Assembly (NCBI GenBank): GCA_944321765.1
Contig: CALUMQ010000019.1
Location: forward strand, 56,107 to 120,106
Reading direction: 5' to 3'
Source of the DNA: an uncultured Alistipes sp.
Lineage (GTDB): Bacteria > Bacteroidota > Bacteroidia > Bacteroidales > Rikenellaceae
DNA length: 64,000 bases
Numbering within the stretch: position 1 is the stretch's first letter; every line of letters starts with the position of its first letter. Positions 1-64,000 of the stretch are shown here, in pieces. Below the pieces are notes generated by a model, which was given only the letters and a program-made list of their open reading frames with translations, was not told the DNA's origin and did no database searches. A program made the translations under genes and the position numbers.

Positions 1-530
1 TTGTAGATACCCTGGGGGAGCTGCAGCGACCATTTTCCCTCGGCGTCGGTAGCGGTGCCCACGGTCGAGCCTTCGACGACGACCGTCACGCCGACCATCG
101 GCGATTTGTTGGCCGCATCGCGAACGACTCCCTCCAGCGTAATGCGCTGCTCGGCCTCCTCCTGCTTCGGGGCACTCTCCCCGGAGGGACGGTTGTAGAC
201 GACAATCGTCCGTTCCTGAATGCGTGCGGCAAAGGGTGTTCCGGAGAATATCTCGTCAAGAGCCTCCTGCAGCGGGGTATTGTCGAACGAGGCGTCGATG
301 CGTTTGTCGATGTCGAGCAGCTGGCCCGAGTTGTAGAAGAATTCGTAACCCACGGCATTGCTTACGCGCAGGAGCGCTTCGCTGAGCGAGACGCCTTCGA
401 GCCGGAGCGTGACGTGCGGAGCTTCGGCCCCGGACGAGGGTGCCCAGGCTGCCATCAGCACGATCATCAATATGTTGCGAAAGAGAGCCACCCTTTTTCC
501 GAGGCGGGTTGTAGTCCGTTTGTTATCCAT
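1..530 (-). CDS. SusC/RagA-type TonB-dependent receptor, N-terminal part (runs off the window)
   Basis: Reading down from the ATG at 530 gives 176 residues that continue past the window edge. A short signal anchor (LMIVLMAAW) is followed by an STN (secretin/TonB short N-terminal) domain at about residues 36-110, then a carboxypeptidase-regulatory-like beta domain starting at ITLEGVVRDAANKSPMVGVT. This order is typical of SusC-family outer-membrane receptors that exchange signals with a FecR-type anti-sigma factor. The sigma factor and FecR genes lie directly upstream on the same strand (fecR ends at 645), so this is a sigma/anti-sigma-regulated nutrient-uptake locus. The plug and barrel are outside the window, so the substrate cannot be told. 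Confidence 0.88.
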   Translation of the reverse strand, partial: MDNKRTTTRLGKRVALFRNILMIVLMAAWAPSSGAEAPHVTLRLEGVSLSEALLRVSNAVGYEFFYNSGQLLDIDKRIDASFDNTPLQEALDEIFSGTPFAARIQERTIVVYNRPSGESAPKQEEAEQRITLEGVVRDAANKSPMVGVTVVVEGSTVGTATDAEGKWSLQLPQGIY

Positions 531-644
531 GTCGGTGGAGCGTTTAGTCTTGAGAATTTTTTCAGAAAGGCTTATTCGTTTTTTGTTATGTTTTGTTCAG
601 ATTGTACTTGTGGCCTCATAGAACAAGTTGTTCTCAGTTTCCCG

Positions 645-1718
645 TCAGCGGAGATACATCACGCCGTCTTCCACCTCGCACCGAATTCCGGTCGTTCCGG
701 CCAACAGGTCAAGAATGTAGTCGATGCCCCTTTCGCGGCGTATTTTCCCGGAGAAGGTGTAGTTGCGCAGCGGCTCTGCAACGACGATGCGTATTCCGTA
801 GGTTCGTTCGAAACGCTGGGCCAGGCGCCACAGCGGTTCGGCTTCAAACCAGAGCCATCCGTCGACCCATGCGGCATAGGCCTTGGCGTCCACGGTACTG
901 ACGGCCGTCTGCTCGGTGTCGCAGTCGAGCCGGATCTGTTGATCGGGTTTGAGTTCGAGATCTTCGGACGCTGCCGAGGCCCGGTAGGCGATACGTCCCT
1001 CGACGAGTGTGGTGACGTGTTCTCTCTCTCCGGCATAGGCGTTGACATTGAACCGGGTTCCCAACACCCGGATGCACTCACCGCCGGGCATCTCCACGCG
1101 GAACGGCCGGCACGTATCTCGCTGAACGTCGAAGAAGGCCTCTCCCGAGAGCGAGACGCAGCGTTCCGCGCTTTTTTCGAACGATGCGGGATATTCGAGA
1201 GTCGATCCGGCGTTGAGCCACACGCGGGTTCCGTCGGCTAACGTGAGGTGAAACTCCCGGCCGGCCGGGACCTCGATCTTCAGCCGCTGGTTCTCCTCTA
1301 CGGCAAAGGAGCTTTCCCGGGTGTTGAGGGCGAGCTCTCCGGCGGTATTCCGCTCGATGCTGGCCTCCTGGTCAAGATTCATCCGCTGCCCGCCGTCGGA
1401 GGTCATCACCACCTCGCTGCGGTCGATGCTGACGCCCATGCGTGCGAGCTGTTCGAAGGCATCGGGAGCGGGTTGCTCGGGGCCGCTTCCGAAGAGGAGC
1501 GCCAGGGCAACCGCTGCCGCGGCGCATCCCGACGCGGCGAACGTGCGGATCCTTCGGGTCCGGATTCTCCGGCCGATCCGCCGCTGGAGATCGGCATATC
1601 CTTCGTTGTCGGGTGTCTGTCGTTCGTTTGCGACGGTCTGCGCCCAGAGACTGTCGAGCAGATCTTCCTCTTCGTCGTCAATCTTGCGACGGGGAATGCG
1701 GGACTCATCCATATTCAT
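645..1718 (-). CDS. FecR-family anti-sigma factor
   Basis: A 357-residue protein. It has a charged cytoplasmic N-terminus (about residues 1-58) for sigma-factor contact, one membrane segment near residues 60-76 (AASGCAAAAVALALLF), a periplasmic FecR domain around 135-235 (FHLTLADGTRVWLNAGSTLEYP is the core motif region), and a C-terminal DUF4974-like module ending at the stop. The length and order are usual for Bacteroidetes FecR proteins. It follows the sigma-factor gene by 57 bases and precedes a SusC gene with an STN domain. It should hold the sigma factor inactive until the receptor is occupied. A start two codons later (1712) is equally possible. Confidence 0.92.
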   Translation of the reverse strand: MNMDESRIPRRKIDDEEEDLLDSLWAQTVANERQTPDNEGYADLQRRIGRRIRTRRIRTFAASGCAAAAVALALLFGSGPEQPAPDAFEQLARMGVSIDRSEVVMTSDGGQRMNLDQEASIERNTAGELALNTRESSFAVEENQRLKIEVPAGREFHLTLADGTRVWLNAGSTLEYPASFEKSAERCVSLSGEAFFDVQRDTCRPFRVEMPGGECIRVLGTRFNVNAYAGEREHVTTLVEGRIAYRASAASEDLELKPDQQIRLDCDTEQTAVSTVDAKAYAAWVDGWLWFEAEPLWRLAQRFERTYGIRIVVAEPLRNYTFSGKIRRERGIDYILDLLAGTTGIRCEVEDGVMYLR

Positions 1719-1775
1719 TCGTACCTGTTCTTTACTGAATAAATACGGTTGAGGTCCAAACTACGTACTGAGAAA

Positions 1776-2333
1776 TCAGATTTTTTTGATTTCGCGCCGC
1801 AGACGTTGCAGCGCCTTGTAGACGATGGTCTCCACGGTACGCCGCGAGATCGAGAGCTCGGAGGCGATGACGGCGTGTTTTTTGTGTTCGAAGAAGTTCA
1901 TCTCCACGACGCGCCGGCTTTGCTTCGGGAGCCTGGCAATTGCCGGAAGCAGCGCCTCTTCGGGCCCGGGTTCTTTCTCGCTGTCGGGGATTTCGGCGCT
2001 TTTTTCGTGGAGGAGTTCGATTTTAAAGGCCTCCTTGCGATGCATCCGGAGCTCACGCCGCTGACATTCGCGCAAGGCGTTGTTATGCACGGCGCGCAGG
2101 AGGTAGTTGCGCAGGGACTTTGTCTCATCCAGACGCCGCCGGTTCATCCACAGCGACACGAAGAGCTCCTGCACCAGTTCGCGGGCATCGGATTCGTTGT
2201 GGAGGATGGTGTCGGCGTAGTGTCTCAGAGGAGCGTTCCACGCCATGTAGACCGCTTCGAAGGCGTCTTTGTTCCCGGATTTCAGGGCAAGAACGGTCCG
2301 GCGATTGTCCGATATGTCGAAGGAATCACCCAT
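1776..2333 (-). CDS. ECF RNA polymerase sigma factor, Bacteroidetes sigma-70 family
   Basis: A 185-residue protein with the two-domain ECF layout. Region 2 covers about residues 20-90 (DARELVQELFVSLW and LRNYLLRAVHNNAL). Region 4 has a helix-turn-helix at about 135-180 (AIARLPKQSRRVVEMNFFEHK and ISRRTVETIVYKALQRLR). It matches the Bacteroidetes-expanded family that pairs with FecR and SusC/SusD genes. Its partner FecR gene follows, so the encoded factor probably drives the adjacent receptor operon. Confidence 0.93.
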   Translation of the reverse strand: MGDSFDISDNRRTVLALKSGNKDAFEAVYMAWNAPLRHYADTILHNESDARELVQELFVSLWMNRRRLDETKSLRNYLLRAVHNNALRECQRRELRMHRKEAFKIELLHEKSAEIPDSEKEPGPEEALLPAIARLPKQSRRVVEMNFFEHKKHAVIASELSISRRTVETIVYKALQRLRREIKKI

Positions 2334-2354
2334 TTTTTAACCTAACCTACTCTG

Positions 2355-2362
2355 CAAATATA
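2355..2362 (-). promoter_or_regulatory. Promoter -7 element of the sigma factor gene
   Basis: The minus strand reads TATATTTG here, an exact match to the Bacteroidetes -7 element TAnnTTTG, 22 bases before the ATG. No clear TTTG -33 box is seen at the right distance. Confidence 0.55.
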
Positions 2363-2473
2363 CGAATTTCATCCGAAAAGGTAACGATTTTGGAAATAAA
2401 GGCAAAAATCCAGTTCCTTTTTTGAATTGTTTGGCCACGTGTGACGATTTTCCGAAAGAACGTGAGGAAATGC

Positions 2474-2508
2474 AAAAAGCCCTTCGGAATCAATCCGAAG
2501 GGCTTTTT
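2474..2508. terminator. Bidirectional intrinsic terminator
   Basis: A perfect 15-base inverted repeat (AAAAAGCCCTTCGGA / TCCGAAGGGCTTTTT) with a 5-base loop. The T-run on the minus strand fits termination of the glpT transcript, whose stop codon is at 2573. Confidence 0.85.
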
Positions 2509-2572
2509 GTCTATCCTGGAGTGGGACGACGACGATCGGCCATTTGGGCCGCGACCGCCGTCAGGGTCCGGG

Positions 2573-3967
2573 CTACGGATTCTGTCGCCGTTCTCCCTCT
2601 TTTTTATAGGTAAGAGCCATGAAGAGGATGGCCAGCAGGCAGGCTGCAATCAGCAGGACGAATGTCCAGTCCCAGCCGGCGGCTTCGGCAACGGTTCCGA
2701 TGACGATGTTGGCCAGGATGGCCGTTCCGAGGAAGTATCCGAAGAATCCGGTGAGGCCCGCGGCGGTTCCTGCGGCATTCTTCGGCGCAAGGTCGAGGGC
2801 CTGCACGCCGATGAGCATCACGGGACCGTAGATGAAGAATCCGATGGCAATCAGCGACATGGTGACGATGATGTAGTTCGACGAGAATTGCCAGTAGAGG
2901 AAGATGAACACGGCGACAATGGCCATGAAGAGTATCGTCGGCAGGGCGCGGCGTCCGTGGAATACCTTGTCGCTCAGCCAACCGCAGATAAGCGTTCCGG
3001 GGATGGCCGCGAACTCATAGGCGAAGTATGCCCACCCGGCCTGCTTGATGTCGTATCCCTGCGCTTCGCGCAGATAGGTCGGAGCCCAGTCGAGGCATCC
3101 GTAACGGACCATGTAGACGAAGGCGTTGGCGATGGCGATGAACCACAGCAGCTTGTTGTTGAGCACGTACTTGAAGAAGATTTCGCGGGTCGAGAGCACT
3201 TCTTCCTGCTTGGCGCTGTAGTTGGCGGGGTAGTCGTTCCGCCACTTCTCGACCGAAGGCAGTCCGCACGACTGCGGGGTGTCGCGGATGAGCACGTAGG
3301 CGAGCAGTGCGATGAAGATGGAGACGACCGCCGGGAAGAGGTAGGTGCCGATCAGGAAGTACAGCTGTGCGTTGGCTCCGAAGAACCAGGATCCGAACCA
3401 GATGGCTCCGTAGACGGCCATGGGGCCGACGAGGGCTCCGCCGACGTTGTGGGCGCAGTTCCAGATGGACATTTTCGTGCCGCGCTCATTCTGGGAGAAC
3501 CAGTGGGTCATGACCCGGCCGCATGGGGGCCATCCCATGCCGTTGAACCATCCGACGAGGAAGTTCAGCACGGCCATCAGCACGATGGCGAGTTGTTTGT
3601 GTTCCGGGCCGATGAGCGTCACGGGGACGATCATGAACATCATGGCCAGCGAGGCGAGGATCAGTCCCAGGGGCAGGAATACGCGGGCGTTGCTGCGGTC
3701 GGAGACGCTTCCCATGAGGAATTTCGAAACGGCATAGGCGATGGCGTTCATCGAGAGGACGATGCTCAGTTCGCTGGTGTCGAAGCCCAGGCCGGCGAGT
3801 TCGGGAATCGCCATCGAGAAGTTTTTGCGCACGAGGTAGTATCCCGCGTAGCCGATGAAGGCGCCGATGAATACCTGAAGGCGCATTTTTTTGTATTTGT
3901 CGTTGATCTTGTCGGCCGGGATTTCCTGCTTGAAGGCAGGGGGTTGTAGTATTTTCCACATAGGCAT
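2573..3967 (-). CDS. glpT: Glycerol-3-phosphate transporter GlpT (MFS, organophosphate:Pi antiporter)
   Basis: A 464-residue, 12-helix major facilitator protein that follows E. coli GlpT closely throughout. Shared landmarks include YYLVRKNF, FLMGSVSDRSN, GWPPCGR, WNCAHNVGG, RDTPQSCGLP, VRYG, and LAPKNAAGTAAGLTGFFGY. The substrate-binding residues known from GlpT (Arg45, His165, Arg269) correspond to Arg47, His173 and Arg288 here. It should import glycerol-3-phosphate in exchange for phosphate at the inner membrane. It sits divergently from a DeoR-type repressor, with a GlpQ-like phosphodiesterase gene just beyond, so the three form a glycerophosphodiester-use module. No glpK or glpD is visible nearby. 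Confidence 0.94.
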   Translation of the reverse strand: MPMWKILQPPAFKQEIPADKINDKYKKMRLQVFIGAFIGYAGYYLVRKNFSMAIPELAGLGFDTSELSIVLSMNAIAYAVSKFLMGSVSDRSNARVFLPLGLILASLAMMFMIVPVTLIGPEHKQLAIVLMAVLNFLVGWFNGMGWPPCGRVMTHWFSQNERGTKMSIWNCAHNVGGALVGPMAVYGAIWFGSWFFGANAQLYFLIGTYLFPAVVSIFIALLAYVLIRDTPQSCGLPSVEKWRNDYPANYSAKQEEVLSTREIFFKYVLNNKLLWFIAIANAFVYMVRYGCLDWAPTYLREAQGYDIKQAGWAYFAYEFAAIPGTLICGWLSDKVFHGRRALPTILFMAIVAVFIFLYWQFSSNYIIVTMSLIAIGFFIYGPVMLIGVQALDLAPKNAAGTAAGLTGFFGYFLGTAILANIVIGTVAEAAGWDWTFVLLIAACLLAILFMALTYKKEGERRQNP

Positions 3968-4089
3968 GTGCCGGGAGTCCGATGCAGCGACTCCGTTCGT
4001 TTATCGGTTGGTCAGAGAAGACGCCTTCCTGCATCGGAGGCGCCGGGTTTCCGAAGGTTCGGAAGCCCTTCGGGGTTTTCGTTTCGCAA

Positions 4090-4120
4090 CAAAAATACAA
4101 ATGCTTTTTTGTATTTCAAA
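4090..4120 (-). promoter_or_regulatory. glpT promoter
   Basis: On the minus strand TTTG (4120-4117) and TATTTTTG (4097-4090) are separated by 19 bases. This is an exact match to the Bacteroidetes consensus. The -33 box lies inside the left arm of the inverted repeat at 4112-4146. Confidence 0.8.
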
Positions 4121-4146
4121 ATAAAGGAAGTTTCTATTTTGAAATA
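4112..4146. promoter_or_regulatory. Probable DeoR/GlpR operator (12-base inverted repeat)
   Basis: A perfect inverted repeat, TATTTCAAAATA (4112-4123) and TATTTTGAAATA (4135-4146), with an 11-base spacer. A further half-site-like TATTTGAAA follows at 4145-4153. The left arm covers the glpT -33 box. The related sequence TATTTCAAATA recurs at 4249-4259 before the repressor gene. Assignment to the adjacent repressor is inferred from position and repetition. Confidence 0.6.
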
Positions 4147-4241
4147 TTTGAAACATTTGTGCCGGGGTTGCACGACATTTCCGGACGCGGGACCAGATTT
4201 TGTTCCGGGAGCTGTGCTGCGGATTTTTTTCTTTCCGTACG

Positions 4242-4274
4242 TTGAGGATATTTCAAATAAATTTTGTATATTCG
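4242..4274 (+). promoter_or_regulatory. Promoter of the DeoR-family gene with internal operator-like half-site
   Basis: A near-consensus -7 element TATATTCG (4267-4274) is preceded 21 bases upstream by TTGA. The sequence TATTTCAAATA (4249-4259), almost identical to the arm of the glpT-side inverted repeat, lies between the two boxes. This suggests autorepression. The remaining intergenic bases 3968-4089 hold only a GC-rich hairpin around 4020-4075. Confidence 0.5.
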
Positions 4275-4293
4275 TTCACTTATTAAACTTATT

Positions 4294-5091
4294 ATGAGCA
4301 GACCAGGTGAAGACACCGTCCTAAGCCTTCCCGAAAGGCATAACCGTATTCTGATGCTCCTGCAGCAGCAGGGATCCCTGTCCGTAACGCAGCTGTCGGA
4401 GCAGTTCCGTGTCTCCGAGGTGACCATCCGCAAGGATCTGTCATACCTCGAGCAGCAGAAAAAACTCTATCGTACGCATGGCAGCGCGATTCTGATCAGT
4501 CCGTATATCAGTGACCGCCACGTGAGCGAGAAGGAGAAGAAGAACGTCCCGGAGAAACGGGCCATCGGCGCTGCGGGTGCCGCCCTGATCTCCCGCGACG
4601 ATTCGATCGTGATCGCCTCGGGAACGACGATGGCGTTTCTTGCGCGGGAGATTCATCCCGTGGGCCATCTGACGGTCATCACCTCGTCGGTTCCCGTGAC
4701 GCAGATCCTCTCGCAGCATGTCGATACGGACGTGATTCAACTGGGAGGTCTCACGCGTCGCAGTTCGGTGTCGGTCGTCGGGCCGTTTGCCGAGCAGATG
4801 CTGCGGAACTTCAATTGCAGCAAACTGTTCGTCGGTGTGGACGGCATCGATCCCGAGTTCGGACTCACGACGACCAACATGCTGGAGGCGTCGCTCAACG
4901 GAGCGATGATCGAAGCGGCCCAGAAGGTGGTGGTCCTGGCCGACAGTTCGAAATTCGGGCGCCGGGGCTTTAGCAAGATCTGCGACCTGGAGGCCGTGGA
5001 TCTCATCATCACCGACAGCGGTGTTCAGCCGCTGTATCTGGAGCGGCTGCGCGAACGCGGCATCGAGGTGACGGTGGTCGATGCCCTCTGA
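4294..5091 (+). CDS. DeoR-family transcriptional repressor, GlpR-like
   Basis: A 265-residue protein. The N-terminal DeoR helix-turn-helix covers about residues 12-67 (ERHNRILMLLQQQGSLSV and VSEVTIRKDLSYLEQ). The C-terminal DeoRC sugar-phosphate sensor covers about residues 80-260 (IVIASGTTMAFLAREI, QLGGLTRRSSVSVVGP, LFVGVDGID, VVVLADSSKFG). I chose the ATG at 4294 over an upstream in-frame ATG at 4264, because the promoter -7 element sits at 4267-4274. Its position between glpT and the glpQ-like gene, and the shared palindromes, suggest control of the glp genes, with glycerol-3-phosphate the likely inducer by analogy to GlpR. The ligand is inferred. Confidence 0.88.
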   Translation: MSRPGEDTVLSLPERHNRILMLLQQQGSLSVTQLSEQFRVSEVTIRKDLSYLEQQKKLYRTHGSAILISPYISDRHVSEKEKKNVPEKRAIGAAGAALISRDDSIVIASGTTMAFLAREIHPVGHLTVITSSVPVTQILSQHVDTDVIQLGGLTRRSSVSVVGPFAEQMLRNFNCSKLFVGVDGIDPEFGLTTTNMLEASLNGAMIEAAQKVVVLADSSKFGRRGFSKICDLEAVDLIITDSGVQPLYLERLRERGIEVTVVDAL

Positions 5092-5107
5092 CGATTCGCA
5101 CGCCCTC

Positions 5108-5149
5108 AAAAAAGCGACGGCTCCCTGTGCAGGGAACCGTCGCTTTCGT
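5108..5149. terminator. Bidirectional terminator between the DeoR gene and glpQ
   Basis: The stem GCGACGG (5114-5120) / CCGTCGC (5137-5143) also has an inner CTCCCTG/CAGGGA pairing. It is flanked by an A-run on the left and Ts on the right. It separates two convergent genes. Confidence 0.75.
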
Positions 5150-5194
5150 TTGACGGGCTTTCCGCATCCGTCGTGCGCCGCCGCTATTTCCGCC

Positions 5195-5959
5195 CTATTT
5201 CTTCAGCAGGGCCTGCAGACGCTCGGGGTAGTCGGTCGTGATGTAGTCGACGCCGAGGTCGATGAAGTATTTCATGTCCTCCTCCTTGTCAACGGTCCAT
5301 ACGTTGACTTCGAGTCCGAGATCCTGCGCCTCCTTCACCCATTCGGGATGTTTGCGCAACACCTTGTCCGAATAGTCGATACCGGCCATTCCGAGCTCCT
5401 TGACGCTCTTCGGGGCGAGGTCGCCGTTCAGAAAGAAGATCTTCGAGTCGGGGAGGAGCTTCTTGAAGGCCAGGCAGGCGTTGATCGAGAAGCAGATGAT
5501 GTCCGTGCGCTCCACGAGCTTGTATTTCTTGAGAGCCTTGGCGATCTTCTCGGCGGCAATGTCTTCGCGCTTGATGTCCGAGAGGGACTTCATCTCGAGG
5601 ATCAGTCGCGTATTGGGTTTCGTGAGGGCGAGTTTGAGGTACTCGTCCAGTGTGGGGATGTTCTCGCCGTTGGGCAGGACGATCTGCGTGATCTCCTTGG
5701 CGGTGGACTTCTCCATATTGATCTTGGTGCCTTTGTAGACCTTGTCGTGGTTTACGATGAGTTTGTTGTCTGCTGTGAGCCATACGTCGAACTCCGATCC
5801 GAAGACTCCGATGGCGTCGGCCTTGGTGAAGGATGCCAGGGAGTTCTGGGCCGATTCGGGAACTTTCCAGTATCCTCGGTGCGCGATGACCTTGGGCTGG
5901 GCGAGAGCGGCGCCTGCGAACAGGAGGCAGGCCGCCGTGAAAATGAGATTCTTTTTCAT
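5195..5959 (-). CDS. glpQ: Secreted glycerophosphodiester phosphodiesterase
   Basis: A 254-residue protein with a clear Sec signal peptide (MKKNLIFTAACLLFAGAALA, cleavage near residue 20). The GDPD motifs are all present: IAHRGYWKVPESAQNSLASF carries the catalytic HR and the metal-binding Glu/Asn, followed by SEFDVWLTADNKLIVNHD, LILEMK, and the C-terminal VNVWTVD and DYITTDYPERL. It should release glycerol-3-phosphate from deacylated phospholipids in the periplasm or at the cell surface. The neighbouring GlpT homologue would then import that product. Confidence 0.92.
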   Translation of the reverse strand: MKKNLIFTAACLLFAGAALAQPKVIAHRGYWKVPESAQNSLASFTKADAIGVFGSEFDVWLTADNKLIVNHDKVYKGTKINMEKSTAKEITQIVLPNGENIPTLDEYLKLALTKPNTRLILEMKSLSDIKREDIAAEKIAKALKKYKLVERTDIICFSINACLAFKKLLPDSKIFFLNGDLAPKSVKELGMAGIDYSDKVLRKHPEWVKEAQDLGLEVNVWTVDKEEDMKYFIDLGVDYITTDYPERLQALLKK

Positions 5960-6029
5960 AATTCAGGTATGTAATTTTTTTGAGTTGGCGGTTTTTTGAA
6001 ACCTTCGCTCTTGTGAAACGAAACCACTA

Positions 6030-6060
6030 CAAAAGTACGAAACAATTCGGGATTTGCAAA
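6030..6060 (-). promoter_or_regulatory. glpQ promoter
   Basis: On the minus strand TTTG (6060-6057) and TACTTTTG (6037-6030) are spaced by 19 bases, an exact consensus match. The transcript would have about a 70-base 5' untranslated region. Between this promoter and 6219 I see nothing else except a short GACGT/ACGTC palindrome near 6070. Confidence 0.8.
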
Positions 6061-6219
6061 TCGAAATAGACGTCAACGTCGAAATTCGCCTGTTTTTTCA
6101 CGGCTTTGTCAAATGAATTGCCAGTCTGCGACGCGGTTCGAGACGTGCTGAGGCGCGTGAAAGGATCTTTTCTCGGCGGAATTTGGCCGTTGAGGTGCTC
6201 AAATGCGAAAAATTTTTAT

Positions 6220-6245
6220 TATCTTCGTATGTTTGGAATACCAAA
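6220..6245 (+). promoter_or_regulatory. galK -7 element and candidate operator
   Basis: TATCTTCG (6220-6227) is one base off the -7 consensus. Immediately downstream, at the expected transcription start, is the inverted repeat TTTGG-AATA-CCAAA (6232-6245). A repressor bound there would block initiation. The regulator is unknown; the ROK-family protein at 8189-9421 is one candidate. Confidence 0.45.
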
Positions 6246-6283
6246 TCCACTTGAAACCACATAATTTAAATCACTTTAAAACC

Positions 6284-7417
6284 ATGATGAAAGAGAAAGT
6301 CAGCAGCAAATTCAAGGAGTTGTTCGGCCCCGACGCCGCTCTTTTCACGTCGCCCGGACGTATCAACCTGATCGGAGAGCACACCGACTACAATGGCGGT
6401 TTCGTGTTCCCGGGCGCTGTAGATAAAGGTATCGTTGCCGCCATCCGGCTCAACGGCACCGACAAGGTGCGTGCCTATGCCCTGGACCTCGGCGAGTCGT
6501 CGGAGTTCGGCCTCAGGGAGGAGGACAAGCCCGCCGAGAGCTGGGCGCGTTACATTTTCGGCGTATGCCGCGAGATTCAGAAGCGCGGCGGCAAGATCGG
6601 CGGTTTCGACACCGTCTTTGCCGGAGATGTGCCTCTGGGAGCGGGCATGTCGTCGTCGGCCGCTCTGGAGTCGACCTACGCCTTTGCGCTGAACGAGCTC
6701 TACCAGTGCGGTATTGACAAATTCGAGCTGGCGAAGATCGGTCAGGCCACCGAACACAACTATTGTGGCGTGAACTGCGGTATCATGGATCAGTTTGCCT
6801 CGGTTTTCGGTAAGAAGGGCTGCCTGATGCGCCTCGACTGCCGTTCGCTGGAGTATGCCTACTTCCCGTTCGATCCCAAGGGTTACAAGCTCGTGCTGGT
6901 CGACTCGCGCGTGAAGCATGAACTGGTCGGCTCGCCCTACAACGACCGCCGGGCTTCGTGCGAGCGTGTCGCCAAGATGCTGGGTCAGGAGTTCCTGCGC
7001 GGGGCCACGATGGAGCAGCTGGACGCCATCAAGGATAAGATCTCGGAGGAGGACTACAAGCGGGCCCGCTACGTGATAGGCGAGGAGCGCCGCGTCCTCG
7101 ACGTGTGCGATGCCCTGGAGAAGGGCGACTACGAGACGGTGGGCAAGCGTATGTACGAGACCCACTGGGGCATGTCGAAGGATTACGAAGTGTCGTGCGA
7201 GGAGCTGGACTTCCTGGCGGAGGTTGCTGCCGAGTGCGGCGTAACGGGTTCGCGCATCATGGGCGGCGGTTTCGGAGGCTGCACGATCAACCTGGTGAAG
7301 GACGAGTTGTACGATCACTTCATCGCTACGGCGAAGGAGAAGTTCAATGCCAAGTACGGCCATGAGCCGAAGATCTACGACGTAGTGATTTCCGACGGCT
7401 CGCGTCGTCTGGAGTAA
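6284..7417 (+). CDS. galK: Galactokinase
   Basis: A 377-residue GHMP-family kinase that makes galactose-1-phosphate from galactose and ATP in the cytoplasm. The GalK signature PGRINLIGEHTDYNGG lies at about residues 24-39. The ATP-binding GHMP motif PLGAGMSSSAALE follows, then the catalytic-Asp region CGIMDQFASVFG and the C-terminal GSRIMGGGFGGCTINLV. The open frame extends to 6203, but that part includes the promoter, so I use the ATG pair at 6284/6287. It stands alone: no galT or galE is adjacent, and the mutarotase gene galM lies 37 kb away. Confidence 0.95.
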   Translation: MMKEKVSSKFKELFGPDAALFTSPGRINLIGEHTDYNGGFVFPGAVDKGIVAAIRLNGTDKVRAYALDLGESSEFGLREEDKPAESWARYIFGVCREIQKRGGKIGGFDTVFAGDVPLGAGMSSSAALESTYAFALNELYQCGIDKFELAKIGQATEHNYCGVNCGIMDQFASVFGKKGCLMRLDCRSLEYAYFPFDPKGYKLVLVDSRVKHELVGSPYNDRRASCERVAKMLGQEFLRGATMEQLDAIKDKISEEDYKRARYVIGEERRVLDVCDALEKGDYETVGKRMYETHWGMSKDYEVSCEELDFLAEVAAECGVTGSRIMGGGFGGCTINLVKDELYDHFIATAKEKFNAKYGHEPKIYDVVISDGSRRLE

Positions 7418-7433
7418 TCCTCTGCAGCGTGAT

Positions 7434-7477
7434 AAAAGAGGAGCGGGCAGCCATCCGATGGCGCCCGCTCCTCTTTT
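7434..7477. terminator. Bidirectional terminator after galK
   Basis: A 15-base stem, AAAAGAGGAGCGGGC (7434-7448) / GCCCGCTCCTCTTTT (7463-7477), with an inner GCCATC/GATGGC pairing. It lies between the convergent galK and acetyltransferase genes. Confidence 0.85.
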
Positions 7478-7496
7478 TTATCGTTGGAGACCGGAG

Positions 7497-8192
7497 CTAT
7501 TGCTCTTCAAGCATCTTTTGGAAGAAAATCACGTCGTGAAAACCTCCGGGAGTCCATATCCAGTCGCGCCTCGTTCCCGTTTCGACAAATCCCGCGGCAC
7601 GGAAAAGCCCGAGGCTGGCAGTATTGTCGACACCGACCGTGCACCACAACTGATGCAGATTCAATCGCTCACGGGCGTACCGGCAGAGGATCCCGAGGGC
7701 TTCGCGGGCATACCCCTGACGGCGGTTTCGGGCGCCATAGATCAGAATGCCGATTCCTGCTCTCCGGTGAATGGGATCGTATTCGAACAGGTCGACGGCG
7801 CCGACCGCTTCTCCTTCCCATGCTGCTTCTCCATCGTTCTGCATTGCTGCACCTTCGTCCCGAACCGCTTCTCCATCGTCCTGTGCGGCTTTTCCTGCGT
7901 TCCGCACAACCGCTCCTTCCGTCCGATCTTCCCGTCCTTCCCGATCTTCCCGTCCTTTTCGTTCCGTCCGATCTTCCCGGCACACTTCGATGATCAGCCG
8001 TAACTGCCCGGAGCGCAACAAATCATCCCCTTCGAGCTGCCGTTCGACGAACCGTGCCATCTGCTCGTGCGAGAAGGGCTCGGTCGTGCCGCTCACGGTC
8101 CATAACTCGACGTCGTTTTCCCAGCGATACATCACCTCGATGTCGCGGGGCTCCACGGCGCGCAGACGCACGTTACGGCCTTCGAGCCTCAT
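7497..8192 (-). CDS. GNAT-family N-acetyltransferase with a repetitive internal insertion
   Basis: A 231-residue protein that aligns with RimJ/RimL-type acetyltransferases in two halves. Residues 1-70 end in strand GQLRLIIEV. Residues 129-231 resume with VGAVDLFEYDP, the acetyl-CoA loop RNRRQGYAREAL and the C-terminal VDNTASLGLFRAAGF. Between them, residues 71-128 are a hydrophilic, low-complexity run of R/E/D/G then A/E/G/D with repeated GREDR and DGEA units. The normal enzyme has only a short turn there. The insertion is encoded by degenerate DNA repeats and keeps the frame open. The start ATG overlaps the stop of the upstream ROK gene (ATGA), so the two are translationally coupled. The substrate is unknown. 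Confidence 0.82.
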   Translation of the reverse strand: MRLEGRNVRLRAVEPRDIEVMYRWENDVELWTVSGTTEPFSHEQMARFVERQLEGDDLLRSGQLRLIIEVCREDRTERKGREDREGREDRTEGAVVRNAGKAAQDDGEAVRDEGAAMQNDGEAAWEGEAVGAVDLFEYDPIHRRAGIGILIYGARNRRQGYAREALGILCRYARERLNLHQLWCTVGVDNTASLGLFRAAGFVETGTRRDWIWTPGGFHDVIFFQKMLEEQ

Positions 8193-9421
8193 CGCAGGCC
8201 AATGACCTTGTTGCGGATCAGCATGGCCACGCCCCAGGCGTTGGCGCTTTCGGTCATCTTCGACACACGGAACTTCGTGTCCTTGTATACGAGGTTGAGC
8301 GAGTATTTGTTGGTCGCCGACTTGAGAGGCAGCATGATGTAGTCGCCCGCCGCTGCGAGGTTTCCGCCGACGATAACCGTTTCGGGATTGAAGGTGTTGA
8401 TCAGGAAGGCCACGGCCTTTCCGACCTTTTCGCCCGCCTCCTCGATGAGTTCGATCGAGAGATTGTCGTCGTTTTTCGCCGCAGCGATGATGTCATCGAT
8501 GTGTATCGACTTCTGCTTGTCGTATTTCTCCTTGAGGATGGTGTTCACGCCCTTCTCGATCATGCGGCAGATTTTCTCCTCAATGGCGATACCCGAGACT
8601 TCGGTTTCGAGACACCCCTTCTTGCCGCACGAACAGATGATTTCGTTGTCGAAGAAGGGAATGTGTCCGAACTCTCCGGCAAAGCCGCTCTTTCCGTAGT
8701 AGAGCTGGCCGTTGACGACGATGCCGATGGCCACGCCGCGTCCCATGTGGAGATAGATGACATTGCTCTCCTCCTTCGATTTGCCGCAGGTGTATTCGGC
8801 GTAGCAGCGGGCGCGTGTGTCGTTTTCGAGCAGCACGCGGATGCCGACGCGCTGCTCGATGATGTCGCGCAGCGACTGTTCACTGGAGGTGAAGTATTTG
8901 TAGCTGCGTCCGGTGTCGGGGTTAACGCGTCCGGTCATGCAGACGCCGAGGCCGAGGATTTTTCCACGGTCGATGCCGCAGTTGTTGATGAAGTTTTCGA
9001 TATTCGTGCAGATGCGTTCGATGCACTGGGGTCTGTCCTGCAGTTCGAAGGTGAAGTCATTCTCCTCCTTGATGATGTTGTTCTGCAGGTCGGTGATCAG
9101 GAAGCGCATGTTGTCGCGGCCGACATTCACACCTGCGAAGTAGATGGCGGAGTTTGCCAGCCCGAAGATGTTTGGGCGCCGGCCCCCCGGGGTTTCGACC
9201 TTTCCGAGATCGGAGACAATATTTTCGTCGACGAGTTCCTGGACCAGTTTGGTGATGGTCGGAACGCTGATGTGCAACTCTTTGGTCAGTTCCGAGAGTG
9301 TGCACTCGCCGTTGACGGCCATGTGCGCGATGATGCTGCGCTTGATGATGTTGTTTTTGTGGGAGATTCCCTTGAGGGAGTCGTCTTCGTGTTTATTGAA
9401 GAATTCAGTCAGCGATGCCAT
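8189..9421 (-). CDS. ROK-family transcriptional repressor (NagC/XylR-like)
   Basis: A 410-residue protein. A winged helix-turn-helix occupies about residues 24-85 (KRSIIAHMAVNGECTLSELTKEL, then VPTITKLVQELVDENI). A ROK sugar-kinase-like domain follows, with the ROK signature GFAGEFGHI and the zinc-binding cluster CSCGKKGCLE, plus a retained ENDTRA motif. This architecture is that of NagC, Mlc and XylR repressors, which sense sugars or sugar phosphates. It overlaps the GNAT gene by 4 bases. An inverted repeat over its own promoter suggests autoregulation. Its targets are unknown; the nearby galK and amino-sugar genes are candidates by proximity only. Confidence 0.9.
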   Translation of the reverse strand: MASLTEFFNKHEDDSLKGISHKNNIIKRSIIAHMAVNGECTLSELTKELHISVPTITKLVQELVDENIVSDLGKVETPGGRRPNIFGLANSAIYFAGVNVGRDNMRFLITDLQNNIIKEENDFTFELQDRPQCIERICTNIENFINNCGIDRGKILGLGVCMTGRVNPDTGRSYKYFTSSEQSLRDIIEQRVGIRVLLENDTRARCYAEYTCGKSKEESNVIYLHMGRGVAIGIVVNGQLYYGKSGFAGEFGHIPFFDNEIICSCGKKGCLETEVSGIAIEEKICRMIEKGVNTILKEKYDKQKSIHIDDIIAAAKNDDNLSIELIEEAGEKVGKAVAFLINTFNPETVIVGGNLAAAGDYIMLPLKSATNKYSLNLVYKDTKFRVSKMTESANAWGVAMLIRNKVIGLR

Positions 9422-9451
9422 GCCTGTTAATTCGGATTTTAAACATCACGA

Positions 9452-9496
9452 CAAATATAGTGAGTATATTTATTAAAAGCAATGGCTTTTTAATAA
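9452..9496 (-). promoter_or_regulatory. Promoter of the ROK repressor with overlapping operator-like palindrome
   Basis: The minus strand reads ATTG (9483-9480), 20 bases, then TATATTTG (9459-9452). Covering the -33 box is the inverted repeat TTATTAAAAGC (9470-9480) / GCTTTTTAATAA (9485-9496), perfect apart from one extra T. AT-rich palindromes of this type are bound by NagC/Mlc-type ROK repressors. Binding by this protein is inferred. Confidence 0.6.
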
Positions 9497-9565
9497 AATT
9501 TAATAAAATTTTGCTCCGTCGAACTTTTTCTGTAATGTAAATTACTGAACGTCAACCGAGTCTTC

Positions 9566-9599
9566 AGACCGTTTCGATAGGCGATACGGTCTGTTTTTT
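9566..9599 (+). terminator. Plus-strand terminator-like hairpin without an upstream gene
   Basis: The stem AGACCGT (9566-9572) / ACGGTCT (9586-9592) is followed by GTTTTTT. Both flanking genes run on the minus strand, so no annotated plus-strand transcript ends here. It could end a short untranslated RNA starting near 9500, or it may be incidental. Confidence 0.4.
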
Positions 9600-9627
9600 G
9601 TTCTGAAAAGGCCGTAGGGGGCTGAAA

Positions 9628-9663
9628 AACGAACGCCCCGCAATCCACGCGGGATGCGGGGCG
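9628..9663 (-). terminator. fabD terminator
   Basis: The inverted repeat CGCCCCGC (9634-9641) / GCGGGGCG (9656-9663) is followed on the minus strand by TTCGTTTTTC. It lies just beyond the fabD stop. Confidence 0.65.
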
Positions 9664-9693
9664 CTGCATGAGAGCATCTGCTGAGTGTTCGGC

Positions 9694-10575
9694 CTACAGG
9701 GTCGACTTCGACTCGACGGTAGCGTTGGGGTCGACCTTGCGGATGAGTCCCTGAAGGACGGTTCCGGGGCCGAGCTCGGTGAACTCCGTCACGCCGTCGG
9801 CGAGCATGTTCTTGACGATATAGGTCCAGCGTACGGGGGCGGTGAGCTGAGCGATCAGGTTGGCCTTGATGGCTGCCGGATCGGTGTAGGGCTTGGCGTC
9901 CACGTTCTGGTAAATCGGGCATACGGGGGTCTGGAAGGGTGCCTCGTGAATGGCCTTTTCGAGCTCCTGCTTGGCGGGCTCCATCAGCGGGGAGTGGAAC
10001 GCTCCTCCGACGGGCAGCCGCAGGGCGCGGCGGGCACCGGCAGCCTTGGCCTTCTCGCAGGCGGCATCGACGGCTTCCACGGCACCGGAGATAACCAGCT
10101 GTCCGGGGCAGTTGTAGTTGGCGGCGACGACCACTCCTTCGGTCGATGCGCAGATCTCCTCGACAACCTTGTCTTCGAGTCCGAGGATTGCGGCCATTGT
10201 TCCGGGCTGGGCCTCGCAGGCGGCCTGCATGGCCATGGCACGTTTCGAGACGAGCTTCAGGCCGTCCTCGAACGAGAGGGCGCCGGCAACCACCAGTGCC
10301 GAGAATTCTCCGAGGGAGTGACCGGCCACGGCGTCGGGCTTCACCCCCAGGGCTTTGGCCATGATGACCGAGTGGAGGAACACGGCCGGCTGGGTGACCT
10401 TCGTCTGCTTGAGTTCCTCGTTGGTTCCTGCGAACATGATGTCGGTGATTCGGAAACCGAGGATTTCATTGGCTTTCTCGAAGAGCTCTTTGGCTTCGGG
10501 AACATTTTCGTAGAGGTCCTTGCCCATACCTACGGCCTGGGCGCCTTGACCCGGGAAAACGTATGCGTGCTTCAT
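9694..10575 (-). CDS. fabD: Malonyl-CoA:ACP transacylase
   Basis: A 293-residue cytoplasmic enzyme that loads malonyl groups onto acyl carrier protein for fatty-acid synthesis. The start YVFPGQGAQAVGMGKDLY is the family hallmark. The nucleophile elbow GHSLGEFSALV contains Ser87. The catalytic His lies in GGAFHSPLM, and the C-terminal ELGPGTVLQGLIRKV is also typical. The length is normal. It is not clustered with other fab genes here. Its promoter has an exact -7 element TATCTTTG on the minus strand (10611-10604), back to back with the riboswitch promoter. Confidence 0.96.
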   Translation of the reverse strand: MKHAYVFPGQGAQAVGMGKDLYENVPEAKELFEKANEILGFRITDIMFAGTNEELKQTKVTQPAVFLHSVIMAKALGVKPDAVAGHSLGEFSALVVAGALSFEDGLKLVSKRAMAMQAACEAQPGTMAAILGLEDKVVEEICASTEGVVVAANYNCPGQLVISGAVEAVDAACEKAKAAGARRALRLPVGGAFHSPLMEPAKQELEKAIHEAPFQTPVCPIYQNVDAKPYTDPAAIKANLIAQLTAPVRWTYIVKNMLADGVTEFTELGPGTVLQGLIRKVDPNATVESKSTL

Positions 10576-10603
10576 AATGTCGCAAATTTTGTGTTAGCGG
10601 GTG

Positions 10604-10632
10604 CAAAGATACGAAAATATTTCATATCTTTG
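10604..10632. promoter_or_regulatory. Divergent -7 elements of fabD (minus) and of the cobalamin riboswitch transcript (plus)
   Basis: The minus strand has TATCTTTG at 10611-10604 for fabD, and the plus strand has TATCTTTG at 10625-10632. The plus-strand start would fall about 10635, only a few bases before the first riboswitch stem at 10638. That supports both calls. Neither has a clear TTTG -33 box. Confidence 0.6.
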
Positions 10633-10637
10633 CCACT

Positions 10638-10807
10638 GCATGGTTCACAAAGGGCGTTGCGCCCGGAGTGATCAAATGGGAATGCCGTGAGAATCGGCAG
10701 CAGTTCCCGCTGCTGTAAGTCCCGCGAGATGCCGCAATATCCCGAGCCACTGGATTTAGAATCCGGGAAGGCTTTGCGGCTGGGATGAGCCAGAAGACCT
10801 GCCATGC
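10638..10807 (+). ncRNA. Cobalamin (B12) riboswitch
   Basis: The conserved cobalamin aptamer elements occur in order. They are a closing stem GCATGG (10638-10643) / CCATGC (10802-10807), a hairpin GGGCGTTGCGCCC, the core GAGAATCGGCAGCAGTTCCC followed by GCTGCTGTAAGTCCCGCGA, the B12 box GCCACTG (10746-10752), and the distal GGGATGAGCCAGAAGACCTGCC. This RNA binds adenosyl- or other cobalamins and normally represses downstream genes when the vitamin is abundant. The next gene is a DUF4465 lipoprotein. Confidence 0.95.
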
Positions 10808-11070
10808 GACTTTCCCTGCGGGGGAGAGACTCTCATATTCGAGCGCATCTGCGGAGAACGGAGCATCGTGACAGGAAACATTCGGTCCCATATGCCGGAG
10901 GTTTGAGCCGGGCAGTTGCGTTGCGGAGTCGGGGAGTACGGTTCCGGAGCCTTGTTGCGTGCTGCAGGGAGAGTCCTCTGCGGAGGCACCGGGGAATTTC
11001 GACCCGCTGCGGGGAACGCCGGGAGGTGTGCTGGATAAGATCACATGCATTTATATAAAATATTGTAAAG
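10808..11070 (+). other. Long untranslated spacer between riboswitch and lipoprotein gene
   Basis: These 263 bases are GC-rich and carry no convincing coding frame, no rho-independent terminator with a T-run and no second aptamer that I can recognise. It may be an expression platform, or the remnant of a deleted gene that once followed the riboswitch. The last 25 bases before the ATG at 11071 are AT-rich. Confidence 0.4.
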
Positions 11071-11889
11071 ATGAAAAAAACTATTTTTACTCCGTTGCTT
11101 CTGCTTTTTTCGGCTGCGGCGTTCGTGGCCTGCTCGGATGACGAAAAGAAAGATGGTCCGGATCCTGTGTACGAGGTGATCTCTTTCGAACCCTCCAAAC
11201 TGCTTACCGCCGACGGCAAGGCCGTGTCGTTGGGCGACGTTACCATGAACATCTGGAATCTTGGCGGGGACTATACCTATCATAATGCCTTCTGCGGCAA
11301 GCCCTACGCCACAACGGCCGATTTTGACGACGTGCTGTTCACCACAGCCAACGGTTCCGCCAGCTTCCTCTCCTATTATGCTTCGCAGTTTGACGCCTGG
11401 GGCGGCATAGCATTGGCGGCATCTCCCGACATGAATCCTTCGGAGCAGCCCATCACGCAGCAGTTCTCGGTATGGGCCGGCGGCGGCGCCGAGGGCACGT
11501 CGACCTACGCCGTCTGCTACGATTCGAACACCCCGACCGAGGTTTCACCCGAATATATGACCGCCTCGGGTTACCCGACGATCCGCTTCTCGAAGGCCTG
11601 CAAGGTCCTCAATCTGTGGATCGCAAACTCCACGTATGTCTACAACTGGTTCCAGGGCGCTGCCGATGACCTGTTCCAGGTGAAGATCACGGGCAAGAAG
11701 GGCGGCTCGGAGACGGGCAGCACGACCGTGACGCTCATCGAGGGCAACGGAAAGCTCTCCGGATGGAAGAATGTGGACCTGCAGTCGTTGGGCGAAGTGG
11801 ACGAGCTGGTCTTCAAGGTGCAGGGCATCGACGTGACGTCCGATCCGAGCTACTTCTGCATCGACGAGATCCGTCTTCAGCTGTTATGA
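11071..11889 (+). CDS. DUF4465 lipoprotein under cobalamin riboswitch control
   Basis: A 272-residue protein with a lipoprotein signal peptide and lipobox FVACSDDE (lipidated Cys21). The acidic run directly after the Cys resembles the Bacteroidetes surface-export signal. The mature part matches the DUF4465 beta-sandwich family, with features such as YHNAFCGKPYAT, SFLSYYASQFDAW, STYAVCYDSNT and the ending FCIDEIRLQLL. DUF4465 proteins are often encoded beside B12 transporters in Bacteroidetes. From memory, a related family called BtuH binds corrinoids at the cell surface. Together with the riboswitch, this makes a cobamide-capture role likely. No btuB, btuG or btuF homologue is adjacent, which is unusual. 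Confidence 0.88.
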   Translation: MKKTIFTPLLLLFSAAAFVACSDDEKKDGPDPVYEVISFEPSKLLTADGKAVSLGDVTMNIWNLGGDYTYHNAFCGKPYATTADFDDVLFTTANGSASFLSYYASQFDAWGGIALAASPDMNPSEQPITQQFSVWAGGGAEGTSTYAVCYDSNTPTEVSPEYMTASGYPTIRFSKACKVLNLWIANSTYVYNWFQGAADDLFQVKITGKKGGSETGSTTVTLIEGNGKLSGWKNVDLQSLGEVDELVFKVQGIDVTSDPSYFCIDEIRLQLL

Positions 11890-11989
11890 TATGATGTGTT
11901 GACAATACCTGCGGCTTTGTCGGATTCCGGAGAGCCGCGCCGCATCCGGGCGATGAAAGAGAGTGGAGATTAGTACATCGTCCGAATGG

Positions 11990-12028
11990 GAACCCGTAAG
12001 GCCTGCCTGCCCTACGGGTTCTTTTTTT
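11990..12028 (+). terminator. Terminator after the DUF4465 gene
   Basis: The stem GAACCCGTA (11990-11998) / TACGGGTTC (12013-12021) is followed by seven Ts. The rest of the gap 11890-12236 holds only the promoter of the next gene (12167-12174). Confidence 0.85.
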
Positions 12029-12166
12029 GCCCGGAGAGTACGGTGGAGAGCCCGCAGAACGCCTGCATACGCTGCATGAAGGCGCTTTCGGTGCGGGGCT
12101 GCGGCGGATCCGTATTCGCGGGCGAATATTTCGGTCGGGGAGAACCTCCTCTGCCGGATTTTTTTG

Positions 12167-12174
12167 TATCTTTG
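12167..12174 (+). promoter_or_regulatory. Promoter -7 element of the ROK kinase operon
   Basis: TATCTTTG is an exact -7 match, 62 bases before the ATG at 12237. The -33 region is not consensus. Confidence 0.55.
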
Positions 12175-12236
12175 TTGGCGCGAAACTTCACAGAACCCGC
12201 ACAGAATTAATCACAAAAAACCTATAAACCCGTTCT

Positions 12237-13349
12237 ATGTACAGCCATGACAACCGGGTGGTCATCACCCTCGATGCCGGCGGCACGAATCTGGTGTTCG
12301 GTGCCATGCAGGCCAATCAGTTCATCGTGGATCCCATTACGCTGCCGGCGCATGCCGATCAGCTCGACAAGTGCCTTCAGACCATGGTCGAAGGTTTCCA
12401 GACGATCATCTCGCGCCTTCCGGAGAAACCCGTGGCCATCAGCTTTGCCTTCCCGGGCCCGGCCGACTATCCCAACGGCATCATCGGAGGCTACCTTCCC
12501 AACTTTCCGTCGTTCCGCGAAGGTGTGGCGCTGGGGCCGTTCCTCGAGGCGAAGTTCGGCATTCCGGTCTTCATCAACAACGACGGCGACCTGTTTGCCT
12601 ACGGCGAGGCTCTCGGCGGAGCCCTTCCGGAGGTCAATGCACGCCTTGCCGCGCTGAACAGCCCGAAACGTTACAAGAACCTCGTGGGCTACACCTTCGG
12701 CACGGGGTTCGGCATCGGCATCGTGGTTGACAACCGCCTGAACCGCGGCGACAACTCCTGCGTCGAGACCTTCTGCCTCAGACATAAGAAGTTCCCCGAC
12801 ATCATCGTCGAGGATGGCGTCGCCGTGCGTGCCGTGAAGCGTGTCTACGGCGAGGCCTCGGGCAACATGAACCACGGACTGGAGCCGAAGGATATCTGCG
12901 AGATTGCCGACGGAACGCGTCCGGGCGATGTCGAGGCTGCGAAAAAGGCCTTTGCCGAGCTGGGCGAGGTTGCCGGCGATGCCATGGCCACGGCCGTGAC
13001 GCTGATCGACGGACTGATTGTCATCGGCGGCGGCATTACGGCGGCCCGCAAATGGATTATGCCGAGCCTGCTGCGTGAACTCCGCTCGAAGATCCACACG
13101 CTCGGCGGTGAGGAGCTCAACCGCGTGCAGATGAAGGTCTACGATCTGGACAACGAGGAGGAGTTCCGCGAATTCGCACGGGGTTCGCAGCGTCCGCTCA
13201 AGGTCTATGGCACGGACCGGTATGTGGCCTACGACCCGCAGAAACGCATCGGCGTGATGATCTCGAAGCTCGGGGCGAGCCGCGCCATTTCGGTCGGAGC
13301 CTACGCCTTTGCACTGAGCCAGCTCGATGCCGCCCAGAACAATGACTGA
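12237..13349 (+). CDS. ROK-family sugar kinase
   Basis: A 370-residue protein lacking any DNA-binding domain. It has the ROK phosphate-binding loop ITLDAGGTNLVFG at residues 10-22, the catalytic region FINNDGDLFAYGEA, the TFGTGFGIGIVVD loop and a second nucleotide loop LIVIGGGITAARKW. The usual ROK zinc-binding CxCG cluster is replaced by a variant around DNSCVETFCLRH. It is followed after 23 bases by mannose-6-phosphate isomerase, so a hexose such as mannose, fructose or glucose is a likely substrate. Which one cannot be read from sequence. Confidence 0.85.
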   Translation: MYSHDNRVVITLDAGGTNLVFGAMQANQFIVDPITLPAHADQLDKCLQTMVEGFQTIISRLPEKPVAISFAFPGPADYPNGIIGGYLPNFPSFREGVALGPFLEAKFGIPVFINNDGDLFAYGEALGGALPEVNARLAALNSPKRYKNLVGYTFGTGFGIGIVVDNRLNRGDNSCVETFCLRHKKFPDIIVEDGVAVRAVKRVYGEASGNMNHGLEPKDICEIADGTRPGDVEAAKKAFAELGEVAGDAMATAVTLIDGLIVIGGGITAARKWIMPSLLRELRSKIHTLGGEELNRVQMKVYDLDNEEEFREFARGSQRPLKVYGTDRYVAYDPQKRIGVMISKLGASRAISVGAYAFALSQLDAAQNND

Positions 13350-13372
13350 ACAGCTGTTAAAACAGAAAAGAT

Positions 13373-14338
13373 ATGTACAAATTCAAACCTATTCTCAAGA
13401 GCGTGATCTGGGGCGGCGAGAAGATCGCTCCCTACAAGCAGATCGAGACCGATCAGCATGGTATCGGTGAGAGTTGGGAGCTCTCCGGGGTCAAGGATAA
13501 CGAGTCGGTTGTGTCCGAGGGGCCCGAGGAGGGTACGAAGCTGCCCGATCTGATCGCTCGTCACGGCTCCACGCTGGTGGGTCGCGACAACTTCGAACGC
13601 TTCGGCACGGAGTTCCCGCTGCTTATCAAGTTCATCGACGCCCGCCAGGATCTTTCGATCCAGGTGCATCCGAACGATGAGCTGGCCTGGAAACGCCACC
13701 AGTCGAAGGGCAAGACGGAGATGTGGTACGTTGTCGGTGCCGACGAAGGGGCGCACCTGCGTTCGGGCTTCGCCAAGGAGGTGACTCCCGAGGAGTATGC
13801 GGCCAGTGTCGCCGACAACACGATCACCGATCTGCTGACCGACTACCAGATCCAGCCGGGCGACGTCTTCTTCCTGCCCGCAGGCCGCGTGCATGCTATT
13901 GGCGCGGGGTCGTTCATCGCCGAGATCCAGCAGACGTCGAATATCACCTACCGTATCTATGACTACGGACGCGTGGGCGCCGACGGAAAACCGCGTGAAC
14001 TGCATACGGAATTGGCCAAGGATGCCATCGACTACACGGTTCAGCCCGACTACCGCACGCATTACCGCCACGAATACGACAAGCGCGTGGAGCTGGTTTC
14101 GTGCCCCTACTTCACCACCTCGCTCTACGATCTGACACGGCAGCAGAGCATCGATCTTTCGCGCCTCGATTCGTTTGTCGTGGTCATCTGCATCGAGGGG
14201 AGCGGGACGCTTACGACCGATGCCGGCTCGTCGCTTCCGATCCACCGCGGCGAGACGGTTCTGGTTCCGGCTTCCACGTGGTCGATGGGGATGATTCCCG
14301 ACGGACGCATGAAGCTGTTGACCAGCTGGATTGCCTGA
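13373..14338 (+). CDS. manA: Mannose-6-phosphate isomerase, class I
   Basis: A 321-residue cupin metalloenzyme interconverting mannose-6-phosphate and fructose-6-phosphate. It matches the short, type I bacterial form. The zinc-ligand motifs are LSIQVHPND, KTEMWYVV and PAGRVHAIGAGSF. The start KPILKSVIWGG and the segment GIGESWELSG are typical. It directly follows the ROK kinase and precedes a terminator, so the two form a short operon that feeds a hexose into glycolysis. Confidence 0.94.
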   Translation: MYKFKPILKSVIWGGEKIAPYKQIETDQHGIGESWELSGVKDNESVVSEGPEEGTKLPDLIARHGSTLVGRDNFERFGTEFPLLIKFIDARQDLSIQVHPNDELAWKRHQSKGKTEMWYVVGADEGAHLRSGFAKEVTPEEYAASVADNTITDLLTDYQIQPGDVFFLPAGRVHAIGAGSFIAEIQQTSNITYRIYDYGRVGADGKPRELHTELAKDAIDYTVQPDYRTHYRHEYDKRVELVSCPYFTTSLYDLTRQQSIDLSRLDSFVVVICIEGSGTLTTDAGSSLPIHRGETVLVPASTWSMGMIPDGRMKLLTSWIA

Positions 14339-14368
14339 CTGTGCGTCCGAAAATCTTACGAAATGTTC

Positions 14369-14405
14369 CGCCCGCCTTTCTTTGCGAAAGTGCGGGCGAT
14401 TTTTT
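14369..14405 (+). terminator. Terminator after manA
   Basis: The stem CGCCCGCCTTTC (14369-14380) / GAAAGTGCGGGCG (14386-14398), with one bulged base, is followed by ATTTTTT. Confidence 0.85.
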
Positions 14406-14416
14406 GTGTTGAGAGG

Positions 14417-14447
14417 TTGGAAATGTGCATTCTTTTCTGTAACTTTG
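14417..14447 (+). promoter_or_regulatory. Promoter of the NahK-like kinase operon
   Basis: TTGG (14417-14420), 19 bases, then an exact TAACTTTG (14440-14447). The transcript would cover the kinase and probably the genes downstream to nagB at 19126. Confidence 0.65.
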
Positions 14448-14490
14448 AGAGCGTATAAAATTGCAACCTAAAACCGAAACGGGCCTTAAC

Positions 14491-15588
14491 ATGGAAAAAC
14501 AGTTACACGACATCGCATCACAGTTCGCATTGGCAGCGCCCATTGCGACGATCAATTCTCTGGGGGACGGATTTATCAACGATACGTTCATCGTACGTAC
14601 GGAGGGAAGTGCTCCGGACTACATTCTCCAGCGGAAAAACAAGAATATCTTTCCCGACGTTCCGGCCATGATGGAGAATATCCGCAAGGTGACGGATCAC
14701 ATCCGCCGGGGCGTGATCGCCGCGGGCGGGGATCCTCTGCGTGAGGTGATGACGGTGGTTCCGACGCACGACGGCAAGCTCTGCTACGAGGATGCGAACG
14801 GGGACTTCTGGGCCGTGACGGTCTACATTGCCGATACGATAGCCTACAACAAGGCGGATTCTCCCGAACTGGCCCGCAAGGGCGGTGAGGGGATCGGGAA
14901 GTTCCAGGCGCAGCTGGCGGACTTCACGGAGCCGCTTGCCGAGACGATCAAGGGCTTCCACAACATCCGCCACCGCTTCGAGCAGTGGGACGCATCGTTA
15001 CGCAAGGATGCTGCCGGACGGGTGAAGGATCTTTCCGAGGAGATCGGCTGGATCGAGTCGCGCCGCGAGAAGATGCTCGACTTCTGGAAGAAGGTCGAGG
15101 ACGGGACCATCCCTACGCACGTGACGCACAACGATACGAAGATCAACAACATTCTCTTCGACAAGAACGGAGAGGTTCTCTGCGCCATCGACCTTGATAC
15201 GGTGATGAACTCCACGTCGCTCAACGACTTCGGCGATGCGATCCGTTCGTACACCAACACGGGAGACGAGGACGATCGGGACCTGTCGCGAGTCGGGATG
15301 TCGCTGGAGATGTTCCGTGCCTATACGGACGGATACCTTTCGCAGCGTGCGGGCCAGCTCGTGGAGTCGGAGATCGACAACCTGGCCTTCTCGGCGCTCT
15401 ACATCACCTACGAGCAGGTGCTGCGCTTCCTGATGGACTACATCGACGGGGATACGTATTACAAGACGAAATATCCGGAGCACAACCTTGTGCGCACGCA
15501 TGCGCAGTACAAGCTGCTTCAAAGCATGGAGTCGCAGTACGATACGATGTGCTCGATCGTCCGCGAGACGGTTGCAAAGTACAGATAG
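14491..15588 (+). CDS. N-acetylhexosamine 1-kinase-like aminoglycoside-phosphotransferase-family protein
   Basis: A 365-residue kinase of the APH/choline-kinase fold. It follows Bifidobacterium NahK along its length: ASQFALAAPIATINSLGDGFINDTF at the start (listed here in outline), YILQRKNKNIFPDVPAMMEN, the catalytic loop VTHNDTKINNILFD, the metal-binding AIDLDTVM, and the C-terminal YYKTKYPEHNLVRTHAQYKL. NahK phosphorylates GlcNAc or GalNAc at C1. Here it precedes amino-sugar deaminase genes, which fits use of N-acetylhexosamines from host glycans. The ATG at 14491 follows the promoter; an in-frame upstream codon at 14461 is not an ATG-backed alternative. Confidence 0.85.
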   Translation: MEKQLHDIASQFALAAPIATINSLGDGFINDTFIVRTEGSAPDYILQRKNKNIFPDVPAMMENIRKVTDHIRRGVIAAGGDPLREVMTVVPTHDGKLCYEDANGDFWAVTVYIADTIAYNKADSPELARKGGEGIGKFQAQLADFTEPLAETIKGFHNIRHRFEQWDASLRKDAAGRVKDLSEEIGWIESRREKMLDFWKKVEDGTIPTHVTHNDTKINNILFDKNGEVLCAIDLDTVMNSTSLNDFGDAIRSYTNTGDEDDRDLSRVGMSLEMFRAYTDGYLSQRAGQLVESEIDNLAFSALYITYEQVLRFLMDYIDGDTYYKTKYPEHNLVRTHAQYKLLQSMESQYDTMCSIVRETVAKYR

Positions 15589-15594
15589 CGGCAT

Positions 15595-16242
15595 ATGATG
15601 GAGATTTGCAGGATCGCGGGAGTCAATCCCGATGATCGGGATGCCGTCGAGGCGGCGTTCGCGGGGATTGCTCCGCAGCCTATCGCCTGTTGCAACTGGG
15701 CGGCGGCCTATCCGTACGCTCCGCAGGTATCGTTCCGCATGTTCCATACGGGGGCGTGGCTGCTGGTGCGTTTCGAGGTTGCCGAGCGTTACACGATGGC
15801 GCAGGTCATCCGGGACAACGGCGAGGTGTGGACGGATTCGTGCGTCGAGTTGTTTCTTGCGCCCGACGCTTCGGGGTATTACAACTTCGAGGCTTCGTGT
15901 GCAGGACGTCTGCTGCTGGCCTACCGCCGCTCGCGTCATGAGAGTGAGAAAGCTTCATCTGAGGTGCTGGCGGCCGTCAAGCGCTACCCGTCGCTGCCCT
16001 TTGGCGAGACGTTCGGGGAGCGGGAGGGTGACAACCGCTGGACGCTGACGCTGGCCATCCCGCCGCGGGCGCTGTTCCGCCATGCGATTGACAGCTGGAG
16101 CGGTATGAAGGTGCGCATGAACCTCTACAAATGTGGAGACCGGCTCTCGCATCCGCATTTTCTGTCGTGGATGCCGATTCGTACGGATACTCCTGACTTC
16201 CATCGGCCGGAGTTCTTTGCCGAGGTGATGCTGGCCGAGTGA
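15595..16242 (+). CDS. CBM9-like carbohydrate-binding domain protein, no signal peptide
   Basis: A 215-residue protein starting 6 bases after the NahK-like gene. The sequence has the CBM9/DOMON-like beta-sandwich pattern: VSFRMFHTGAWLLVRFEVAE, VWTDSCVELFLAP, YYNFEASCAGRLLLAYR, and the closing WMPIRTDTPDFHRPEFF typical of Bacteroidetes 'carbohydrate-binding family 9-like' proteins. It lacks a signal peptide or lipobox, so it is probably cytoplasmic. Its role beside a sugar-1-kinase is unknown. Confidence 0.75.
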   Translation: MMEICRIAGVNPDDRDAVEAAFAGIAPQPIACCNWAAAYPYAPQVSFRMFHTGAWLLVRFEVAERYTMAQVIRDNGEVWTDSCVELFLAPDASGYYNFEASCAGRLLLAYRRSRHESEKASSEVLAAVKRYPSLPFGETFGEREGDNRWTLTLAIPPRALFRHAIDSWSGMKVRMNLYKCGDRLSHPHFLSWMPIRTDTPDFHRPEFFAEVMLAE

Positions 16243-16362
16243 TCGGCTGCGGCATGTGTCGAGCGTACGGCGTGCTGCCGCTTGTGTGAGGGTGCGGAAA
16301 GAGGAAGAGGTCCGGCGTTTCGACGCCTGAAAGAATTCAAAACAAACATAATACCATAAACC

Positions 16363-18312
16363 ATGAACAACAAGTATTCATTGCCCAAGGACGGCGGATT
16401 GATCGCCGAGTCGGCACCGCGAGACATCATTCACCGCTATGAGAAGATCCATACACGGGTCTATGAAAACGAGTATGCCGGCGTTCTGTATGTTGCCGAC
16501 ACCATCGTCAAGGCCATTGACAACTATAACAAACTGCACTGCTCGAACGGCGTGTACGAGGAGTCTCAGCCGTTCGTGCTGGGATTGACGACGGGACGTA
16601 CGCCGCTGGGGCTGTACCGGGAGTTGGTCAAACGTCATGAGGAGGGTCTGGTGAGCTTCCGCAACGTTGCGGTCTTCAGCCTCGACGAGTTCTATCCCAT
16701 CAAGGCTACCGAGCAGCAGAGCCGCAACTTCCGCATTCATGAGGAGTTTCTGAATCACATCGACATTCTTCCCGAGAATGTCCACATTCCCGACGGCACG
16801 GTTTCGGAGGATCGCATTTCGGAGTACTGTGCATCGTACGACCATGCCGTTCGCAAGATCGACCTGATGATCATCGGAGTAGGAGAGGACGGACAGATCG
16901 GTTTCAACGAGCCGGGGTCGTACGCCCGTTCGAAGACGCGCCTCGTGCAGCTCACCTACAACACGCGCAAGATCCAGTCGGGATCGTTCTTCGGTCTGGA
17001 GAACACGCCGAAGATGGCCATCACGATGGGTATCGACACCATCATGCGAGCCGACCGCATCATTCTGATGGCTTGGGGAGAGAACAAGTCTCCGATCATC
17101 CAGAAGGTTGTCGAGGGCGAGGTTACCAATCAGATTCCGGCCTCGAATCTTCAGAACCATCCGAACATCGAGGTCGTGATCGACGAAAACGCCGCGCAGC
17201 TGCTTACGCGTGAGCAGACTCCGTGGATGGTAGGTCCGTGCGAATGGACCCCGAAGTTTGTCCGCAAGGCGGTGGTATGGCTCTGCGGCGTGGTGAAGAA
17301 GCCGATTCTCAAACTCACCTACAAGGATTACATTGAGAACTCGCTGGGCGAGCTGCTCGAACAGGGACGCACGTTCGACCAGATCAACATCGACGTTTTC
17401 AACGACCTTCAGCACACGATCTCGGGCTGGCCGGGAGGCAAGCCCAATGCCGACGATTCGACGCGTCCCGTTTCGTCGACGCCGTTCCCCAAGCGGGTGG
17501 TGATCTTCTCGCCGCACCCGGACGATGACGTGATCTCGATGGGCGGTACGTTCATCCGCCTTGTGCAGCAGGGTCACGACGTGCATGTGGCCTACGAGAC
17601 TTCGGGCAACGTGGCCGTTCACGACGACGTCGTCCTGCAGAATATCGACACCGCTCGCCAGCTCGGTTACGGTGACCACTATGCGGAGGTTGAGAAGATC
17701 ATTGCCGGCAAGAAGAAGGGCGAGCCGGAGCCCCGGGCGCTGCTCGATATCAAGGGTTCGATCCGTCGAGCCGAGGCGCGTGCCGCCGTTCGGTCGTTCG
17801 GACTGAATCCCGATACCAACGCGCACTTCCTGAATCTGCCGTTCTACGAGACCGGCGGCATCAAGAAGGGGCAGCTGACCGAGAAGGACACGCAGATCAT
17901 CGTCGACCTGCTCCGGAAGGTGAAGCCGCACCAGATCTATGCTGCGGGAGACCTTGCCGATCCGCACGGAACGCATCGCACCTGCATGGAGGCTGTACTC
18001 AATGCGCTGGAGGTTGTCAAGGACGACGAGTGGATGAAGGATTGCCACCTGTGGCTCTACCGCGGGGCCTGGATGGAGTGGGATCTGGGCATGGTCGACA
18101 TGGCGGTGCCCCTGTCACCCGACGAACTGATCATGAAGCGCCACGCTATCTACCGGCACCTTTCGCAGAAGGACATCATGCCCTTCCCGGGCGATGATCC
18201 GCGGGAATTCTGGCAGCGTGCCGAGGAGCGTACGCAGAATACGGCCCGACTGTACGATCATCTCGGCATGGCCGAGTATCAGGCCATTGAGGTCTTTGTA
18301 AAAATGTTCTGA
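16363..18312 (+). CDS. Glucosamine-6-phosphate deaminase-like domain fused to a PIG-L/LmbE deacetylase-like domain
   Basis: A 649-residue two-domain protein. Residues 1-300 form a NagB-like Rossmann domain with [25 protein letters not shown] (Asp108) and [15 protein letters not shown] (Asp176, Glu183). The ring-opening histidine of canonical NagB (GHIAFNEP) is Gln178 here. Residues 378-640 form a PIG-L/LmbE zinc hydrolase with the metal motif [13 protein letters not shown] (His385, Asp387, Asp388) and later [13 protein letters not shown] enzymes deacetylate GlcNAc-containing compounds. The fusion could therefore deacetylate and then isomerise or deaminate one sugar. The Gln substitution means deaminase activity should not be assumed. 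The gene next door is a normal nagB. Confidence 0.88.
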
Positions 18313-18331
18313 ACCAAAAACACCAAGTCCT

Positions 18332-19126
18332 ATGCGCTTAATCATCGAAAACACGTCGCTGCAGGTGGCTCAGTGGGCCGCGAACTACATCATCCAGCAG
18401 ATCAAGGCCAAGGAGCAGGTCACGAAGTCCCCCTTCGTGCTGGGGCTTCCGACAGGCTCCACGCCGCTGGAGACCTATAAGGAACTGATTCGCCGCCACA
18501 AGGCCGGCGAGGTGTCGTTCAAGAACGTCATCACGTTCAACATGGACGAATACGTGGGACTTCCGGAGAATCACCCCGAGAGCTACCACTCGTTCATGTG
18601 GAACAACTTCTTCAAGCATATCGACATCAACCCCGAGAACGTCAACATCCTGGACGGCAATGCCGAGGATCTCGTCAAGGAGTGCGCCGACTACGAGGTG
18701 CGCATTGTCGAGGCCGGGGGCATCGATCTGTTCATGGGTGGCGTGGGCGAAGACGGGCACATTGCCTTCAACGAGCCCTTCTCGTCGCTCAACTCGCGCA
18801 CGCGTCTCAAGACGCTGACGCAGGATACGATCCAGGTCAACGCGCGCTTCTTCGGCGGCGATACGACGCTTGTTCCGAAGACCGCCCTGACGGTGGGCGT
18901 CGGCACGGTACTTTCGGCGAAGAAGGTGCTGATCCTCGCTACGGGACACAAGAAGGCGCGCGCCGTTCGCCACGGCGTCGAGGGTTCGTACAATCACCAG
19001 TGGACGATCTCGGCCCTTCAGGTGCACCCCAACGGTATTCTGGTTTGTGACGACGCTGCCGCCGAGGAGCTTCGCGTGGCAACGTACCGTTACTTCAAGG
19101 ATATCGAGCGCGAGAACCTGATCTGA
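18332..19126 (+). CDS. nagB: Glucosamine-6-phosphate deaminase
   Basis: A 264-residue enzyme of canonical length. It converts glucosamine-6-phosphate to fructose-6-phosphate and ammonia in the cytoplasm. The active-site motifs are [36 protein letters not shown] (catalytic Asp) and [18 protein letters not shown] (Asp, ring-opening His and Glu all retained), plus the C-terminal [10 protein letters not shown]. It follows the fused NagB–PIG-L gene by 19 bases and ends the amino-sugar operon. Confidence 0.96.
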
Positions 19127-19158
19127 CGCCCCAGGCGATCGCACCGCAGCCCGCCTGC

Positions 19159-19202
19159 AAAAAAGGAGACCGGCAACTGAAAGGTTGCCGGTCTCCTTTT
19201 TT
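19159..19202. terminator. Bidirectional terminator between nagB and asnB
   Basis: A perfect 19-base stem, AAAAAAGGAGACCGGCAAC (19159-19177) / GTTGCCGGTCTCCTTTTTT (19184-19202). It serves two convergent operons. Confidence 0.9.
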
Positions 19203-19234
19203 GCCTGTACGGGTTTCAGACCCGGGTTCATGAA

Positions 19235-20911
19235 TCAGATCTTGTGCGACAGATCGGTGTTGTGCACTCCGAGGACGGCCCGTCCCGAGGGATCGTTGCA
19301 GTTGGCAAAGGACTTGTCCCAGGCCAGGGCCTCGGCCGTGCTGCAGGCCACCGAGGGGATCGACGGTACACACTGTGCGGCAGTTTGCGAGGGGAAGTGC
19401 TCCTCGAAGATCGTGCGGTAGAAGTACTCCTCCTTGTTCTGCGGGGGATTGATCGGGAAGCGCTCGGCGGCGTGTTCCATCTCGCGGTCCGACACCGCTT
19501 CTGCGGTGATTCGCTTCAGCGTATCGATCCATCCATACCCCACGCCGTCGGAGAACTGCTCCTTCTGACGCCATACGATCTCTTTGGGAAGCATATCCTC
19601 GAACGCCTTGCGCAGCACCCACTTCTCGATGCGACCTTCTCCGGCCATCTTCGCCGCGGGGTTCATGCGCATGGCCACGTCGAGGAACTCCTTGTCGAGG
19701 AACGGCACACGCCCCTCGACTCCCCACGCTGCCAGCGACTTGTTGGCTCTCAGGCAGTCGTAGAGATGGAGCCGGCTGATCTTGCGCACGGTCTCTTCGT
19801 GGAAGGCCCTCGCATCGGGGGCCTTGTGGAAGTAGAGGTATCCCCCGAAGATTTCGTCGGCGCCCTCACCCGAGAGGACCATCTTGATACCCATCGACTT
19901 GATGACGCGAGCCAGCAGATACATCGGCGTCGAGGCGCGCACGGTGGTCACGTCGTAAGTTTCGATGTAGTAGATCACGTCGCGCAGGGCGTCCAACCCC
20001 TCCTGGATCGTGTAGTGTATCTCGTGGTGGACCGTGCCGATATACTCAGCGACCTTGCGGGCCGCGGCGAGGTCGGGCGATCCGGCCAGCCCGATGGCGA
20101 AGGAGTGCAGCTGGGGCCACCAGGCCTCCTCACGGCCGCCGCTTTCGACGCGCCGGTCGGCATACTTCTTGGCCACGGCCGAGATGATCGACGAATCGAG
20201 ACCTCCCGAGAGCAGCACGCCGTACGGTACGTCGGACATCAGTTGCCGTTTGACGGCGGCTTCGAGCGCTTCGCGCAGCGCGCCGATGTCAGCCGGATTG
20301 TCCTTCACGTTGTCGTACTCCTCCCAGTCGCGCTTGTACCACCGCACCATCTTGCCCTCCTTCGACGACCAGTAGTGTCCGGGGAGGAAGGGCTGGATTG
20401 TGGTGCAGACTCCTTCGAGCGCCTTCAGCTCGGAAGCCACGTAGAACTGCTCCTCGCGGTCCCAGCCGATGTAGAGGGGGATGACGCCGATCGGATCGCG
20501 GGCGATGAGGTATTCGTCGCGTTCGATGTCGTAGAGCGCAAAGGCGAAGATTCCGTTGATGCGTTCGAGCAGGGCGACACCCATCTTCTGGTAAAGGGGC
20601 AGGATCACTTCGCAGTCGGAGCCTGTCTGGAACGTGTATTCACCGGCCAGTTCGTCGCGAATCTCCTGGTGGTTGTATATCTCGCCGTTGACGGCCAGGA
20701 CGAGTTTTCCGTCACTGCTGTAGAGCGGCTGCCGACCCGACTGGGGATCGACGATCGAGAGGCGTTCGTGGGAGAGAATGGCCCGGTCTCCGCAGTATAT
20801 TCCCGACCAGTCGGGCCCGCGGTGCCGGATCTGCTTCGACATTCTCAACACCTGCGTGCGCAAAGCATCCGATGGCTGCCGGATGTCAAAAAGACCTACG
20901 AATCCACACAT
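19235..20911 (-). CDS. asnB: Glutamine-hydrolysing asparagine synthase
   Basis: A 558-residue AsnB. The N-terminal class II glutaminase domain starts MCGFVGLF (nucleophile Cys2) and includes HRGPDWSG and VNGEIYNHQEIR. The C-terminal synthetase domain has the PP-loop VLLSGGLDSSIISA, LSGEGADEIFGGY and VEGRVPFLDKEF. It makes asparagine from aspartate, glutamine and ATP. Its ATG is only 4 bases after the ilvC stop (TGA-TCGT-ATG), so it is the last gene of the branched-chain operon and should fall under the same leader control. Confidence 0.95.
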   Translation of the reverse strand: MCGFVGLFDIRQPSDALRTQVLRMSKQIRHRGPDWSGIYCGDRAILSHERLSIVDPQSGRQPLYSSDGKLVLAVNGEIYNHQEIRDELAGEYTFQTGSDCEVILPLYQKMGVALLERINGIFAFALYDIERDEYLIARDPIGVIPLYIGWDREEQFYVASELKALEGVCTTIQPFLPGHYWSSKEGKMVRWYKRDWEEYDNVKDNPADIGALREALEAAVKRQLMSDVPYGVLLSGGLDSSIISAVAKKYADRRVESGGREEAWWPQLHSFAIGLAGSPDLAAARKVAEYIGTVHHEIHYTIQEGLDALRDVIYYIETYDVTTVRASTPMYLLARVIKSMGIKMVLSGEGADEIFGGYLYFHKAPDARAFHEETVRKISRLHLYDCLRANKSLAAWGVEGRVPFLDKEFLDVAMRMNPAAKMAGEGRIEKWVLRKAFEDMLPKEIVWRQKEQFSDGVGYGWIDTLKRITAEAVSDREMEHAAERFPINPPQNKEEYFYRTIFEEHFPSQTAAQCVPSIPSVACSTAEALAWDKSFANCNDPSGRAVLGVHNTDLSHKI

Positions 20912-20915
20912 ACGA

Positions 20916-21962
20916 TCAGTTGTTTTCGGGTCTGAGTTTGCGAACGACGGCTCCGGCCTGCCACATTTCGCTTTCGCGCATCTCCTTGAGTTCGGCGTTC
21001 AGCTTCTCACGGTAGTCGGGCTTGCTGTTGGCGTCGATCGATATCTGCGCTTCGTTTCCGGAGCGAACGCTCTCGTAGAGCTCCTCGAAGACGGGCTTCG
21101 TGGCGTCGCGGAAGCGCTTCCACCAGTCGAGGGCGCCGCGCTGGGCCGTAGTCGAGCAGTTGGCATACATCCAATCCATGCCGTTCTCGGCGATCAGGGG
21201 CATGAGCGACTGGGTCAGCTCCTCGACGGTTTCGTTGAAGGCCTCCGAGGGGGTGTGTCCGTGCGCGCGCAACGTGTCGTACTGCGCCGCAAAGATACCT
21301 TGAATGGCCCCCATCAGCGTGCCGCGCTCACCCGTGAGGTCGGAATATACCTCACGCTGGAAGTCCGTCTCGAAGAGGTATCCGGATCCAACGCCGATAC
21401 CCAGGGCGATAACGCGCTCCATGGCATGGCCCGTGGCGTCCTGGAAGACGGCATAGCTGGAGTTCAGACCGCGGCCCTGGAGGAACATGCGTCGCAGGGA
21501 GGTACCCGAACCCTTGGGGGCGATCAGGATGACGTCGACATCGGCCGGGGGGATGATTCCCGTGCGTTCCTTGTAGGTAATGCCGAAGCCGTGCGAGAAG
21601 TAGAGGGCCTTTCCAGGGGTCAGGTGCTTCTTGATGGTGGGCCATACGGCGATCTGTCCGGCATCGGAGAGCAGGTACTGAATGATCGTACCACGCTCGG
21701 CGGCCTCTTCGATCTCGAAGAGCGTTTCGCCCGGCACCCATCCGTCGGCTACGGCCTTGTCCCAGCTTTTTGAACCCTTGCGCTGCCCGACGATCACGCG
21801 AAAGCCGTTGTCGCGCAGGTTGAGCGACTGTCCGGGGCCCTGTACGCCATACCCGATGACGGCGATGGTTTCGTCCTTGAGCACCTCACGGGCCTTATCC
21901 AACGGGAACTCTTCGCGGGTGACGACGTTCTCTTCGACGCCGCCGAAATTGATCTTTGCCAT
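20916..21962 (-). CDS. ilvC: Ketol-acid reductoisomerase
   Basis: A 348-residue enzyme of the valine/isoleucine pathway. It isomerises and reduces acetolactate or acetohydroxybutyrate with NAD(P)H and Mg2+. The N-terminal Rossmann loop AVIGYGVQGPGQSLNLRDNG and cofactor-selecting loop VIVGQRKGSKSWDKA are visible, then FSHGFGI, LIAPKGSGTSLRR and the all-helical knotted domain with ETDFQREVYSDLTGERG. The GPGQ variant of the glycine loop is seen in Bacteroidetes KARIs. It lies 19 bases after ilvN. Confidence 0.95.
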   Translation of the reverse strand: MAKINFGGVEENVVTREEFPLDKAREVLKDETIAVIGYGVQGPGQSLNLRDNGFRVIVGQRKGSKSWDKAVADGWVPGETLFEIEEAAERGTIIQYLLSDAGQIAVWPTIKKHLTPGKALYFSHGFGITYKERTGIIPPADVDVILIAPKGSGTSLRRMFLQGRGLNSSYAVFQDATGHAMERVIALGIGVGSGYLFETDFQREVYSDLTGERGTLMGAIQGIFAAQYDTLRAHGHTPSEAFNETVEELTQSLMPLIAENGMDWMYANCSTTAQRGALDWWKRFRDATKPVFEELYESVRSGNEAQISIDANSKPDYREKLNAELKEMRESEMWQAGAVVRKLRPENN

Positions 21963-21981
21963 AATGATAAAAATTTTGAGG

Positions 21982-22539
21982 TTAACTGATTTTCAGATCT
22001 GTATTGTTTTTGTCTTTTTCGCGTTGACAACGGCGTTCGAACTCCTCGAGGTATTCGTTGAGCAGTTCGCGTTCCGATTTGCTGACGGCGACCGTTCCGC
22101 TGCGCACGAACTGCTGCACGCCGTAGGGTTGGAGCAGTTCGAAGAGCGCCTGGGTTTCGGCCTTGTGGCCGGTTTTCTCGACCACGATGTAGTCGGGATC
22201 GATCTCCAGGATGCGGACGTTGTGGTCGCGGACGAGCCGCTCGACGTTCCGACTGCGGTTGACCTTGTAGAGAGCGATCTCCTGCTGCACGACCTGGTCG
22301 GCCGTGTACACAAAGGTGCGGAGCACATCGACGCGTTTTTCAATCTGCCGCACGAGCTGTTCGACGCGTTCGGGGGTTGTTTTCACGACGATCGTGAACT
22401 TGTGAATGCCGTGTATGGCCGACTCCGAGGTGGTAAGGCTCTCGATGTTGACGCTTCGGCAGGTGAAGACCGTGGTGATCTGGCTGAGGAGTCCGACCTT
22501 GTTTTCCGAAAATACGGTGATGATATATTCCTGTTCCAT
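21982..22539 (-). CDS. ilvN: Acetolactate synthase small (regulatory) subunit
   Basis: A 185-residue ACT-domain protein. The N-terminal ACT domain (YIITVFSENKVGLLSQITTVF, then VNIESLTTSES) binds valine for feedback inhibition in this family. The C-terminal half (VYKVNRSR-like segment, then IVVEKTGHKAETQALFELL) is the IlvH-type second domain. It lies 15 bases after ilvB and would form the holoenzyme with it. Confidence 0.94.
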   Translation of the reverse strand: MEQEYIITVFSENKVGLLSQITTVFTCRSVNIESLTTSESAIHGIHKFTIVVKTTPERVEQLVRQIEKRVDVLRTFVYTADQVVQQEIALYKVNRSRNVERLVRDHNVRILEIDPDYIVVEKTGHKAETQALFELLQPYGVQQFVRSGTVAVSKSERELLNEYLEEFERRCQREKDKNNTDLKIS

Positions 22540-22554
22540 GGTAGCTGCTGCGTG

Positions 22555-24282
22555 TTATTCGAAACGGATATCCGAAGCGGGGGCTCCGGCGGGCACCATC
22601 GGGAAGACGTTCTCCTCGTTCTCGACGCGTACCTCGAGCAGGAAGGCTCCGGGGGTCTCTTTCATCTCGGCGACGGCGTCGGCCAGCTCTTCGCGGCGCT
22701 CCACGCATCGGTATCCGATGCCGTTGGCGCGGGCTATGAGGCCGAAATCGGGATTCACCATCCGGGTGAACGAGTATCGGCTGTGATAGAAGAGCTCCTG
22801 CCACTGGCGGACCATCCCGAGGAAGGAGTTGTTGAGCAGAATGATCTTTACGGGGACCTGCGACTGATAAATGGTCGCCAGCTCCTGAATGGTCATCTGC
22901 AGACCGCCGTCCCCGACGAAGAGCACCACATCGCGCTCCGGGGCGCCGAGCTTGGCTCCGATGGCTGCAGGGAGACCGAATCCCATGGTTCCGAGGCCTC
23001 CGGAGGTGACGATGCTGCGCGTGCGGCGGAATCCGAAATAGCGGGCCGCAAACATCTGCTGCTGCCCGACGTCGGTGACCAGCACGGCATCGTTCCCGTA
23101 GGCGCGGGCCACCGCATCGACGGTTTCGCCCATCCGGATGTGCCCGCTTTCGGGATGAATGGCGCGGCGGATCACCGCGTCGTACTCCACCCGGTCGCAT
23201 TCGCGGAATTCGGCGATCCAGGCGTTATGGCTGCGGCGTTCGATGCGGCTGGTGATCAGGGGCAGGGTCTCGCGTACGTCGCCGGCTACGGGAACATCCG
23301 CCGGGATGATCTTTCCGATCTCCGCGGGGTCGATCTCCAGATGGATCACGCGGGCGTTCTCCGCGAAGTGGGCGGGGTCGCCCGTCACGCGGTCGTCGAA
23401 ACGCATGCCCACGGCCACGATCAGATCGCACTCGCGGTTTTTGATGTTCGGGCCGTAGTTTCCGTGCATGCCGAGCATGCCGACATATTGCGGCGCGTCG
23501 GTCGGCACGGCCGACAGCCCCAGCAGGGTCGACGCCACGGGCATGCCGCTCTTTTCGAGGAAATCCTTCAGTTCGGCCTCGGCATTTCCGAGCACGACAC
23601 CCTGTCCGACCATGACCAGCGGATGCTGTGCACGGTCGATCAGCCGCGCAGCCTCCTCGATGCAGGCCATGTCGGGATCCGGCACGGGGATGTAGCTGCG
23701 TATGGCGGTGACCTTTTTGTAGTGGAACGGCGCCATGCCGCACTGGGCATCCTTCGTGATGTCGACGACTACGGGTCCGGGACGTCCCGACCGGGCGATA
23801 TAGAAGGCCTTGGCAATGGCAGCCGGAATCTCTTCGGTGCGCTTCACCTGGCAGTTCCACTTCGTCACGGCCTGGGTGATCCCCACGAAATTGGTCTCCT
23901 GAAAGGCGTCCGTACCCAGCAGCGACGATCCCACCTGCCCGGTGACGAGCACCAGGGGCGTGGAGTCCATCAGCGCGTCGGCCAGTCCCGTGACGGTGTT
24001 CGTGGCTCCGGGGCCCGAGGTTACCAGACAGACTCCCACGCGTCCACTCACCCGGGCATACCCCTGGGCGGCATGTACGGCGCCCTGCTCGTGCCGCACG
24101 AGAATGTGCCTTATGCGGTCGCGGTAGTCGTACAACGCATCGTAAACGGGGATAATGGCTCCTCCGGGGTATCCGAAGAGGGTGTCGACACCTTCGATCA
24201 GAAACGATTCGATCAAGGCCTGCGACCCGCTCATGCAGGGCCCGGAGGCCTGTTGCTGAGCATCTGAAGTAGAGGTATTCAT
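22555..24282 (-). CDS. ilvB: Acetolactate synthase large (catalytic) subunit
   Basis: A 575-residue thiamine-diphosphate enzyme. It condenses pyruvate with pyruvate or 2-oxobutyrate. The N-terminal GYPGGAIIPVYDAL and catalytic Glu65 in LVRHEQGAVHAAQGYAR are present, as are the FAD/central-domain segments and the C-terminal TPP motif FVGDGGLQMTIQELATI followed by LLNNSFLGMVRQWQE. It follows ilvD after 61 bases and precedes its regulatory subunit. Confidence 0.96.
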   Translation of the reverse strand: MNTSTSDAQQQASGPCMSGSQALIESFLIEGVDTLFGYPGGAIIPVYDALYDYRDRIRHILVRHEQGAVHAAQGYARVSGRVGVCLVTSGPGATNTVTGLADALMDSTPLVLVTGQVGSSLLGTDAFQETNFVGITQAVTKWNCQVKRTEEIPAAIAKAFYIARSGRPGPVVVDITKDAQCGMAPFHYKKVTAIRSYIPVPDPDMACIEEAARLIDRAQHPLVMVGQGVVLGNAEAELKDFLEKSGMPVASTLLGLSAVPTDAPQYVGMLGMHGNYGPNIKNRECDLIVAVGMRFDDRVTGDPAHFAENARVIHLEIDPAEIGKIIPADVPVAGDVRETLPLITSRIERRSHNAWIAEFRECDRVEYDAVIRRAIHPESGHIRMGETVDAVARAYGNDAVLVTDVGQQQMFAARYFGFRRTRSIVTSGGLGTMGFGLPAAIGAKLGAPERDVVLFVGDGGLQMTIQELATIYQSQVPVKIILLNNSFLGMVRQWQELFYHSRYSFTRMVNPDFGLIARANGIGYRCVERREELADAVAEMKETPGAFLLEVRVENEENVFPMVPAGAPASDIRFE

Positions 24283-24343
24283 GACAGGGTAGCGTTAATT
24301 CTGTTTACGGTTTCTGAAACGGATCTTTGCGGCAGCGGTTCGG

Positions 24344-26167
24344 TTACTCTTCGTCGCCGAGGATGCGGACGGCTCCGCGGTCTGCGGAACTTACCATCCG
24401 GGCGTAAGCCCGGAGTGATTTGGGAACCTCCCGCTCGCGACCCGCCGGGCGGAAGTGCTGCTGTGCGGCCATGCGTGCGGCGATCTCCTCGTCGTCGGCC
24501 AGCAGGCGGATCGAACGGTTCGGGATGTCGATTTCGATCATGTCGCCCGTGCGTACGACGGCGATTTCGCCTCCTGCGGCGGCTTCGGGCGATATGTGCC
24601 CGATCGAAAGTCCGGAGGTTCCGCCCGAGAAGCGACCGTCGGTGATCAGCGCACACGCCTTGTCGAGATGCTTCGACTTGAGATACGACGTGGGGTAGAG
24701 CATCTCCTGCATGCCGGGACCGCCCTTGGGACCCTCGTAGCGGATGACCACCACCTCGCCGGGCTGCACCTCGTCGCCGAGAATGCCGTTCATGGCCTGC
24801 TCCTGCGACTCATAGACGCGCGCCGGACCGCGGAATACGAAGAGCTTCTCGTCCACCCCGGCGGTCTTCACGACGCACCCCGCACGAGCGATGTTTCCCG
24901 TCAGCACGGCCAGTCCGCCGTCCTGGAAGTAGGCGTGCCCGATGTCGCGTATGCATCCCGCGCAACGGTCCGTGTCGGGTTCGTCGTAGTATGTCTGCTG
25001 CGACCCCAGCTCGCGGCTGTAAAGACCTGCCGGAGCGCTCAGTGCACGGCGTCGCGCGGCGTCTGTGGCCGTGGGACTGAGGATATCGCATGCGGCGATT
25101 GCCTCTGCCAGCGAACGTCCTTCGACGCGGTAAACCGACGTGTCGAGCAACCCTCCGCGGTTGAGTTCACCGAGAATGGCGAAGATACCTCCGGCGCGGT
25201 TTACATCCTCGATGTGGAAGTGGGAGTTGGGAGCCACCTTGCACAATACCGGAATCCGACGTGAAAGCCGGTCGATGTCCTGCATCGTGAAGTCCACGCC
25301 GGCCTCGTACGCCACGGCGAGCAGGTGGAGCACCGTGTTGGTCGATCCGCCCATGGCGATGTCGAGCGACATGGCGTTCTCGAAGGCGGCTTTCGTGGCG
25401 ATCGAGCGGGGCAGAACGCGTTCATCCCCCTCGAAGTAGTAACGTTCGGCATTGCGGACGATGAGCGCCGCGGCGTCCTCGAAGAGCTGCCGGCGGTTGA
25501 CATGCGTAGCGACGATCGTTCCGTTTCCGGGGAGCGAGAGCCCGAGAGCCTCCGTGAGGCAGTTCATCGAATTGGCGGTGAACATTCCCGAGCAGGAGCC
25601 GCATCCGGGGCAGGCACAGCGCTCGACCTCGGCGATTTCGGCATCGCTGCAACGGTCGTCGGCAGCCATGACCATGGCGTCGATCAGATCGAGTCTGCGT
25701 TCGCCCATGCGTCCGGCCTCCATCGGGCCTCCGGAGACGAATATCGTGGGGATGTTGAGCCGCATGGCGGCCATGAGCATGCCGGGGGTTATCTTGTCGC
25801 AGTTGGAGATGCATACCAGGGCGTCGATCTTGTGTGCGTTGGCCATGTACTCGACGCTGTCGGCGATGATGTCCCGCGAGGGGAGCGAGTAGAGCATTCC
25901 GTCGTGGCCCATGGCGATTCCGTCGTCGATGGCTATGGTGTTGAACTCTGCGGCGAAGCATCCGAGGGCTTCGATGCGCTGTTTGACGTATTGCCCGATC
26001 TGATGCAGATGCACGTGTCCGGGCACGAACTGCGTGAAGGAGTTTGCTATTCCGATGACGGGTTTTCCGAACTGCTCTTCGCGCATTCCGTTTGCGCGCC
26101 AGAGGCTGCGGGCTCCGGCCATGCGTCGGCCTTCGGTAGTGGCGGCGCTTCTGAGTTGGTGTTTCAT
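24344..26167 (-). CDS. ilvD: Dihydroxy-acid dehydratase
   Basis: A 607-residue Fe-S enzyme for the third common step of valine and isoleucine synthesis. The start [20 protein letters not shown] at 26167 is the expected N-terminus. The frame stays open upstream to a TTG at 26266, but that stretch contains the attenuator terminator and is not coding. Cluster ligands lie in NCDKITPGM and [32 protein letters not shown] and the C-terminal [19 protein letters not shown] are typical. It is the first structural gene of ilvDBNC-asnB. Confidence 0.95.
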
Positions 26168-26233
26168 TTTCGTCGAGAAAAAGCGGAAATCGGACGGTTC
26201 CTGCCCCGTGCGGGGGGACCCCTGGAAATCAGA

Positions 26234-26301
26234 AAACCTTTCTCCGTTTCGGGAGAAAGGTTTCAAATAACCGTTCGGATATCCATGTCACCTTTCTCCC
26301 G
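26234..26301 (-). terminator. ilv attenuator: competing antiterminator and terminator stems
   Basis: On the minus strand, CGGGAGAAAGGT (26301-26290), right after the leader stop, can pair perfectly with ACCTTTCTCCCG (26261-26250). The second segment can alternatively pair as AAACCTTTCTCC (26263-26252) with GGAGAAAGGTTT (26245-26234), a 12-base stem with a 6-base loop followed by TCTGATT. The two structures exclude each other, as in classical amino-acid operon attenuation. Confidence 0.85.
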
Positions 26302-26304
26302 TTG

Positions 26305-26367
26305 TCAGGCATTGACGACGAGCAGCAGATTAATGACGATGATATTCGAATGGATCAAGACAGTCAT
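26305..26367 (-). CDS. ilv operon leader peptide (Ile/Leu/Val-rich)
   Basis: A 20-residue open frame, MTVLIHSNIIVINLLLVVNA, followed by TGA. Twelve of its 20 residues are Val, Leu or Ile, including runs IIVI and LLLVV just before the stop. It begins 30 bases after an exact -7 element and ends 4 bases before the antiterminator arm. Ribosome stalling on these codons when branched-chain aminoacyl-tRNAs are scarce would favour the antiterminator. It is too short for ordinary gene finders. Confidence 0.85.
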   Translation of the reverse strand: MTVLIHSNIIVINLLLVVNA

Positions 26368-26396
26368 GTCCGAAGTTCCTTGTTGTTTGTTGGAAT

Positions 26397-26428
26397 CAAA
26401 GGTAGGGATATTTCGTTTGATTGCCAAA
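26397..26428 (-). promoter_or_regulatory. ilv operon promoter
   Basis: The minus strand reads TTTG (26428-26425), 20 bases, TACCTTTG (26404-26397). This is an exact match to the Bacteroidetes consensus. The predicted start is about 27 bases before the leader ATG. The rest of the gap up to 26676 holds no gene or structure I can support. Confidence 0.85.
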
Positions 26429-26676
26429 TAATTTCCTAAAAAAATTTAATTTCGTGACGATCCGGAAGTGATATCCGGGACGGGTGTTTCTTTTTTGACG
26501 TATAGCAGGCATTTGCCTTACGGTTTGCATGCGGTTTTTCGGCCCGTCCGACCCGGGTTGCTTCGTCTGAACCGGCTCTGAACGCGCTGACGGGGGATTG
26601 CTGCCGCTTTTTTAAAATTATTATATAGGTGAACCCTGTTTGTGACGCTTTTTCGATTACGAATTGTAAGCGGTTC

Positions 26677-26707
26677 TTGGAAATCCAGGATTTTTGATTT
26701 ATATTTG
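26677..26707 (+). promoter_or_regulatory. thr operon promoter
   Basis: TTGG (26677-26680), 19 bases, then an exact TATATTTG (26700-26707). The predicted start is only about 3 bases before the leader ATG at 26713, so the leader mRNA would be almost leaderless if this is the true promoter. Confidence 0.6.
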
Positions 26708-26712
26708 TTGCC

Positions 26713-26853
26713 ATGAAGCAGGGACGACATATCGCAGCGGCTCTTCCGGAATGCCTTCAAGAGGGCATTCCCGCTCGTTTTGTCCCCATCTCCATCCTGC
26801 TGACCACCACTACCGCTACGACTACCGCCACCACCCCCGTGGGGGTCAGGTAG
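26713..26853 (+). CDS. thr operon leader peptide (Thr-rich)
   Basis: A 46-residue open frame starting MKQGRHIAAALPE, with the C-terminal part ISILLTTTTATTTATTPVGVR before TAG. Nine of eleven consecutive residues (31-41) are Thr, much like the E. coli ThrL pattern. It lies upstream of thrB-thrC, in the same orientation. The in-frame stop TGA at 26695 bounds it upstream, and no other Met is available. Stalling on Thr codons would govern folding of the hairpin at 26820-26855. Confidence 0.82.
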   Translation: MKQGRHIAAALPECLQEGIPARFVPISILLTTTTATTTATTPVGVR

Positions 26854-26855
26854 TC
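26748..26855 (+). promoter_or_regulatory. thr attenuator hairpins
   Basis: Two hairpins lie inside the leader frame. The first is a perfect 8-base stem, GGAATGCC (26748-26755) / GGCATTCC (26764-26771). The second, GACTACC (26820-26826) / GGTAGTC (26849-26855), encloses ACCCCC/GGGGGT, includes the last Thr codons and the stop codon, and is followed by ATTGTT. It could act as a weak terminator. Bases 26856-27083 contain short GC hairpins but no clear terminator, so the exact switch is unresolved. Confidence 0.55.
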
Positions 26856-27083
26856 ATTGTTCCGTTGCATCGTTGTATGCATGTATCCCGGCCCAGGCTG
26901 CCGGAGCGGAAATAAACATCCTTCCAAAATATCCTTTCCGGCCGATATCGTACGACTGTATCTGTTCGGCGTTGCTGTTGCCGACCCTGTGGCAGCACCC
27001 GTTCCGCATCGGCGTACCCGGTATCGGGATTCTCAGGCCGGAGATTCATCAAGGTGGTTGAACTGATCAAAAAAGATTTCTGT

Positions 27084-28013
27084 ATGAAACGCATGAAAAT
27101 ATTTGCCCCGGGTACGGTGGCCAATCTGGGTTGTGGATTCGATGTGATGGGTCTGACGCTCGACGGCGTGGGTGATGTGCTGGAGGTGGGCGTCGAGCCG
27201 GATGCCGAGGGACTTTCGGTCCGCAACGAAAGCGGAGTTTCACTTCCCGCAGACCTCGAAGCCAATGTCGTGACGCCGGCACTCCGAGCCCTTCTTGCGG
27301 CCTATGCACGCCCCGTACGCGTGGAGGTCGCCATTCTCCGCAAGATCGTTCCTGGCAGCGGTATCGGGTCGAGTGCGGCATCCTCCGCAGCGGCGGTCTA
27401 CGGCGTGAACGAACTGCTGGGACGCCCCTTTTCGCCCGAACGGCTCGTGGAGTTCGCCATGCAGGGCGAGGCGTTGCTGGGGGGCGTGGCCCATGCCGAC
27501 AATGTGGGGCCCGCGCTGCTGGGAGGTGTGGTGCTGATCCGCGGCTATGAGCCGTTCGATATCGTGCGCCTGCCCGTTCCCGACAACTTCTTCTATGCGG
27601 TGGTGCACCCCGACATTGTGGTCAGCACGAAGGAGGCCCGGGCGGTGCTTCCGCGCGAGATTCCCCTGACGCAGGCCGTCCGGCAGTGGGGTAATGTCGG
27701 GGGACTGGTTGCCGGATTTGCCCTGCGTGATGTCTCGCTGATCGGCCGCTCGATGCACGACGCCGTGGTCGAGCCCTACCGCAAGGGTTTCATCCCGGAC
27801 TATGACCAGCTGAAGGATTCGGTCCTAGCCCAAGGGGCTCTGGCGATGAATATCGCCGGCTCGGGACCGTCTGTTTTCGCCTTGGCGTCGGATTATGCCG
27901 CAGCCGAAAGGATTGTCGCGGTCATGAAACGTCATTTTGCCGATCGGGGCATCGGCAGCAGAACCTATGCGGGCCGCGTGTCGAATGCCGGAGCCCGGGT
28001 TGTCGAATCGTAA
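27084..28013 (+). CDS. thrB: Homoserine kinase
   Basis: A 309-residue GHMP kinase that phosphorylates homoserine in threonine synthesis. The N-terminus MKRMKIFAPGTVANLGCGFD and the ATP-binding loop IVPGSGIGSSAASSAAAVYG (around residues 89-107) are diagnostic. NIAGSGPSVFALA near the C-terminus also fits. The open frame extends to 27054, but the ATG at 27084 (or 27093) matches family N-termini. thrC follows after 14 bases. No thrA (aspartokinase/homoserine dehydrogenase) is next to it. Confidence 0.95.
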   Translation: MKRMKIFAPGTVANLGCGFDVMGLTLDGVGDVLEVGVEPDAEGLSVRNESGVSLPADLEANVVTPALRALLAAYARPVRVEVAILRKIVPGSGIGSSAASSAAAVYGVNELLGRPFSPERLVEFAMQGEALLGGVAHADNVGPALLGGVVLIRGYEPFDIVRLPVPDNFFYAVVHPDIVVSTKEARAVLPREIPLTQAVRQWGNVGGLVAGFALRDVSLIGRSMHDAVVEPYRKGFIPDYDQLKDSVLAQGALAMNIAGSGPSVFALASDYAAAERIVAVMKRHFADRGIGSRTYAGRVSNAGARVVES

Positions 28014-28027
28014 AAGCATCACACACC

Positions 28028-29314
28028 ATGAACTATTACAGCACGAGAGATTTGACGCGTGCCCACGGCTATTCGCTCCGTGAGGCCGCGATGATGGGCC
28101 TGGCTCCCGATGGGGGCTTGTTTGTCCCCGAACGCATCCCGCAGGTCGACATGACGGAGGTCGAACGCCTCGGCGCGGAGTCCTATGCGGCACTGGCCGG
28201 TTACCTGACCGGCCTGTTCTTCGGCGAGGAGCTCGATCCTCGGGAGTTGCAACCGGCGCTCGACGCCCTGTACGACTTCCCGGTTCCGTTGCGCATGACC
28301 GGCCGGGGCCGCTATGCGCTCGAACTTTTCCATGGCCCGACGTGCGCCTTCAAGGATTTCGGCGCGGGATTCATGGGCCTTGCGCTCGGGCGCCTTTCGG
28401 GCGGAACACGGCTGACAATCCTTACGGCAACGTCGGGCGATACGGGCAGCGCCGTGGCGCACGGGTTTTACGGCGTGCCGAATATCGACGTGGTGGTGCT
28501 CTATCCCGAGCATCGGATCAGCCGCCTGCAGGAGCGCCAGATGACGACTCTCGGCGGCAACATCCACGCCGTGCGCGTTGCTGGAAGTTTCGACGACTGC
28601 CAGCGACTGGTCAAGGAGGCTTTTTTCGACGAGGCGTTCCGTCGCCGCCGTGCCGTCACGTCGGCCAACTCGATCAACCTGCTGCGGTGGATTCCCCAGA
28701 CGTTCTACTACTTCTGGGGCTATTGCGCATGGCGGCGTGCGACGGGAGGCGATCTTCCGGAGATCATTGTCCCGAGCGGCAACTACGGCAACCTCTCTGC
28801 CGGAATGCTTGCCCGACGCATGGGCCTTCCCGTCCGACGCTTCGTGGCGGCCTCGAACGCCAACGACGTGGTCCCCGCATTCCTTCGCACGGGCATCTAC
28901 CGTCCGCGCCCGTCGGTCCGAACCCTGGCCAGTGCCATGGATGTGGGAGCTCCGAGCAATTTCGAACGCATGGTCTGGATGAGCGGCAGCGAATCGGCGC
29001 TGCGTGACGAACTGGATGGGTTTTGCTGCGACGATGCGCAGATTCGCCGCTCGATCGACGAGTTGTACGAACGTTTCGGCTACCGTTCCGACCCGCATAG
29101 TGCCGTGGGCTACGCGGCGGCCGTTGCACGCCACAGCCCGGGATTCTACCTCTCGACGGCGCATCCCGCGAAGTTCGGCGAGGTGCTCGAATCTGTCACC
29201 GGGTCGCGGGTTCCGCTCCCGGCACAACTCTCGGCTCTCGCCGACAGACCGTCGCACTCCTGCCGGCTGGAGCCCGACCTTCGCGCCCTTGAAGCCTTCA
29301 TCGATTCGCTGTAG
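28028..29314 (+). CDS. thrC: Threonine synthase
   Basis: A 428-residue PLP enzyme converting O-phosphohomoserine to threonine. The start YYSTRDLTRAHGYSLREAAMM is typical of the bacterial form. The PLP lysine is Lys109 in FHGPTCAFKDFGAGFMG. ATSGDTGSAVAHGF is the phosphate-binding loop, and VPSGNYGNLSAGMLA and SNANDVVP follow. It forms a two-gene operon with thrB under the Thr-rich leader. Confidence 0.96.
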   Translation: MNYYSTRDLTRAHGYSLREAAMMGLAPDGGLFVPERIPQVDMTEVERLGAESYAALAGYLTGLFFGEELDPRELQPALDALYDFPVPLRMTGRGRYALELFHGPTCAFKDFGAGFMGLALGRLSGGTRLTILTATSGDTGSAVAHGFYGVPNIDVVVLYPEHRISRLQERQMTTLGGNIHAVRVAGSFDDCQRLVKEAFFDEAFRRRRAVTSANSINLLRWIPQTFYYFWGYCAWRRATGGDLPEIIVPSGNYGNLSAGMLARRMGLPVRRFVAASNANDVVPAFLRTGIYRPRPSVRTLASAMDVGAPSNFERMVWMSGSESALRDELDGFCCDDAQIRRSIDELYERFGYRSDPHSAVGYAAAVARHSPGFYLSTAHPAKFGEVLESVTGSRVPLPAQLSALADRPSHSCRLEPDLRALEAFIDSL

Positions 29315-29342
29315 CGAGCGCATGCCGACAGCCCGATGCGAG

Positions 29343-29379
29343 CCGTGCGGCCGGAGCATCTGATTTTCCGACCGCACGG
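29343..29379 (+). terminator. Hairpin after thrC
   Basis: A 13-base stem, CCGTGCGGCCGGA (29343-29355) / TCCGACCGCACGG (29367-29379), with one mismatch. It lacks a long T-run, so termination may be partial. Confidence 0.5.
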
Positions 29380-29402
29380 TTGCAGAAACGGAATATTATG
29401 CC

Positions 29403-29410
29403 TATCTTTA
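29403..29410 (+). promoter_or_regulatory. Possible promoter of the acyltransferase gene
   Basis: TATCTTTA is one base off the -7 consensus, with TTGC 19 bases upstream (29380-29383). It would place the start of transcription near 29413 and favours the translation start at 29488. Confidence 0.4.
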
Positions 29411-29487
29411 GGTCGATGAATCGTACGGCCGCCGACTTCGATCTGCATAAGCCTTCGAAGCGTGCGGCCGTTTTTGTTTCCGGCGCC

Positions 29488-30669
29488 ATGACACCAGCCT
29501 CCCGAACCCCGAATACACCGCCTGCGGAGATCCCGTCTGCAGCGTTTGCGGACACCAAACCCCACTACGAACTGCTCGACGGACTGCGCGGCGTCGCAGC
29601 TCTTGCCGTCATCTGGTACCATGTTTTCGAGGGCTTTGCGACGAGTCCCTTCGACCAACGCTTCAACCACGGCTACCTGGCCGTCGACTTTTTCTTCATC
29701 CTTTCGGGCTTTGTCGTCGGGTATGCCTACGACGACCGCTGGCGGCAACGCCGGCTCTCGTTCGGAGGTTTTGTCAAGCGGCGCCTGATCCGCCTCCACC
29801 CGATGGTGGTGCTGGGTGCGGTGCTGGGAGCCGTCACCTTCTGCGTTCAGGGCAGCGTACAGTGGGACGGCACGCATGTAGCCTTTTCGCTGGTGCTGCT
29901 CTCGCTGGTGCTCCACCTTTTTCTGATCCCCGCACTGCCCGGCGCCGGCTGCGAGGTCCGCGGCAACGGTGAGATGTATCCGCTCAACGGCCCCACGTGG
30001 TCGCTGTTCTTCGAATACATCGGCAACCTCTGCTATGCGCTCTTCCTGCGACGGCTTCCGACACGCTGGCTCGCCGCCTTCGTCTCCCTGACGGGACTCG
30101 GCCTTGCGGTCTTTGCCGTGGGCAACGGCTCGGGGTACGGACACCTCGGGGTGGGGTGGTCGCTCTCCGACTGGAACCTTCCGGGCGGCCTGCTGCGCCT
30201 GCTCTTCGCATTCCCCATGGGACTGCTTCTCTCGCGTGTTTTCCGTCCCGTGAAGATCCGCGGGGCTTTCTGGATCTGCGGAGCGCTGATCGTTGCCCTG
30301 CTCGGCATGCCTTACATCGGTGACAGCGCGACGCTGTGGACCAACGGACTCTACGACACGCTGTGCGTTGTCGTACTCTTTCCTCTGATCGTGTGGCTCG
30401 GGGCCTCGGGACATGCAACCGACCGTGCGACATCACGCGTATGCAAATTCCTGGGTGACATCTCCTATCCGGTCTATGTCGTGCATTATCCCTTCATGTA
30501 CCTCTTCTTCGCCTGGCTGTGGAGCGGAGAGCCGATCCCCTTTACCCGTGCATGGCCTGTTGCCGCGGGGCTCTTCGTCAGCTGCATCGTACTGGCCTAT
30601 GCAGCCCTGAAGTGCTACGACGAACCCCTTCGCCGCTTTCTGGCCCGCCGCTTTCTGACCCGCCGATAA
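29488..30669 (+). CDS. Membrane acyltransferase, family 3
   Basis: A 393-residue multi-pass membrane protein of the acyltransferase-3 family. The signature PHYELLDGLRGVAALAVIWYH carries the catalytic His-containing helix. FNHGYLAVDFFFILSGFVVGYAY, KRRLIRLHPMVVLG and NGPTWSLFFEYIGN follow, with about ten hydrophobic helices and the C-terminal ISYPVYVVHYPFMYLFF. Such proteins O-acetylate surface polysaccharides or other exported glycans. Upstream in-frame ATGs at 29416 and 29398 exist. I chose 29488 because of the promoter position and family N-termini. It precedes the GH84 gene by 24 bases. Confidence 0.85.
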   Translation: MTPASRTPNTPPAEIPSAAFADTKPHYELLDGLRGVAALAVIWYHVFEGFATSPFDQRFNHGYLAVDFFFILSGFVVGYAYDDRWRQRRLSFGGFVKRRLIRLHPMVVLGAVLGAVTFCVQGSVQWDGTHVAFSLVLLSLVLHLFLIPALPGAGCEVRGNGEMYPLNGPTWSLFFEYIGNLCYALFLRRLPTRWLAAFVSLTGLGLAVFAVGNGSGYGHLGVGWSLSDWNLPGGLLRLLFAFPMGLLLSRVFRPVKIRGAFWICGALIVALLGMPYIGDSATLWTNGLYDTLCVVVLFPLIVWLGASGHATDRATSRVCKFLGDISYPVYVVHYPFMYLFFAWLWSGEPIPFTRAWPVAAGLFVSCIVLAYAALKCYDEPLRRFLARRFLTRR

Positions 30670-30693
30670 CCAATCTACTAAATTATACCTCTT

Positions 30694-33249
30694 ATGAAAC
30701 ACATGAAGACTTTCTGGATGGCCGGACTTCTTGCCGCAACGCTCTGTGGTGTGGCCCGGGCCCAGGAGGGTGACTTCGACCTCTCGTCGCAACGCTCCGA
30801 ATCGCAGACTGTTCCACCCGTCCCGGGTCATAAGGTCGACCACCTCGGCGTGATCGTCAACCCGACGCCCCACCGGATGGAGATCGATGCCACACGGCGC
30901 CTCGACATCTCCGGGGGCGTGAAACTCAAGGACCGCCGGGGAGCCTTTGCCGACGATCTGGACTTTGTGATGTTGTCCCCGAAGGGCGGTGTGCCGCTCG
31001 ATATCGATTTCGGAACGAAGCCCGCCGCCCGCCGCCACGTGAAGGCTGTCTCGGGGGCCTATGCCCTCGATATTGATACCCGGGGCATCCGGATCGTGGG
31101 CTACGACGAACGCGGTGCCTTCTACGGACTTCAGACGCTGCGGCAGCTTCTCGAAAGCCCCGCCGCGGCTGATGACGGACTGCCCTGCGTGACGATCGAC
31201 GACTATCCCGATCTTCCGCACGGCGGAGTGGTCGAGGGGTTCTACGGCACACCGTGGTCGCATGCCGTGCGCCTGTCGCTGATCGACTTCTATGGACGCT
31301 TCAAACTGAATACCTATATCTACGGTCCGAAGGACGATCCCTACCACAGTTGTCCCAACTGGCGCCTTCCCTACCCGGCGCAGGAGGCCCGCCAGATCCG
31401 CGAACTGGTCGAGGCGTGCCGCCGCAACCGTGTCGATTTCGTGTGGGCCATCCATCCGGGGCAGGATATCCAGTGGAACGAGACCGACTACCGGAAACTT
31501 GTCGACAAGTTCAACGGGATGTACGACCTCGGCGTGCGGTCGTTCGCCATCTTCTTTGACGACATTTCGGGCGAAGGGACCAACCCGCTCCGACAGACCG
31601 AGCTGCTCAACCGTCTGACAAGGGAATTCGTCGAGGCGAAGGGCGATGTGGCCCCGCTTGCGGTCTGTCCGACCGACTATTCACGCCTGTGGGCCAATCC
31701 CACGCCGCAGGGCAGTCTGGCCATCTACGGAGAGACTCTCGATCCGTCGATCCAGGTCTTCTGGACGGGCGATGTGGTGTGCAGCGACATGACTCCCGGG
31801 ACGATGGAGTGGGTCAACTCCCGCATCCGCCGTCCGGCCTACTTCTGGTGGAATTTTCCCGTGACGGACTACGTGCGACATATCGTGCTGCAGGGGCCTG
31901 TCTACGGACTTGACACGTCGCTCACGGCCCAAGAGGTGTGCGGCATAGCCAGCAATCCGATGGAGCACGGCGAGGCGTCGAAACTGGCGCTCTACGGCGT
32001 GGCCGACTACGCCTGGAACATTGCCGCCTACAACGCGCTGGACAATTGGGAGCGCGGGCTCGAAGAGCTGGTTCCCGAGGCTCCGGAGGCCTACCGGACT
32101 TTCGCCATCCACTCTGCCGATACCGAAAACGGTTACCGCCGCGCCGAATCGTGGGAGACCGGGACATTCCGTCTCGACACCTGGACGGATGCGGCGGCCG
32201 AGGCACTTTACCGGGAGTTCGAACGCGTGGAGCGCGCTCCGGCGATCCTTGAGGAGAAGTGCTCGAATACAGCGCTTATCAAGGAGTTGCAACCGTGGCT
32301 CGACGAGTTTGAAAAACTCGGTGCACGGGGTATGCGTGCCATTGATCTCATGCGCGAATACCGTTCCGGAGCCGACGATGCCGCTTTCTGGGAAGGTTAC
32401 GTCTCGAATCTTATGAGCGCCGAGGATCGCGCGGCCTATGATGCCCACCGCTCCGGGACGATGAAACTGCAGCCCTTCTACGAATACGCCATGGACGACA
32501 TGGGCTACGGCTTCCTGACGCGGCTCATGGGACATGCGCCCATGGCCCTGCGGGGCATCGGGTCGTTCGCAACCTCACGTACGACGCAGACCAAGCTCAT
32601 GTTCGACAATGATTCGACGACCTTCTATACGTCGGGTATCGGACAGAAGGCCGGAGACTGGATCGGAGTCGATCTGGGGGGTGTTCATGCTGCCCGGGAG
32701 GTTTCGATCCTCCAGGGCCGCAACTCGACCGACGACGTGGACTACTTCGATCATGCCGTGCTGGAGGCTTCGGCCGACGGCCGGACGTGGCAGCCGCTGC
32801 TGGATGACCTGATCGGTCAGTATGTGATCGAGTGGCAGGGCGAGGCGGTCGATGCGCGTTATGTGCGCCTGCGCCGCCTCGATTCCAAACGCACGAACTA
32901 CGCAGCGATCCGCACGTTTGAGGTAAATCCGCTGCGCATAGACAATCTCGGCTTTACACTGATAACCGATGATGATGCGGATGCGCTGTGCATGTTCGAC
33001 GGGCGAATCGAGACATCGTACACCATCAACGGGGCATTTGCCTTTGGCGTGAAGCCCGGCGTGAAGAGCTGCACGCTGCTGATGAATACGATGACGACTC
33101 CGATCGAGGTGACGCAGGTCGCATCGGACGGGACGATACTTTCGAGATGGACAACCGACCGGCCCTACTGCCGTTTCGATATCGAAGAGGGCGCCGCGGC
33201 CGTCTGGGTCAATGGTACGGCCGAAGTATTCGAGATCGTGATGCGTTAG
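30694..33249 (+). CDS. Secreted GH84 beta-N-acetylglucosaminidase (hyaluronidase/O-GlcNAcase family)
   Basis: An 851-residue protein with a signal peptide (cleavage near ARA-QEG, residue 23). An N-terminal alpha/beta domain covers about residues 50-165. The GH84 TIM barrel covers about 170-470, with GVVEGFYGTPWSH, the catalytic pair Asp289-Asp290 in FAIFFDDISGEG, and the conserved YIYGPKDDPYH and WAIHPGQDI. A helical region and then a discoidin/CBM32-like beta module (about 620-750, KLMFDNDSTTFYTSG) follow. It resembles Bacteroides BtGH84. It should release GlcNAc by substrate-assisted catalysis from host glycoproteins or glycosaminoglycans in the periplasm or outside. Confidence 0.93.
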   Translation: MKHMKTFWMAGLLAATLCGVARAQEGDFDLSSQRSESQTVPPVPGHKVDHLGVIVNPTPHRMEIDATRRLDISGGVKLKDRRGAFADDLDFVMLSPKGGVPLDIDFGTKPAARRHVKAVSGAYALDIDTRGIRIVGYDERGAFYGLQTLRQLLESPAAADDGLPCVTIDDYPDLPHGGVVEGFYGTPWSHAVRLSLIDFYGRFKLNTYIYGPKDDPYHSCPNWRLPYPAQEARQIRELVEACRRNRVDFVWAIHPGQDIQWNETDYRKLVDKFNGMYDLGVRSFAIFFDDISGEGTNPLRQTELLNRLTREFVEAKGDVAPLAVCPTDYSRLWANPTPQGSLAIYGETLDPSIQVFWTGDVVCSDMTPGTMEWVNSRIRRPAYFWWNFPVTDYVRHIVLQGPVYGLDTSLTAQEVCGIASNPMEHGEASKLALYGVADYAWNIAAYNALDNWERGLEELVPEAPEAYRTFAIHSADTENGYRRAESWETGTFRLDTWTDAAAEALYREFERVERAPAILEEKCSNTALIKELQPWLDEFEKLGARGMRAIDLMREYRSGADDAAFWEGYVSNLMSAEDRAAYDAHRSGTMKLQPFYEYAMDDMGYGFLTRLMGHAPMALRGIGSFATSRTTQTKLMFDNDSTTFYTSGIGQKAGDWIGVDLGGVHAAREVSILQGRNSTDDVDYFDHAVLEASADGRTWQPLLDDLIGQYVIEWQGEAVDARYVRLRRLDSKRTNYAAIRTFEVNPLRIDNLGFTLITDDDADALCMFDGRIETSYTINGAFAFGVKPGVKSCTLLMNTMTTPIEVTQVASDGTILSRWTTDRPYCRFDIEEGAAAVWVNGTAEVFEIVMR

Positions 33250-33269
33250 GCGGGACCTTCTGATATGCG

Positions 33270-33311
33270 AAAAATCCGGAACCGGGAATATTTTCGGTTC
33301 CGGATTTTTTT
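33270..33311 (+). terminator. Terminator after the GH84 gene
   Basis: A perfect 15-base stem, AAAAATCCGGAACCG (33270-33284) / CGGTTCCGGATTTTT (33295-33309), with further Ts. Confidence 0.9.
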
Positions 33312-33317
33312 GCGTGC

Positions 33318-33396
33318 GGATTTTTCGGGTACGGTGCCTAACCCGGTAGCAAGATGTTTCTATTTCTGCCTGAAGTAGATCTGCATCGAAATGTCC
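33318..33396 (-). pseudogene. Duplicated, diverged 3' tail of der
   Basis: About 79 bases repeat the real der 3' end and its downstream flank (33577-33655) at roughly 85-90% identity. On the minus strand the copy still reads the last der codons SMQIYFRQK and a stop, but it has no upstream coding sequence. Differences are mostly single bases, including a synonymous CAA to CAG change. Confidence 0.75.
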
Positions 33397-33410
33397 GGTC
33401 GGGTGAAAAT

Positions 33411-33444
33411 AAGCCCCCGCCTCGGCGGGGACTTGGGGGGCTGA
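33411..33444. repeat. REP-like palindromic element 1
   Basis: CCCCGCC (33415-33421) / GGCGGGG (33424-33430) is followed by ACTTGGGGGGCT. It shares the layout C5-palindrome-G5-ANTTNGGG with element 2. On the minus strand the hairpin is followed by CTTATTTTC and may also act as a terminator for der. Confidence 0.55.
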
Positions 33445-33530
33445 CTTGTAAACGCGGCCCGTGGTCGCGGGGCTTCGGCGACCGTATTCGGACGACATTC
33501 GAAAATACGCACTTGCATCCCGAAATGCAC

Positions 33531-33570
33531 AAAAAGTCCCCCTTATCAAAGGGGGATTTAGGGAGATTGT
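33531..33570. repeat. REP-like palindromic element 2, likely der terminator
   Basis: AAAAAGTCCCCCTTATCAA followed by AGGGGGATTTAGGGAG forms a hairpin, CCCCCTT (33538-33544) / AAGGGGG (33549-33555). On the minus strand it is followed by A-CTTTTT and would terminate der. The CCCCCTT...AAGGGGGATTTAGGG pattern is of the type found as dispersed intergenic repeats. I cannot count copies in the genome. Confidence 0.6.
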
Positions 33571-33576
33571 CTGTAC

Positions 33577-33655
33577 CGGATTTTTCGGGTATGCTGCCTA
33601 ACCGGGGAGCAAAACGTTTCTATTTCTGCCTGAAGTAGATTTGCATCGGAACACC
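33577..33655. repeat. Second copy of the 79-base direct repeat (der 3' end)
   Basis: This is the functional copy. It includes the last codons and stop of der plus about 43 bases downstream. It is 259 bases from the diverged copy at 33318-33396, in direct orientation. Confidence 0.75.
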
Positions 33656-34924
33656 CGAAAAATCCCAGTGGGCGCGGATGTTGTTCTCCAGGAAGCGTCG
33701 ATAGGGCTCCTTGATGTACTGCGGCAGGTTGACAAAGAAGGCAAACTGCGGCGTGGGCGTCGGGAGCTGCGTCACATATTTGATCTTGATGTACTTGCCC
33801 TTGGTGGCGGGAGGCGGATAGTTCTCGATCAATGGCAACAGGAATTCGTTGAGCTCCGACGTGGCGATGCGACGCTTGCGCGAGTGGTAGACGCGTATGG
33901 CCGTCTGCAGGACGTCGAAGATGCGCTGCTTGTTCAGCACCGAGGTGAAGATGATCGGAATGTCGTTGAACGGCGCGAGCTTTTTCTTGAGAAATTCCGT
34001 CCACTCCTTCATCGTGTTGCTCTCCTTCTCGATCAGATCCCACTTGTTGACCACGATGACACACCCCTTGCGGTTGCGGACGATGAGGTTGTGGATGTTC
34101 AGGTCCTGCGATTCGAGTCCCTGTCGGGCGTCAAGCATCAGAATGCAGACGTCGGAGTTCTCGATGGCGCGGATCGACCGCATCACGGAGTAGAACTCGA
34201 GGTCTTCCATCGTCTTGCCCTTCTTGCGCATGCCGGCGGTATCGATCAGGTAGAAGTCCATTCCGAACTTGTTGTACCGCGTATGAATGGAGTCGCGCGT
34301 GGTTCCGGCGATCGAGGTCACGATGTTGCGCTCTTCCCCCAACAAGGCATTGGTGAGCGAGGACTTTCCGACGTTCGGGCGCCCGACGATGGTGATGCGC
34401 GGGAGCTCTTCGTCCTCGTCCGAGGAGGGATCGGCGGGGAGCGCCGCAAGAATGGCGTCCATCAGATCGCCCGTGCCGCTTCCCGACATGGAACTGATGC
34501 AGTAGGGGTCTCCCAGACCGAGGGCGTAGAATTCGTGGGAGGCGTAGATCTGGTCGTTGTTGTCGACCTTGTTGCATACGAGGATGACCTTCTTCGAGGT
34601 GCGTCGCAGGATATCGGCCATGAGCATGTCGAGGTCCGTGATTCCGGTCGACACCTCTACCAGAAAGAGAATCACGTCGGCTTCGTCGATGGCGAGCATG
34701 ACCTGGCGGCGGATCTCCTCTTCGAAGATATCCTCCGAGTTGACGGTGTATCCGCCGGTATCGATGATCGAGAATTCGCGGCCATTCCAGTCCGTTTTGC
34801 CGTAATGGCGGTCGCGGGTAGTGCCGGCCGTTGCGTCGACGATCGCTTTGCGCTCTCCGACGAGGCGGTTGAAGAGGGTTGATTTTCCGACGTTCGGACG
34901 TCCGACGATAGCTACGAGGCTCAT
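33620..34924 (-). CDS. der: Ribosome-assembly GTPase Der (EngA)
   Basis: A 434-residue protein with two tandem GTPase domains and a C-terminal KH-like domain. The first G domain starts [20 protein letters not shown] (P-loop), with DTGGYT and NKVD. The second starts [20 protein letters not shown], with DTAGMR and NKWD. The KH-like end runs to MQIYFRQK. It assists 50S subunit maturation. Its 3' end is duplicated downstream. A -7 element TATCTTTG (34953-34946, minus) precedes it, with TTTC 19 bases upstream. Confidence 0.96.
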
Positions 34925-34945
34925 GGATCAAATGTTTTGTGGTGG

Positions 34946-34953
34946 CAAAGATA
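34946..34953 (-). promoter_or_regulatory. der promoter -7 element
   Basis: The minus strand has TATCTTTG, exact, 21 bases before the ATG, with TTTC at 34976-34973 and a 19-base spacer. The intergenic part 34954-35138 otherwise holds nothing I can recognise. Confidence 0.65.
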
Positions 34954-35138
34954 CAATTTTGGATCCGAATTTGAAAATGGCGATTATTTTTGCCTTTCGG
35001 AAGCTCTCTTGCACCCCTCCCTGCACGACGGGTCTCTTCTGGCCGGACGGGCTCTTGCTGCAAGGTAGGTACCCGCTGCATGACAACCCCCCCTCCTGTT
35101 TCGAATCTCCGAACGATCCGACCGCTTCACACCGGGAC

Positions 35139-37241
35139 TCAAATGTACCGGCTTTCGGTGTCTCCGGCCTGCACGGGGTAGAGCAGCACGGAGCTGTACG
35201 CCGCGAAGTTGTGCTCCAGATAGGAGGGGATGCGTCCCATGGCCGGGTGGTAGGAGACTCTTTCGCGGCGGCTCATGACGAACCACAGACAGTCGTCGTC
35301 GCGCAGGTCGTGTTCGAGCGACGGGAGATCATCCCACGGGGCGAATGGCACGAAATCGATGTTCGCGGGGCGTTTGCGGCCGCGGGGACGCATGTATTTG
35401 AGCGTTTCGTCGGGGGCGTAGACGATGACCCGAGCTCCGGAGTTCATAGAGAGGTTGAGGATGCGGCGCATCCAGAGTTTGAATCCCGCCTCCTGCTCGG
35501 CCTTTCCGGGAACGATGATCAGGTGCCGTTTGATGGTTGAAATCGGCTGTACGGTGCGGTACAGGAAGGTGGTGAGGTTGCTCTGCGTGACAACCTCGGC
35601 GGCCATCCTGCCGATTCCCGGAGAGGGAGGCCCGGGGATGCCGGGAATGCCCGGCAACATCGGGACGACCGGAGCGGTGAGATGCATGCCCATGACGATG
35701 TCGGTGATGTTACGCTCACGGGCCACGCTGACGATGGCGTTGGTGATGTTCACGTCATAGCGCAGCAACTCCTGGAGGTATATGTCGGCCGCTGCGGCGG
35801 CCGTAGCCGCGGCGTCGAGGATCTTGTGGGCCCGTTTTTCGACATTCGGGTCATCTGCCTTGTTGTCTACGGCGTGCAGGGCATAGAGTCCGTTGTGCTC
35901 GCCCGCCCGCTTGAGCATTGCACTCAGGCCGATCAGTTCGTCGGCCGACTCTTCGTGGGCCACGGGGATCAGAATGTGGTCTTCGTCCTGCGATCGTTTC
36001 TCCTCCTTCTCCGGGGTGTCGTGCATGGCGATGTTGTGTGCTCCGCGTTGTGTGGCGAAGGTCGAGATGGTGCATGTTGCCAGGATCATGAGAATCGTGC
36101 CGTTGAGCACGCTCTCGTTGAGCAGCCGGATCGGTTCGCCGTCGGGCGTGTGTCCGAGGATGACGTTGTAGCCCACCATCACTGCGGCGAGCGTTGCGGC
36201 GACGTGCGCCGAGCTGAGTCCGAAGATCACCGTGCGCTGGTCGCGCGAGAGGCGGAATGACTTCTGCGTGAGCCATGCGGCGATAAACTTCGCGGCGGTG
36301 ATCAGCACGATCATCACGGCGGCGACCTCGAGACTTTCCCAGTTGCGGAAGAAGGCGCGGTAGTCGATGAGCATACCCACGCCGATGAGGAAGAAGGGGA
36401 TGAAGATGGCGTTTCCGACGAACTCGATGCGGTTCATCAGGGGCGACGTACGGGGGATCAGCCGATTGAGGGCCAGGCCGGCGAGGAAGGCGCCGATGAT
36501 GGGTTCCAGGCCTGCAAGCTGGGCGAGGAACGCTCCGAGGAAGACCATCACCAGGACGAAGATGTACTGCGAGACGTTGTCGCTGCACTGCTTGAAGAAC
36601 CAGTGGGCGATGATCGGGAAGAGGAAGACGATGATGGCGATGCAGAGTGCCACGGAGATTCCGAGCCGCCACCAGAAGGTATCGTCGACGTTTCCCGTAG
36701 CCATTCCGACGATGACCGTCAGCAGCAGCAGGGCGAGGGTGTCGGTGATGACGGTTCCGCCGACGGCAATCGTGACGGCCTTGTTGCGGGCTATTCCGAG
36801 TTTGCTGACGATGGGGTATGCGACCAGCGTCTGCGAGGCGAAGAGTCCCGCGAGCAGGATCGAGGAGTAGATCGAAAATCCCAGAACGTAGTACCCTGCG
36901 AGAATTCCCAGCACGAGGGGGACCGAGAAGGTGTAGAGTCCGAAGACGAGGCTTCGCCAACTGTTGTGTCGGAAGTCCGACATGTCCATTTCGAGTCCCG
37001 AGAGGAACATGATGTAGAGCAGACCTGCGGTTCCGGAGAGGATGATGCTGCTGTCGCGCAGAACGAGGTTGAGTCCGTGGGGGCCGATCACCGCGCCGGC
37101 GATGATGAGCCCCAGCAGATAGGGGATCTTGAGCCGGTTAAGCAGCAGGGGAGCCGCGAGGATGATGATGAGAATCAGGAGAAACTTCAGAATCGGATCC
37201 TCGAGGGGCAGTGTCAGGTCGATATGGGCGGAGAGCAGCAT
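35139..37241 (-). CDS. CPA2-family cation:proton antiporter with C-terminal universal-stress-like domains
   Basis: A 700-residue protein. Residues 1 to about 410 form 12 or so membrane helices of the Na+/H+ (CPA2/Kef-like) exchanger family, with IPYLLGLIIAGAVIGPHG, GLFASQTLVAYPIV and the segment PIIGAFLAGLALNRL. The C-terminal 290 residues are cytoplasmic, start near DEDHILIPVAHEESADELIG and contain two Usp-like alpha/beta halves. A proline/glycine-rich loop (MLPGIPGIPGPPSPGIG) interrupts the first. I use the ATG at 37241, because the promoter -7 element (37267-37260) overlaps the other candidate at 37262. It probably exports Na+ or K+ in exchange for protons. Confidence 0.88.
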   Translation of the reverse strand: MLLSAHIDLTLPLEDPILKFLLILIIILAAPLLLNRLKIPYLLGLIIAGAVIGPHGLNLVLRDSSIILSGTAGLLYIMFLSGLEMDMSDFRHNSWRSLVFGLYTFSVPLVLGILAGYYVLGFSIYSSILLAGLFASQTLVAYPIVSKLGIARNKAVTIAVGGTVITDTLALLLLTVIVGMATGNVDDTFWWRLGISVALCIAIIVFLFPIIAHWFFKQCSDNVSQYIFVLVMVFLGAFLAQLAGLEPIIGAFLAGLALNRLIPRTSPLMNRIEFVGNAIFIPFFLIGVGMLIDYRAFFRNWESLEVAAVMIVLITAAKFIAAWLTQKSFRLSRDQRTVIFGLSSAHVAATLAAVMVGYNVILGHTPDGEPIRLLNESVLNGTILMILATCTISTFATQRGAHNIAMHDTPEKEEKRSQDEDHILIPVAHEESADELIGLSAMLKRAGEHNGLYALHAVDNKADDPNVEKRAHKILDAAATAAAAADIYLQELLRYDVNITNAIVSVARERNITDIVMGMHLTAPVVPMLPGIPGIPGPPSPGIGRMAAEVVTQSNLTTFLYRTVQPISTIKRHLIIVPGKAEQEAGFKLWMRRILNLSMNSGARVIVYAPDETLKYMRPRGRKRPANIDFVPFAPWDDLPSLEHDLRDDDCLWFVMSRRERVSYHPAMGRIPSYLEHNFAAYSSVLLYPVQAGDTESRYI

Positions 37242-37259
37242 CGTGATTCGGTCTTTATA

Positions 37260-37267
37260 CAAATATA
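37260..37267 (-). promoter_or_regulatory. Antiporter promoter -7 element
   Basis: The minus strand has TATATTTG, exact, with CTTG at 37291-37288 and a 20-base spacer. Together with 37550-37557 on the plus strand, it drives divergent transcription. Between them (37292-37549) I see no gene or clear structure. Confidence 0.6.
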
Positions 37268-37549
37268 CGCAAATTTGGCGTCAAAAACAAGCTGTCGACG
37301 GGATTTTCCTCTTTTCTCCGGGGCTGGAAAGGCATTCTTCTGTACAGTAAAGCTTTACGAAACGCTGTGCCACGTTGCGGACGATCCGCCGCCCCGGAAC
37401 AGGCATCCGCATTACCGGCAAATGTGCTTGAATCTTCCGCGCTCCGGGAGGACTGACAGCCAGTGCATAATCCGCTTTCCGCCGTGAAAGCATCCCTTCG
37501 CGATCCGAAATATCGGGGAGGTGGTGTTCGATATTTGCGAAAAAAAACG

Positions 37550-37557
37550 TAACTTTG
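37550..37557 (+). promoter_or_regulatory. Promoter -7 element of the sugar MFS operon
   Basis: TAACTTTG, exact -7 match, 30 bases before the ATG at 37587. TTCG lies 19 bases upstream. Confidence 0.55.
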
Positions 37558-37586
37558 AAAAATTTGTTACGAAACGTTTTTTGCGG

Positions 37587-38750
37587 ATGAACGTCACTCG
37601 AGTGGATAAGAGACTGCTGGGTCCCGTATTGGCGGGATTCTTCATCATGGGGTTCAGCGATATCGTGGCTCCGATCACGCATTACATTGCCGCCGACCTG
37701 CCCGAAGCTCCGGCGGGCGCCGTGAGTTTTCTACCCACGATGGTTTTTCTGTGGTTCCTGCTGCTCTCGACCCCTGTGGCGCTGCTGATGAACCGCTGGG
37801 GCCGCAAACGCATGACGCTTCTGGGCTATGCCTTCACCATTGCGGGGCTGCTGGTTCCCTACGCTGCCGGCCGCTCGTGCCCGCTGGAGTGGTACTTCGT
37901 GGGTTTCGGACTGCTGGGCATCGGGGCCACGGTGGTCCAGGTGGCCGTCAATCCGCTGCTGGCGACAATCGTTCCTGCCGAACGCATGAGCGGGTATTTC
38001 ACCCGCGGACAGGTGGCGCGCAACACGTCGTTGCTGCTCATGGCTCCGCTTGTGACGCTGTTCGTGGCCTGGACGGGTTCGTGGCGCCTGATGCTGCCGG
38101 TCTATGGCGTGCTGACACTTCTCTGCGGCGTGTGGCTGCAGCTGACGCCGGTGCCCGAACGGGGTCAGACGGTCCGTACGACCAGTCCCGCTGCGACCTT
38201 CCGCCTGCTTGCCGACCGCACGGTGCTGCTTGCGACGCTCGGCGTGGCCGCCTCGATCGCCACCGACGTCGGCGTGGGATACCTCTCCGTGCGGCTGATC
38301 GACGCCCCCTCGTCGATCCTCACCACAACGGGCTTCTATGCCTGCCGGATCGTCGGGACGCTGGTCGGCGTGGCGATGCTCATGCGCGTACCCGACCTGA
38401 AGTACCTCCGCTGGAACATGGCTGTAGCCTTCGTGCTGACGGTGCTGCTGCTCCTCATCCGCAACGAGGCGGCCATCTATGCCGCTTTCGGCATGTTCGG
38501 CTTCACCATGGCCTGCGCCTTCTCGGTCTTCTACGCCGCGGCAACCAAGGCGGCACCCGGACGGGCCAACGACGTTGCAGGCCTGGCCGTGATGTCCATC
38601 GCCGCGGGGGCGGTCTCCGCTCCGGCATGCCATGCGCTGATCGGCATCTCGGGTAATCCGCATCTTGGCATGCTCTTCGTGCTGTGCTGCGTAACCTACA
38701 TGCTCTGGGCGACGCGGGCGCTCGAATCCCGCAAGAGCGATGCACGATAA
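37587..38750 (+). CDS. Major facilitator superfamily sugar transporter, FucP-like
   Basis: A 387-residue, 12-helix inner-membrane transporter. LAGFFIMGFSDIVAPITHYI in helix 1, the MFS loop LLMNRWGRKRMTLLGY, and the layout FVGFGLLGIGATVVQVAVNPLL recall the fucose/glucose/galactose permease (FucP) group of Bacteroidetes. I use ATG 37587, which follows the promoter; the frame is open from 37521. The substrate is not determined. It starts a run of same-strand genes to 42877. Confidence 0.8.
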   Translation: MNVTRVDKRLLGPVLAGFFIMGFSDIVAPITHYIAADLPEAPAGAVSFLPTMVFLWFLLLSTPVALLMNRWGRKRMTLLGYAFTIAGLLVPYAAGRSCPLEWYFVGFGLLGIGATVVQVAVNPLLATIVPAERMSGYFTRGQVARNTSLLLMAPLVTLFVAWTGSWRLMLPVYGVLTLLCGVWLQLTPVPERGQTVRTTSPAATFRLLADRTVLLATLGVAASIATDVGVGYLSVRLIDAPSSILTTTGFYACRIVGTLVGVAMLMRVPDLKYLRWNMAVAFVLTVLLLLIRNEAAIYAAFGMFGFTMACAFSVFYAAATKAAPGRANDVAGLAVMSIAAGAVSAPACHALIGISGNPHLGMLFVLCCVTYMLWATRALESRKSDAR

Positions 38751-38818
38751 CCGGCTTACGCACGACCTGAAATGCAATATTTTTGAAGAATGGACAGTTT
38801 GATATAAGTAATACCCGT

Positions 38819-39415
38819 ATGTTGAGAAAAATCGTATTGACCCTGTTTCTTGCGGCTGTTGCATGGAGCGCCGCCGCACAACGCCCCCGCACACGTGTGG
38901 AGTGGGGTGTGATCGGAGGTATCAATGTCCCCGATTATACGACCAGCATGTCGAAGGCCGACGTGAAGGACAAGATGGGCTGGCAGGTCGGCATCGTCAC
39001 GGCGCTCAATCTGGGAGCGATAGCCGTGGAGCCGCAGCTGCTGTATGTCCGCCAGGGGCTGCGGATCCGTCCCGAAGGGCTTCCGGAGGTGAACGTCAAG
39101 TCGAAGTCGATCGACGTTCCGGTGCTGGTGTCGCTGCGTCTGCTGAGTCCCTTCCGCATCTATGCCGGTCCGGTGTTCACGGTGATGAACGACTGCAAGC
39201 AGAAATCGGGCGGTGATCTGCTCGATTTCGGACGGGTCCGTCCGACACTCTCCTATACGGTCGGTGCGGGTGTGGTGGTGCTGCGGCACCTGCTCATCGA
39301 CCTTCGTTACAACGGCCAGTTCCGCGGCAAGCATGACGTGCTGCTGAACGACGACGTAACGCTTCCCGAGATTCGTTCCTACAACGTTGCCCTGAGCGTC
39401 GGCTACCTGTTTTAA
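38819..39415 (+). CDS. Outer-membrane beta-barrel protein (PorT-like, 8 strands)
   Basis: A 198-residue protein with a signal peptide (MLRKIVLTLFLAAVAWSAAAQ). The mature part is made of alternating amphipathic strands beginning EWGVIGGINVPDY and ending YNVALSVGYLF, with a C-terminal Phe as barrel proteins have. This is the outer-membrane-protein beta-barrel family common in Bacteroidetes. Its role is unknown. It lies 12 bases before phoH. Confidence 0.82.
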   Translation: MLRKIVLTLFLAAVAWSAAAQRPRTRVEWGVIGGINVPDYTTSMSKADVKDKMGWQVGIVTALNLGAIAVEPQLLYVRQGLRIRPEGLPEVNVKSKSIDVPVLVSLRLLSPFRIYAGPVFTVMNDCKQKSGGDLLDFGRVRPTLSYTVGAGVVVLRHLLIDLRYNGQFRGKHDVLLNDDVTLPEIRSYNVALSVGYLF

Positions 39416-39427
39416 AATCACTATGAG

Positions 39428-40420
39428 ATGACAGACGCAGTCGGCAGAGAGATATTGATCGAGGGGGCCGATCCCCGTGAATTGTACGGACCTCAGAACG
39501 CATACCTCGAGCAGATCAAGACGTTGCATCCGACGTTGAAGATCGTGGCCCGGGGACAGACGCTCAAGGTGCTGGGCCCGGAGCGGGAGACGCAGCGCTT
39601 CGCCCGCCACATGGACGCACTGGTGGCCTACTACCTCAAGTACGGACACATCTCGTCGCAGGTTATCGACCAGTGTTTTTCGGGAGGGGCGCTGACCGAC
39701 GATTCGCCGGTCGACAAGGACGTGATCGTCTATGGCAACAGCGGCAACATCGTTCGTGCGCGTACGGTGAACCAGCAGCGTCTGGTGAAGCTCTACGACC
39801 ATAACGACCTGCTCTTTGCCGTGGGGCCCGCGGGCTCGGGGAAGACCTATACGGCCATCGCGCTGGCGGTCCGTGCGCTGAAGGAGCGCCAGGTGCGGCG
39901 CATCATCCTCACGCGTCCGGCGGTGGAGGCGGGGGAGAAGCTGGGCTTCCTGCCGGGGGACATGAAGGAGAAGCTGGATCCCTACCTGCAGCCGCTCTAC
40001 GACGCGCTGAACGACATGATTCCGCCGCTGAAACTGCAGAAATTCCTCGAGGAGGGGACGGTCCAGATCGCGCCGCTGGCCTACATGCGCGGGCGAACGC
40101 TCGACAACGCCTTCGTGATCCTCGATGAGGCGCAGAACACCACGCTGTCGCAGATCAAGATGTTCCTTACGCGCATGGGGCGCAACGCGAAGTTCATCGT
40201 CACGGGCGACGTGACGCAGATCGATCTTCCGCGGCGCAGCGACAGCGGCCTGGTGCGCACGATGGAGATTCTCCGCCGGATCGAGGGGATCGGCATCGTG
40301 GAGTTCGACCGGCGTGACATTGTCCGGCACCCGCTGGTAAAATACATCGTCGATGCCTTCGACCGTCAGACGGCCGGGGGAGCGGACGAATCCGAAGAGA
40401 ACCAAACCAAAAAAGAATAG
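39428..40420 (+). CDS. PhoH-family ATPase
   Basis: A 330-residue protein. The N-terminal KH-like region (residues 1-110) is followed by a P-loop ATPase with Walker A FAVGPAGSGKTYTAIALAV (Lys139), RIILTRPAVEAGEKLGFLPG, and Walker B VILDEAQNTT, then FIVTGDVTQIDLP. The family is thought to act in RNA metabolism (often beside YbeY). Here pepD follows 3 bases after its stop, and no ybeY is adjacent. Confidence 0.93.
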   Translation: MTDAVGREILIEGADPRELYGPQNAYLEQIKTLHPTLKIVARGQTLKVLGPERETQRFARHMDALVAYYLKYGHISSQVIDQCFSGGALTDDSPVDKDVIVYGNSGNIVRARTVNQQRLVKLYDHNDLLFAVGPAGSGKTYTAIALAVRALKERQVRRIILTRPAVEAGEKLGFLPGDMKEKLDPYLQPLYDALNDMIPPLKLQKFLEEGTVQIAPLAYMRGRTLDNAFVILDEAQNTTLSQIKMFLTRMGRNAKFIVTGDVTQIDLPRRSDSGLVRTMEILRRIEGIGIVEFDRRDIVRHPLVKYIVDAFDRQTAGGADESEENQTKKE

Positions 40421-40423
40421 CAC

Positions 40424-41881
40424 ATGAATCGCAATTTAACGGCTCTGAAACCGGAGCTTGTCTGGAAACATTTCGCCGAGATTGTGCGCATCCCGCGCCC
40501 CTCGTCGCACGAGGAGCGCATCCGGCGCTACATTCTCGATTTTGCTGCAGCACAGGGGCTCGACGCCCGGGAGGATGCTGCGCACAACGTTTACGTCCGC
40601 AAACCTGCGACGCCCGGAATGGAGAACCGCAAGGGGGTGATCCTCCAGGCACACCTCGACATGGTTCCGCAGAAGAACAACGACAAGATCTTCGATTTCG
40701 AGAAGGATCCGATCGACGCCTACATCGACGGCGAGTGGGTGACGGCCGACGGTACGACGCTTGGTGCCGACAACGGTATCGGCGTGGCCTCGATTCTTGC
40801 GGTGCTTGAGGACCGCACGCTGTGCCACGGGCCGCTCGAAGCGTTGTTCACGGCCACCGAGGAGACCGGAATGGACGGAGCCTTCGGACTGGAGGAGGGG
40901 ATGCTGCAGGGGGATATTCTGCTGAACCTCGACTCCGAGCAGGAGGGCGAACTCTATGTGGGCTGCGCCGGAGGTCTCGATGCCAACATCACCTTTACCT
41001 ACGAGGAGACGCCCACTCCGGCATCGGGCTACACCGCGGCACGGATCACGGTCAAGGGTCTTCGGGGCGGACACTCGGGCATCCAGATCATCTGCCAGCG
41101 CGCCAATGCCAACAAGGTGCTCTTCCGCCTGCTGAATGCCGCGCCGTGCGAACTGCTCCTGGCATCGGTCGACGGCGGCGGACTGCGCAATGCCATCCCG
41201 CGCGAGGCCGAGGCCATCGTACTGGTTCCCGCCTCGGAGTTTGCAACGCTCACCGAGGCGGTGAAGAACTACGAGAAGATCATCCAGACGGAGTTTGCCG
41301 GCATCGAGGAGGGTATCTCGATTCGTGTCGAGGCGTGTGACAAACCCGCGGGAATGCTTCCCCGCGAGACGGCGCAGGCTCTGATCCGTGCGGTGGTTGC
41401 CTGCCCCGACGGAGTGCAGCGCATGTCGACGGCCATGCCGGGGCTGGTCCAGACCTCGACGAACCTGGCCCGTGTGGTCTCCGACGGACATCATGTCCGT
41501 CTGCAGTGCCTGCTGCGCAGCTCGGTAGCCTCCGAGAAGCAGGCCCTTGGCGAGGCCATTGCCGCCGTCTTCGCCCTTGCGGGCGCCACGACCGAACTCA
41601 CGGGAGCCTACGACGGCTGGAATCCCGACATGTCGTCGCCGATTCTGGCAGCGATGACCGCCTCCTACGAGCGGCGCTTCGGCACGCGCCCGGCCATCAC
41701 GGCGATCCACGCGGGACTCGAGTGCGGCATCATCGGCAGCCACTACCCGGGTCTGGACATGATCTCGTTCGGTCCGACGATCAGCTATCCCCACTCGCCC
41801 GACGAGAAGGTGGAGATTGCATCGGTCGAGAAGTTCTACGACTTTCTGGTCGACACGCTGGCCAACGTACCTCAAAAGTAG
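40424..41881 (+). CDS. pepD: Beta-Ala-His dipeptidase / aminoacyl-histidine dipeptidase (M20C)
   Basis: A 485-residue dizinc peptidase. Metal-ligand motifs are LQAHLDMVPQKN, GTTLGADNGIGVA, TATEETGMDGAFGL, LNLDSEQEGE and, near the C-terminus, AIHAGLECGIIG. The lid domain includes GGHSGIQI. It hydrolyses Xaa-His and other dipeptides in the cytoplasm. It begins 3 bases after phoH and is followed by the lipid-kinase gene after 6 bases. Confidence 0.95.
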   Translation: MNRNLTALKPELVWKHFAEIVRIPRPSSHEERIRRYILDFAAAQGLDAREDAAHNVYVRKPATPGMENRKGVILQAHLDMVPQKNNDKIFDFEKDPIDAYIDGEWVTADGTTLGADNGIGVASILAVLEDRTLCHGPLEALFTATEETGMDGAFGLEEGMLQGDILLNLDSEQEGELYVGCAGGLDANITFTYEETPTPASGYTAARITVKGLRGGHSGIQIICQRANANKVLFRLLNAAPCELLLASVDGGGLRNAIPREAEAIVLVPASEFATLTEAVKNYEKIIQTEFAGIEEGISIRVEACDKPAGMLPRETAQALIRAVVACPDGVQRMSTAMPGLVQTSTNLARVVSDGHHVRLQCLLRSSVASEKQALGEAIAAVFALAGATTELTGAYDGWNPDMSSPILAAMTASYERRFGTRPAITAIHAGLECGIIGSHYPGLDMISFGPTISYPHSPDEKVEIASVEKFYDFLVDTLANVPQK

Positions 41882-41887
41882 CCCGTC

Positions 41888-42877
41888 GTGTCGGTCGATA
41901 CGGACAAATGGTTTGTGATCGTGAATCCCGTGGCCGGCGGCGGCCGCGGGCTCGATCACTTTCCACGGATCTCGAAACACCTGCGCGATGCGCACATTCT
42001 CTGCGAACCGGTTTTCACCGAGCATAAGTTCCATGCTACGGAGCTGACCGTCACGGCCGTTCGCGAAGGCTACCGGAAGATCATCGTCGTCGGTGGCGAC
42101 GGAACGTTGCACGAAGTGGTCAACGGACTGTTCATCCAGCAGACGGTGCCGCCTTCGGAGGTGCTGCTGGCGGTCATCGCCGTCGGTACGGGCAACGACT
42201 GGGTGCGGACGTTCGGCATCTCGGAGCGTTACCAGGATGCCGTGAAGGCCATTGGCGAGGGGTATTCGTTCCTTCAGGATGTCGGTGTGGTCTCCTACGA
42301 GGAGGCGCACTTCCGTCAGAGCCGCTACATGGCCAACGTTGCCGGCGCGGGGTTCGACGCCCATGTCGTGCGGAAGCTCTCGCATCTGAAGAAGAAGGGG
42401 CACAGAAGCCGTTGGCGCTATACGTTCTGCCTGGTGAAAAACTTCTTTCGCTACAAGTCCACGGGCGTCAAGGTGTGGGTCGACGACCGGCTGGTCTACA
42501 ACAACCTGCTGCTGTCGGCAGCCGTCGGCATCTGCAAGTTCAACGGCGGCGGTATCCAGCAGCTTCCCGAGGCTGTTGCCGACGACGACATGCTGGATCT
42601 TTCGCTGATCCGTCCGGTTCACTTCTGGCACCTGCTGTTCCGCTTCCACTACCTTTTCAACGGCGGTATCTACCGCATCCGTCACATTCTCAAGGAGCGA
42701 GGGCGCCACATTCGCATCGAATCCTCGCCCGAGGTCTCCGTGGAGATCGACGGAGAGCCGCTGGGCCATACGCCGTTGGACTTTACGATCCTGCACCGGG
42801 CTATCCGCATCGTTGTGGGGCGGGAGTTCTACGAACGATGCACGGCGAGCGGCGGTACGCCGCGGGCCAATACCTGA
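41888..42877 (+). CDS. Diacylglycerol kinase-family lipid kinase (YegS/BmrU-like)
   Basis: A 329-residue protein starting at GTG (41888); no suitable ATG exists upstream. The catalytic N-terminal lobe has VIVNPVAGGGRG, the nucleotide loop IIVVGGDGTLHEVVNG and VGTGNDWVRTFG. The C-terminal beta-sandwich ends with VEIDGEPLGHTPLDFTIL. Members phosphorylate diacylglycerol, sphingoid bases or related lipids. In Bacteroidetes a sphingolipid substrate is conceivable but not shown. It is the last gene before a strong terminator. Confidence 0.9.
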   Translation: MSVDTDKWFVIVNPVAGGGRGLDHFPRISKHLRDAHILCEPVFTEHKFHATELTVTAVREGYRKIIVVGGDGTLHEVVNGLFIQQTVPPSEVLLAVIAVGTGNDWVRTFGISERYQDAVKAIGEGYSFLQDVGVVSYEEAHFRQSRYMANVAGAGFDAHVVRKLSHLKKKGHRSRWRYTFCLVKNFFRYKSTGVKVWVDDRLVYNNLLLSAAVGICKFNGGGIQQLPEAVADDDMLDLSLIRPVHFWHLLFRFHYLFNGGIYRIRHILKERGRHIRIESSPEVSVEIDGEPLGHTPLDFTILHRAIRIVVGREFYERCTASGGTPRANT

Positions 42878-42950
42878 TTTACTTGAGAGCGACCGGATGC
42901 TGCCGTTCATCCGTGGTGCGGAGATCAACCTCCGCTTCACGCAACCCATA

Positions 42951-42988
42951 AAAAAGAGATCTGCCCCGACAGGGGCAGATCTCTTTTT
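42951..42988. terminator. Bidirectional terminator
   Basis: A perfect 17-base stem, AAAAAGAGATCTGCCCC (42951-42967) / GGGGCAGATCTCTTTTT (42972-42988), with a 4-base loop. It lies between the lipid kinase gene and the convergent lipoprotein gene. Confidence 0.92.
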
Positions 42989-43018
42989 CGTACGACGGAT
43001 GCGGACTCCGCCCGGAGG

Positions 43019-43612
43019 TCAATTCGTAGCTGCCGGAACGGGCTCTATCACGTCTACGTCCACTTCTTCCACCACCCAGCTGAAGAGATCGTTGGCACAC
43101 TGACTTTCGAGCTGCCGGATCTGCGACATGTCGGTCGTGTCGGCCCATACGGCCTGGAAGAACTGATCGATCGACCAGAAGGCTGTGTTGACCTTTCCGG
43201 CCAGACATTTGTAGAAGGCCCGCTGCTGCCCGAGGTCCAGGCCCGAGGGGAGCACGCCCTGTGCCACGAGGGTGTTGTAGGGGAAGATATGTCGCATGTT
43301 GTGGGCATCGGCCTTGAGCTGTTCGACGATTGTCGTCACGACGACCATGTCGATGGTATCGTCGACGCCCTGCATCTCGATGAACTCCGTGTAGACCGGG
43401 TATGCCGCTTCGAGATCTACGGTGACACTGTCGGAGAATACCGTGAATTCGGGATCCGTCAGATCGTTGAGATAGACCATCTTTCGATAGGCTTTGAGGG
43501 CCTCGTGCATGGCTTTTCGCTGTTCGTGGTCCCATTTGCGTTGCTGGGAGCAGCTTCCGAATCCAATGATGAGCAGCCCCAGCAGGGGAAGAGAGAGTAG
43601 CAATTTTTTCAT
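43019..43612 (-). CDS. Putative lipoprotein of unknown function
   Basis: A 197-residue protein with a lipoprotein signal (MKKLLLSLPLLGLLIIGFGSCS, Cys in GSCS). The mature chain is mostly helical and acidic, with no motif I recognise (e.g. EFIEMQGVDDTIDMVVVTT, FYKCLAGKVNTAFWSID). A second ATG lies two codons upstream (43618). It stands alone between two terminators, so it is monocistronic. Confidence 0.75.
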   Translation of the reverse strand: MKKLLLSLPLLGLLIIGFGSCSQQRKWDHEQRKAMHEALKAYRKMVYLNDLTDPEFTVFSDSVTVDLEAAYPVYTEFIEMQGVDDTIDMVVVTTIVEQLKADAHNMRHIFPYNTLVAQGVLPSGLDLGQQRAFYKCLAGKVNTAFWSIDQFFQAVWADTTDMSQIRQLESQCANDLFSWVVEEVDVDVIEPVPAATN

Positions 43613-43701
43613 AAGCATGAGCGATTAAGGTTTTCACGCTTCAGAGCAATCCGTGTGCCAAAACAGATCGGATATTCGGACACATCACCTGTTTGAACAG
43701 A

Positions 43702-43742
43702 AAAGCGGGCCGGAGGAAAATAACGCTCCTCCGGCCCGCTTT
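43702..43742. terminator. Terminator after galM
   Basis: A perfect 15-base stem, AAAGCGGGCCGGAGG (43702-43716) / CCTCCGGCCCGCTTT (43728-43742). Confidence 0.85.
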
Positions 43743-43762
43743 ATCGTTGGGACCCATCCGCG

Positions 43763-44818
43763 TCAGCAGGTGCCGAAGCGGAAGACGATCTTCTGGCAGT
43801 AGGTCTCGCCCGGGTGGAGCAGCGGCGAAGGGAACTCCGCGTGATTCACGGCATCGGGGTAGTTCTGGCACTCCAGCGCCACACCGGCATAATCCGCATA
43901 GCGGCCTCCGGACTTCGTCTCGGGACATCCGCCCGAGAGCCAGTTGCCCGTGTAGACCATCACGCTGGGCTGCGAGGTGAGCACCGTCACCGTGCGTCCC
44001 GACTTCATCTCGCGCAGCGTGCCCGCTTCAGTCAGGATATTGGGTTTCCAGCCGTCGATCGGGAAGGGGTGGTCATATCCGCGGAAGTCACGGATGTGGT
44101 TGAACTCCGCGTCGATGCCGGGACGGAATGCCCGGAACGTGCGGAAATCCTGAGGCGTTCCCTCGACGTCGAGCAGACGTCCCGTAGGGATCTGCTTGTC
44201 GTTCATCTCAAGAATTTTCGAGCAGTTGAGCTGCAGCTCGTGGTCGAGCACCGAGCCGCTGGCCTCACCCGCGAGGTTGAAGTATACGTGGTTCGTGAGG
44301 TTCACGACCGTCGTGCGGGTAGTCACGGCCCGGTAGGTGATCTCCAGGGCGTTGTCGTCGTCGAAGTCGAAGACGGCTTCGACCTGCACCTCTCCGGGAT
44401 ATCCCTGATCGCCGTCCTCCGACGTGAGAGCCATCACCACGCGGTTGGTCTCCACACGGCTCTCCCACACACGGTTTGCAAAGTTTTTCGTTCCTCCGTG
44501 GAGGTGGTTCACGCCGTTGTTGACCTCGAGCGAATATTCCTGCCCGTCGATGGTCATGCGCCCGAAGGCGATGCGGTTGGCGCAGCGTCCGACGCTCTTG
44601 CCTGCGGCGGCTCCGTCGAAGAAGTATCCTTCGGGATGCTTGTAGCCCAGCACGACGTCATCGAAATGACCTTTGCGGTCGGGCATCTTCACGGAGACGA
44701 TGGCGGCTCCGAAATTCGAAATCTGCACCTCGGCTCCCGAGCCGTTGCGCATGGTATAGAGGATGATTGCCTCACCTTCGGGGGTCATGCCCCACACGTT
44801 TTGTTCGATCTCTACCAT
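43763..44818 (-). CDS. galM: Aldose 1-epimerase (galactose mutarotase)
   Basis: A 351-residue protein interconverting alpha and beta galactose (or glucose) anomers. Motifs are SNFGAAIVSVKMPDRKG, GRCANRIAFGRMTIDG, NHLHGGTKNF, the catalytic His in VNLTNHVYFNLAG and the catalytic Glu in VALECQNYPDAVNH. There is no signal peptide, so it is cytoplasmic. It is downstream of gltX by 85 bases and may be co-transcribed. Its partner galK is at 6284-7417. Confidence 0.94.
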   Translation of the reverse strand: MVEIEQNVWGMTPEGEAIILYTMRNGSGAEVQISNFGAAIVSVKMPDRKGHFDDVVLGYKHPEGYFFDGAAAGKSVGRCANRIAFGRMTIDGQEYSLEVNNGVNHLHGGTKNFANRVWESRVETNRVVMALTSEDGDQGYPGEVQVEAVFDFDDDNALEITYRAVTTRTTVVNLTNHVYFNLAGEASGSVLDHELQLNCSKILEMNDKQIPTGRLLDVEGTPQDFRTFRAFRPGIDAEFNHIRDFRGYDHPFPIDGWKPNILTEAGTLREMKSGRTVTVLTSQPSVMVYTGNWLSGGCPETKSGGRYADYAGVALECQNYPDAVNHAEFPSPLLHPGETYCQKIVFRFGTC

Positions 44819-44903
44819 AGGTTATTGCGTAGTTTTGAAGTTGTTGCAACCTGTTGTGGGCGTCCGACGGCTTTCGCGACGCCCTTTGCCTGCTCCTCCC
44901 CGG

Positions 44904-46439
44904 CTATTCGGCGGCGGGGAGCACTTCGAGAATGCGGTCGATGCGGCGCAGACACTCATCCTTTCCGATGAATGCCGTGACGTCGTACATCCCGGGGCCC
45001 TTGCCGGCGCCCACGAGCGCCAGCCGCAGCGAGTTCATCACCTGGCCCATGCCGTAGCCCTTCTCCTCGATCCAGGCGTGAACCACCTCCTCGGTGTGCT
45101 CCTTCGAGAAGTCGTCGATCGACGCCAGCACCTCGCGGACCTCACGCAGAATGCGCGGGTTGTCGCCCTTCCAGTATTTGCGGGTCTGCTTCTCCTCATA
45201 GGAGTCGGGCGCCACGAAGAAGAACGACGTGAGGTCCCACAGATCGGTGATGAGCTGCGCACGCTCCTTCATGATGCCGGCGGCTTCTCCGGCCCGTTCG
45301 TCCGATACCTCGATGCCGTGTTCGCGCAGGATCGGCTGATAGACGGCGGCGAGTTCCGCATTCGTTTTGTGATGCATGTACTGGGCGTTGAACCAGCGGG
45401 CCTTGTCGGGCTGGAAGCGTGCGCCCGATTTCGAGACGCGCTCGAGCGAGAAGTTGTCGATCAGCTCCTGCATCGAGAAGATCTCCTGCTCGGTGCCGGG
45501 ATTCCAACCCAGCAGCGCCAGCATGTTGATGAATGCCTCGGGGAAGTAGCCGTCCTCGCGGTATCCGCGGGCCGTTTCGCCCGTTTTGGGCGACTTCCAG
45601 AAGAGCGGGAAGACGGGGAATCCCATCTTGTCGCCGTCGCGCTTCGAGAGCTTTCCGCCGCCCGTGGGTTTGAGCAGCAGCGGGAGGTGTGCGAAGGCCG
45701 GCTGGGACTCCTTCCAGCCGAAAGCTTCGTAGAGCAGGTAGTGCAGCGGCAGCGAGGGGAGCCACTCCTCGCCGCGGATGACGTGCGAGACCTCCATCAG
45801 GTGGTCGTCGACGATGTTTGCCAGGTGATAGGTGGGCAGGGCGTCGGCCGACTTGTAGAGCACTTTGTCGTCGAGCGTCGAGGTGTTGACCTCCACGTGT
45901 CCGCGGATCAGGTCGTCCATCTCCACGAGCCGGTTCTCGGGCATCTTGAAGCGGATGACCCACTGGTCGCCGCGATCGATGCGGGCGCGGACCTCTTCGG
46001 CCGGCAGAGCGAGCGATGTGGCCAGCTTTTCGCGCACGGCGTAGTTGTATGCGAAGGCCTCGCCGCGCGCCTCGGCCTCATGGCGCAGGGCTTCGAGCTC
46101 CTCGGCCGTATCAAAGGCGTAGTAGGCCCATCCGGCCTCGACGAGCTGCAGGGCATATTTGAGATAGATTTCGCGCCGTTCGCTCTGACGATAGGGGGCA
46201 TGGGGTCCTCCGACGCCGACACCCTCGTCAATCTGGATGCCGCACCACTTGAGCGACTCGAGAATATACTCTTCGGCTCCGGGGACGAATCGCTGCGAGT
46301 CGGTATCCTCGATGCGGAGGATCATCGTGCCCTTGTGCTGACGGGCGAAAAGGTAGTTGTACAAAGCCGTGCGGACGCCGCCGATGTGCAGCGGTCCGGT
46401 GGGGCTGGGTGCGAAGCGCACCCGAACAGGTCTTTCCAT
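44904..46439 (-). CDS. gltX: Glutamyl-tRNA synthetase
   Basis: A 511-residue class I aminoacyl-tRNA synthetase. The HIGH motif is in [20 protein letters not shown] and the KMSKS-type loop is [19 protein letters not shown] and [20 protein letters not shown] are typical. The length is normal. Since glnS is present at 55759-57435, direct charging of tRNA-Gln is available in this organism. Confidence 0.97.
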
Positions 46440-46485
46440 CGAAACTGTATTTTATCGTATTTCTTCTTGGATCGTAGGGTGTAGA

Positions 46486-47214
46486 TTATTTCACCCGGTA
46501 CTCGATGCGCATGGTGATGCGGGCTTTCTTGTGGCGCGAGGCGGTGTTGAACGATCCTCCGGCCGAGAACTCCTCGTTGGTGTTTGCTCCGGTGATCTGG
46601 AAGACGCCCATGCGTGCCGACGCCACGCGTCCGATCTTTGCTCCGGCGTTTGCGGCGATCTTTTCGGCGCGCATCCGCGCATCGGCCGAGGCCGTCTCGA
46701 TAAGTCCCATCTTCACGTCATCGAGTTTCGTATAGTAGTAGTCCGGGGCGTAAGCCTCGATCGAGACGCCCTGGGCGATGAGCGCCGATATTTCGCGCGA
46801 GATGTTCTCTACGCGCTCCACGTCGGTCGATTCCACGGTGAACCGCTGCCGCAGACTGTATCCCGAGAACCGTTGCCCGGCCCAGTTCCCGTTTGCGTTG
46901 TAGACCGGGTCGAAGACCTTGTCGACGTTCACGAATTCGAAGACTACGGCCTCTTCGGGCAGCCCCTTTTCGGTGAGGAACTCCTGCACCTTGCTTTTGG
47001 CGCGCTCGATCTGGGCATATCCTGCGGCAACATCCTTAGCTTCGGCTGTGATGGCTGCCGACCAAACGATGAGGTCGGAGGAGAATTCGGTCTCTCCGAG
47101 GCCCGTTACCACGACGGTATCCTGTGCCCGGTATTTGTAGGTGTAGGCGCGCGCGAGCACGAAGGCGCAGACGACGGCGGCAACGGCCACCCAGATGTAC
47201 TTGGCGTTTTTCAT
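46486..47214 (-). CDS. SIMPL-domain (DUF541) protein
   Basis: A 242-residue protein with an N-terminal signal anchor (IWVAVAAVVCAFVLARAY) and a SIMPL domain. Landmarks are VVVTGLGETEFSSDLIVWSA, GYSLRQRFTVESTDVERV, ASADARMRAEKIAANAGAKIG and the ending ARITMRIEYRVK. SIMPL proteins are periplasmic or membrane-attached and poorly understood, with links to oxidative stress (YggE). It lies between ychF and gltX on the same strand with short gaps, which suggests co-transcription. Confidence 0.88.
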   Translation of the reverse strand: MKNAKYIWVAVAAVVCAFVLARAYTYKYRAQDTVVVTGLGETEFSSDLIVWSAAITAEAKDVAAGYAQIERAKSKVQEFLTEKGLPEEAVVFEFVNVDKVFDPVYNANGNWAGQRFSGYSLRQRFTVESTDVERVENISREISALIAQGVSIEAYAPDYYYTKLDDVKMGLIETASADARMRAEKIAANAGAKIGRVASARMGVFQITGANTNEEFSAGGSFNTASRHKKARITMRIEYRVK

Positions 47215-47257
47215 GACTTTATGGTTTTAAAGGTTCCGTTTCCGGTCACGGATGCTG

Positions 47258-47295
47258 CATGGGGTCAGGCATTGAACATGGGGTCAGACGTTGAA
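47258..47295. repeat. 19-base tandem duplication at the ychF stop codon
   Basis: CATGGGGTCAGGCATTGAA (47258-47276) is followed directly by CATGGGGTCAGACGTTGAA (47277-47295), with 3 differences. The second copy contains the real ychF ending FNV-stop. The first copy would read FNA-stop in the same manner. Confidence 0.7.
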
Positions 47296-48384
47296 GAGGA
47301 AGTGCATGATGTCGCCGTCCTGGACGACGTAATCCTTGCCTTCGATGCCGATCTTTCCGGCGTCGCGACAAGCCTTCTCCGAACCGAGCGTGACGTAGTC
47401 GTCGTACTTGATGACCTCGGCGCGGATGAATCCCTTTTCGAAGTCCGTGTGGATGATACCGGCGGTCTGGGGGGCCTTCATGCCGCGGGAGTAGGTCCAA
47501 GCGCGGGTTTCGTCGGCTCCCGTAGTGAAGAAGGTCTCGAGGTTGAGCAGTCGGTAGGCGGACTTGATCAGACGGGCCACGCCGGACTCCTCCAGTCCGA
47601 GGTCCTCGAGGAACATCTGACGCTCCTCGTAGCTTTCGAGTTCGGCGATATCGGCCTCGGTCGCCGCGGCGATAATGAGCATCTCGGCCTTCTCGTCGGC
47701 AATGGCCGCACGCACGGCCTCGGTATAGGCGTTGCCGCTCACGGCGCTCTTCTCATCGACATTGCAGACGTAGAGCACCGGTTTGTCGGTCAGCAGGTTG
47801 AGGTCTGCAACCAGCTTACGGTCCTCCTTGTCGAGCTCCACGGTGCGGGCCGAGCGACCCTGCTCGAGGACCGATTTGTACTGCAGAAGGAGCTCCACGG
47901 CGCGTTTGGCATTCTTGTCGCCGCCCGAAGTTGCCTGCTTCTGAGTCTTGGCGAGCCGGTTCTCTACCGTTTCGAGATCCTTCAGCTGCAGCTCGGTGTC
48001 GATGATTCCCTTGTCGCGCACCGGGTCGATCGACCCGTCGACATGGGTGATGTTCCCGTTGTCGAAGCAGCGCAGCACGTGAATGATGGCATTCGTGTTG
48101 CGGATGTTTCCGAGGAACTTGTTGCCCAGGCCCTCGCCCTTCGAGGCGCCCTTGACCAGCCCGGCGATGTCGACGATCTCGATCGTCGTGGGAATCACGC
48201 GCTTGGGATGGTCGATCTCGGCCAGACGCACGAGCCGCTGGTCGGGAACGGTGATGACCCCCACGTTGGGTTCGATCGTACAGAAGGGGAAATTGGCTGC
48301 CTGGGCCTTGGCGTTCGACAGGCAGTTGAAGAGGGTCGATTTGCCGACATTCGGCAGACCGACTATGCCGCATTGTAAAGCCAT
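47284..48384 (-). CDS. ychF: Redox-regulated ATPase/GTPase YchF (OLA1 family)
   Basis: A 366-residue P-loop protein. The G1 loop is [19 protein letters not shown], followed by G3 VDIAGLVKGASKGEGLGNKF and the altered G4 motif CNVDE (NxxE), which gives this family its ATP preference. The TGS domain fills the C-terminus (AWTYSRGMKAPQTAGIIHTD, VQDGDIMHFLFNV). It associates with ribosomes. A -7 element at 48518-48511 precedes it. A 19-base duplication follows its stop. Confidence 0.96.
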   Translation of the reverse strand: MALQCGIVGLPNVGKSTLFNCLSNAKAQAANFPFCTIEPNVGVITVPDQRLVRLAEIDHPKRVIPTTIEIVDIAGLVKGASKGEGLGNKFLGNIRNTNAIIHVLRCFDNGNITHVDGSIDPVRDKGIIDTELQLKDLETVENRLAKTQKQATSGGDKNAKRAVELLLQYKSVLEQGRSARTVELDKEDRKLVADLNLLTDKPVLYVCNVDEKSAVSGNAYTEAVRAAIADEKAEMLIIAAATEADIAELESYEERQMFLEDLGLEESGVARLIKSAYRLLNLETFFTTGADETRAWTYSRGMKAPQTAGIIHTDFEKGFIRAEVIKYDDYVTLGSEKACRDAGKIGIEGKDYVVQDGDIMHFLFNV

Positions 48385-48510
48385 TCGATAAGCTGTTTGA
48401 CGTTTAGACGTTTTTTCCGCGCGGGATGCAATGACGCTCTGACCCGGCCGGGGGCGTTGTTACGCTGCGGCATGGGGGAGGCGTATCGCTTCGCTGCGGA
48501 ATATTTCGCA

Positions 48511-48518
48511 CAAAGATA
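48511..48518 (-). promoter_or_regulatory. ychF promoter -7 element
   Basis: The minus strand has TATCTTTG, exact, 127 bases before the ATG. No consensus -33 box is at the usual spacing. Confidence 0.5.
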
Positions 48519-48600
48519 ATACTTTTCTTTGAGATCGCCCGTTTTGAAGATTGAATTTCGGCTTTCGGCTCTTTAGAGGGGTAAATTCTTGTCCGGTTGT

Positions 48601-48631
48601 TTTGCCGGATGGCGGTTTATCGTTATCTTTG
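48601..48631 (+). promoter_or_regulatory. Promoter of the operon starting at 48654
   Basis: TTTG (48601-48604), 19 bases, TATCTTTG (48624-48631), an exact consensus match. It is 22 bases before the ATG. Confidence 0.85.
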
Positions 48632-48653
48632 GAGGTCGAAAATACACGATACG

Positions 48654-50168
48654 ATGAACAGGAAAGAAATTCGCCGTGAGATAGATAAACTTGCCGAACT
48701 GGTCGGCGGCTGGGACTCTTCCGCCGAGGTGCCGGCCCTGGAGCGCGATCTGGCGTTGGAACAGTTGCGACGCCTCTACGAGCTGATCCGCTTTTGTCCG
48801 ATTGCGGCAGCGCCCGCATCCGAAACGTCCGGGGCGACGGTATTGCCTGCCGAACCCTCGACGCCTGCCGAGTCCCCGACACCGGCGTCCGATCGGGCCG
48901 AGGTTCCCGCTCCCGAGGTGCCGATGCCGACGTCGGAGGATCTTGAGAGCTCCGCAGTTCCGGACGTGGTGGATTTGAGTGAACTGCTCAGCCTGAGTGC
49001 GGAGCCAGCCGCGGCGGAGACGCCGGCTGCGGAGGAGCCCCCGCATCCCGAAACGACAGCGGCTTTGCCGGTAGAACAACCTGCCGCAGAGACTCCGATG
49101 CCTGCCGTGGCTCCGACTCCTGCACCGGAACCTTCTGTTCCGACCGCGGGCGCTGAAACACCGACTCCTGCGCCGGAGTCTTCTGCTTCGACTACGGTTG
49201 CCGAAACTCCGCTTTCCGTACCCGAGCCGTCAACCCCGATGCCGTCTGCCGGGATTCCGACGCCTGCCGAAACAACTTCCCCGGCACCTTCCCATGCGGA
49301 ACCTGTGGTGCCGCGATTCGTCTCCGAGACCGATGCCGCTCCTGCCGGAATCTCTGCGCCGAGCGCTCCGATACCCTCCCCCAAGGCTCCCAAGGCTCCC
49401 AAGGCTCCCGAGGCTCCCGAGGCTCCCGAGACATCTGCAACATCTGCAACACCTGTATCGCCCGCTCCGGCAGCTTCCTCCGAGACGTCTGTCGCCGAGA
49501 CCGCGACACCCGATGTCGATGCGCCTCACGAATCCAGATCCGCGAAGACCGCTCCCACGTTATTCGGCATGGAGGAGACCACGCGCCATCGCCATAAACA
49601 GCGCGTCATCATGTCACTGTACGATACGCCAGCCGAGCCGACGGCCCCGGTTCGGGAGGGCGCTTCGCTCCGCAGCGACGCATCACGCACCTCCTCCTCG
49701 CCCATGACCTTTGGTCTGGATCTGTCCGACGGAGGCGAGCCCTCTGCAACGCAGGAGGAGACCAGGCCTGCCGCTTCTGCAACCTCCGGATATGCCGGAC
49801 CGCACCACACGGCCGCAGAGCCCCATGCCGCGGAGCCGACTCCGGGGACGGTCCTGGGTGAAGTGATTAACCACGACGTGCAGACCCTGGCCGATACGCT
49901 TGCACGCCCCCGGGATGTGGCGTCGGAGCTGCGGCGCCAGGAGCCTGTCGGCGACCTGCGCCGGGCCATCGGCATCAACGACAAGTTCCTGCTGATCCGC
50001 GATCTGTTCAACGGCGACGACAAGGCCTACGAACAGGCCATTGACAGCCTGAACGGCTGCGCGGATCTCGACGACTGCATGATCTACATTGCCGAACACT
50101 ATGCGTGGAACCCCGATTCCGACGGTGCGCGGTTGCTGATGGAGCTGCTCGAACGAAAATTCTCCTGA
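48654..50168 (+). CDS. Uncharacterised protein with a long Pro/Ala/Glu-rich disordered linker
   Basis: A 504-residue protein. Residues 1-48 are helical (KEIRREIDKLAELVGGW, then ALEQLRRLYELIRF). Residues 49 to about 400 are almost entirely P, A, E, S and T with no predicted fold, including a 9-base tandem DNA repeat coding PKA/PEA (49380-49430). Around residues 310-330 is a short conserved-looking MEETTRHRHKQRVIMSLY. The last 100 residues form a compact domain (DLRRAIGINDKFLLIRDLFN, YIAEHYAWNPDSDGARLLME) that I recall in many Bacteroidetes hypothetical proteins. There is no signal peptide. It leads an operon with rsmI. Function unknown. Confidence 0.8.
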   Translation: MNRKEIRREIDKLAELVGGWDSSAEVPALERDLALEQLRRLYELIRFCPIAAAPASETSGATVLPAEPSTPAESPTPASDRAEVPAPEVPMPTSEDLESSAVPDVVDLSELLSLSAEPAAAETPAAEEPPHPETTAALPVEQPAAETPMPAVAPTPAPEPSVPTAGAETPTPAPESSASTTVAETPLSVPEPSTPMPSAGIPTPAETTSPAPSHAEPVVPRFVSETDAAPAGISAPSAPIPSPKAPKAPKAPEAPEAPETSATSATPVSPAPAASSETSVAETATPDVDAPHESRSAKTAPTLFGMEETTRHRHKQRVIMSLYDTPAEPTAPVREGASLRSDASRTSSSPMTFGLDLSDGGEPSATQEETRPAASATSGYAGPHHTAAEPHAAEPTPGTVLGEVINHDVQTLADTLARPRDVASELRRQEPVGDLRRAIGINDKFLLIRDLFNGDDKAYEQAIDSLNGCADLDDCMIYIAEHYAWNPDSDGARLLMELLERKFS

Positions 50169-50174
50169 TCGCCC

Positions 50175-50894
50175 ATGTCCCGACTCTATATCGTTCCCAC
50201 GCCGATCGGAAATCTGGACGACATCACGCTGCGCGCCATCAACGTGCTGCGCAGCGTGGACTTCATTCTGGCCGAGGATACGCGCACGACCTCCATCCTG
50301 CTGCGGCACCTGGGTATCGAGAAGCGCCTCCATGCGCACCACAAATTCAACGAACATGCCACCGTGCGGATGGTCGCCGAGGCGATCGCGTCGGGCCAAA
50401 GCGCGGCGCTGGTTTCGGATGCCGGGACCCCCGGGATCTCCGATCCGGGTTTTTTGCTCGTGCGCACGTGCGTCGAGGCGGGTATCGAGGTGGAGACGCT
50501 TCCCGGAGCTACGGCGCTGATCCCCGCTCTGGTCCAGAGCGGATTTCCGTGCGACCGTTTCTGCTTCGAGGGATTCCTACCGCAGAAGAAGGGCCGCAAC
50601 AAACAGCTGCAGCGTCTCTCCGACGAGGAGCGTACGATGATCTTCTATGAATCGCCCTTCCGGGTGGTGAAGTGCCTCGAACAGTTTGCCGAGGTGTTCG
50701 GTCCTGACCGCCCGATCTCGGTCTCCCGGGAGTTGACCAAGAAATTCGAGGAGACCGTGCGCGGAACGATTGCCGAGGTGCTGGAGCACTTCCGTACGAC
50801 AGAGCCGCGCGGGGAGTTTGTCCTGGTGGTCGCCGGGCGGCCCAAGGTACGCTCCCGACGCGAGGAGGCGGATTCCGACCCTGCGGAACGTTGA
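50175..50894 (+). CDS. rsmI: 16S rRNA (cytidine1402-2'-O)-methyltransferase
   Basis: A 239-residue tetrapyrrole-methylase-fold enzyme using SAM to methylate C1402 of 16S rRNA. Motifs are LYIVPTPIGNLDDITLRA at the start, LAEDTRTT, LVSDAGTPGISDPGF (SAM site), LPGATALIPALVQSG and YESPFRV. It starts 7 bases after the disordered-protein gene. Confidence 0.96.
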   Translation: MSRLYIVPTPIGNLDDITLRAINVLRSVDFILAEDTRTTSILLRHLGIEKRLHAHHKFNEHATVRMVAEAIASGQSAALVSDAGTPGISDPGFLLVRTCVEAGIEVETLPGATALIPALVQSGFPCDRFCFEGFLPQKKGRNKQLQRLSDEERTMIFYESPFRVVKCLEQFAEVFGPDRPISVSRELTKKFEETVRGTIAEVLEHFRTTEPRGEFVLVVAGRPKVRSRREEADSDPAER

Positions 50895-50948
50895 CTGCCT
50901 CTGCTCCGGGTCCCCGTTGTCAAGTAAGAAAAGTAGAGAGGAAAAAAG

Positions 50949-52391
50949 ATGAAGAATACCACAGATCCGGAATACTCCGGGACTTCCGGACCGGAAGATG
51001 CAACTGCCGCTTCGCAATCCACGACTCCGCGCGAGGGGGTGCGCTCCTCGTTCAGCGTATGGCTCCGGGAAGTGGGGGAGTATCTGAAGGATCGCTTCAG
51101 CCTGGAGGATGACAAAGCGCAGCGCGACGAGGTTGTCGCCAATATCGCCAAGGGAGTGGAGTTCCGGGGCGTGAACCTCTGGGTGCTGATCTTTGCCACG
51201 ATGATCGCCTCCCTGGGCCTGAATGTCAACTCGGCGGCGGTGATTATCGGCGCCATGCTCGTTTCGCCCATCATGGGACCGATCATGGGTATCGGACTGT
51301 CGCTGGGCATCAACGATTTTGAGTTGTTGAAGAAGTCTCTTCGGAACTTCGTGCTGATGTTCATTGTCGCCATTATCACCTCGACGATCTACTTCTTCAT
51401 TTCACCGCTCTCGTCGAACAGCAGCGAGCTGCTGGCGCGCACCACGCCGACGACCTACGACGTACTGATCGCTCTCTTCGGCGGCCTGGCGGGCATCGTG
51501 GCCCAGACGCGCCAGGACCGTACGTCGACCGTGATTCCGGGTGTGGCTATCGCCACGGCGCTGATCCCGCCTCTCTGTACGGCAGGTTTCGGAATAGCCA
51601 CCGGACAGCTGCGCTTCTTTCTCGGAGCCTTCTACCTCTTCTTCATCAATTCGGTGTTCATCGCTTTGGCAACCTACGTGATGGTACGTTTTCTGAAGTA
51701 CGAGAAGAAGGTTTTCATCGACAAGGTCCGCGAGCGCAACGTCAAACGTCTGATGATGGCCATCACGCTGGTGACCTTTGTTCCGAGCGTGGTGATCGGA
51801 TTCCATATGGTGCAGGTGTCGCTGTTCGAGTCTTCGGCCGACAAATACGTGTCCCAGGTGTTCAATTTCCCGCATACGCGCGTCATCGAGTGCAACAAAC
51901 GCTATGCGCACGGCCGGCATCCTTCGCAGATCGAACTGCTGCTGCTGGGCGAGCCGCTGGGTGAGGAGGTTGTTGAGAATGCCCGCAGCCAGCTGGAACG
52001 CTTCGGTCTAACCGATACGGAGCTGATCGTGCGGCAGGCAAGTGGCGAGGAACGTATCGACGTGGCGTCGTTGCAGCAGAGTTACGGAGAGCTGCTCGAG
52101 GAGAAGAACCGCCGCATCGGGGAGATGAGTTCCCTGCTGCAGCGCTATCGGGTGACGAACGTCGAGGTGGATGACATTTCGCGCGAGATGGGCGCCATGA
52201 TGGACAACATCCGCACGGTGTCGCTGACCAAGGGTATCACGTACGATGTCGCGGGGACTCCTGGCGACACGACGCTTGTCTGCGTGGTCACGCCGCGCGA
52301 TTCGCTGCGCGCCATTGATCGGGAGACACTGATCCGCTGGCTGCGCGTACGGACGCATGTCGACAATGTAAAACTCTTCGTGGAACCCTGA
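50949..52391 (+). CDS. DUF389 (TIGR00341) membrane protein
   Basis: A 480-residue inner-membrane protein. A hydrophilic N-terminus (1-75) precedes six or so membrane helices (about 75-290) with the family core INSAAVIIGAMLVSPIMGPI-like segment (LNVNSAAVIIGAMLVSPIMG) and PGVAIATALIPPLCTAGFG. The C-terminal 190 residues are soluble, with a heptad-like stretch (LLEEKNRRIGEMSSLLQRY). The family has no settled function. The following gene starts 10 bases later. Confidence 0.88.
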   Translation: MKNTTDPEYSGTSGPEDATAASQSTTPREGVRSSFSVWLREVGEYLKDRFSLEDDKAQRDEVVANIAKGVEFRGVNLWVLIFATMIASLGLNVNSAAVIIGAMLVSPIMGPIMGIGLSLGINDFELLKKSLRNFVLMFIVAIITSTIYFFISPLSSNSSELLARTTPTTYDVLIALFGGLAGIVAQTRQDRTSTVIPGVAIATALIPPLCTAGFGIATGQLRFFLGAFYLFFINSVFIALATYVMVRFLKYEKKVFIDKVRERNVKRLMMAITLVTFVPSVVIGFHMVQVSLFESSADKYVSQVFNFPHTRVIECNKRYAHGRHPSQIELLLLGEPLGEEVVENARSQLERFGLTDTELIVRQASGEERIDVASLQQSYGELLEEKNRRIGEMSSLLQRYRVTNVEVDDISREMGAMMDNIRTVSLTKGITYDVAGTPGDTTLVCVVTPRDSLRAIDRETLIRWLRVRTHVDNVKLFVEP

Positions 52392-52401
52392 TTCGCAGAC
52401 T

Positions 52402-53328
52402 ATGACCGCGACAAAACAACCCCGTTTGACTCCTCTTCAGCGCATCTGGCTGGAGTTGATGTGGCAGCTGGCACGGCTGTTTGCTGTTTTGCCCTATTGG
52501 TTCAAATACTATGTGGTGGAGAGCCTGTTGTTCGTGCTGCTCTGCTACTGCCTTCGTTACCGGATGAAGGTCGTGAAGCGGAACCTGCGCAACTCTTTCC
52601 CCGAGAAAAGTGATCGGGAGCTTGCCGTCCTGCGCCGGAAATTCTACTGGACGCTTGCCGAAGTATTTGTCGATACGATCGACCTGGCGCACATGACCCC
52701 GGCCAAGGGTCGGCGGATCCTGAAGGTGAAGGGACTCGACGAACACCTCAAACACATCGACGGACGTGACTGGATTGCCATGACGGCCCATTTCGGATGC
52801 TGGGAATACTGCTCGTTCTGGGGCCTTTACGTACCTTCGCAGATTGTCGTGGCGGTGTATCATCCTCTTGAAAGCCGCATTGCCGAGGCCTTTTACCTGC
52901 GTTTGCGCAACAGGGAGTACGCCGCAACCGTTCCGATGCGCGAAAGTCTTCGTTTCTACCTGCGCAACCGGGAGAGCGGGGTAGCGGGACGCCGGATGGT
53001 GATGGGACTCATCGCGGACCAGAATCCTCCGAAACGTCCCGACAGCCATTGGTTCCGTTTTCTGAATCAGGATACGATCTTCTTTGACGGAGGCGAGAAA
53101 CTGGCTCTTCGGTGCCACCTTCCGGTCTACTTCGTAAAGATGGATCGCCTGCGCCGCGGCCGTTACGAGATGTCGTTCGAGAAGATCTACGACGGCGAGG
53201 AGGCGGTTGCCGACAATGTCATCACGGAGCGTTACGTACGTATTCTGGAGTCCGAGATCCGGCGGCGGCCCGAACTTTGGATGTGGTCGCACAAGCGCTG
53301 GAAATACAAACGCAATGTCAACGGTTAA
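52402..53328 (+). CDS. Lipid A biosynthesis acyltransferase, LpxL/HtrB family
   Basis: A 308-residue membrane-associated acyltransferase adding a secondary acyl chain to lipid A. An N-terminal membrane segment is near residues 35-52. VKRNLRNSFPEKSDRE is family-typical. The catalytic HX4E motif is His130-Glu135 in MTAHFGCWEY. MGLIADQNP follows, and RRRPELWMWSHKRWK is the conserved end. It overlaps the next glycosyltransferase gene by 14 bases, which suggests coupled roles in the cell envelope. Confidence 0.92.
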   Translation: MTATKQPRLTPLQRIWLELMWQLARLFAVLPYWFKYYVVESLLFVLLCYCLRYRMKVVKRNLRNSFPEKSDRELAVLRRKFYWTLAEVFVDTIDLAHMTPAKGRRILKVKGLDEHLKHIDGRDWIAMTAHFGCWEYCSFWGLYVPSQIVVAVYHPLESRIAEAFYLRLRNREYAATVPMRESLRFYLRNRESGVAGRRMVMGLIADQNPPKRPDSHWFRFLNQDTIFFDGGEKLALRCHLPVYFVKMDRLRRGRYEMSFEKIYDGEEAVADNVITERYVRILESEIRRRPELWMWSHKRWKYKRNVNG

Positions 53329-54325
53329 GATCATCATACTCAACTGGAACGGTACGGACCACCTGCGACGGTTCCTTCCGTCGGTCGTGGCGGCGGCTCC
53401 CGCGGATGTCGAGGTCATTGTTGCCGACAACGGTTCGACGGACGATTCGGTGGCGATGCTCGGTGCCGAGTTTCCCACGGTAACGATTCTCCGCATGGAC
53501 CGCAACTACGGCTTTGCGGGGGGCTATAACCGGGCTCTGCAACATGTCGAGGCCGACTACTACCTGTTGCTGAATTCCGATATCGAGACACCTGCGGGTT
53601 GGCTGCAGCCGCTCGTCGACTGCCTTGACCGCAATCCCGATGTTGCGGTCGTCTCGCCGAAGTTGCTCTCCTCGGAGGCACGCGGAATGTTCGAGTATGC
53701 CGGAGCCTCGGGCGGATACCTCGATATCCTGGGTTATCCCTTCTGCCGGGGCCGTATTCTGAAATGCGTGGAGGTGGATCGGGGCCAGTACGACGACGAA
53801 CGGGATGTCTTCTGGGTGAGCGGTGCGGCATTCTGCTGCCGGGCCGATGTTTTTCATGCTTTGGGAGGCTTCGACGACGACTTTTTCGCCCACATGGAGG
53901 AGATCGATCTCTGCTGGCGGATGCAGCTGGCGGGATACCGGGTACGGGTGGTTCCGCAGAGCAAGGTCTACCACCTGGGAGGCGGAACGCTCCAGACCGA
54001 CTCTCCGACAAAGGTTTTCTACAACCACCGCAACAACCTGGCGATGCTCTACAAGTGCTCTACGTCGGGACAGCGGCTGCTGGTCTCCGTGGCACGGCCG
54101 GTGCTGGATCTGCTGGCGGCCCTGTCATACCTTGTGCAGGGACGTGCGGACAACTTCCGGGCGGTGTTCCGTGCCTACCGGGACTTTTTTGCGTGGCATC
54201 CGATGCTGTCGAAGAAGCGACGGACGATCCGATCGTCGCGTACGTCCGAAACGCGGCACATCTACCGCGGTTCGATCGTTGCGCGGTACATGTTCGGCCG
54301 GCGGACGTTCGGTCGGCTGATGTGA
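53315..54325 (+). CDS. Glycosyltransferase family 2 (rhamnosyltransferase-like)
   Basis: A 336-residue GT-A enzyme. The start STVKIIILNWNGTDHLRRFL and nucleotide-sugar site VIVADNGSTDDS are followed by GFAGGYNRALQ, the DxD-type LLLNSDIE, VSGAAFCCRADVF and the acceptor-base region FAHMEEIDLCWRMQLAGYRV. The order resembles WbbL-like rhamnosyltransferases acting on surface polysaccharides. The ATG at 53315 lies inside the 3' end of the acyltransferase gene; the frame is open from 53207 but that part is overlap. Confidence 0.88.
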   Translation: MSTVKIIILNWNGTDHLRRFLPSVVAAAPADVEVIVADNGSTDDSVAMLGAEFPTVTILRMDRNYGFAGGYNRALQHVEADYYLLLNSDIETPAGWLQPLVDCLDRNPDVAVVSPKLLSSEARGMFEYAGASGGYLDILGYPFCRGRILKCVEVDRGQYDDERDVFWVSGAAFCCRADVFHALGGFDDDFFAHMEEIDLCWRMQLAGYRVRVVPQSKVYHLGGGTLQTDSPTKVFYNHRNNLAMLYKCSTSGQRLLVSVARPVLDLLAALSYLVQGRADNFRAVFRAYRDFFAWHPMLSKKRRTIRSSRTSETRHIYRGSIVARYMFGRRTFGRLM

Positions 54326-54523
54326 CGTGACGTGTTGCGGTGCGAGGAGATGAAGTGAGGCGATGGAACGTGATGCGGCGTGACGTGTAAGGGAATGAAC
54401 GGAGAGGAAAAGGAAATGATCGGCGGATTCCGGATCGGAGCGACGCCGCTGTTGAGCCGCGAGAATCCGACTTCAAACCTCGCGCATCGAATTTTGGGCT
54501 TTGAGCCTTGAGGAACTCTCGAT

Positions 54524-54577
54524 AACAAAGCGGAAGCGCGGAGAATCGTTATGGATTTTCCGCGCTTCCGCTTTGTT
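54524..54577. terminator. Bidirectional terminator
   Basis: A perfect 19-base stem, AACAAAGCGGAAGCGCGGA (54524-54542) / TCCGCGCTTCCGCTTTGTT (54559-54577). The stretch before it (54326-54523) holds repeated GTGACGTG words but no gene I can support. Confidence 0.88.
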
Positions 54578-54592
54578 GGTTCACGGAGAGGG

Positions 54593-55174
54593 TTACCATT
54601 GAGCAATCCAGGCCGTGCACCAGCCTCCGGCCAGTTCGGCAAGCAGATAGCAGACAATGTAGCTGACTACGGCTTTCCATCCCTTGAGGTTGGCGGCAAC
54701 GGCATAGCCGCGGTAGCTCCACAGATAAAACCATATGAGGCAAATTAGGGCAGCGAACCCGAAGCCGATCAACCCGATCGGAAGGTTTGCGGCGAGTTGC
54801 TCGGGCGCGGTTTCTGCCAACTGCAGGGCGGCTGTGCGCAACGACGCCAGGGCTCCGAGGAGCAGCACCGGGAGCAGGGCGATGCGCGCGAGGAGCTGGT
54901 TTCCGTAGAGATCGACCGGGCGGATGCGCGATTTCGACAGCAGACGGGCCGCCAGGTAGAGCAGGGTCGACAACACGATCCATGCGGCGAGGATCTGACA
55001 CAGGACCTGCAGGAAGGAGAGCTCGCCGTACCCGGTCGAGACGATGCCGCGCGAGGTTTCGCCGCCGAGCCGGTTGACGAGCGCCGCGGCGAGGAGCCCG
55101 AGGATGCCGACGGCGAGGGTTCGCTCGCCTGAATAGTAGTTGAACGGATCAACGATCTTCTTGAGCGTTTTCAT
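54593..55174 (-). CDS. Small multi-pass membrane protein, Yip1-like
   Basis: A 193-residue protein with about five hydrophobic helices (TLAVGILGLLAAALV, VLCQILAAWIVLSTLLYLAA, IALLPVLLLGALASL, LIGFGFAALICLIWFYLW, AVVSYIVCYLLAELAGGW). The start FNYYSGERTL and overall layout suggest the Yip1/YIP-family integral membrane group, but I cannot be sure. Its ATG lies 26 bases inside the upstream DUF2089 gene, so the two are coupled. Function unknown. Confidence 0.75.
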   Translation of the reverse strand: MKTLKKIVDPFNYYSGERTLAVGILGLLAAALVNRLGGETSRGIVSTGYGELSFLQVLCQILAAWIVLSTLLYLAARLLSKSRIRPVDLYGNQLLARIALLPVLLLGALASLRTAALQLAETAPEQLAANLPIGLIGFGFAALICLIWFYLWSYRGYAVAANLKGWKAVVSYIVCYLLAELAGGWCTAWIAQW

Positions 55175-55460
55175 GTTGCATGAGGGTATTGAGGTGTTCG
55201 ATGATTTCGTCGAGGCGGTTTCTGACGGTGGGGTAGCTGAGTTCCTGCCGTGCGGCCATCTCCTTGAGCGATCCGCTGCAGCGGACGAATTCGAGGATAA
55301 ACTGCTGTTCGGCGGGGGGCAGGAGCAGGAAGACGGGGAGTTGGAATCGGCCCTCGATGCGGGTGGGGCATCGGGAACAGGCGAGGGTTTGCACGAAGAG
55401 TTGGGCGTCGCACGCCGGACAACGGGTAGGGAGACGTTGGGCAATCGGTTGTTCTTTCAT
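55149..55460 (-). CDS. DUF2089-family protein (zinc ribbon plus helix-turn-helix)
   Basis: A 103-residue protein. The N-terminal zinc ribbon has CPACDAQLFVQTLACSRCPTRI. The rest is a helical region with PAEQQFILEFVRCSGSLKEMA and the HTH-like LSYPTVRNRLDEIIEHLNTL, as in DUF2089. It is probably a small regulator working with the overlapping membrane-protein gene. Such gene pairs recur in several phyla. It has an exact consensus promoter. Confidence 0.88.
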   Translation of the reverse strand: MKEQPIAQRLPTRCPACDAQLFVQTLACSRCPTRIEGRFQLPVFLLLPPAEQQFILEFVRCSGSLKEMAARQELSYPTVRNRLDEIIEHLNTLMQHENAQEDR

Positions 55461-55492
55461 GGTCTGTAGGTGTAATGTTCGTTTTTCGAATA

Positions 55493-55523
55493 CAAAGTTA
55501 AATTATAATTTAATAAAATCAAA
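55493..55523 (-). promoter_or_regulatory. Promoter of the DUF2089 operon
   Basis: The minus strand reads TTTG (55523-55520), 19 bases, TAACTTTG (55500-55493), exact consensus in a very AT-rich block. Confidence 0.85.
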
Positions 55524-55593
55524 TATATATTTAATTTTATTTATTCTTTAGTTCGTTTTTTTGCAGTAACTCCCGTTTTGACCATCTGCAAAA

Positions 55594-55640
55594 AAAGAGA
55601 CGCATCTTCAACCCATTGAGGTTTGAAGATGCGTCTCTTT
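55594..55640 (-). terminator. glnS terminator
   Basis: A perfect 18-base stem, AAAGAGACGCATCTTCAA (55594-55611) / TTGAAGATGCGTCTCTTT (55623-55640), with four further As upstream giving a T-run on the minus strand. Confidence 0.9.
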
Positions 55641-55758
55641 GGTGAATGGGGGTTCCGTCAACGGACGGGCAACTCCCGCTCTTTTCGAACGATTTCTCTC
55701 GACCGTCTCTCTCGACGTCACTCTCGAGCGACCCTCCTTGGCCCCCTCCGAACGGGGA

Positions 55759-57435
55759 TCACTTGTTGATCTTGGCCCAGGAGTCTTTGAGGGTGACGGT
55801 GCGGTTGAAGACCAGATGCTCGGGCGTCGAGTCGGTGTCGGGACAGAAGTATCCCACGCGCTCGAACTGCACGGCCTGTCCTACGGGAATGTCGCGCAGC
55901 GACGGCTCCAGGTATCCCGTGATCTTGACCATCGACTCGGGGTTGAGGTTGTCCTCCCAGGTCTGCCCCTCCTCCACGTCGTCGGGATTCTCCTTGGTGA
56001 AGAGGGGGTTGAAGAGGCGGATTTCGGCCTCCACGGCATCCTTGGCCGAGACCCAGTGGATGACGCCCTTCACGCGGCGGCCGTCGCTCGACGAGCCGTT
56101 TCCGGACATCGGGTCGTACGAGCATCGCAATTCCGTGATGTTGCCTTCGGCATCCTTCACGACCTCCTCGCACTTGATCAGATAGGAGTAGCGCAGGCGC
56201 ACCTCGCCGCCGGGCTGCAGGCGGAAGAACTTCTTGGGGGGATTCTCCATGAAGTCGTCGCGCTCGATGTAGATGATCCGCGAGAAGGGCACCTGACGCG
56301 TTCCGGCAGCCTCGTCCTCGGGGTTGTTCACGGCTGTGAACATCTCGGTTTTTCCTTCGGGATAGTTCGTGATGGTCACCTTCAGCGGATTCAGGACGGC
56401 CATGCGTCGCTCGGCAACCTTGTTCAGATCCTCCCGCACGCAGTATTCGAGCTTGGCGAGGTCGATGACGTTGTCACGCTTCGCCACGCCGACCATCTCG
56501 GCGAAGTTGCGTACCGAGGCCGGGGTGTATCCCTTGCGGCGCAGGGCGCAGATCGTCGGCATGCGGGGGTCGTCCCAACCCATCACGGCGCCCTCCTGCA
56601 CAAGTTTCAGCAGGCGGCGCTTCGACATGAGCGTGTAGGTAAGATTCAACCGGGCGAATTCGTACTGGTGCGAAGGGAAGATGCCCAGTGCCTGTATGAA
56701 CCAGTCGTACAACGGACGGTGCACGTCGAACTCCAGCGTGCAGATCGAGTGGGTGACATGCTCGATCGAGTCGCTCTGTCCGTGGGCATAGTCATACATC
56801 GGGTAGATGCACCACTTGTTGCCCGTGCGGTGGTGTTCGGCGTGTATGATGCGGTACATGATCGGGTCGCGGAAGAGCATGTTGGGGTGTGCCATGTCGA
56901 TCTTTGCACGCAGGACCTTCGCGCCGTCGGGGAACTCTCCGGCCTTCATGCGCTGGAACAGGTCGAGGTTCTCCTCGACGGAGCGGTCGCGCCACGGCGA
57001 GGGGGTGCCGGGCTCCGAAACCGTTCCGCGGTTTTCGCGGATCTGCTCCTGGGTCTGGTCGTCGACGTATGCCAATCCCTTCTTGATGAGCTCGATGGCC
57101 CATTCGTAGAGCTGGTCGAAGTAGTCCGAGGCGTAGCGCTCCAGGGCCCAGTCGAATCCCAGCCAGTGGATATCGCGTTTGATCGAATCGACATACTCGA
57201 CATCCTCCTTGACAGGGTTCGTGTCGTCGAACCGCAGGTTGCACTTGCCGCCGTATTTCTTGGCCAGTCCGAAGTTGATGCAGATACTCTTGGCGTGACC
57301 GATGTGGAGGTATCCGTTGGGTTCGGGCGGGAAGCGGGTCTGAATATGCGTTTCGCCTTTGGCGATCGACTCTTCGATGATCTCCTCGAGGAAGTTCAGC
57401 GATTTCTCGCGTGTTTCATTGGTTTCGCTTGCCAT
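55759..57435 (-). CDS. glnS: Glutaminyl-tRNA synthetase
   Basis: A 558-residue class I synthetase. The HIGH motif is in [18 protein letters not shown], followed by NLRFDDTNP, and the KMSKS-type loop is [10 protein letters not shown]. The C-terminal anticodon-binding beta-barrels include [11 protein letters not shown] at the very end. The length is normal for bacterial GlnRS. It lies 55 bases downstream of an outer-membrane protein gene on the same strand. Confidence 0.97.
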
Positions 57436-57490
57436 ATTTCTTTTCCTTATTTATATGCTGTGTGCAGTTGTGGTATGCTTGTCGTGTGGA

Positions 57491-58654
57491 TCAATAGCCG
57501 GCGGGACCGTGATGGTGCCCGGGAGCATTGTGCACCTCTCCGTGGTGGGCCGGGAGGCGGCGTTTGGGGCCTATTCCGAAGGCTTTCTGAATGTCTACGG
57601 AGAGTTGTACGACCTGCTGCGTGCCGAGTCCCGTACCGTCGTAGTGGAAGACCATGCCGGCCTCGACGTGCATCGTGTCGTGGAAGAATTTCCGGTCGTA
57701 ACCTACCCACGTGCGGTTGTAGATGTGCTCGGTGGTGGCGTAGAAGGCTTCTCCGGCGTAGAGCCCGTCCTGCCCGTAGGTAAGTCCCGTCGCGGGGTTG
57801 GCGATGGCGTTGCGCAGGGGCTGGAGATTCTCACCCAGATAGAGGTTGTTCTCGATCTTTACGCCCCAGCGCGAAATCGTGAGGTCGATCTGTGCGCCGC
57901 AGGGTTTTTTCCACTCGTAGTCGACGCTGCGGCCGCGCTGCGGGGCGAAGAGAAATCCTGCGCGGATGTCAAAATCCAGGTATGCCTCGAACTGCCATCC
58001 GACATAGGGGTTCACGAGCAGGTTGTCGGTCACGTTTTCGTTGAGTTTCGATCCTGCGAAGTGGAACATCGAGAAGGCGTATCCGAGGTAGAATCCGGGA
58101 CGGGTGGTGAAGCGACCTCCCGAGATGATGCGGAACATCTCGCGCGAGGCCTCGGAGTACATGCCCTCCCAGTCCACGGCCATTTCGACGTAGGTCTCTT
58201 CGCGCTGCGTCGAACGGTACTGTCCCATGAAACCCGAGAGGCGGTTGTGGTAGAAGCGCACGGAGTCGCTGAAGAATGCCGCGGAGTACTCCCCGAGGAG
58301 CTCCTTGCGGTCGAAGATACCGGCGTTGGCCTGTACGTTGCGCGTGCGGAACTGATAATACATCAACGGCTTGACATCACTCAGGAATCGGTCTCCCTGG
58401 GGGTTGTACTGGCCGAAGTTCTGGAGCATGTCGACGCCGAACACGAGGCTGTTCTTCGCCATCCAGGCGACGCCCACGCGCGGCGAGAGGCGGGCGCTGA
58501 AGAGCGTCTGCGATTCGTTGAAGGTGTTGTTGGCGTATTCGCGGTTGTCGAAGCGCGTGGCGAAGTCGGCTCCGACGATCAGTTCCTGAGCCTTCAGGCT
58601 GCCTCCGGCGATGAGGAGGGCGCAGACCAGGGTCAAGATTCTCTTCAAAGACAT
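57491..58654 (-). CDS. Outer-membrane beta-barrel protein of unknown function, His-rich tail
   Basis: A 387-residue protein with a signal peptide (MSLKRILTLVCALLIAGGSLKA-Q). The mature chain alternates strand-like segments such as LSPRVGVAWMAKNSLVFGVD, EMAVDWEGMY, FYLGYAFSMFHFAG and VEAGMVFHYDGTGLG, as in large porin-like barrels. The last strand (VVQLSVDIQKAFGIG) is followed by a histidine-rich tail, PAHHGEVHNAPGHHHGPAGY, not the usual aromatic terminus. I use ATG 58654; the frame is open to 58726 across the promoter. Function unknown. Confidence 0.78.
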   Translation of the reverse strand: MSLKRILTLVCALLIAGGSLKAQELIVGADFATRFDNREYANNTFNESQTLFSARLSPRVGVAWMAKNSLVFGVDMLQNFGQYNPQGDRFLSDVKPLMYYQFRTRNVQANAGIFDRKELLGEYSAAFFSDSVRFYHNRLSGFMGQYRSTQREETYVEMAVDWEGMYSEASREMFRIISGGRFTTRPGFYLGYAFSMFHFAGSKLNENVTDNLLVNPYVGWQFEAYLDFDIRAGFLFAPQRGRSVDYEWKKPCGAQIDLTISRWGVKIENNLYLGENLQPLRNAIANPATGLTYGQDGLYAGEAFYATTEHIYNRTWVGYDRKFFHDTMHVEAGMVFHYDGTGLGTQQVVQLSVDIQKAFGIGPKRRLPAHHGEVHNAPGHHHGPAGY

Positions 58655-58675
58655 AATCGGTTTGATTTGAGGCTT

Positions 58676-58712
58676 CAAAAATAGGCAAAATATTTTTATT
58701 TGATTACATTTG
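58676..58712. promoter_or_regulatory. Divergent -7 elements (outer-membrane protein, minus; methyltransferase, plus)
   Basis: The minus strand has TATTTTTG (58683-58676) and the plus strand has TACATTTG (58705-58712), both exact. Neither has a clear TTTG partner at 19-21 bases. Confidence 0.55.
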
Positions 58713-58741
58713 GCCTCCGAAAACATTCAAACAGACCCTCT

Positions 58742-59308
58742 ATGCGAAAAATTCCCAACGAAGAGCTCGGGCGTCCCACGGCCGAGGAGTTTGCCGCGCG
58801 GGAGAAGCTGCCCGTCACGGTTGTTCTGGACAACGTACGCTCGGCGCAGAATGTCGGGGCGTTTTTCCGTACGTCCGATGCCTTTGCCGTGGAGCGCATG
58901 GCCTTGTGCGGCATCACGGCGACGCCACCCTCGCGCGAGATCCACAAGACGGCGCTGGGTGCCGAGCAGACCGTGCCGTGGGAGCACTTCGACTCGACGT
59001 GCGCCTGCCTCGACGCGCTGCATGCCGAGGGGTATACGGTGCTTGCCGTCGAGCAGGTCGAGGGGTCGACGATGCTCGATGCCTTCCGCCCCGCGGAGGG
59101 TGCGAAGTACGCCCTTGTCTTCGGCAACGAGGTCGACGGGGTGAGCCAGGAGGCGGTCGACCGTTGCGACGGGGCGCTGGAGATTCCCCAGGCGGGTACC
59201 AAACATTCGCTCAATGTCTCCGTGTCGGGGGGTGTCGTGCTGTGGAGTTTTTTTTGCCAAATTTATCCAAAGCGTTATCTTTGCCGCGTTGAAAACCTCA
59301 AAAACTGA
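58742..59308 (+). CDS. SpoU/TrmH-family RNA 2'-O-methyltransferase
   Basis: A 188-residue SPOUT-fold protein. Motif 1 is [22 protein letters not shown] (catalytic Arg and Asn region). Motif 2 is [12 protein letters not shown], and motif 3 [21 protein letters not shown] is the SAM-binding knot. It methylates a tRNA or rRNA ribose; the target is unclear. Its 3' end contains the promoter of panB. Confidence 0.9.
59253..59283 (+). promoter_or_regulatory. panB promoter inside the methyltransferase gene
   Basis: TTTG (59253-59256), 19 bases, TATCTTTG (59276-59283), exact consensus, 29 bases before the panB ATG and wholly within the upstream coding sequence. Confidence 0.85.
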
Positions 59309-59312
59309 AAAA

Positions 59313-60128
59313 ATGTCCGTAGAAAGTACAGTCCGGGCGGTCACGACCTACCGCCTGACGGAGATGAAGCAACGGGGCGAGAAGATCGCCATGCTGACCT
59401 CGTATGACTATTCGATGGCGAAGATCGTTGATGCTGCGGGTATCGACGTGATTCTCGTGGGCGACTCGGCGGCCAACGTCATGGCCGGCTACGAGACGAC
59501 GCTTCCCATCACGCTCGATATGATGATCTATCATGCCCGCTCGGTGGTCCGGGCGGTTAACCGTGCGCTGGTTGTCGTCGACCTTCCGTTCGGCACCTAC
59601 CAGGGCAACTCGAAGGTGGCCCTCGACTCGGCGATCCGCATCATGAAGGAGACCGAGGCCGACGCCGTGAAGATCGAAGGCGGGGAGGAGATCCTCGAAT
59701 CGGTGCAGCGCATCCTTTCGGCCGGCATTCCCGTCATGGGACACCTGGGCCTCACGCCGCAGTCGATCCACAAGTTCGGGACCTACGCCGTTCGAGCCAA
59801 GGAGGAGGCCGAGGCGGAGAAACTGGTGCACGACGCCCACCTGCTGAGCGATGCCGGCTGCTTCGGCATCGTGCTGGAGAAGATTCCCGCGGCTCTTGCC
59901 ACGCGTGTGACGCAGGAGATTCCCACGCCGACGATCGGTATCGGGGCGGGTCCCGGCTGCGACGGACAGGTACTGGTGATCCACGACATGCTGGGCATCA
60001 ACAAGGGTTTCTCGCCGCGTTTTCTGCGCCGCTATGCCGACCTGCACACGGTGATGACCGAGGCGGTCGGGCAGTACGTGCAGGACGTGAAGTCGTGCGA
60101 TTTTCCCAACGAGAAGGAGCAGTATTGA
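59313..60128 (+). CDS. panB: 3-methyl-2-oxobutanoate hydroxymethyltransferase
   Basis: A 271-residue TIM-barrel enzyme, first step of pantothenate synthesis. It makes ketopantoate from 2-oxoisovalerate, a valine-pathway intermediate. Motifs are [39 protein letters not shown] (Mg ligands), [29 protein letters not shown] and [17 protein letters not shown] use ATG 59313, just after the promoter. No panC or panD is adjacent. Confidence 0.95.
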
Positions 60129-60170
60129 CCCTTCCTCGACAAACCGACGGAGAGATCCGCCGCGCAAAAC

Positions 60171-60203
60171 AACGCCCCGGCTGCATACGGCAGCCGGGGC
60201 GTT
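60171..60203. terminator. Terminator between panB and the TlpA-like gene
   Basis: A perfect 14-base stem, AACGCCCCGGCTGC (60171-60184) / GCAGCCGGGGCGTT (60190-60203), between convergent genes. Confidence 0.8.
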
Positions 60204-60265
60204 TGCTCGTCCGACGATCGACCGCTCGCTCTCCGCGATCCGAGCGGTCGACCGTCTCAGCCCGG

Positions 60266-61435
60266 TTACTTCAATAATTCGGCCAGCCGCTCGGAGAATC
60301 CCGGACGTTCGCCGACAAACACCTCGACAATACGCCCTTCGGGGTCGATGAGGATCTTGGTGGGATAGGCGCCGATGCCGTAGAGGTTGTCGATCACCTC
60401 GGCCGGACGCTTCTCTCGCGTGTCGAGGAGGTTGATCCAGGGGAGTTGGTGCTGTTCGACGGCCTTGAGCCAATTTTCGCGTGAGTCGGTGCAGTCGATG
60501 CCGACGACTTCGAGTTTGTCCTTGTACTTTTCGTAGCACTTCTTCAGCTCGGGGAATCCCTTGATGCACCAGACGCACCACGATCCCCAGAAGTCGAGCA
60601 CGACATACTTGCCGCGCAGCGATGCGAGCGACACCTCACGCCCCTGGGTGTCGGGGAGCGAAAAGTCGGGGGCTTCGGCGCCGGCCTTGATTCGCTCGGC
60701 GGCCTCACGGCGTACGCGCGCTCCTTCCAGCTGGAGCCCGATCTGCTCGATCATGGGGCGGAGGATCGAGTTGCGGACTTCGGGCCGGAGACTGTCGAAA
60801 TAGCGCTCGGCCGTGGCTTCCCCACTCTGGAACAGCACAAATGCCGCGGTCGGACGGTCGAGGTGTGCGGCGATGAACTCTTCGTTGGCCTGTTGTGCAC
60901 GTTGGACGCTGGCGTGGTAGGCCTGCTGGAGACTGTCGCCGGCGGGTTTTCCCCGCAGGCGGATCATGGCGGCCTGCGCGCGTCCCATCTCCGCGCCCAC
61001 GGGGTTCCACGCATTGGCATACTGCGCCATGTCGCCGACAAGCTCCGATCCCCGGACGGCGTTTACCTCCAGCCATCCGTTCCGGGCCACGAACTCGAGA
61101 TCGAGCGGTTGGCGGGGTTCGGCAATGAAGGTGAAGGAGCCTCCGGCAAGCGGATAGCCGGCTTCGGAGAACTCTCTCGGCATGAGGATGCAGACCGTCG
61201 GCTCCGAGACGTCGAGGTCGACGGCGAAGCGGCGCTCCTCGTCGAGAATCAGGGTGTCGGTGCGGATGTCGGGCTCGGCCGTGAAATCGACATACTGCGC
61301 GAGGGACCGCGACTGGAGGATGACGGTGTCGTTTTTCGCACCGATGAAGGTCGCCACGATCGTGTGGCGGGGCCCGCAGGCCGTGGCACAGAGTGCGGCG
61401 ATCGGGATCAGCAACGTTTTCGGATTCATACGCAT
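60266..61435 (-). CDS. TlpA/ResA-like thioredoxin-fold lipoprotein
   Basis: A 389-residue protein. A lipoprotein signal has its Cys in LCATACGPR. An N-terminal DUF4369-like beta domain covers about residues 25-130, a helical linker 130-250. A C-terminal AhpC/TSA–thioredoxin domain carries the active site DFWGSWCVWCIKGFPELKK (WCxxC). It acts in the periplasm, probably as a thiol-disulfide reductase, as in Bacteroidetes TlpA-family proteins. The starts at 61435 and 61429 are equivalent. An exact -7 element lies just upstream. Confidence 0.88.
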   Translation of the reverse strand: MRMNPKTLLIPIAALCATACGPRHTIVATFIGAKNDTVILQSRSLAQYVDFTAEPDIRTDTLILDEERRFAVDLDVSEPTVCILMPREFSEAGYPLAGGSFTFIAEPRQPLDLEFVARNGWLEVNAVRGSELVGDMAQYANAWNPVGAEMGRAQAAMIRLRGKPAGDSLQQAYHASVQRAQQANEEFIAAHLDRPTAAFVLFQSGEATAERYFDSLRPEVRNSILRPMIEQIGLQLEGARVRREAAERIKAGAEAPDFSLPDTQGREVSLASLRGKYVVLDFWGSWCVWCIKGFPELKKCYEKYKDKLEVVGIDCTDSRENWLKAVEQHQLPWINLLDTREKRPAEVIDNLYGIGAYPTKILIDPEGRIVEVFVGERPGFSERLAELLK

Positions 61436-61461
61436 ACGGGTTTGTTCGGTTGTTTCTGAAA

Positions 61462-61469
61462 CAAAGATA
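61462..61469 (-). promoter_or_regulatory. Promoter -7 element of the TlpA-like gene
   Basis: The minus strand has TATCTTTG, exact, with CTTG 18 bases upstream. It is inside the short gap after the preceding gene's stop. Confidence 0.55.
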
Positions 61470-61512
61470 GAAAAAAAGCCTTTCCGCCAAGGCGCTCCAC
61501 AATCCTCGTCCA

Positions 61513-63705
61513 TTACCAGACGATGCGCACCGCCACCCCGTCGGGATCATTCTCGAAGCGGAGCAGACACGTGCGGGACGCCTCGTCCCAACACCCGTCG
61601 GCCGCAACGGCCTTTCCGCCGACGAGAATCTCCTTCGGAGCCTCGGGCAGGAGGATGCGCATGACGTTGGTGGTATTCACGGGGCTCTTCGCCACGAAAG
61701 CGAAGGAGCGCTTTCCGTGCTGCTCGTCATACGTGCGGCAGGCGGCTGCCAACACCTGCGCCTTGCGGGGGTGCTTCACGCGGTCGAGGTTGAGGTATAA
61801 CCCCTGCTCACCCGGCCGGATCACACACTCACGACAAAACGGAAGCTCCGGGTCGTACAGGTCAATCCGCCGGCCTTCGAGACGCACCGGTTCGTCGTTC
61901 ACGCTCTCGTCCATGACGGCCACCAGATCGTACGGGCCGCGTTCGAGACGGAAGTTGTTCTTGAAGACAAGCTCCCCGCCGCGTGCCGCCCCTTCGTAGA
62001 GCCGCTTCACGGCCTCGATGAGCGGCGCGTCGCCGCCCTTTGCGAGTACGAACTCCTTCGGATCGGCGCGCAGGATGCAGACCGTGCCCTTCCCGCAACG
62101 GTGCTCCCCGGCAGCCGGCGAAGCGCCGATTCCCAACAGCTCGAAGAGATGGTCCGATGGGGCGGCATAGCCGTTCCCCTGCTGGTTCCACCACTCGCTC
62201 ACGCGCTGGAACGGATCGTCGTCGCGTCCGCAGTAGACGAGTACGCCGCCTTTGCGGACCCATTCGGCCAAATGCGCATGCGCCTCGGCCTCGAGCGGCT
62301 TCATATTGGCATAGGTCATCAGCAGAAGCTTCGTCTCGGCCAGCGCCTCGGGGTAGGCGAGGTTTTCGAGATGGACGGTCTTCACGGGCACTCCGCGCTT
62401 GAGCAGCGGCAGTGCCAGCCCGTAGAAGTTCGCCAGCTGCGGATCCTCATACCCTTCGTGGGTCGGGAATCGCTGGAACATCAGCGAATTGGCCATCAGA
62501 ACGCTGATTCCCGCACTCCCAGAGAGTCGCGTGTCGGTGGCCGGCATGCTGTTCAACGTGTTGATCATCACCTGCATCTGTGTGGAGTAGTGGTGTGGGA
62601 TGCGCTCCTTACGGTCGCTGTCGGGACTTGTGCGATACAACCCCTCGTAGATGCGTTCGGGCCACGGCATCACCTCGTAATCGGCAATGTTCGGATAGAG
62701 CAGCTGCGCGGTGAAGGTTGCCTGGTAGTTGCGCTTGTAGTCGGCCCAGTCGCGGGCGCGGTCTTCGATGGGATCCGTCAGGAAGAACATCTTGCGACCC
62801 GTCGGGGCGGTCATCGACTCCATCGATCCATATTCGAGATAGGCCGTTTCGAAGACCCGCTCGCGCAGCCGCCCGTCGTAATAGTTCGGCTCGCGCGAGG
62901 TCCCGGTCCACACCTGGGCGATGTATCCGTCGACGCACGGGAGCGAGGCGAGACTCGCCTCGGGGCTGACGATCTGCCATTGCGAATAGTTGACCAGCGA
63001 ATGCGTCGGGACGTAGCACTTTACCTCCATTCCCTTCGAACGTCCGTACTCCTTGGCATAGGTGAAGACTTCGCGCAGGGCGTTGTAGTAGAGGTGGTAC
63101 TTGAGCTTGTTGGCCAGATAGGTGTTTTCGGGCGATTCGTGCTGCGGACGCCAGTCGAATCCGTAGAACTTCCTCCATTCGCGCTTGAATGCTTCGCTGT
63201 ATCCGGCGCGGGCCCAGAACTCGGGCTCCTCCATGAATATGGCGTCGATTCCGGCGTCGATGACGCGCTTCACATGTTGCTCCTTGAGGTAGGAGAGGTA
63301 GTTGTCCGACGGGACGATGTAGGGTACCAGATGCCCGTGCCAGATGGTATCTCCGCTGCGTTCGACCTGCCCCTCGTCGAGATGCGGCCGGCCATCCCAT
63401 TCGCCGGTGAAATAGTCCTCGTATTCACCCCAGGCAATTCCGGTCATGAAATGAACGGTGTATCCGCGCTCGCGCCACGAGCGAACGCGTTCCTCGAAGT
63501 TTCGGTTTCCCTCGCTGTCCGAGGGGTTGCCGCCGACACCGTAGACCATGACGGCATCTGCGCGGTTGTCGATCGTGGGCCTCCATTCGCGGGAGGTCTG
63601 AAAGGTTGTTTTGACATCACGGTCGCTACGACCGTTTTGGGCCGTCGCCGGGACGCAGAGCATTGCTCCCGCGAGGCCCAGCAGGGCAAGACAGGGTTTC
63701 TTCAT
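61513..63705 (-). CDS. Large secreted glycoside-hydrolase-like protein (TIM barrel plus GATase-like domain)
   Basis: A 730-residue protein with a signal peptide (MKKPCLALLGLAGAMLCVPATA). Residues 30-400 look like a TIM barrel: AVMVYGVGGNPSDSEGNRNF, FMTGIAWGEYEDYF, IDAGIDAIFMEEPEFWARAG (candidate catalytic Glu pair) and GMEVKCYVPTHS. Residues about 430-580 resemble the glutamine-amidotransferase-like trimerisation domain of GH42-type enzymes (LLLMTYANMKPLEAEAHAHL, WVRKGGVLVYCG). The C-terminal part is beta-rich. I cannot place it in a numbered GH family. The ATG at 63705 starts the signal peptide, though the frame is open to 63897. Confidence 0.75.
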   Translation of the reverse strand: MKKPCLALLGLAGAMLCVPATAQNGRSDRDVKTTFQTSREWRPTIDNRADAVMVYGVGGNPSDSEGNRNFEERVRSWRERGYTVHFMTGIAWGEYEDYFTGEWDGRPHLDEGQVERSGDTIWHGHLVPYIVPSDNYLSYLKEQHVKRVIDAGIDAIFMEEPEFWARAGYSEAFKREWRKFYGFDWRPQHESPENTYLANKLKYHLYYNALREVFTYAKEYGRSKGMEVKCYVPTHSLVNYSQWQIVSPEASLASLPCVDGYIAQVWTGTSREPNYYDGRLRERVFETAYLEYGSMESMTAPTGRKMFFLTDPIEDRARDWADYKRNYQATFTAQLLYPNIADYEVMPWPERIYEGLYRTSPDSDRKERIPHHYSTQMQVMINTLNSMPATDTRLSGSAGISVLMANSLMFQRFPTHEGYEDPQLANFYGLALPLLKRGVPVKTVHLENLAYPEALAETKLLLMTYANMKPLEAEAHAHLAEWVRKGGVLVYCGRDDDPFQRVSEWWNQQGNGYAAPSDHLFELLGIGASPAAGEHRCGKGTVCILRADPKEFVLAKGGDAPLIEAVKRLYEGAARGGELVFKNNFRLERGPYDLVAVMDESVNDEPVRLEGRRIDLYDPELPFCRECVIRPGEQGLYLNLDRVKHPRKAQVLAAACRTYDEQHGKRSFAFVAKSPVNTTNVMRILLPEAPKEILVGGKAVAADGCWDEASRTCLLRFENDPDGVAVRIVW

Positions 63706-63741
63706 ATGTATTGTTCGAGTGTAGGGTTCAGTGTTCGGTAC

Positions 63742-63749
63742 AAAAATAA
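63742..63749 (-). promoter_or_regulatory. Promoter -7 element of the secreted hydrolase-like gene
   Basis: The minus strand has TATTTTTG, exact, 36 bases before the ATG. Confidence 0.5.
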
Positions 63750-63856
63750 TCAATAGGAACGGATTTGGTGCCCGAAAGGATCCGAAAAGTTCATCTTTCG
63801 GGACTCCGAGGCGCCGGCGGAGCGTATATTTTTTCCGGAGAAAATCGGGATAACTC

Positions 63857-63887
63857 TTTCGTATTCCAAGAATAATGCTTAATTTTG
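63857..63887 (+). promoter_or_regulatory. guaB promoter
   Basis: TTTC (63857-63860), 19 bases, TAATTTTG (63880-63887), matching the -7 consensus, 25 bases before the ATG. Confidence 0.7.
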
Positions 63888-63912
63888 CGAGCAACAAAAA
63901 TCCACGTTCATT

Positions 63913-64000
63913 ATGTCTTTTATCAATGAAAGGGTTCAGCCCGAAGGACTTACGTTCGACGATGTGCTGCTCGTACCCGCCTATTCGGAAGTGTTGCCGC
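63913..64000 (+). CDS. guaB: IMP dehydrogenase, N-terminal fragment (runs off the window)
   Basis: Twenty-nine residues are present, starting MSFINERVQPEGLTFDDVLL and continuing VPAYSEVLP. The GLTFDDVLLVPAYSEVLP segment is the very conserved N-terminus of IMP dehydrogenase, which makes XMP for guanine nucleotide synthesis. The rest is outside the window. Confidence 0.85.
   Translation, partial: MSFINERVQPEGLTFDDVLLVPAYSEVLP

Follow-up and report, generated by a model that had tools for sequence, protein, structure and literature searches.

The window analysed here, a 64,000-nt stretch of contig CALUMQ010000019.1 from an uncultured Alistipes sp., carries on its minus strand an ilv operon with the gene order ilvD, ilvB, ilvN, ilvC, then asnB, and thrB and thrC lie on the opposite strand from 27054. 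Upstream of ilvD is a short leader region, the parts of which are collected in Table 1. The initial annotation had described a promoter, a 20-codon frame with 12 Ile, Leu or Val (I/L/V) codons and a T-containing tail before ilvD, and all of these were located on the minus strand; the remainder of its layout is likewise present, but ilvD starts at 26167 and a possible segment 1 had been overlooked. The arrangement of TTTG, gap and TAnnTTTG at 26397-26428 is what we take to be the Bacteroidetes promoter consensus, and from it we infer a transcription start near 26391. Elsewhere in the window, a cobalamin riboswitch (Rfam RF00174, 103 bits) occupies 10624-10820 (+).

Table 1. Features of the ilvD leader and of the ilv operon, in window coordinates.
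Feature	Position	Strand	Basis
Bacteroidetes-type promoter: TTTG (26428-26425), 20-nt gap, TACCTTTG (26404-26397)	26397..26428	-	sequence
Leader frame, 20 codons plus stop, ATG 26367 to TGA 26305, 12/20 I/L/V: MTVLIHSNIIVINLLLVVNA	26305..26367	-	sequence
Possible segment 1: CTC GTC GTC, Leu-Val-Val, codons 16-18	26314..26322	-	
Segment 2, antiterminator 5' arm: CGGGAGAAAGGT	26290..26301	-	sequence
Segment 3, shared arm, partner of segment 2 or segment 4: GAAACCTTTCTCCCG	26250..26264	-	
Segment 4, terminator 3' arm: GGAGAAAGGTTTT	26233..26245	-	
U-rich terminator tail, overlapping the base of segment 4: TTTTCTGATTT	26226..26236	-	sequence
ilvD, dihydroxy-acid dehydratase, first gene of the operon	24344..26167	-	NCBIfam NF009103 1029.5 bits, TIGR00110 781.4 bits, both over cut-off
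ilvB, acetolactate synthase large subunit	22555..24282	-	TIGR00118 691.1 bits
ilvN, acetolactate synthase small subunit	21982..22539	-	TIGR00119 101.7 bits
ilvC, ketol-acid reductoisomerase	20916..21962	-	TIGR00465 320.5 bits

The antiterminator (2:3) and the terminator (3:4) have one arm, segment 3, in common and are mutually exclusive. Such exclusivity had been claimed for two stems of 12 bases each; this length holds for 2:3 (12 bp, -25.7 kcal/mol alone), whereas the terminator stem has 13 bp with one G-U (-17.9 kcal/mol alone, -19.9 kcal/mol with its flanks) and ends 65 nt before the ilvD ATG. The U-tail of the window, CTGATTT after TTTT, is short, broken and weak, and is less regular than the longer T-runs of many relatives. 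For possible segment 1, the region of the stop codon together with the 5' part of segment 2 offers a pairing partner. When a ribosome was mimicked by masking 27 nt of the window leader, a length that we assumed, and the folds were read from dot-brackets, a mask at Leu14, Val17 or Val18 led to 2:3, a mask at the stop codon led to 3:4, and the unmasked leader formed 1:2 plus 3:4. Across loci, 2:3 had the stronger fold energy in just 43 of 69. Between segments 2 and 3 of the window leader there is also a small frame, MDIRTVI. Furthermore, segments 2 and 4 (26290-26301 and 26237-26245) have a purine core, GAGAAAGG, that appears to be more conserved across genera than pairing requires and is similar to the complement of the 16S rRNA 3' tail.

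Conservation was followed in two sets of loci. For the first, 150 genomes of the family were searched for IlvD; 72 of them gave a match at E ≤ 1e-100, and 30 loci from these (L001-L030) were examined; the best 80 of the further IlvD loci from named genome contigs made up the second set (L031-L110), and some species are shared by both. Within the region scanned, up to 600 nt upstream of each ilvD, an I/L/V leader together with a triple of segments 2, 3 and 4 was found in 76 of the 110 loci, the window's own included, and these 76 hold 70 distinct sequences. Comparison with close relatives had been proposed as the check on the initial annotation, which withstood it: leader and triple are present in all 16 of the same-genus loci that were fetched (L001-L016, own included).

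The other 34 loci failed the scan. Four of them (L017, L049, L074 and L099) nevertheless match R1, a covariance model for which only ilvD leaders were used, and the leader of L099 lacks an ATG and, by eye, would need a GTG start. In another four (L018, L019, L022 and L064) an I/L/V frame with imperfect stems was recognised by eye, for L064 from its like rows, and two loci are truncated by the end of the contig. The element was not found upstream of ilvD in the last 24, which comprise ten loci from other Rikenellaceae genera (L020, L021 and L023-L030) and 14 others, three of them Desulfobulbus; one of the 14 (L107) has an I/L/V-rich frame and no stems. The element is thus common in Bacteroidales, though not universal, and some members of the family seem to lack it or to have lost it. 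Near the ilvD start of L020 there is a TAACTTTG box, with a similar one in L023, as if the leader had been lost. The Desulfobulbus loci (L082, L085 and L087) encode an IlvD ~71-72% identical to that of the window with no leader found upstream, perhaps through gene transfer minus the regulator or through misplaced contigs.

Could such an arrangement arise by chance? The 300 nt that precede ilvD were shuffled 3000 times with their dinucleotides preserved. With a leader defined by at least 7 I/L/V in 12 codons, 201 of these shuffles contained some triple, one contained a triple as long as that of the window, and none contained a triple plus an I/L/V leader. The shuffle control for the 110-locus scan gave triple plus leader in 0/324 and the triple alone in 5/324, counts that overstate significance because kinship among the sequences means that the loci are not independent. 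Since triple and leader were found together in 0/3000 and 0/324 shuffles, a chance origin of the parts is excluded. When the window itself was scanned on both strands, in 300-nt stretches every 120 nt, the ilvD site was recovered with one other near 5.7-5.9 kb. We dismissed this second site (~5.8 kb), which has the lowest allowed score and lies within long ORFs (5195-5959 minus, 5081-5974 plus).

Both stems show compensatory change. The 70 distinct positives contributed 56 sequences to one alignment (A1) and 55 to another (A2), close kin being omitted. In the 56 aligned loci, 94.3% of cells are paired in the terminator 3:4, with both-side changes in 12 of 12 pairs (45 changed cells vs 10.6 in shuffles), and 91.2% are paired in the antiterminator 2:3, with both-side changes in 5 of 10 pairs (14 changed cells vs 5.7). 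Versions of 2:3 slid out of register pair in merely 45-69% of cells; their changed-cell counts are 13 at +2 and 18 at +3, vs 14 in the true register, and the covariation of 2:3 is weaker than that of 3:4. The 1:2 pairing is made in 228 of 232 cells in 29 loci (28 of the Alistipes type plus L042), where it is mostly invariant, and over all 55 rows its covariation is not clearly above that of the slid controls.

That the terminator is richest in compensatory changes would suit a real terminator whose leader frame couples termination only to translation in general, so that any starvation or slow translation, and not a lack of Ile, Leu or Val specifically, would be sensed. However, we consider this improbable given the coding content of the leader. 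The I/L/V share peaks in the leader frame at 54.6%; the two remaining forward frames reach 26.3% and 8.8%, and the three reverse ones 17%, 29% and 14%. Among like-length leaders of at least 75% identity, which form non-independent pairs, 22 of 35 amino-acid changes away from Ile, Leu or Val lead to another of the three, vs 31% expected. In the same pairs, which again are not independent, 174 of the 354 codon differences that involve one base are synonymous (0.216 expected). General coupling also sits poorly with the scarcity of Val in the leaders of leuA, described below.

Over the 76 loci the leader has 15-28 codons, most commonly 18. The end of its stop codon lies between -5 and +27 nt of the start of segment 2, most commonly at -1 and in the window 3 nt before it. 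As the stop ends so close to segment 2, a ribosome that has reached it would mask that segment wholly or in part. The promoter motif keeps its place in the same loci: TAnnTTTG lies at most 130 nt upstream of the leader ATG in 74/76 (9% in mononucleotide shuffles), TTG plus TAnnTTTG lies upstream of it in 68/76 (1% in mononucleotide shuffles), and TAnnTTTG falls between the leader ATG and ilvD in just 5/76. The hydrophobic run within the 20-residue peptide might instead suggest a functional small membrane peptide, in which Ile, Leu and Val would be there for the membrane, with the hairpin a terminator of its own. We think this very unlikely, as the distance from the stop codon to segment 2 stays within narrow limits, flanking residues vary, and Ile, Leu and Val dominate the hydrophobic residues of ilvD leaders, with Ala (2.2%), Phe (2.0%) and Met (0.6%) all rare.

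The element is not confined to ilvD. R1 was run on ilvD loci L017-L110, leaving out L001-L016, and over genomes of the order and of the class. In the order, matches at E ≤ 0.01 were obtained in at most 159/295 genomes, an upper bound because the quasi-palindromic terminator gives partial matches (~positions 58-129) or matches on the reverse strand; matches of these two kinds were dismissed and left uncounted among those that were read. In the class, 43/295 genomes gave a match at E ≤ 1e-4. For the order we read the returned loci plus 40 chosen regions, omitting L179 (38.0 bits), L173, L180 and the 29-bit match of L161, and the class loci L184, L186 and L207 were left out of the repeat search. 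This yielded 104 matches in 91 loci, which include same or near species (L042 and L116, L138 and L150). The next gene encodes IlvD in 53 matches, LeuA in 19, IlvB in nine, an IlvN-like protein in two and others in 21, and 92 of the 104 combine a 3:4 stem of 8 bp or more with a 2:3 run of 6 or longer; the other 12 fall short. Eight loci among the others were checked, giving four ilvE, two aspartokinases and two with no family at E ≤ 1e-70. The Thr/Ile-rich leaders before an aspartokinase gene in L203 and L204, which ilvD-derived R1 found, resemble the E. coli thr leader.

The leaders of leuA are informative as to specificity. Of the 19 LeuA loci, 18 were scanned (L130, L139, L148, L149, L151, L153, L154, L155, L157, L159, L162, L164, L166, L170, L172, L175, L176 and L182), and all match 2-isopropylmalate synthase, 17 over cut-off and one cut short; a further leuA leader (L205) was found by similarity. 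No ATG leader was found in L162, and that of L151 is weak. Leu and Ile are abundant in these leaders and Val is scarce: Val makes up 20.6% of the residues of the 46 distinct leaders before ilvD and 2.9% of those of the 17 distinct ones before leuA, in a set of distinct peptides with at least 7 I/L/V in 12, a rule that favours I/L/V in every group. Leaders without any Val number 0/46 before ilvD and 9/17 before leuA, and a Val difference of this size was reached in 0/10000 permutations, uncorrected for kinship. The codon content of the leader tracks the downstream gene, as is predicted for an attenuator that acts as an amino-acid sensor, and the contrast between leuA and ilvD makes amino-acid specificity predictable and testable. 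That leuA leaders also carry Ile may be explained if leuBCD take part in making isoleucine via citramalate. In the window's genome, a second leuA-like gene lies near leuA, and the region upstream of the genome's own leuA (L209, G000:C1) gave no R1 match and no Rfam match.

Riboswitches and T-boxes, too, have alternative stems within a 5' leader, and a leader that binds a metabolite or a tRNA could be proposed in place of ribosome-mediated attenuation. We give this reading the least credence of all. At gathering score, Rfam 15 has no family at 26150-26460 and none in 20 related loci; the matches at a relaxed threshold (mir-722, CRISPR-DR58 and CbSR1) were dismissed as far below their cut-offs, and none is a riboswitch or T-box. 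In addition, a frame that ends 3 nt before segment 2 leaves little room for an aptamer. The covariance model of Bacteroid-trp (RF01692) found no match in the window or in the 88.6% complete genome. As no Rfam 15 family matches the window's copy or the 20 related loci, Rfam-based annotation would miss the ilvD attenuator.

The reading of the initial annotation, ribosome-mediated attenuation, is supported by the conservation of the element, by both-side changes in 3:4 and 2:3, and by the codon content of ilvD and leuA leaders. To judge from its sequence, the ilvDBNC leader is, with high probability, a ribosome-mediated transcription attenuator responding to Ile, Leu and Val; promoter use, leader translation, termination and the amino-acid response are what we infer from it. 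First, RNA polymerase would start near 26391 and the leader frame would be made first. If charged Ile-, Leu- and Val-tRNA were plentiful, the ribosome would reach the stop at 26305 and cover segment 2, 3:4 would pair, and transcription would end near 26226-26233. If any of the three amino acids were short, the ribosome would stall before reaching segment 2, at one of the 12 I/L/V codons, so that 2:3 would pair, no terminator would form and ilvDBNC would be transcribed. An untranslated leader would form 1:2 plus 3:4 and also terminate. The leader is a switch of a classic type that very probably keeps the ilv genes off while Ile, Leu and Val are plentiful, and many relatives have preserved it.

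The most unusual aspect of the attenuator is its occurrence in tandem. Two matches in series, with two I/L/V leaders and terminator-like hairpins, before one branched-chain amino acid (BCAA) operon were seen in 12 of the loci examined, all outside the window: L042, L116, L135, L143, L144, L145 and L146 before ilvD, L147 before ilvB, L191, L195 and L199 before ilvE, and L201 before an IlvN-like gene. Leader and triple are present in both units in six of the 12 (L042, L116, L135, L143, L144 and L199), among which L042 and L116 are identical in the tandem region and L143 and L144 are near kin. In the accessible part of the literature, Salmonella mgtCBR came up in connection with tandem attenuators. 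If the tandem reading is true, two serial attenuators should sharpen or multiply the amino-acid response.

It is tempting to view all these leaders as one uncurated RNA element of the class Bacteroidia that descends from a single ancestor, has moved between BCAA operons, was recoded on the way (Ile/Leu/Val before ilvD, ilvB and ilvE, Leu/Ile with little Val before leuA, and perhaps Thr/Ile before aspartokinase) and was doubled in some lineages. We hold this view tentatively, at a little under an even chance, which takes into account that leader and triple occur in both units of only six of the 12 tandem loci. In its favour, CCTTTCTC is found in 35/53 ilvD, 10/19 leuA and 5/9 ilvB matches; against one descent for all, it is found in just 2/21 of the other matches.

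Enterobacterial ilv leaders, like that of the window, combine an I/L/V-rich leader peptide, alternative segment pairing and a terminator before an ilv operon. The enterobacterial ilvGMEDA leader has ~32 residues, vs 20 in the window, and its promoter type and first gene are different. Attenuator candidates in Bacteroidetes/Chlorobi are reportedly named in the abstract of Vitreschak and colleagues from 2004. In the literature searched, to which subscription papers mostly did not belong as they were outside our reach, no ilv attenuator of Bacteroidales was found named. Bacteroid-trp RNA acts by attenuation. It has been listed as a candidate cis-regulatory RNA of Bacteroidetes (Rfam RF01692; PMC2864571).

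The mechanism itself is already known from many bacteria. The Staphylococcus aureus ilvD attenuator has a similar arrangement, a Leu/Ile-rich leader and a terminator directly upstream of ilvD, and in mutants obtained by selection in the absence of Val the terminator was gone or a stop codon had arisen within the leader (PMC5794164). It differs in that the antiterminator there would, as proposed, capture the poly-U tail, in that CodY acts too, and in being a different RNA (PMC5794164). Similarly, the ilvBNC attenuator of Corynebacterium glutamicum places a terminator, an antiterminator and an anti-antiterminator before a BCAA operon, although the phylum is another one and so is the first gene (PMC11857589). 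Leader-peptide attenuation had earlier been hinted at in Bacteroidetes by two transcriptome studies: that of Flavobacterium psychrophilum found strong signs of it ahead of amino-acid operons (PMC9723704), and that of Bacteroides thetaiotaomicron reports short 5' UTR ORFs reminiscent of attenuation leaders (PMC7366714). The mechanism suggested in them, and the phylum, are as in the window.
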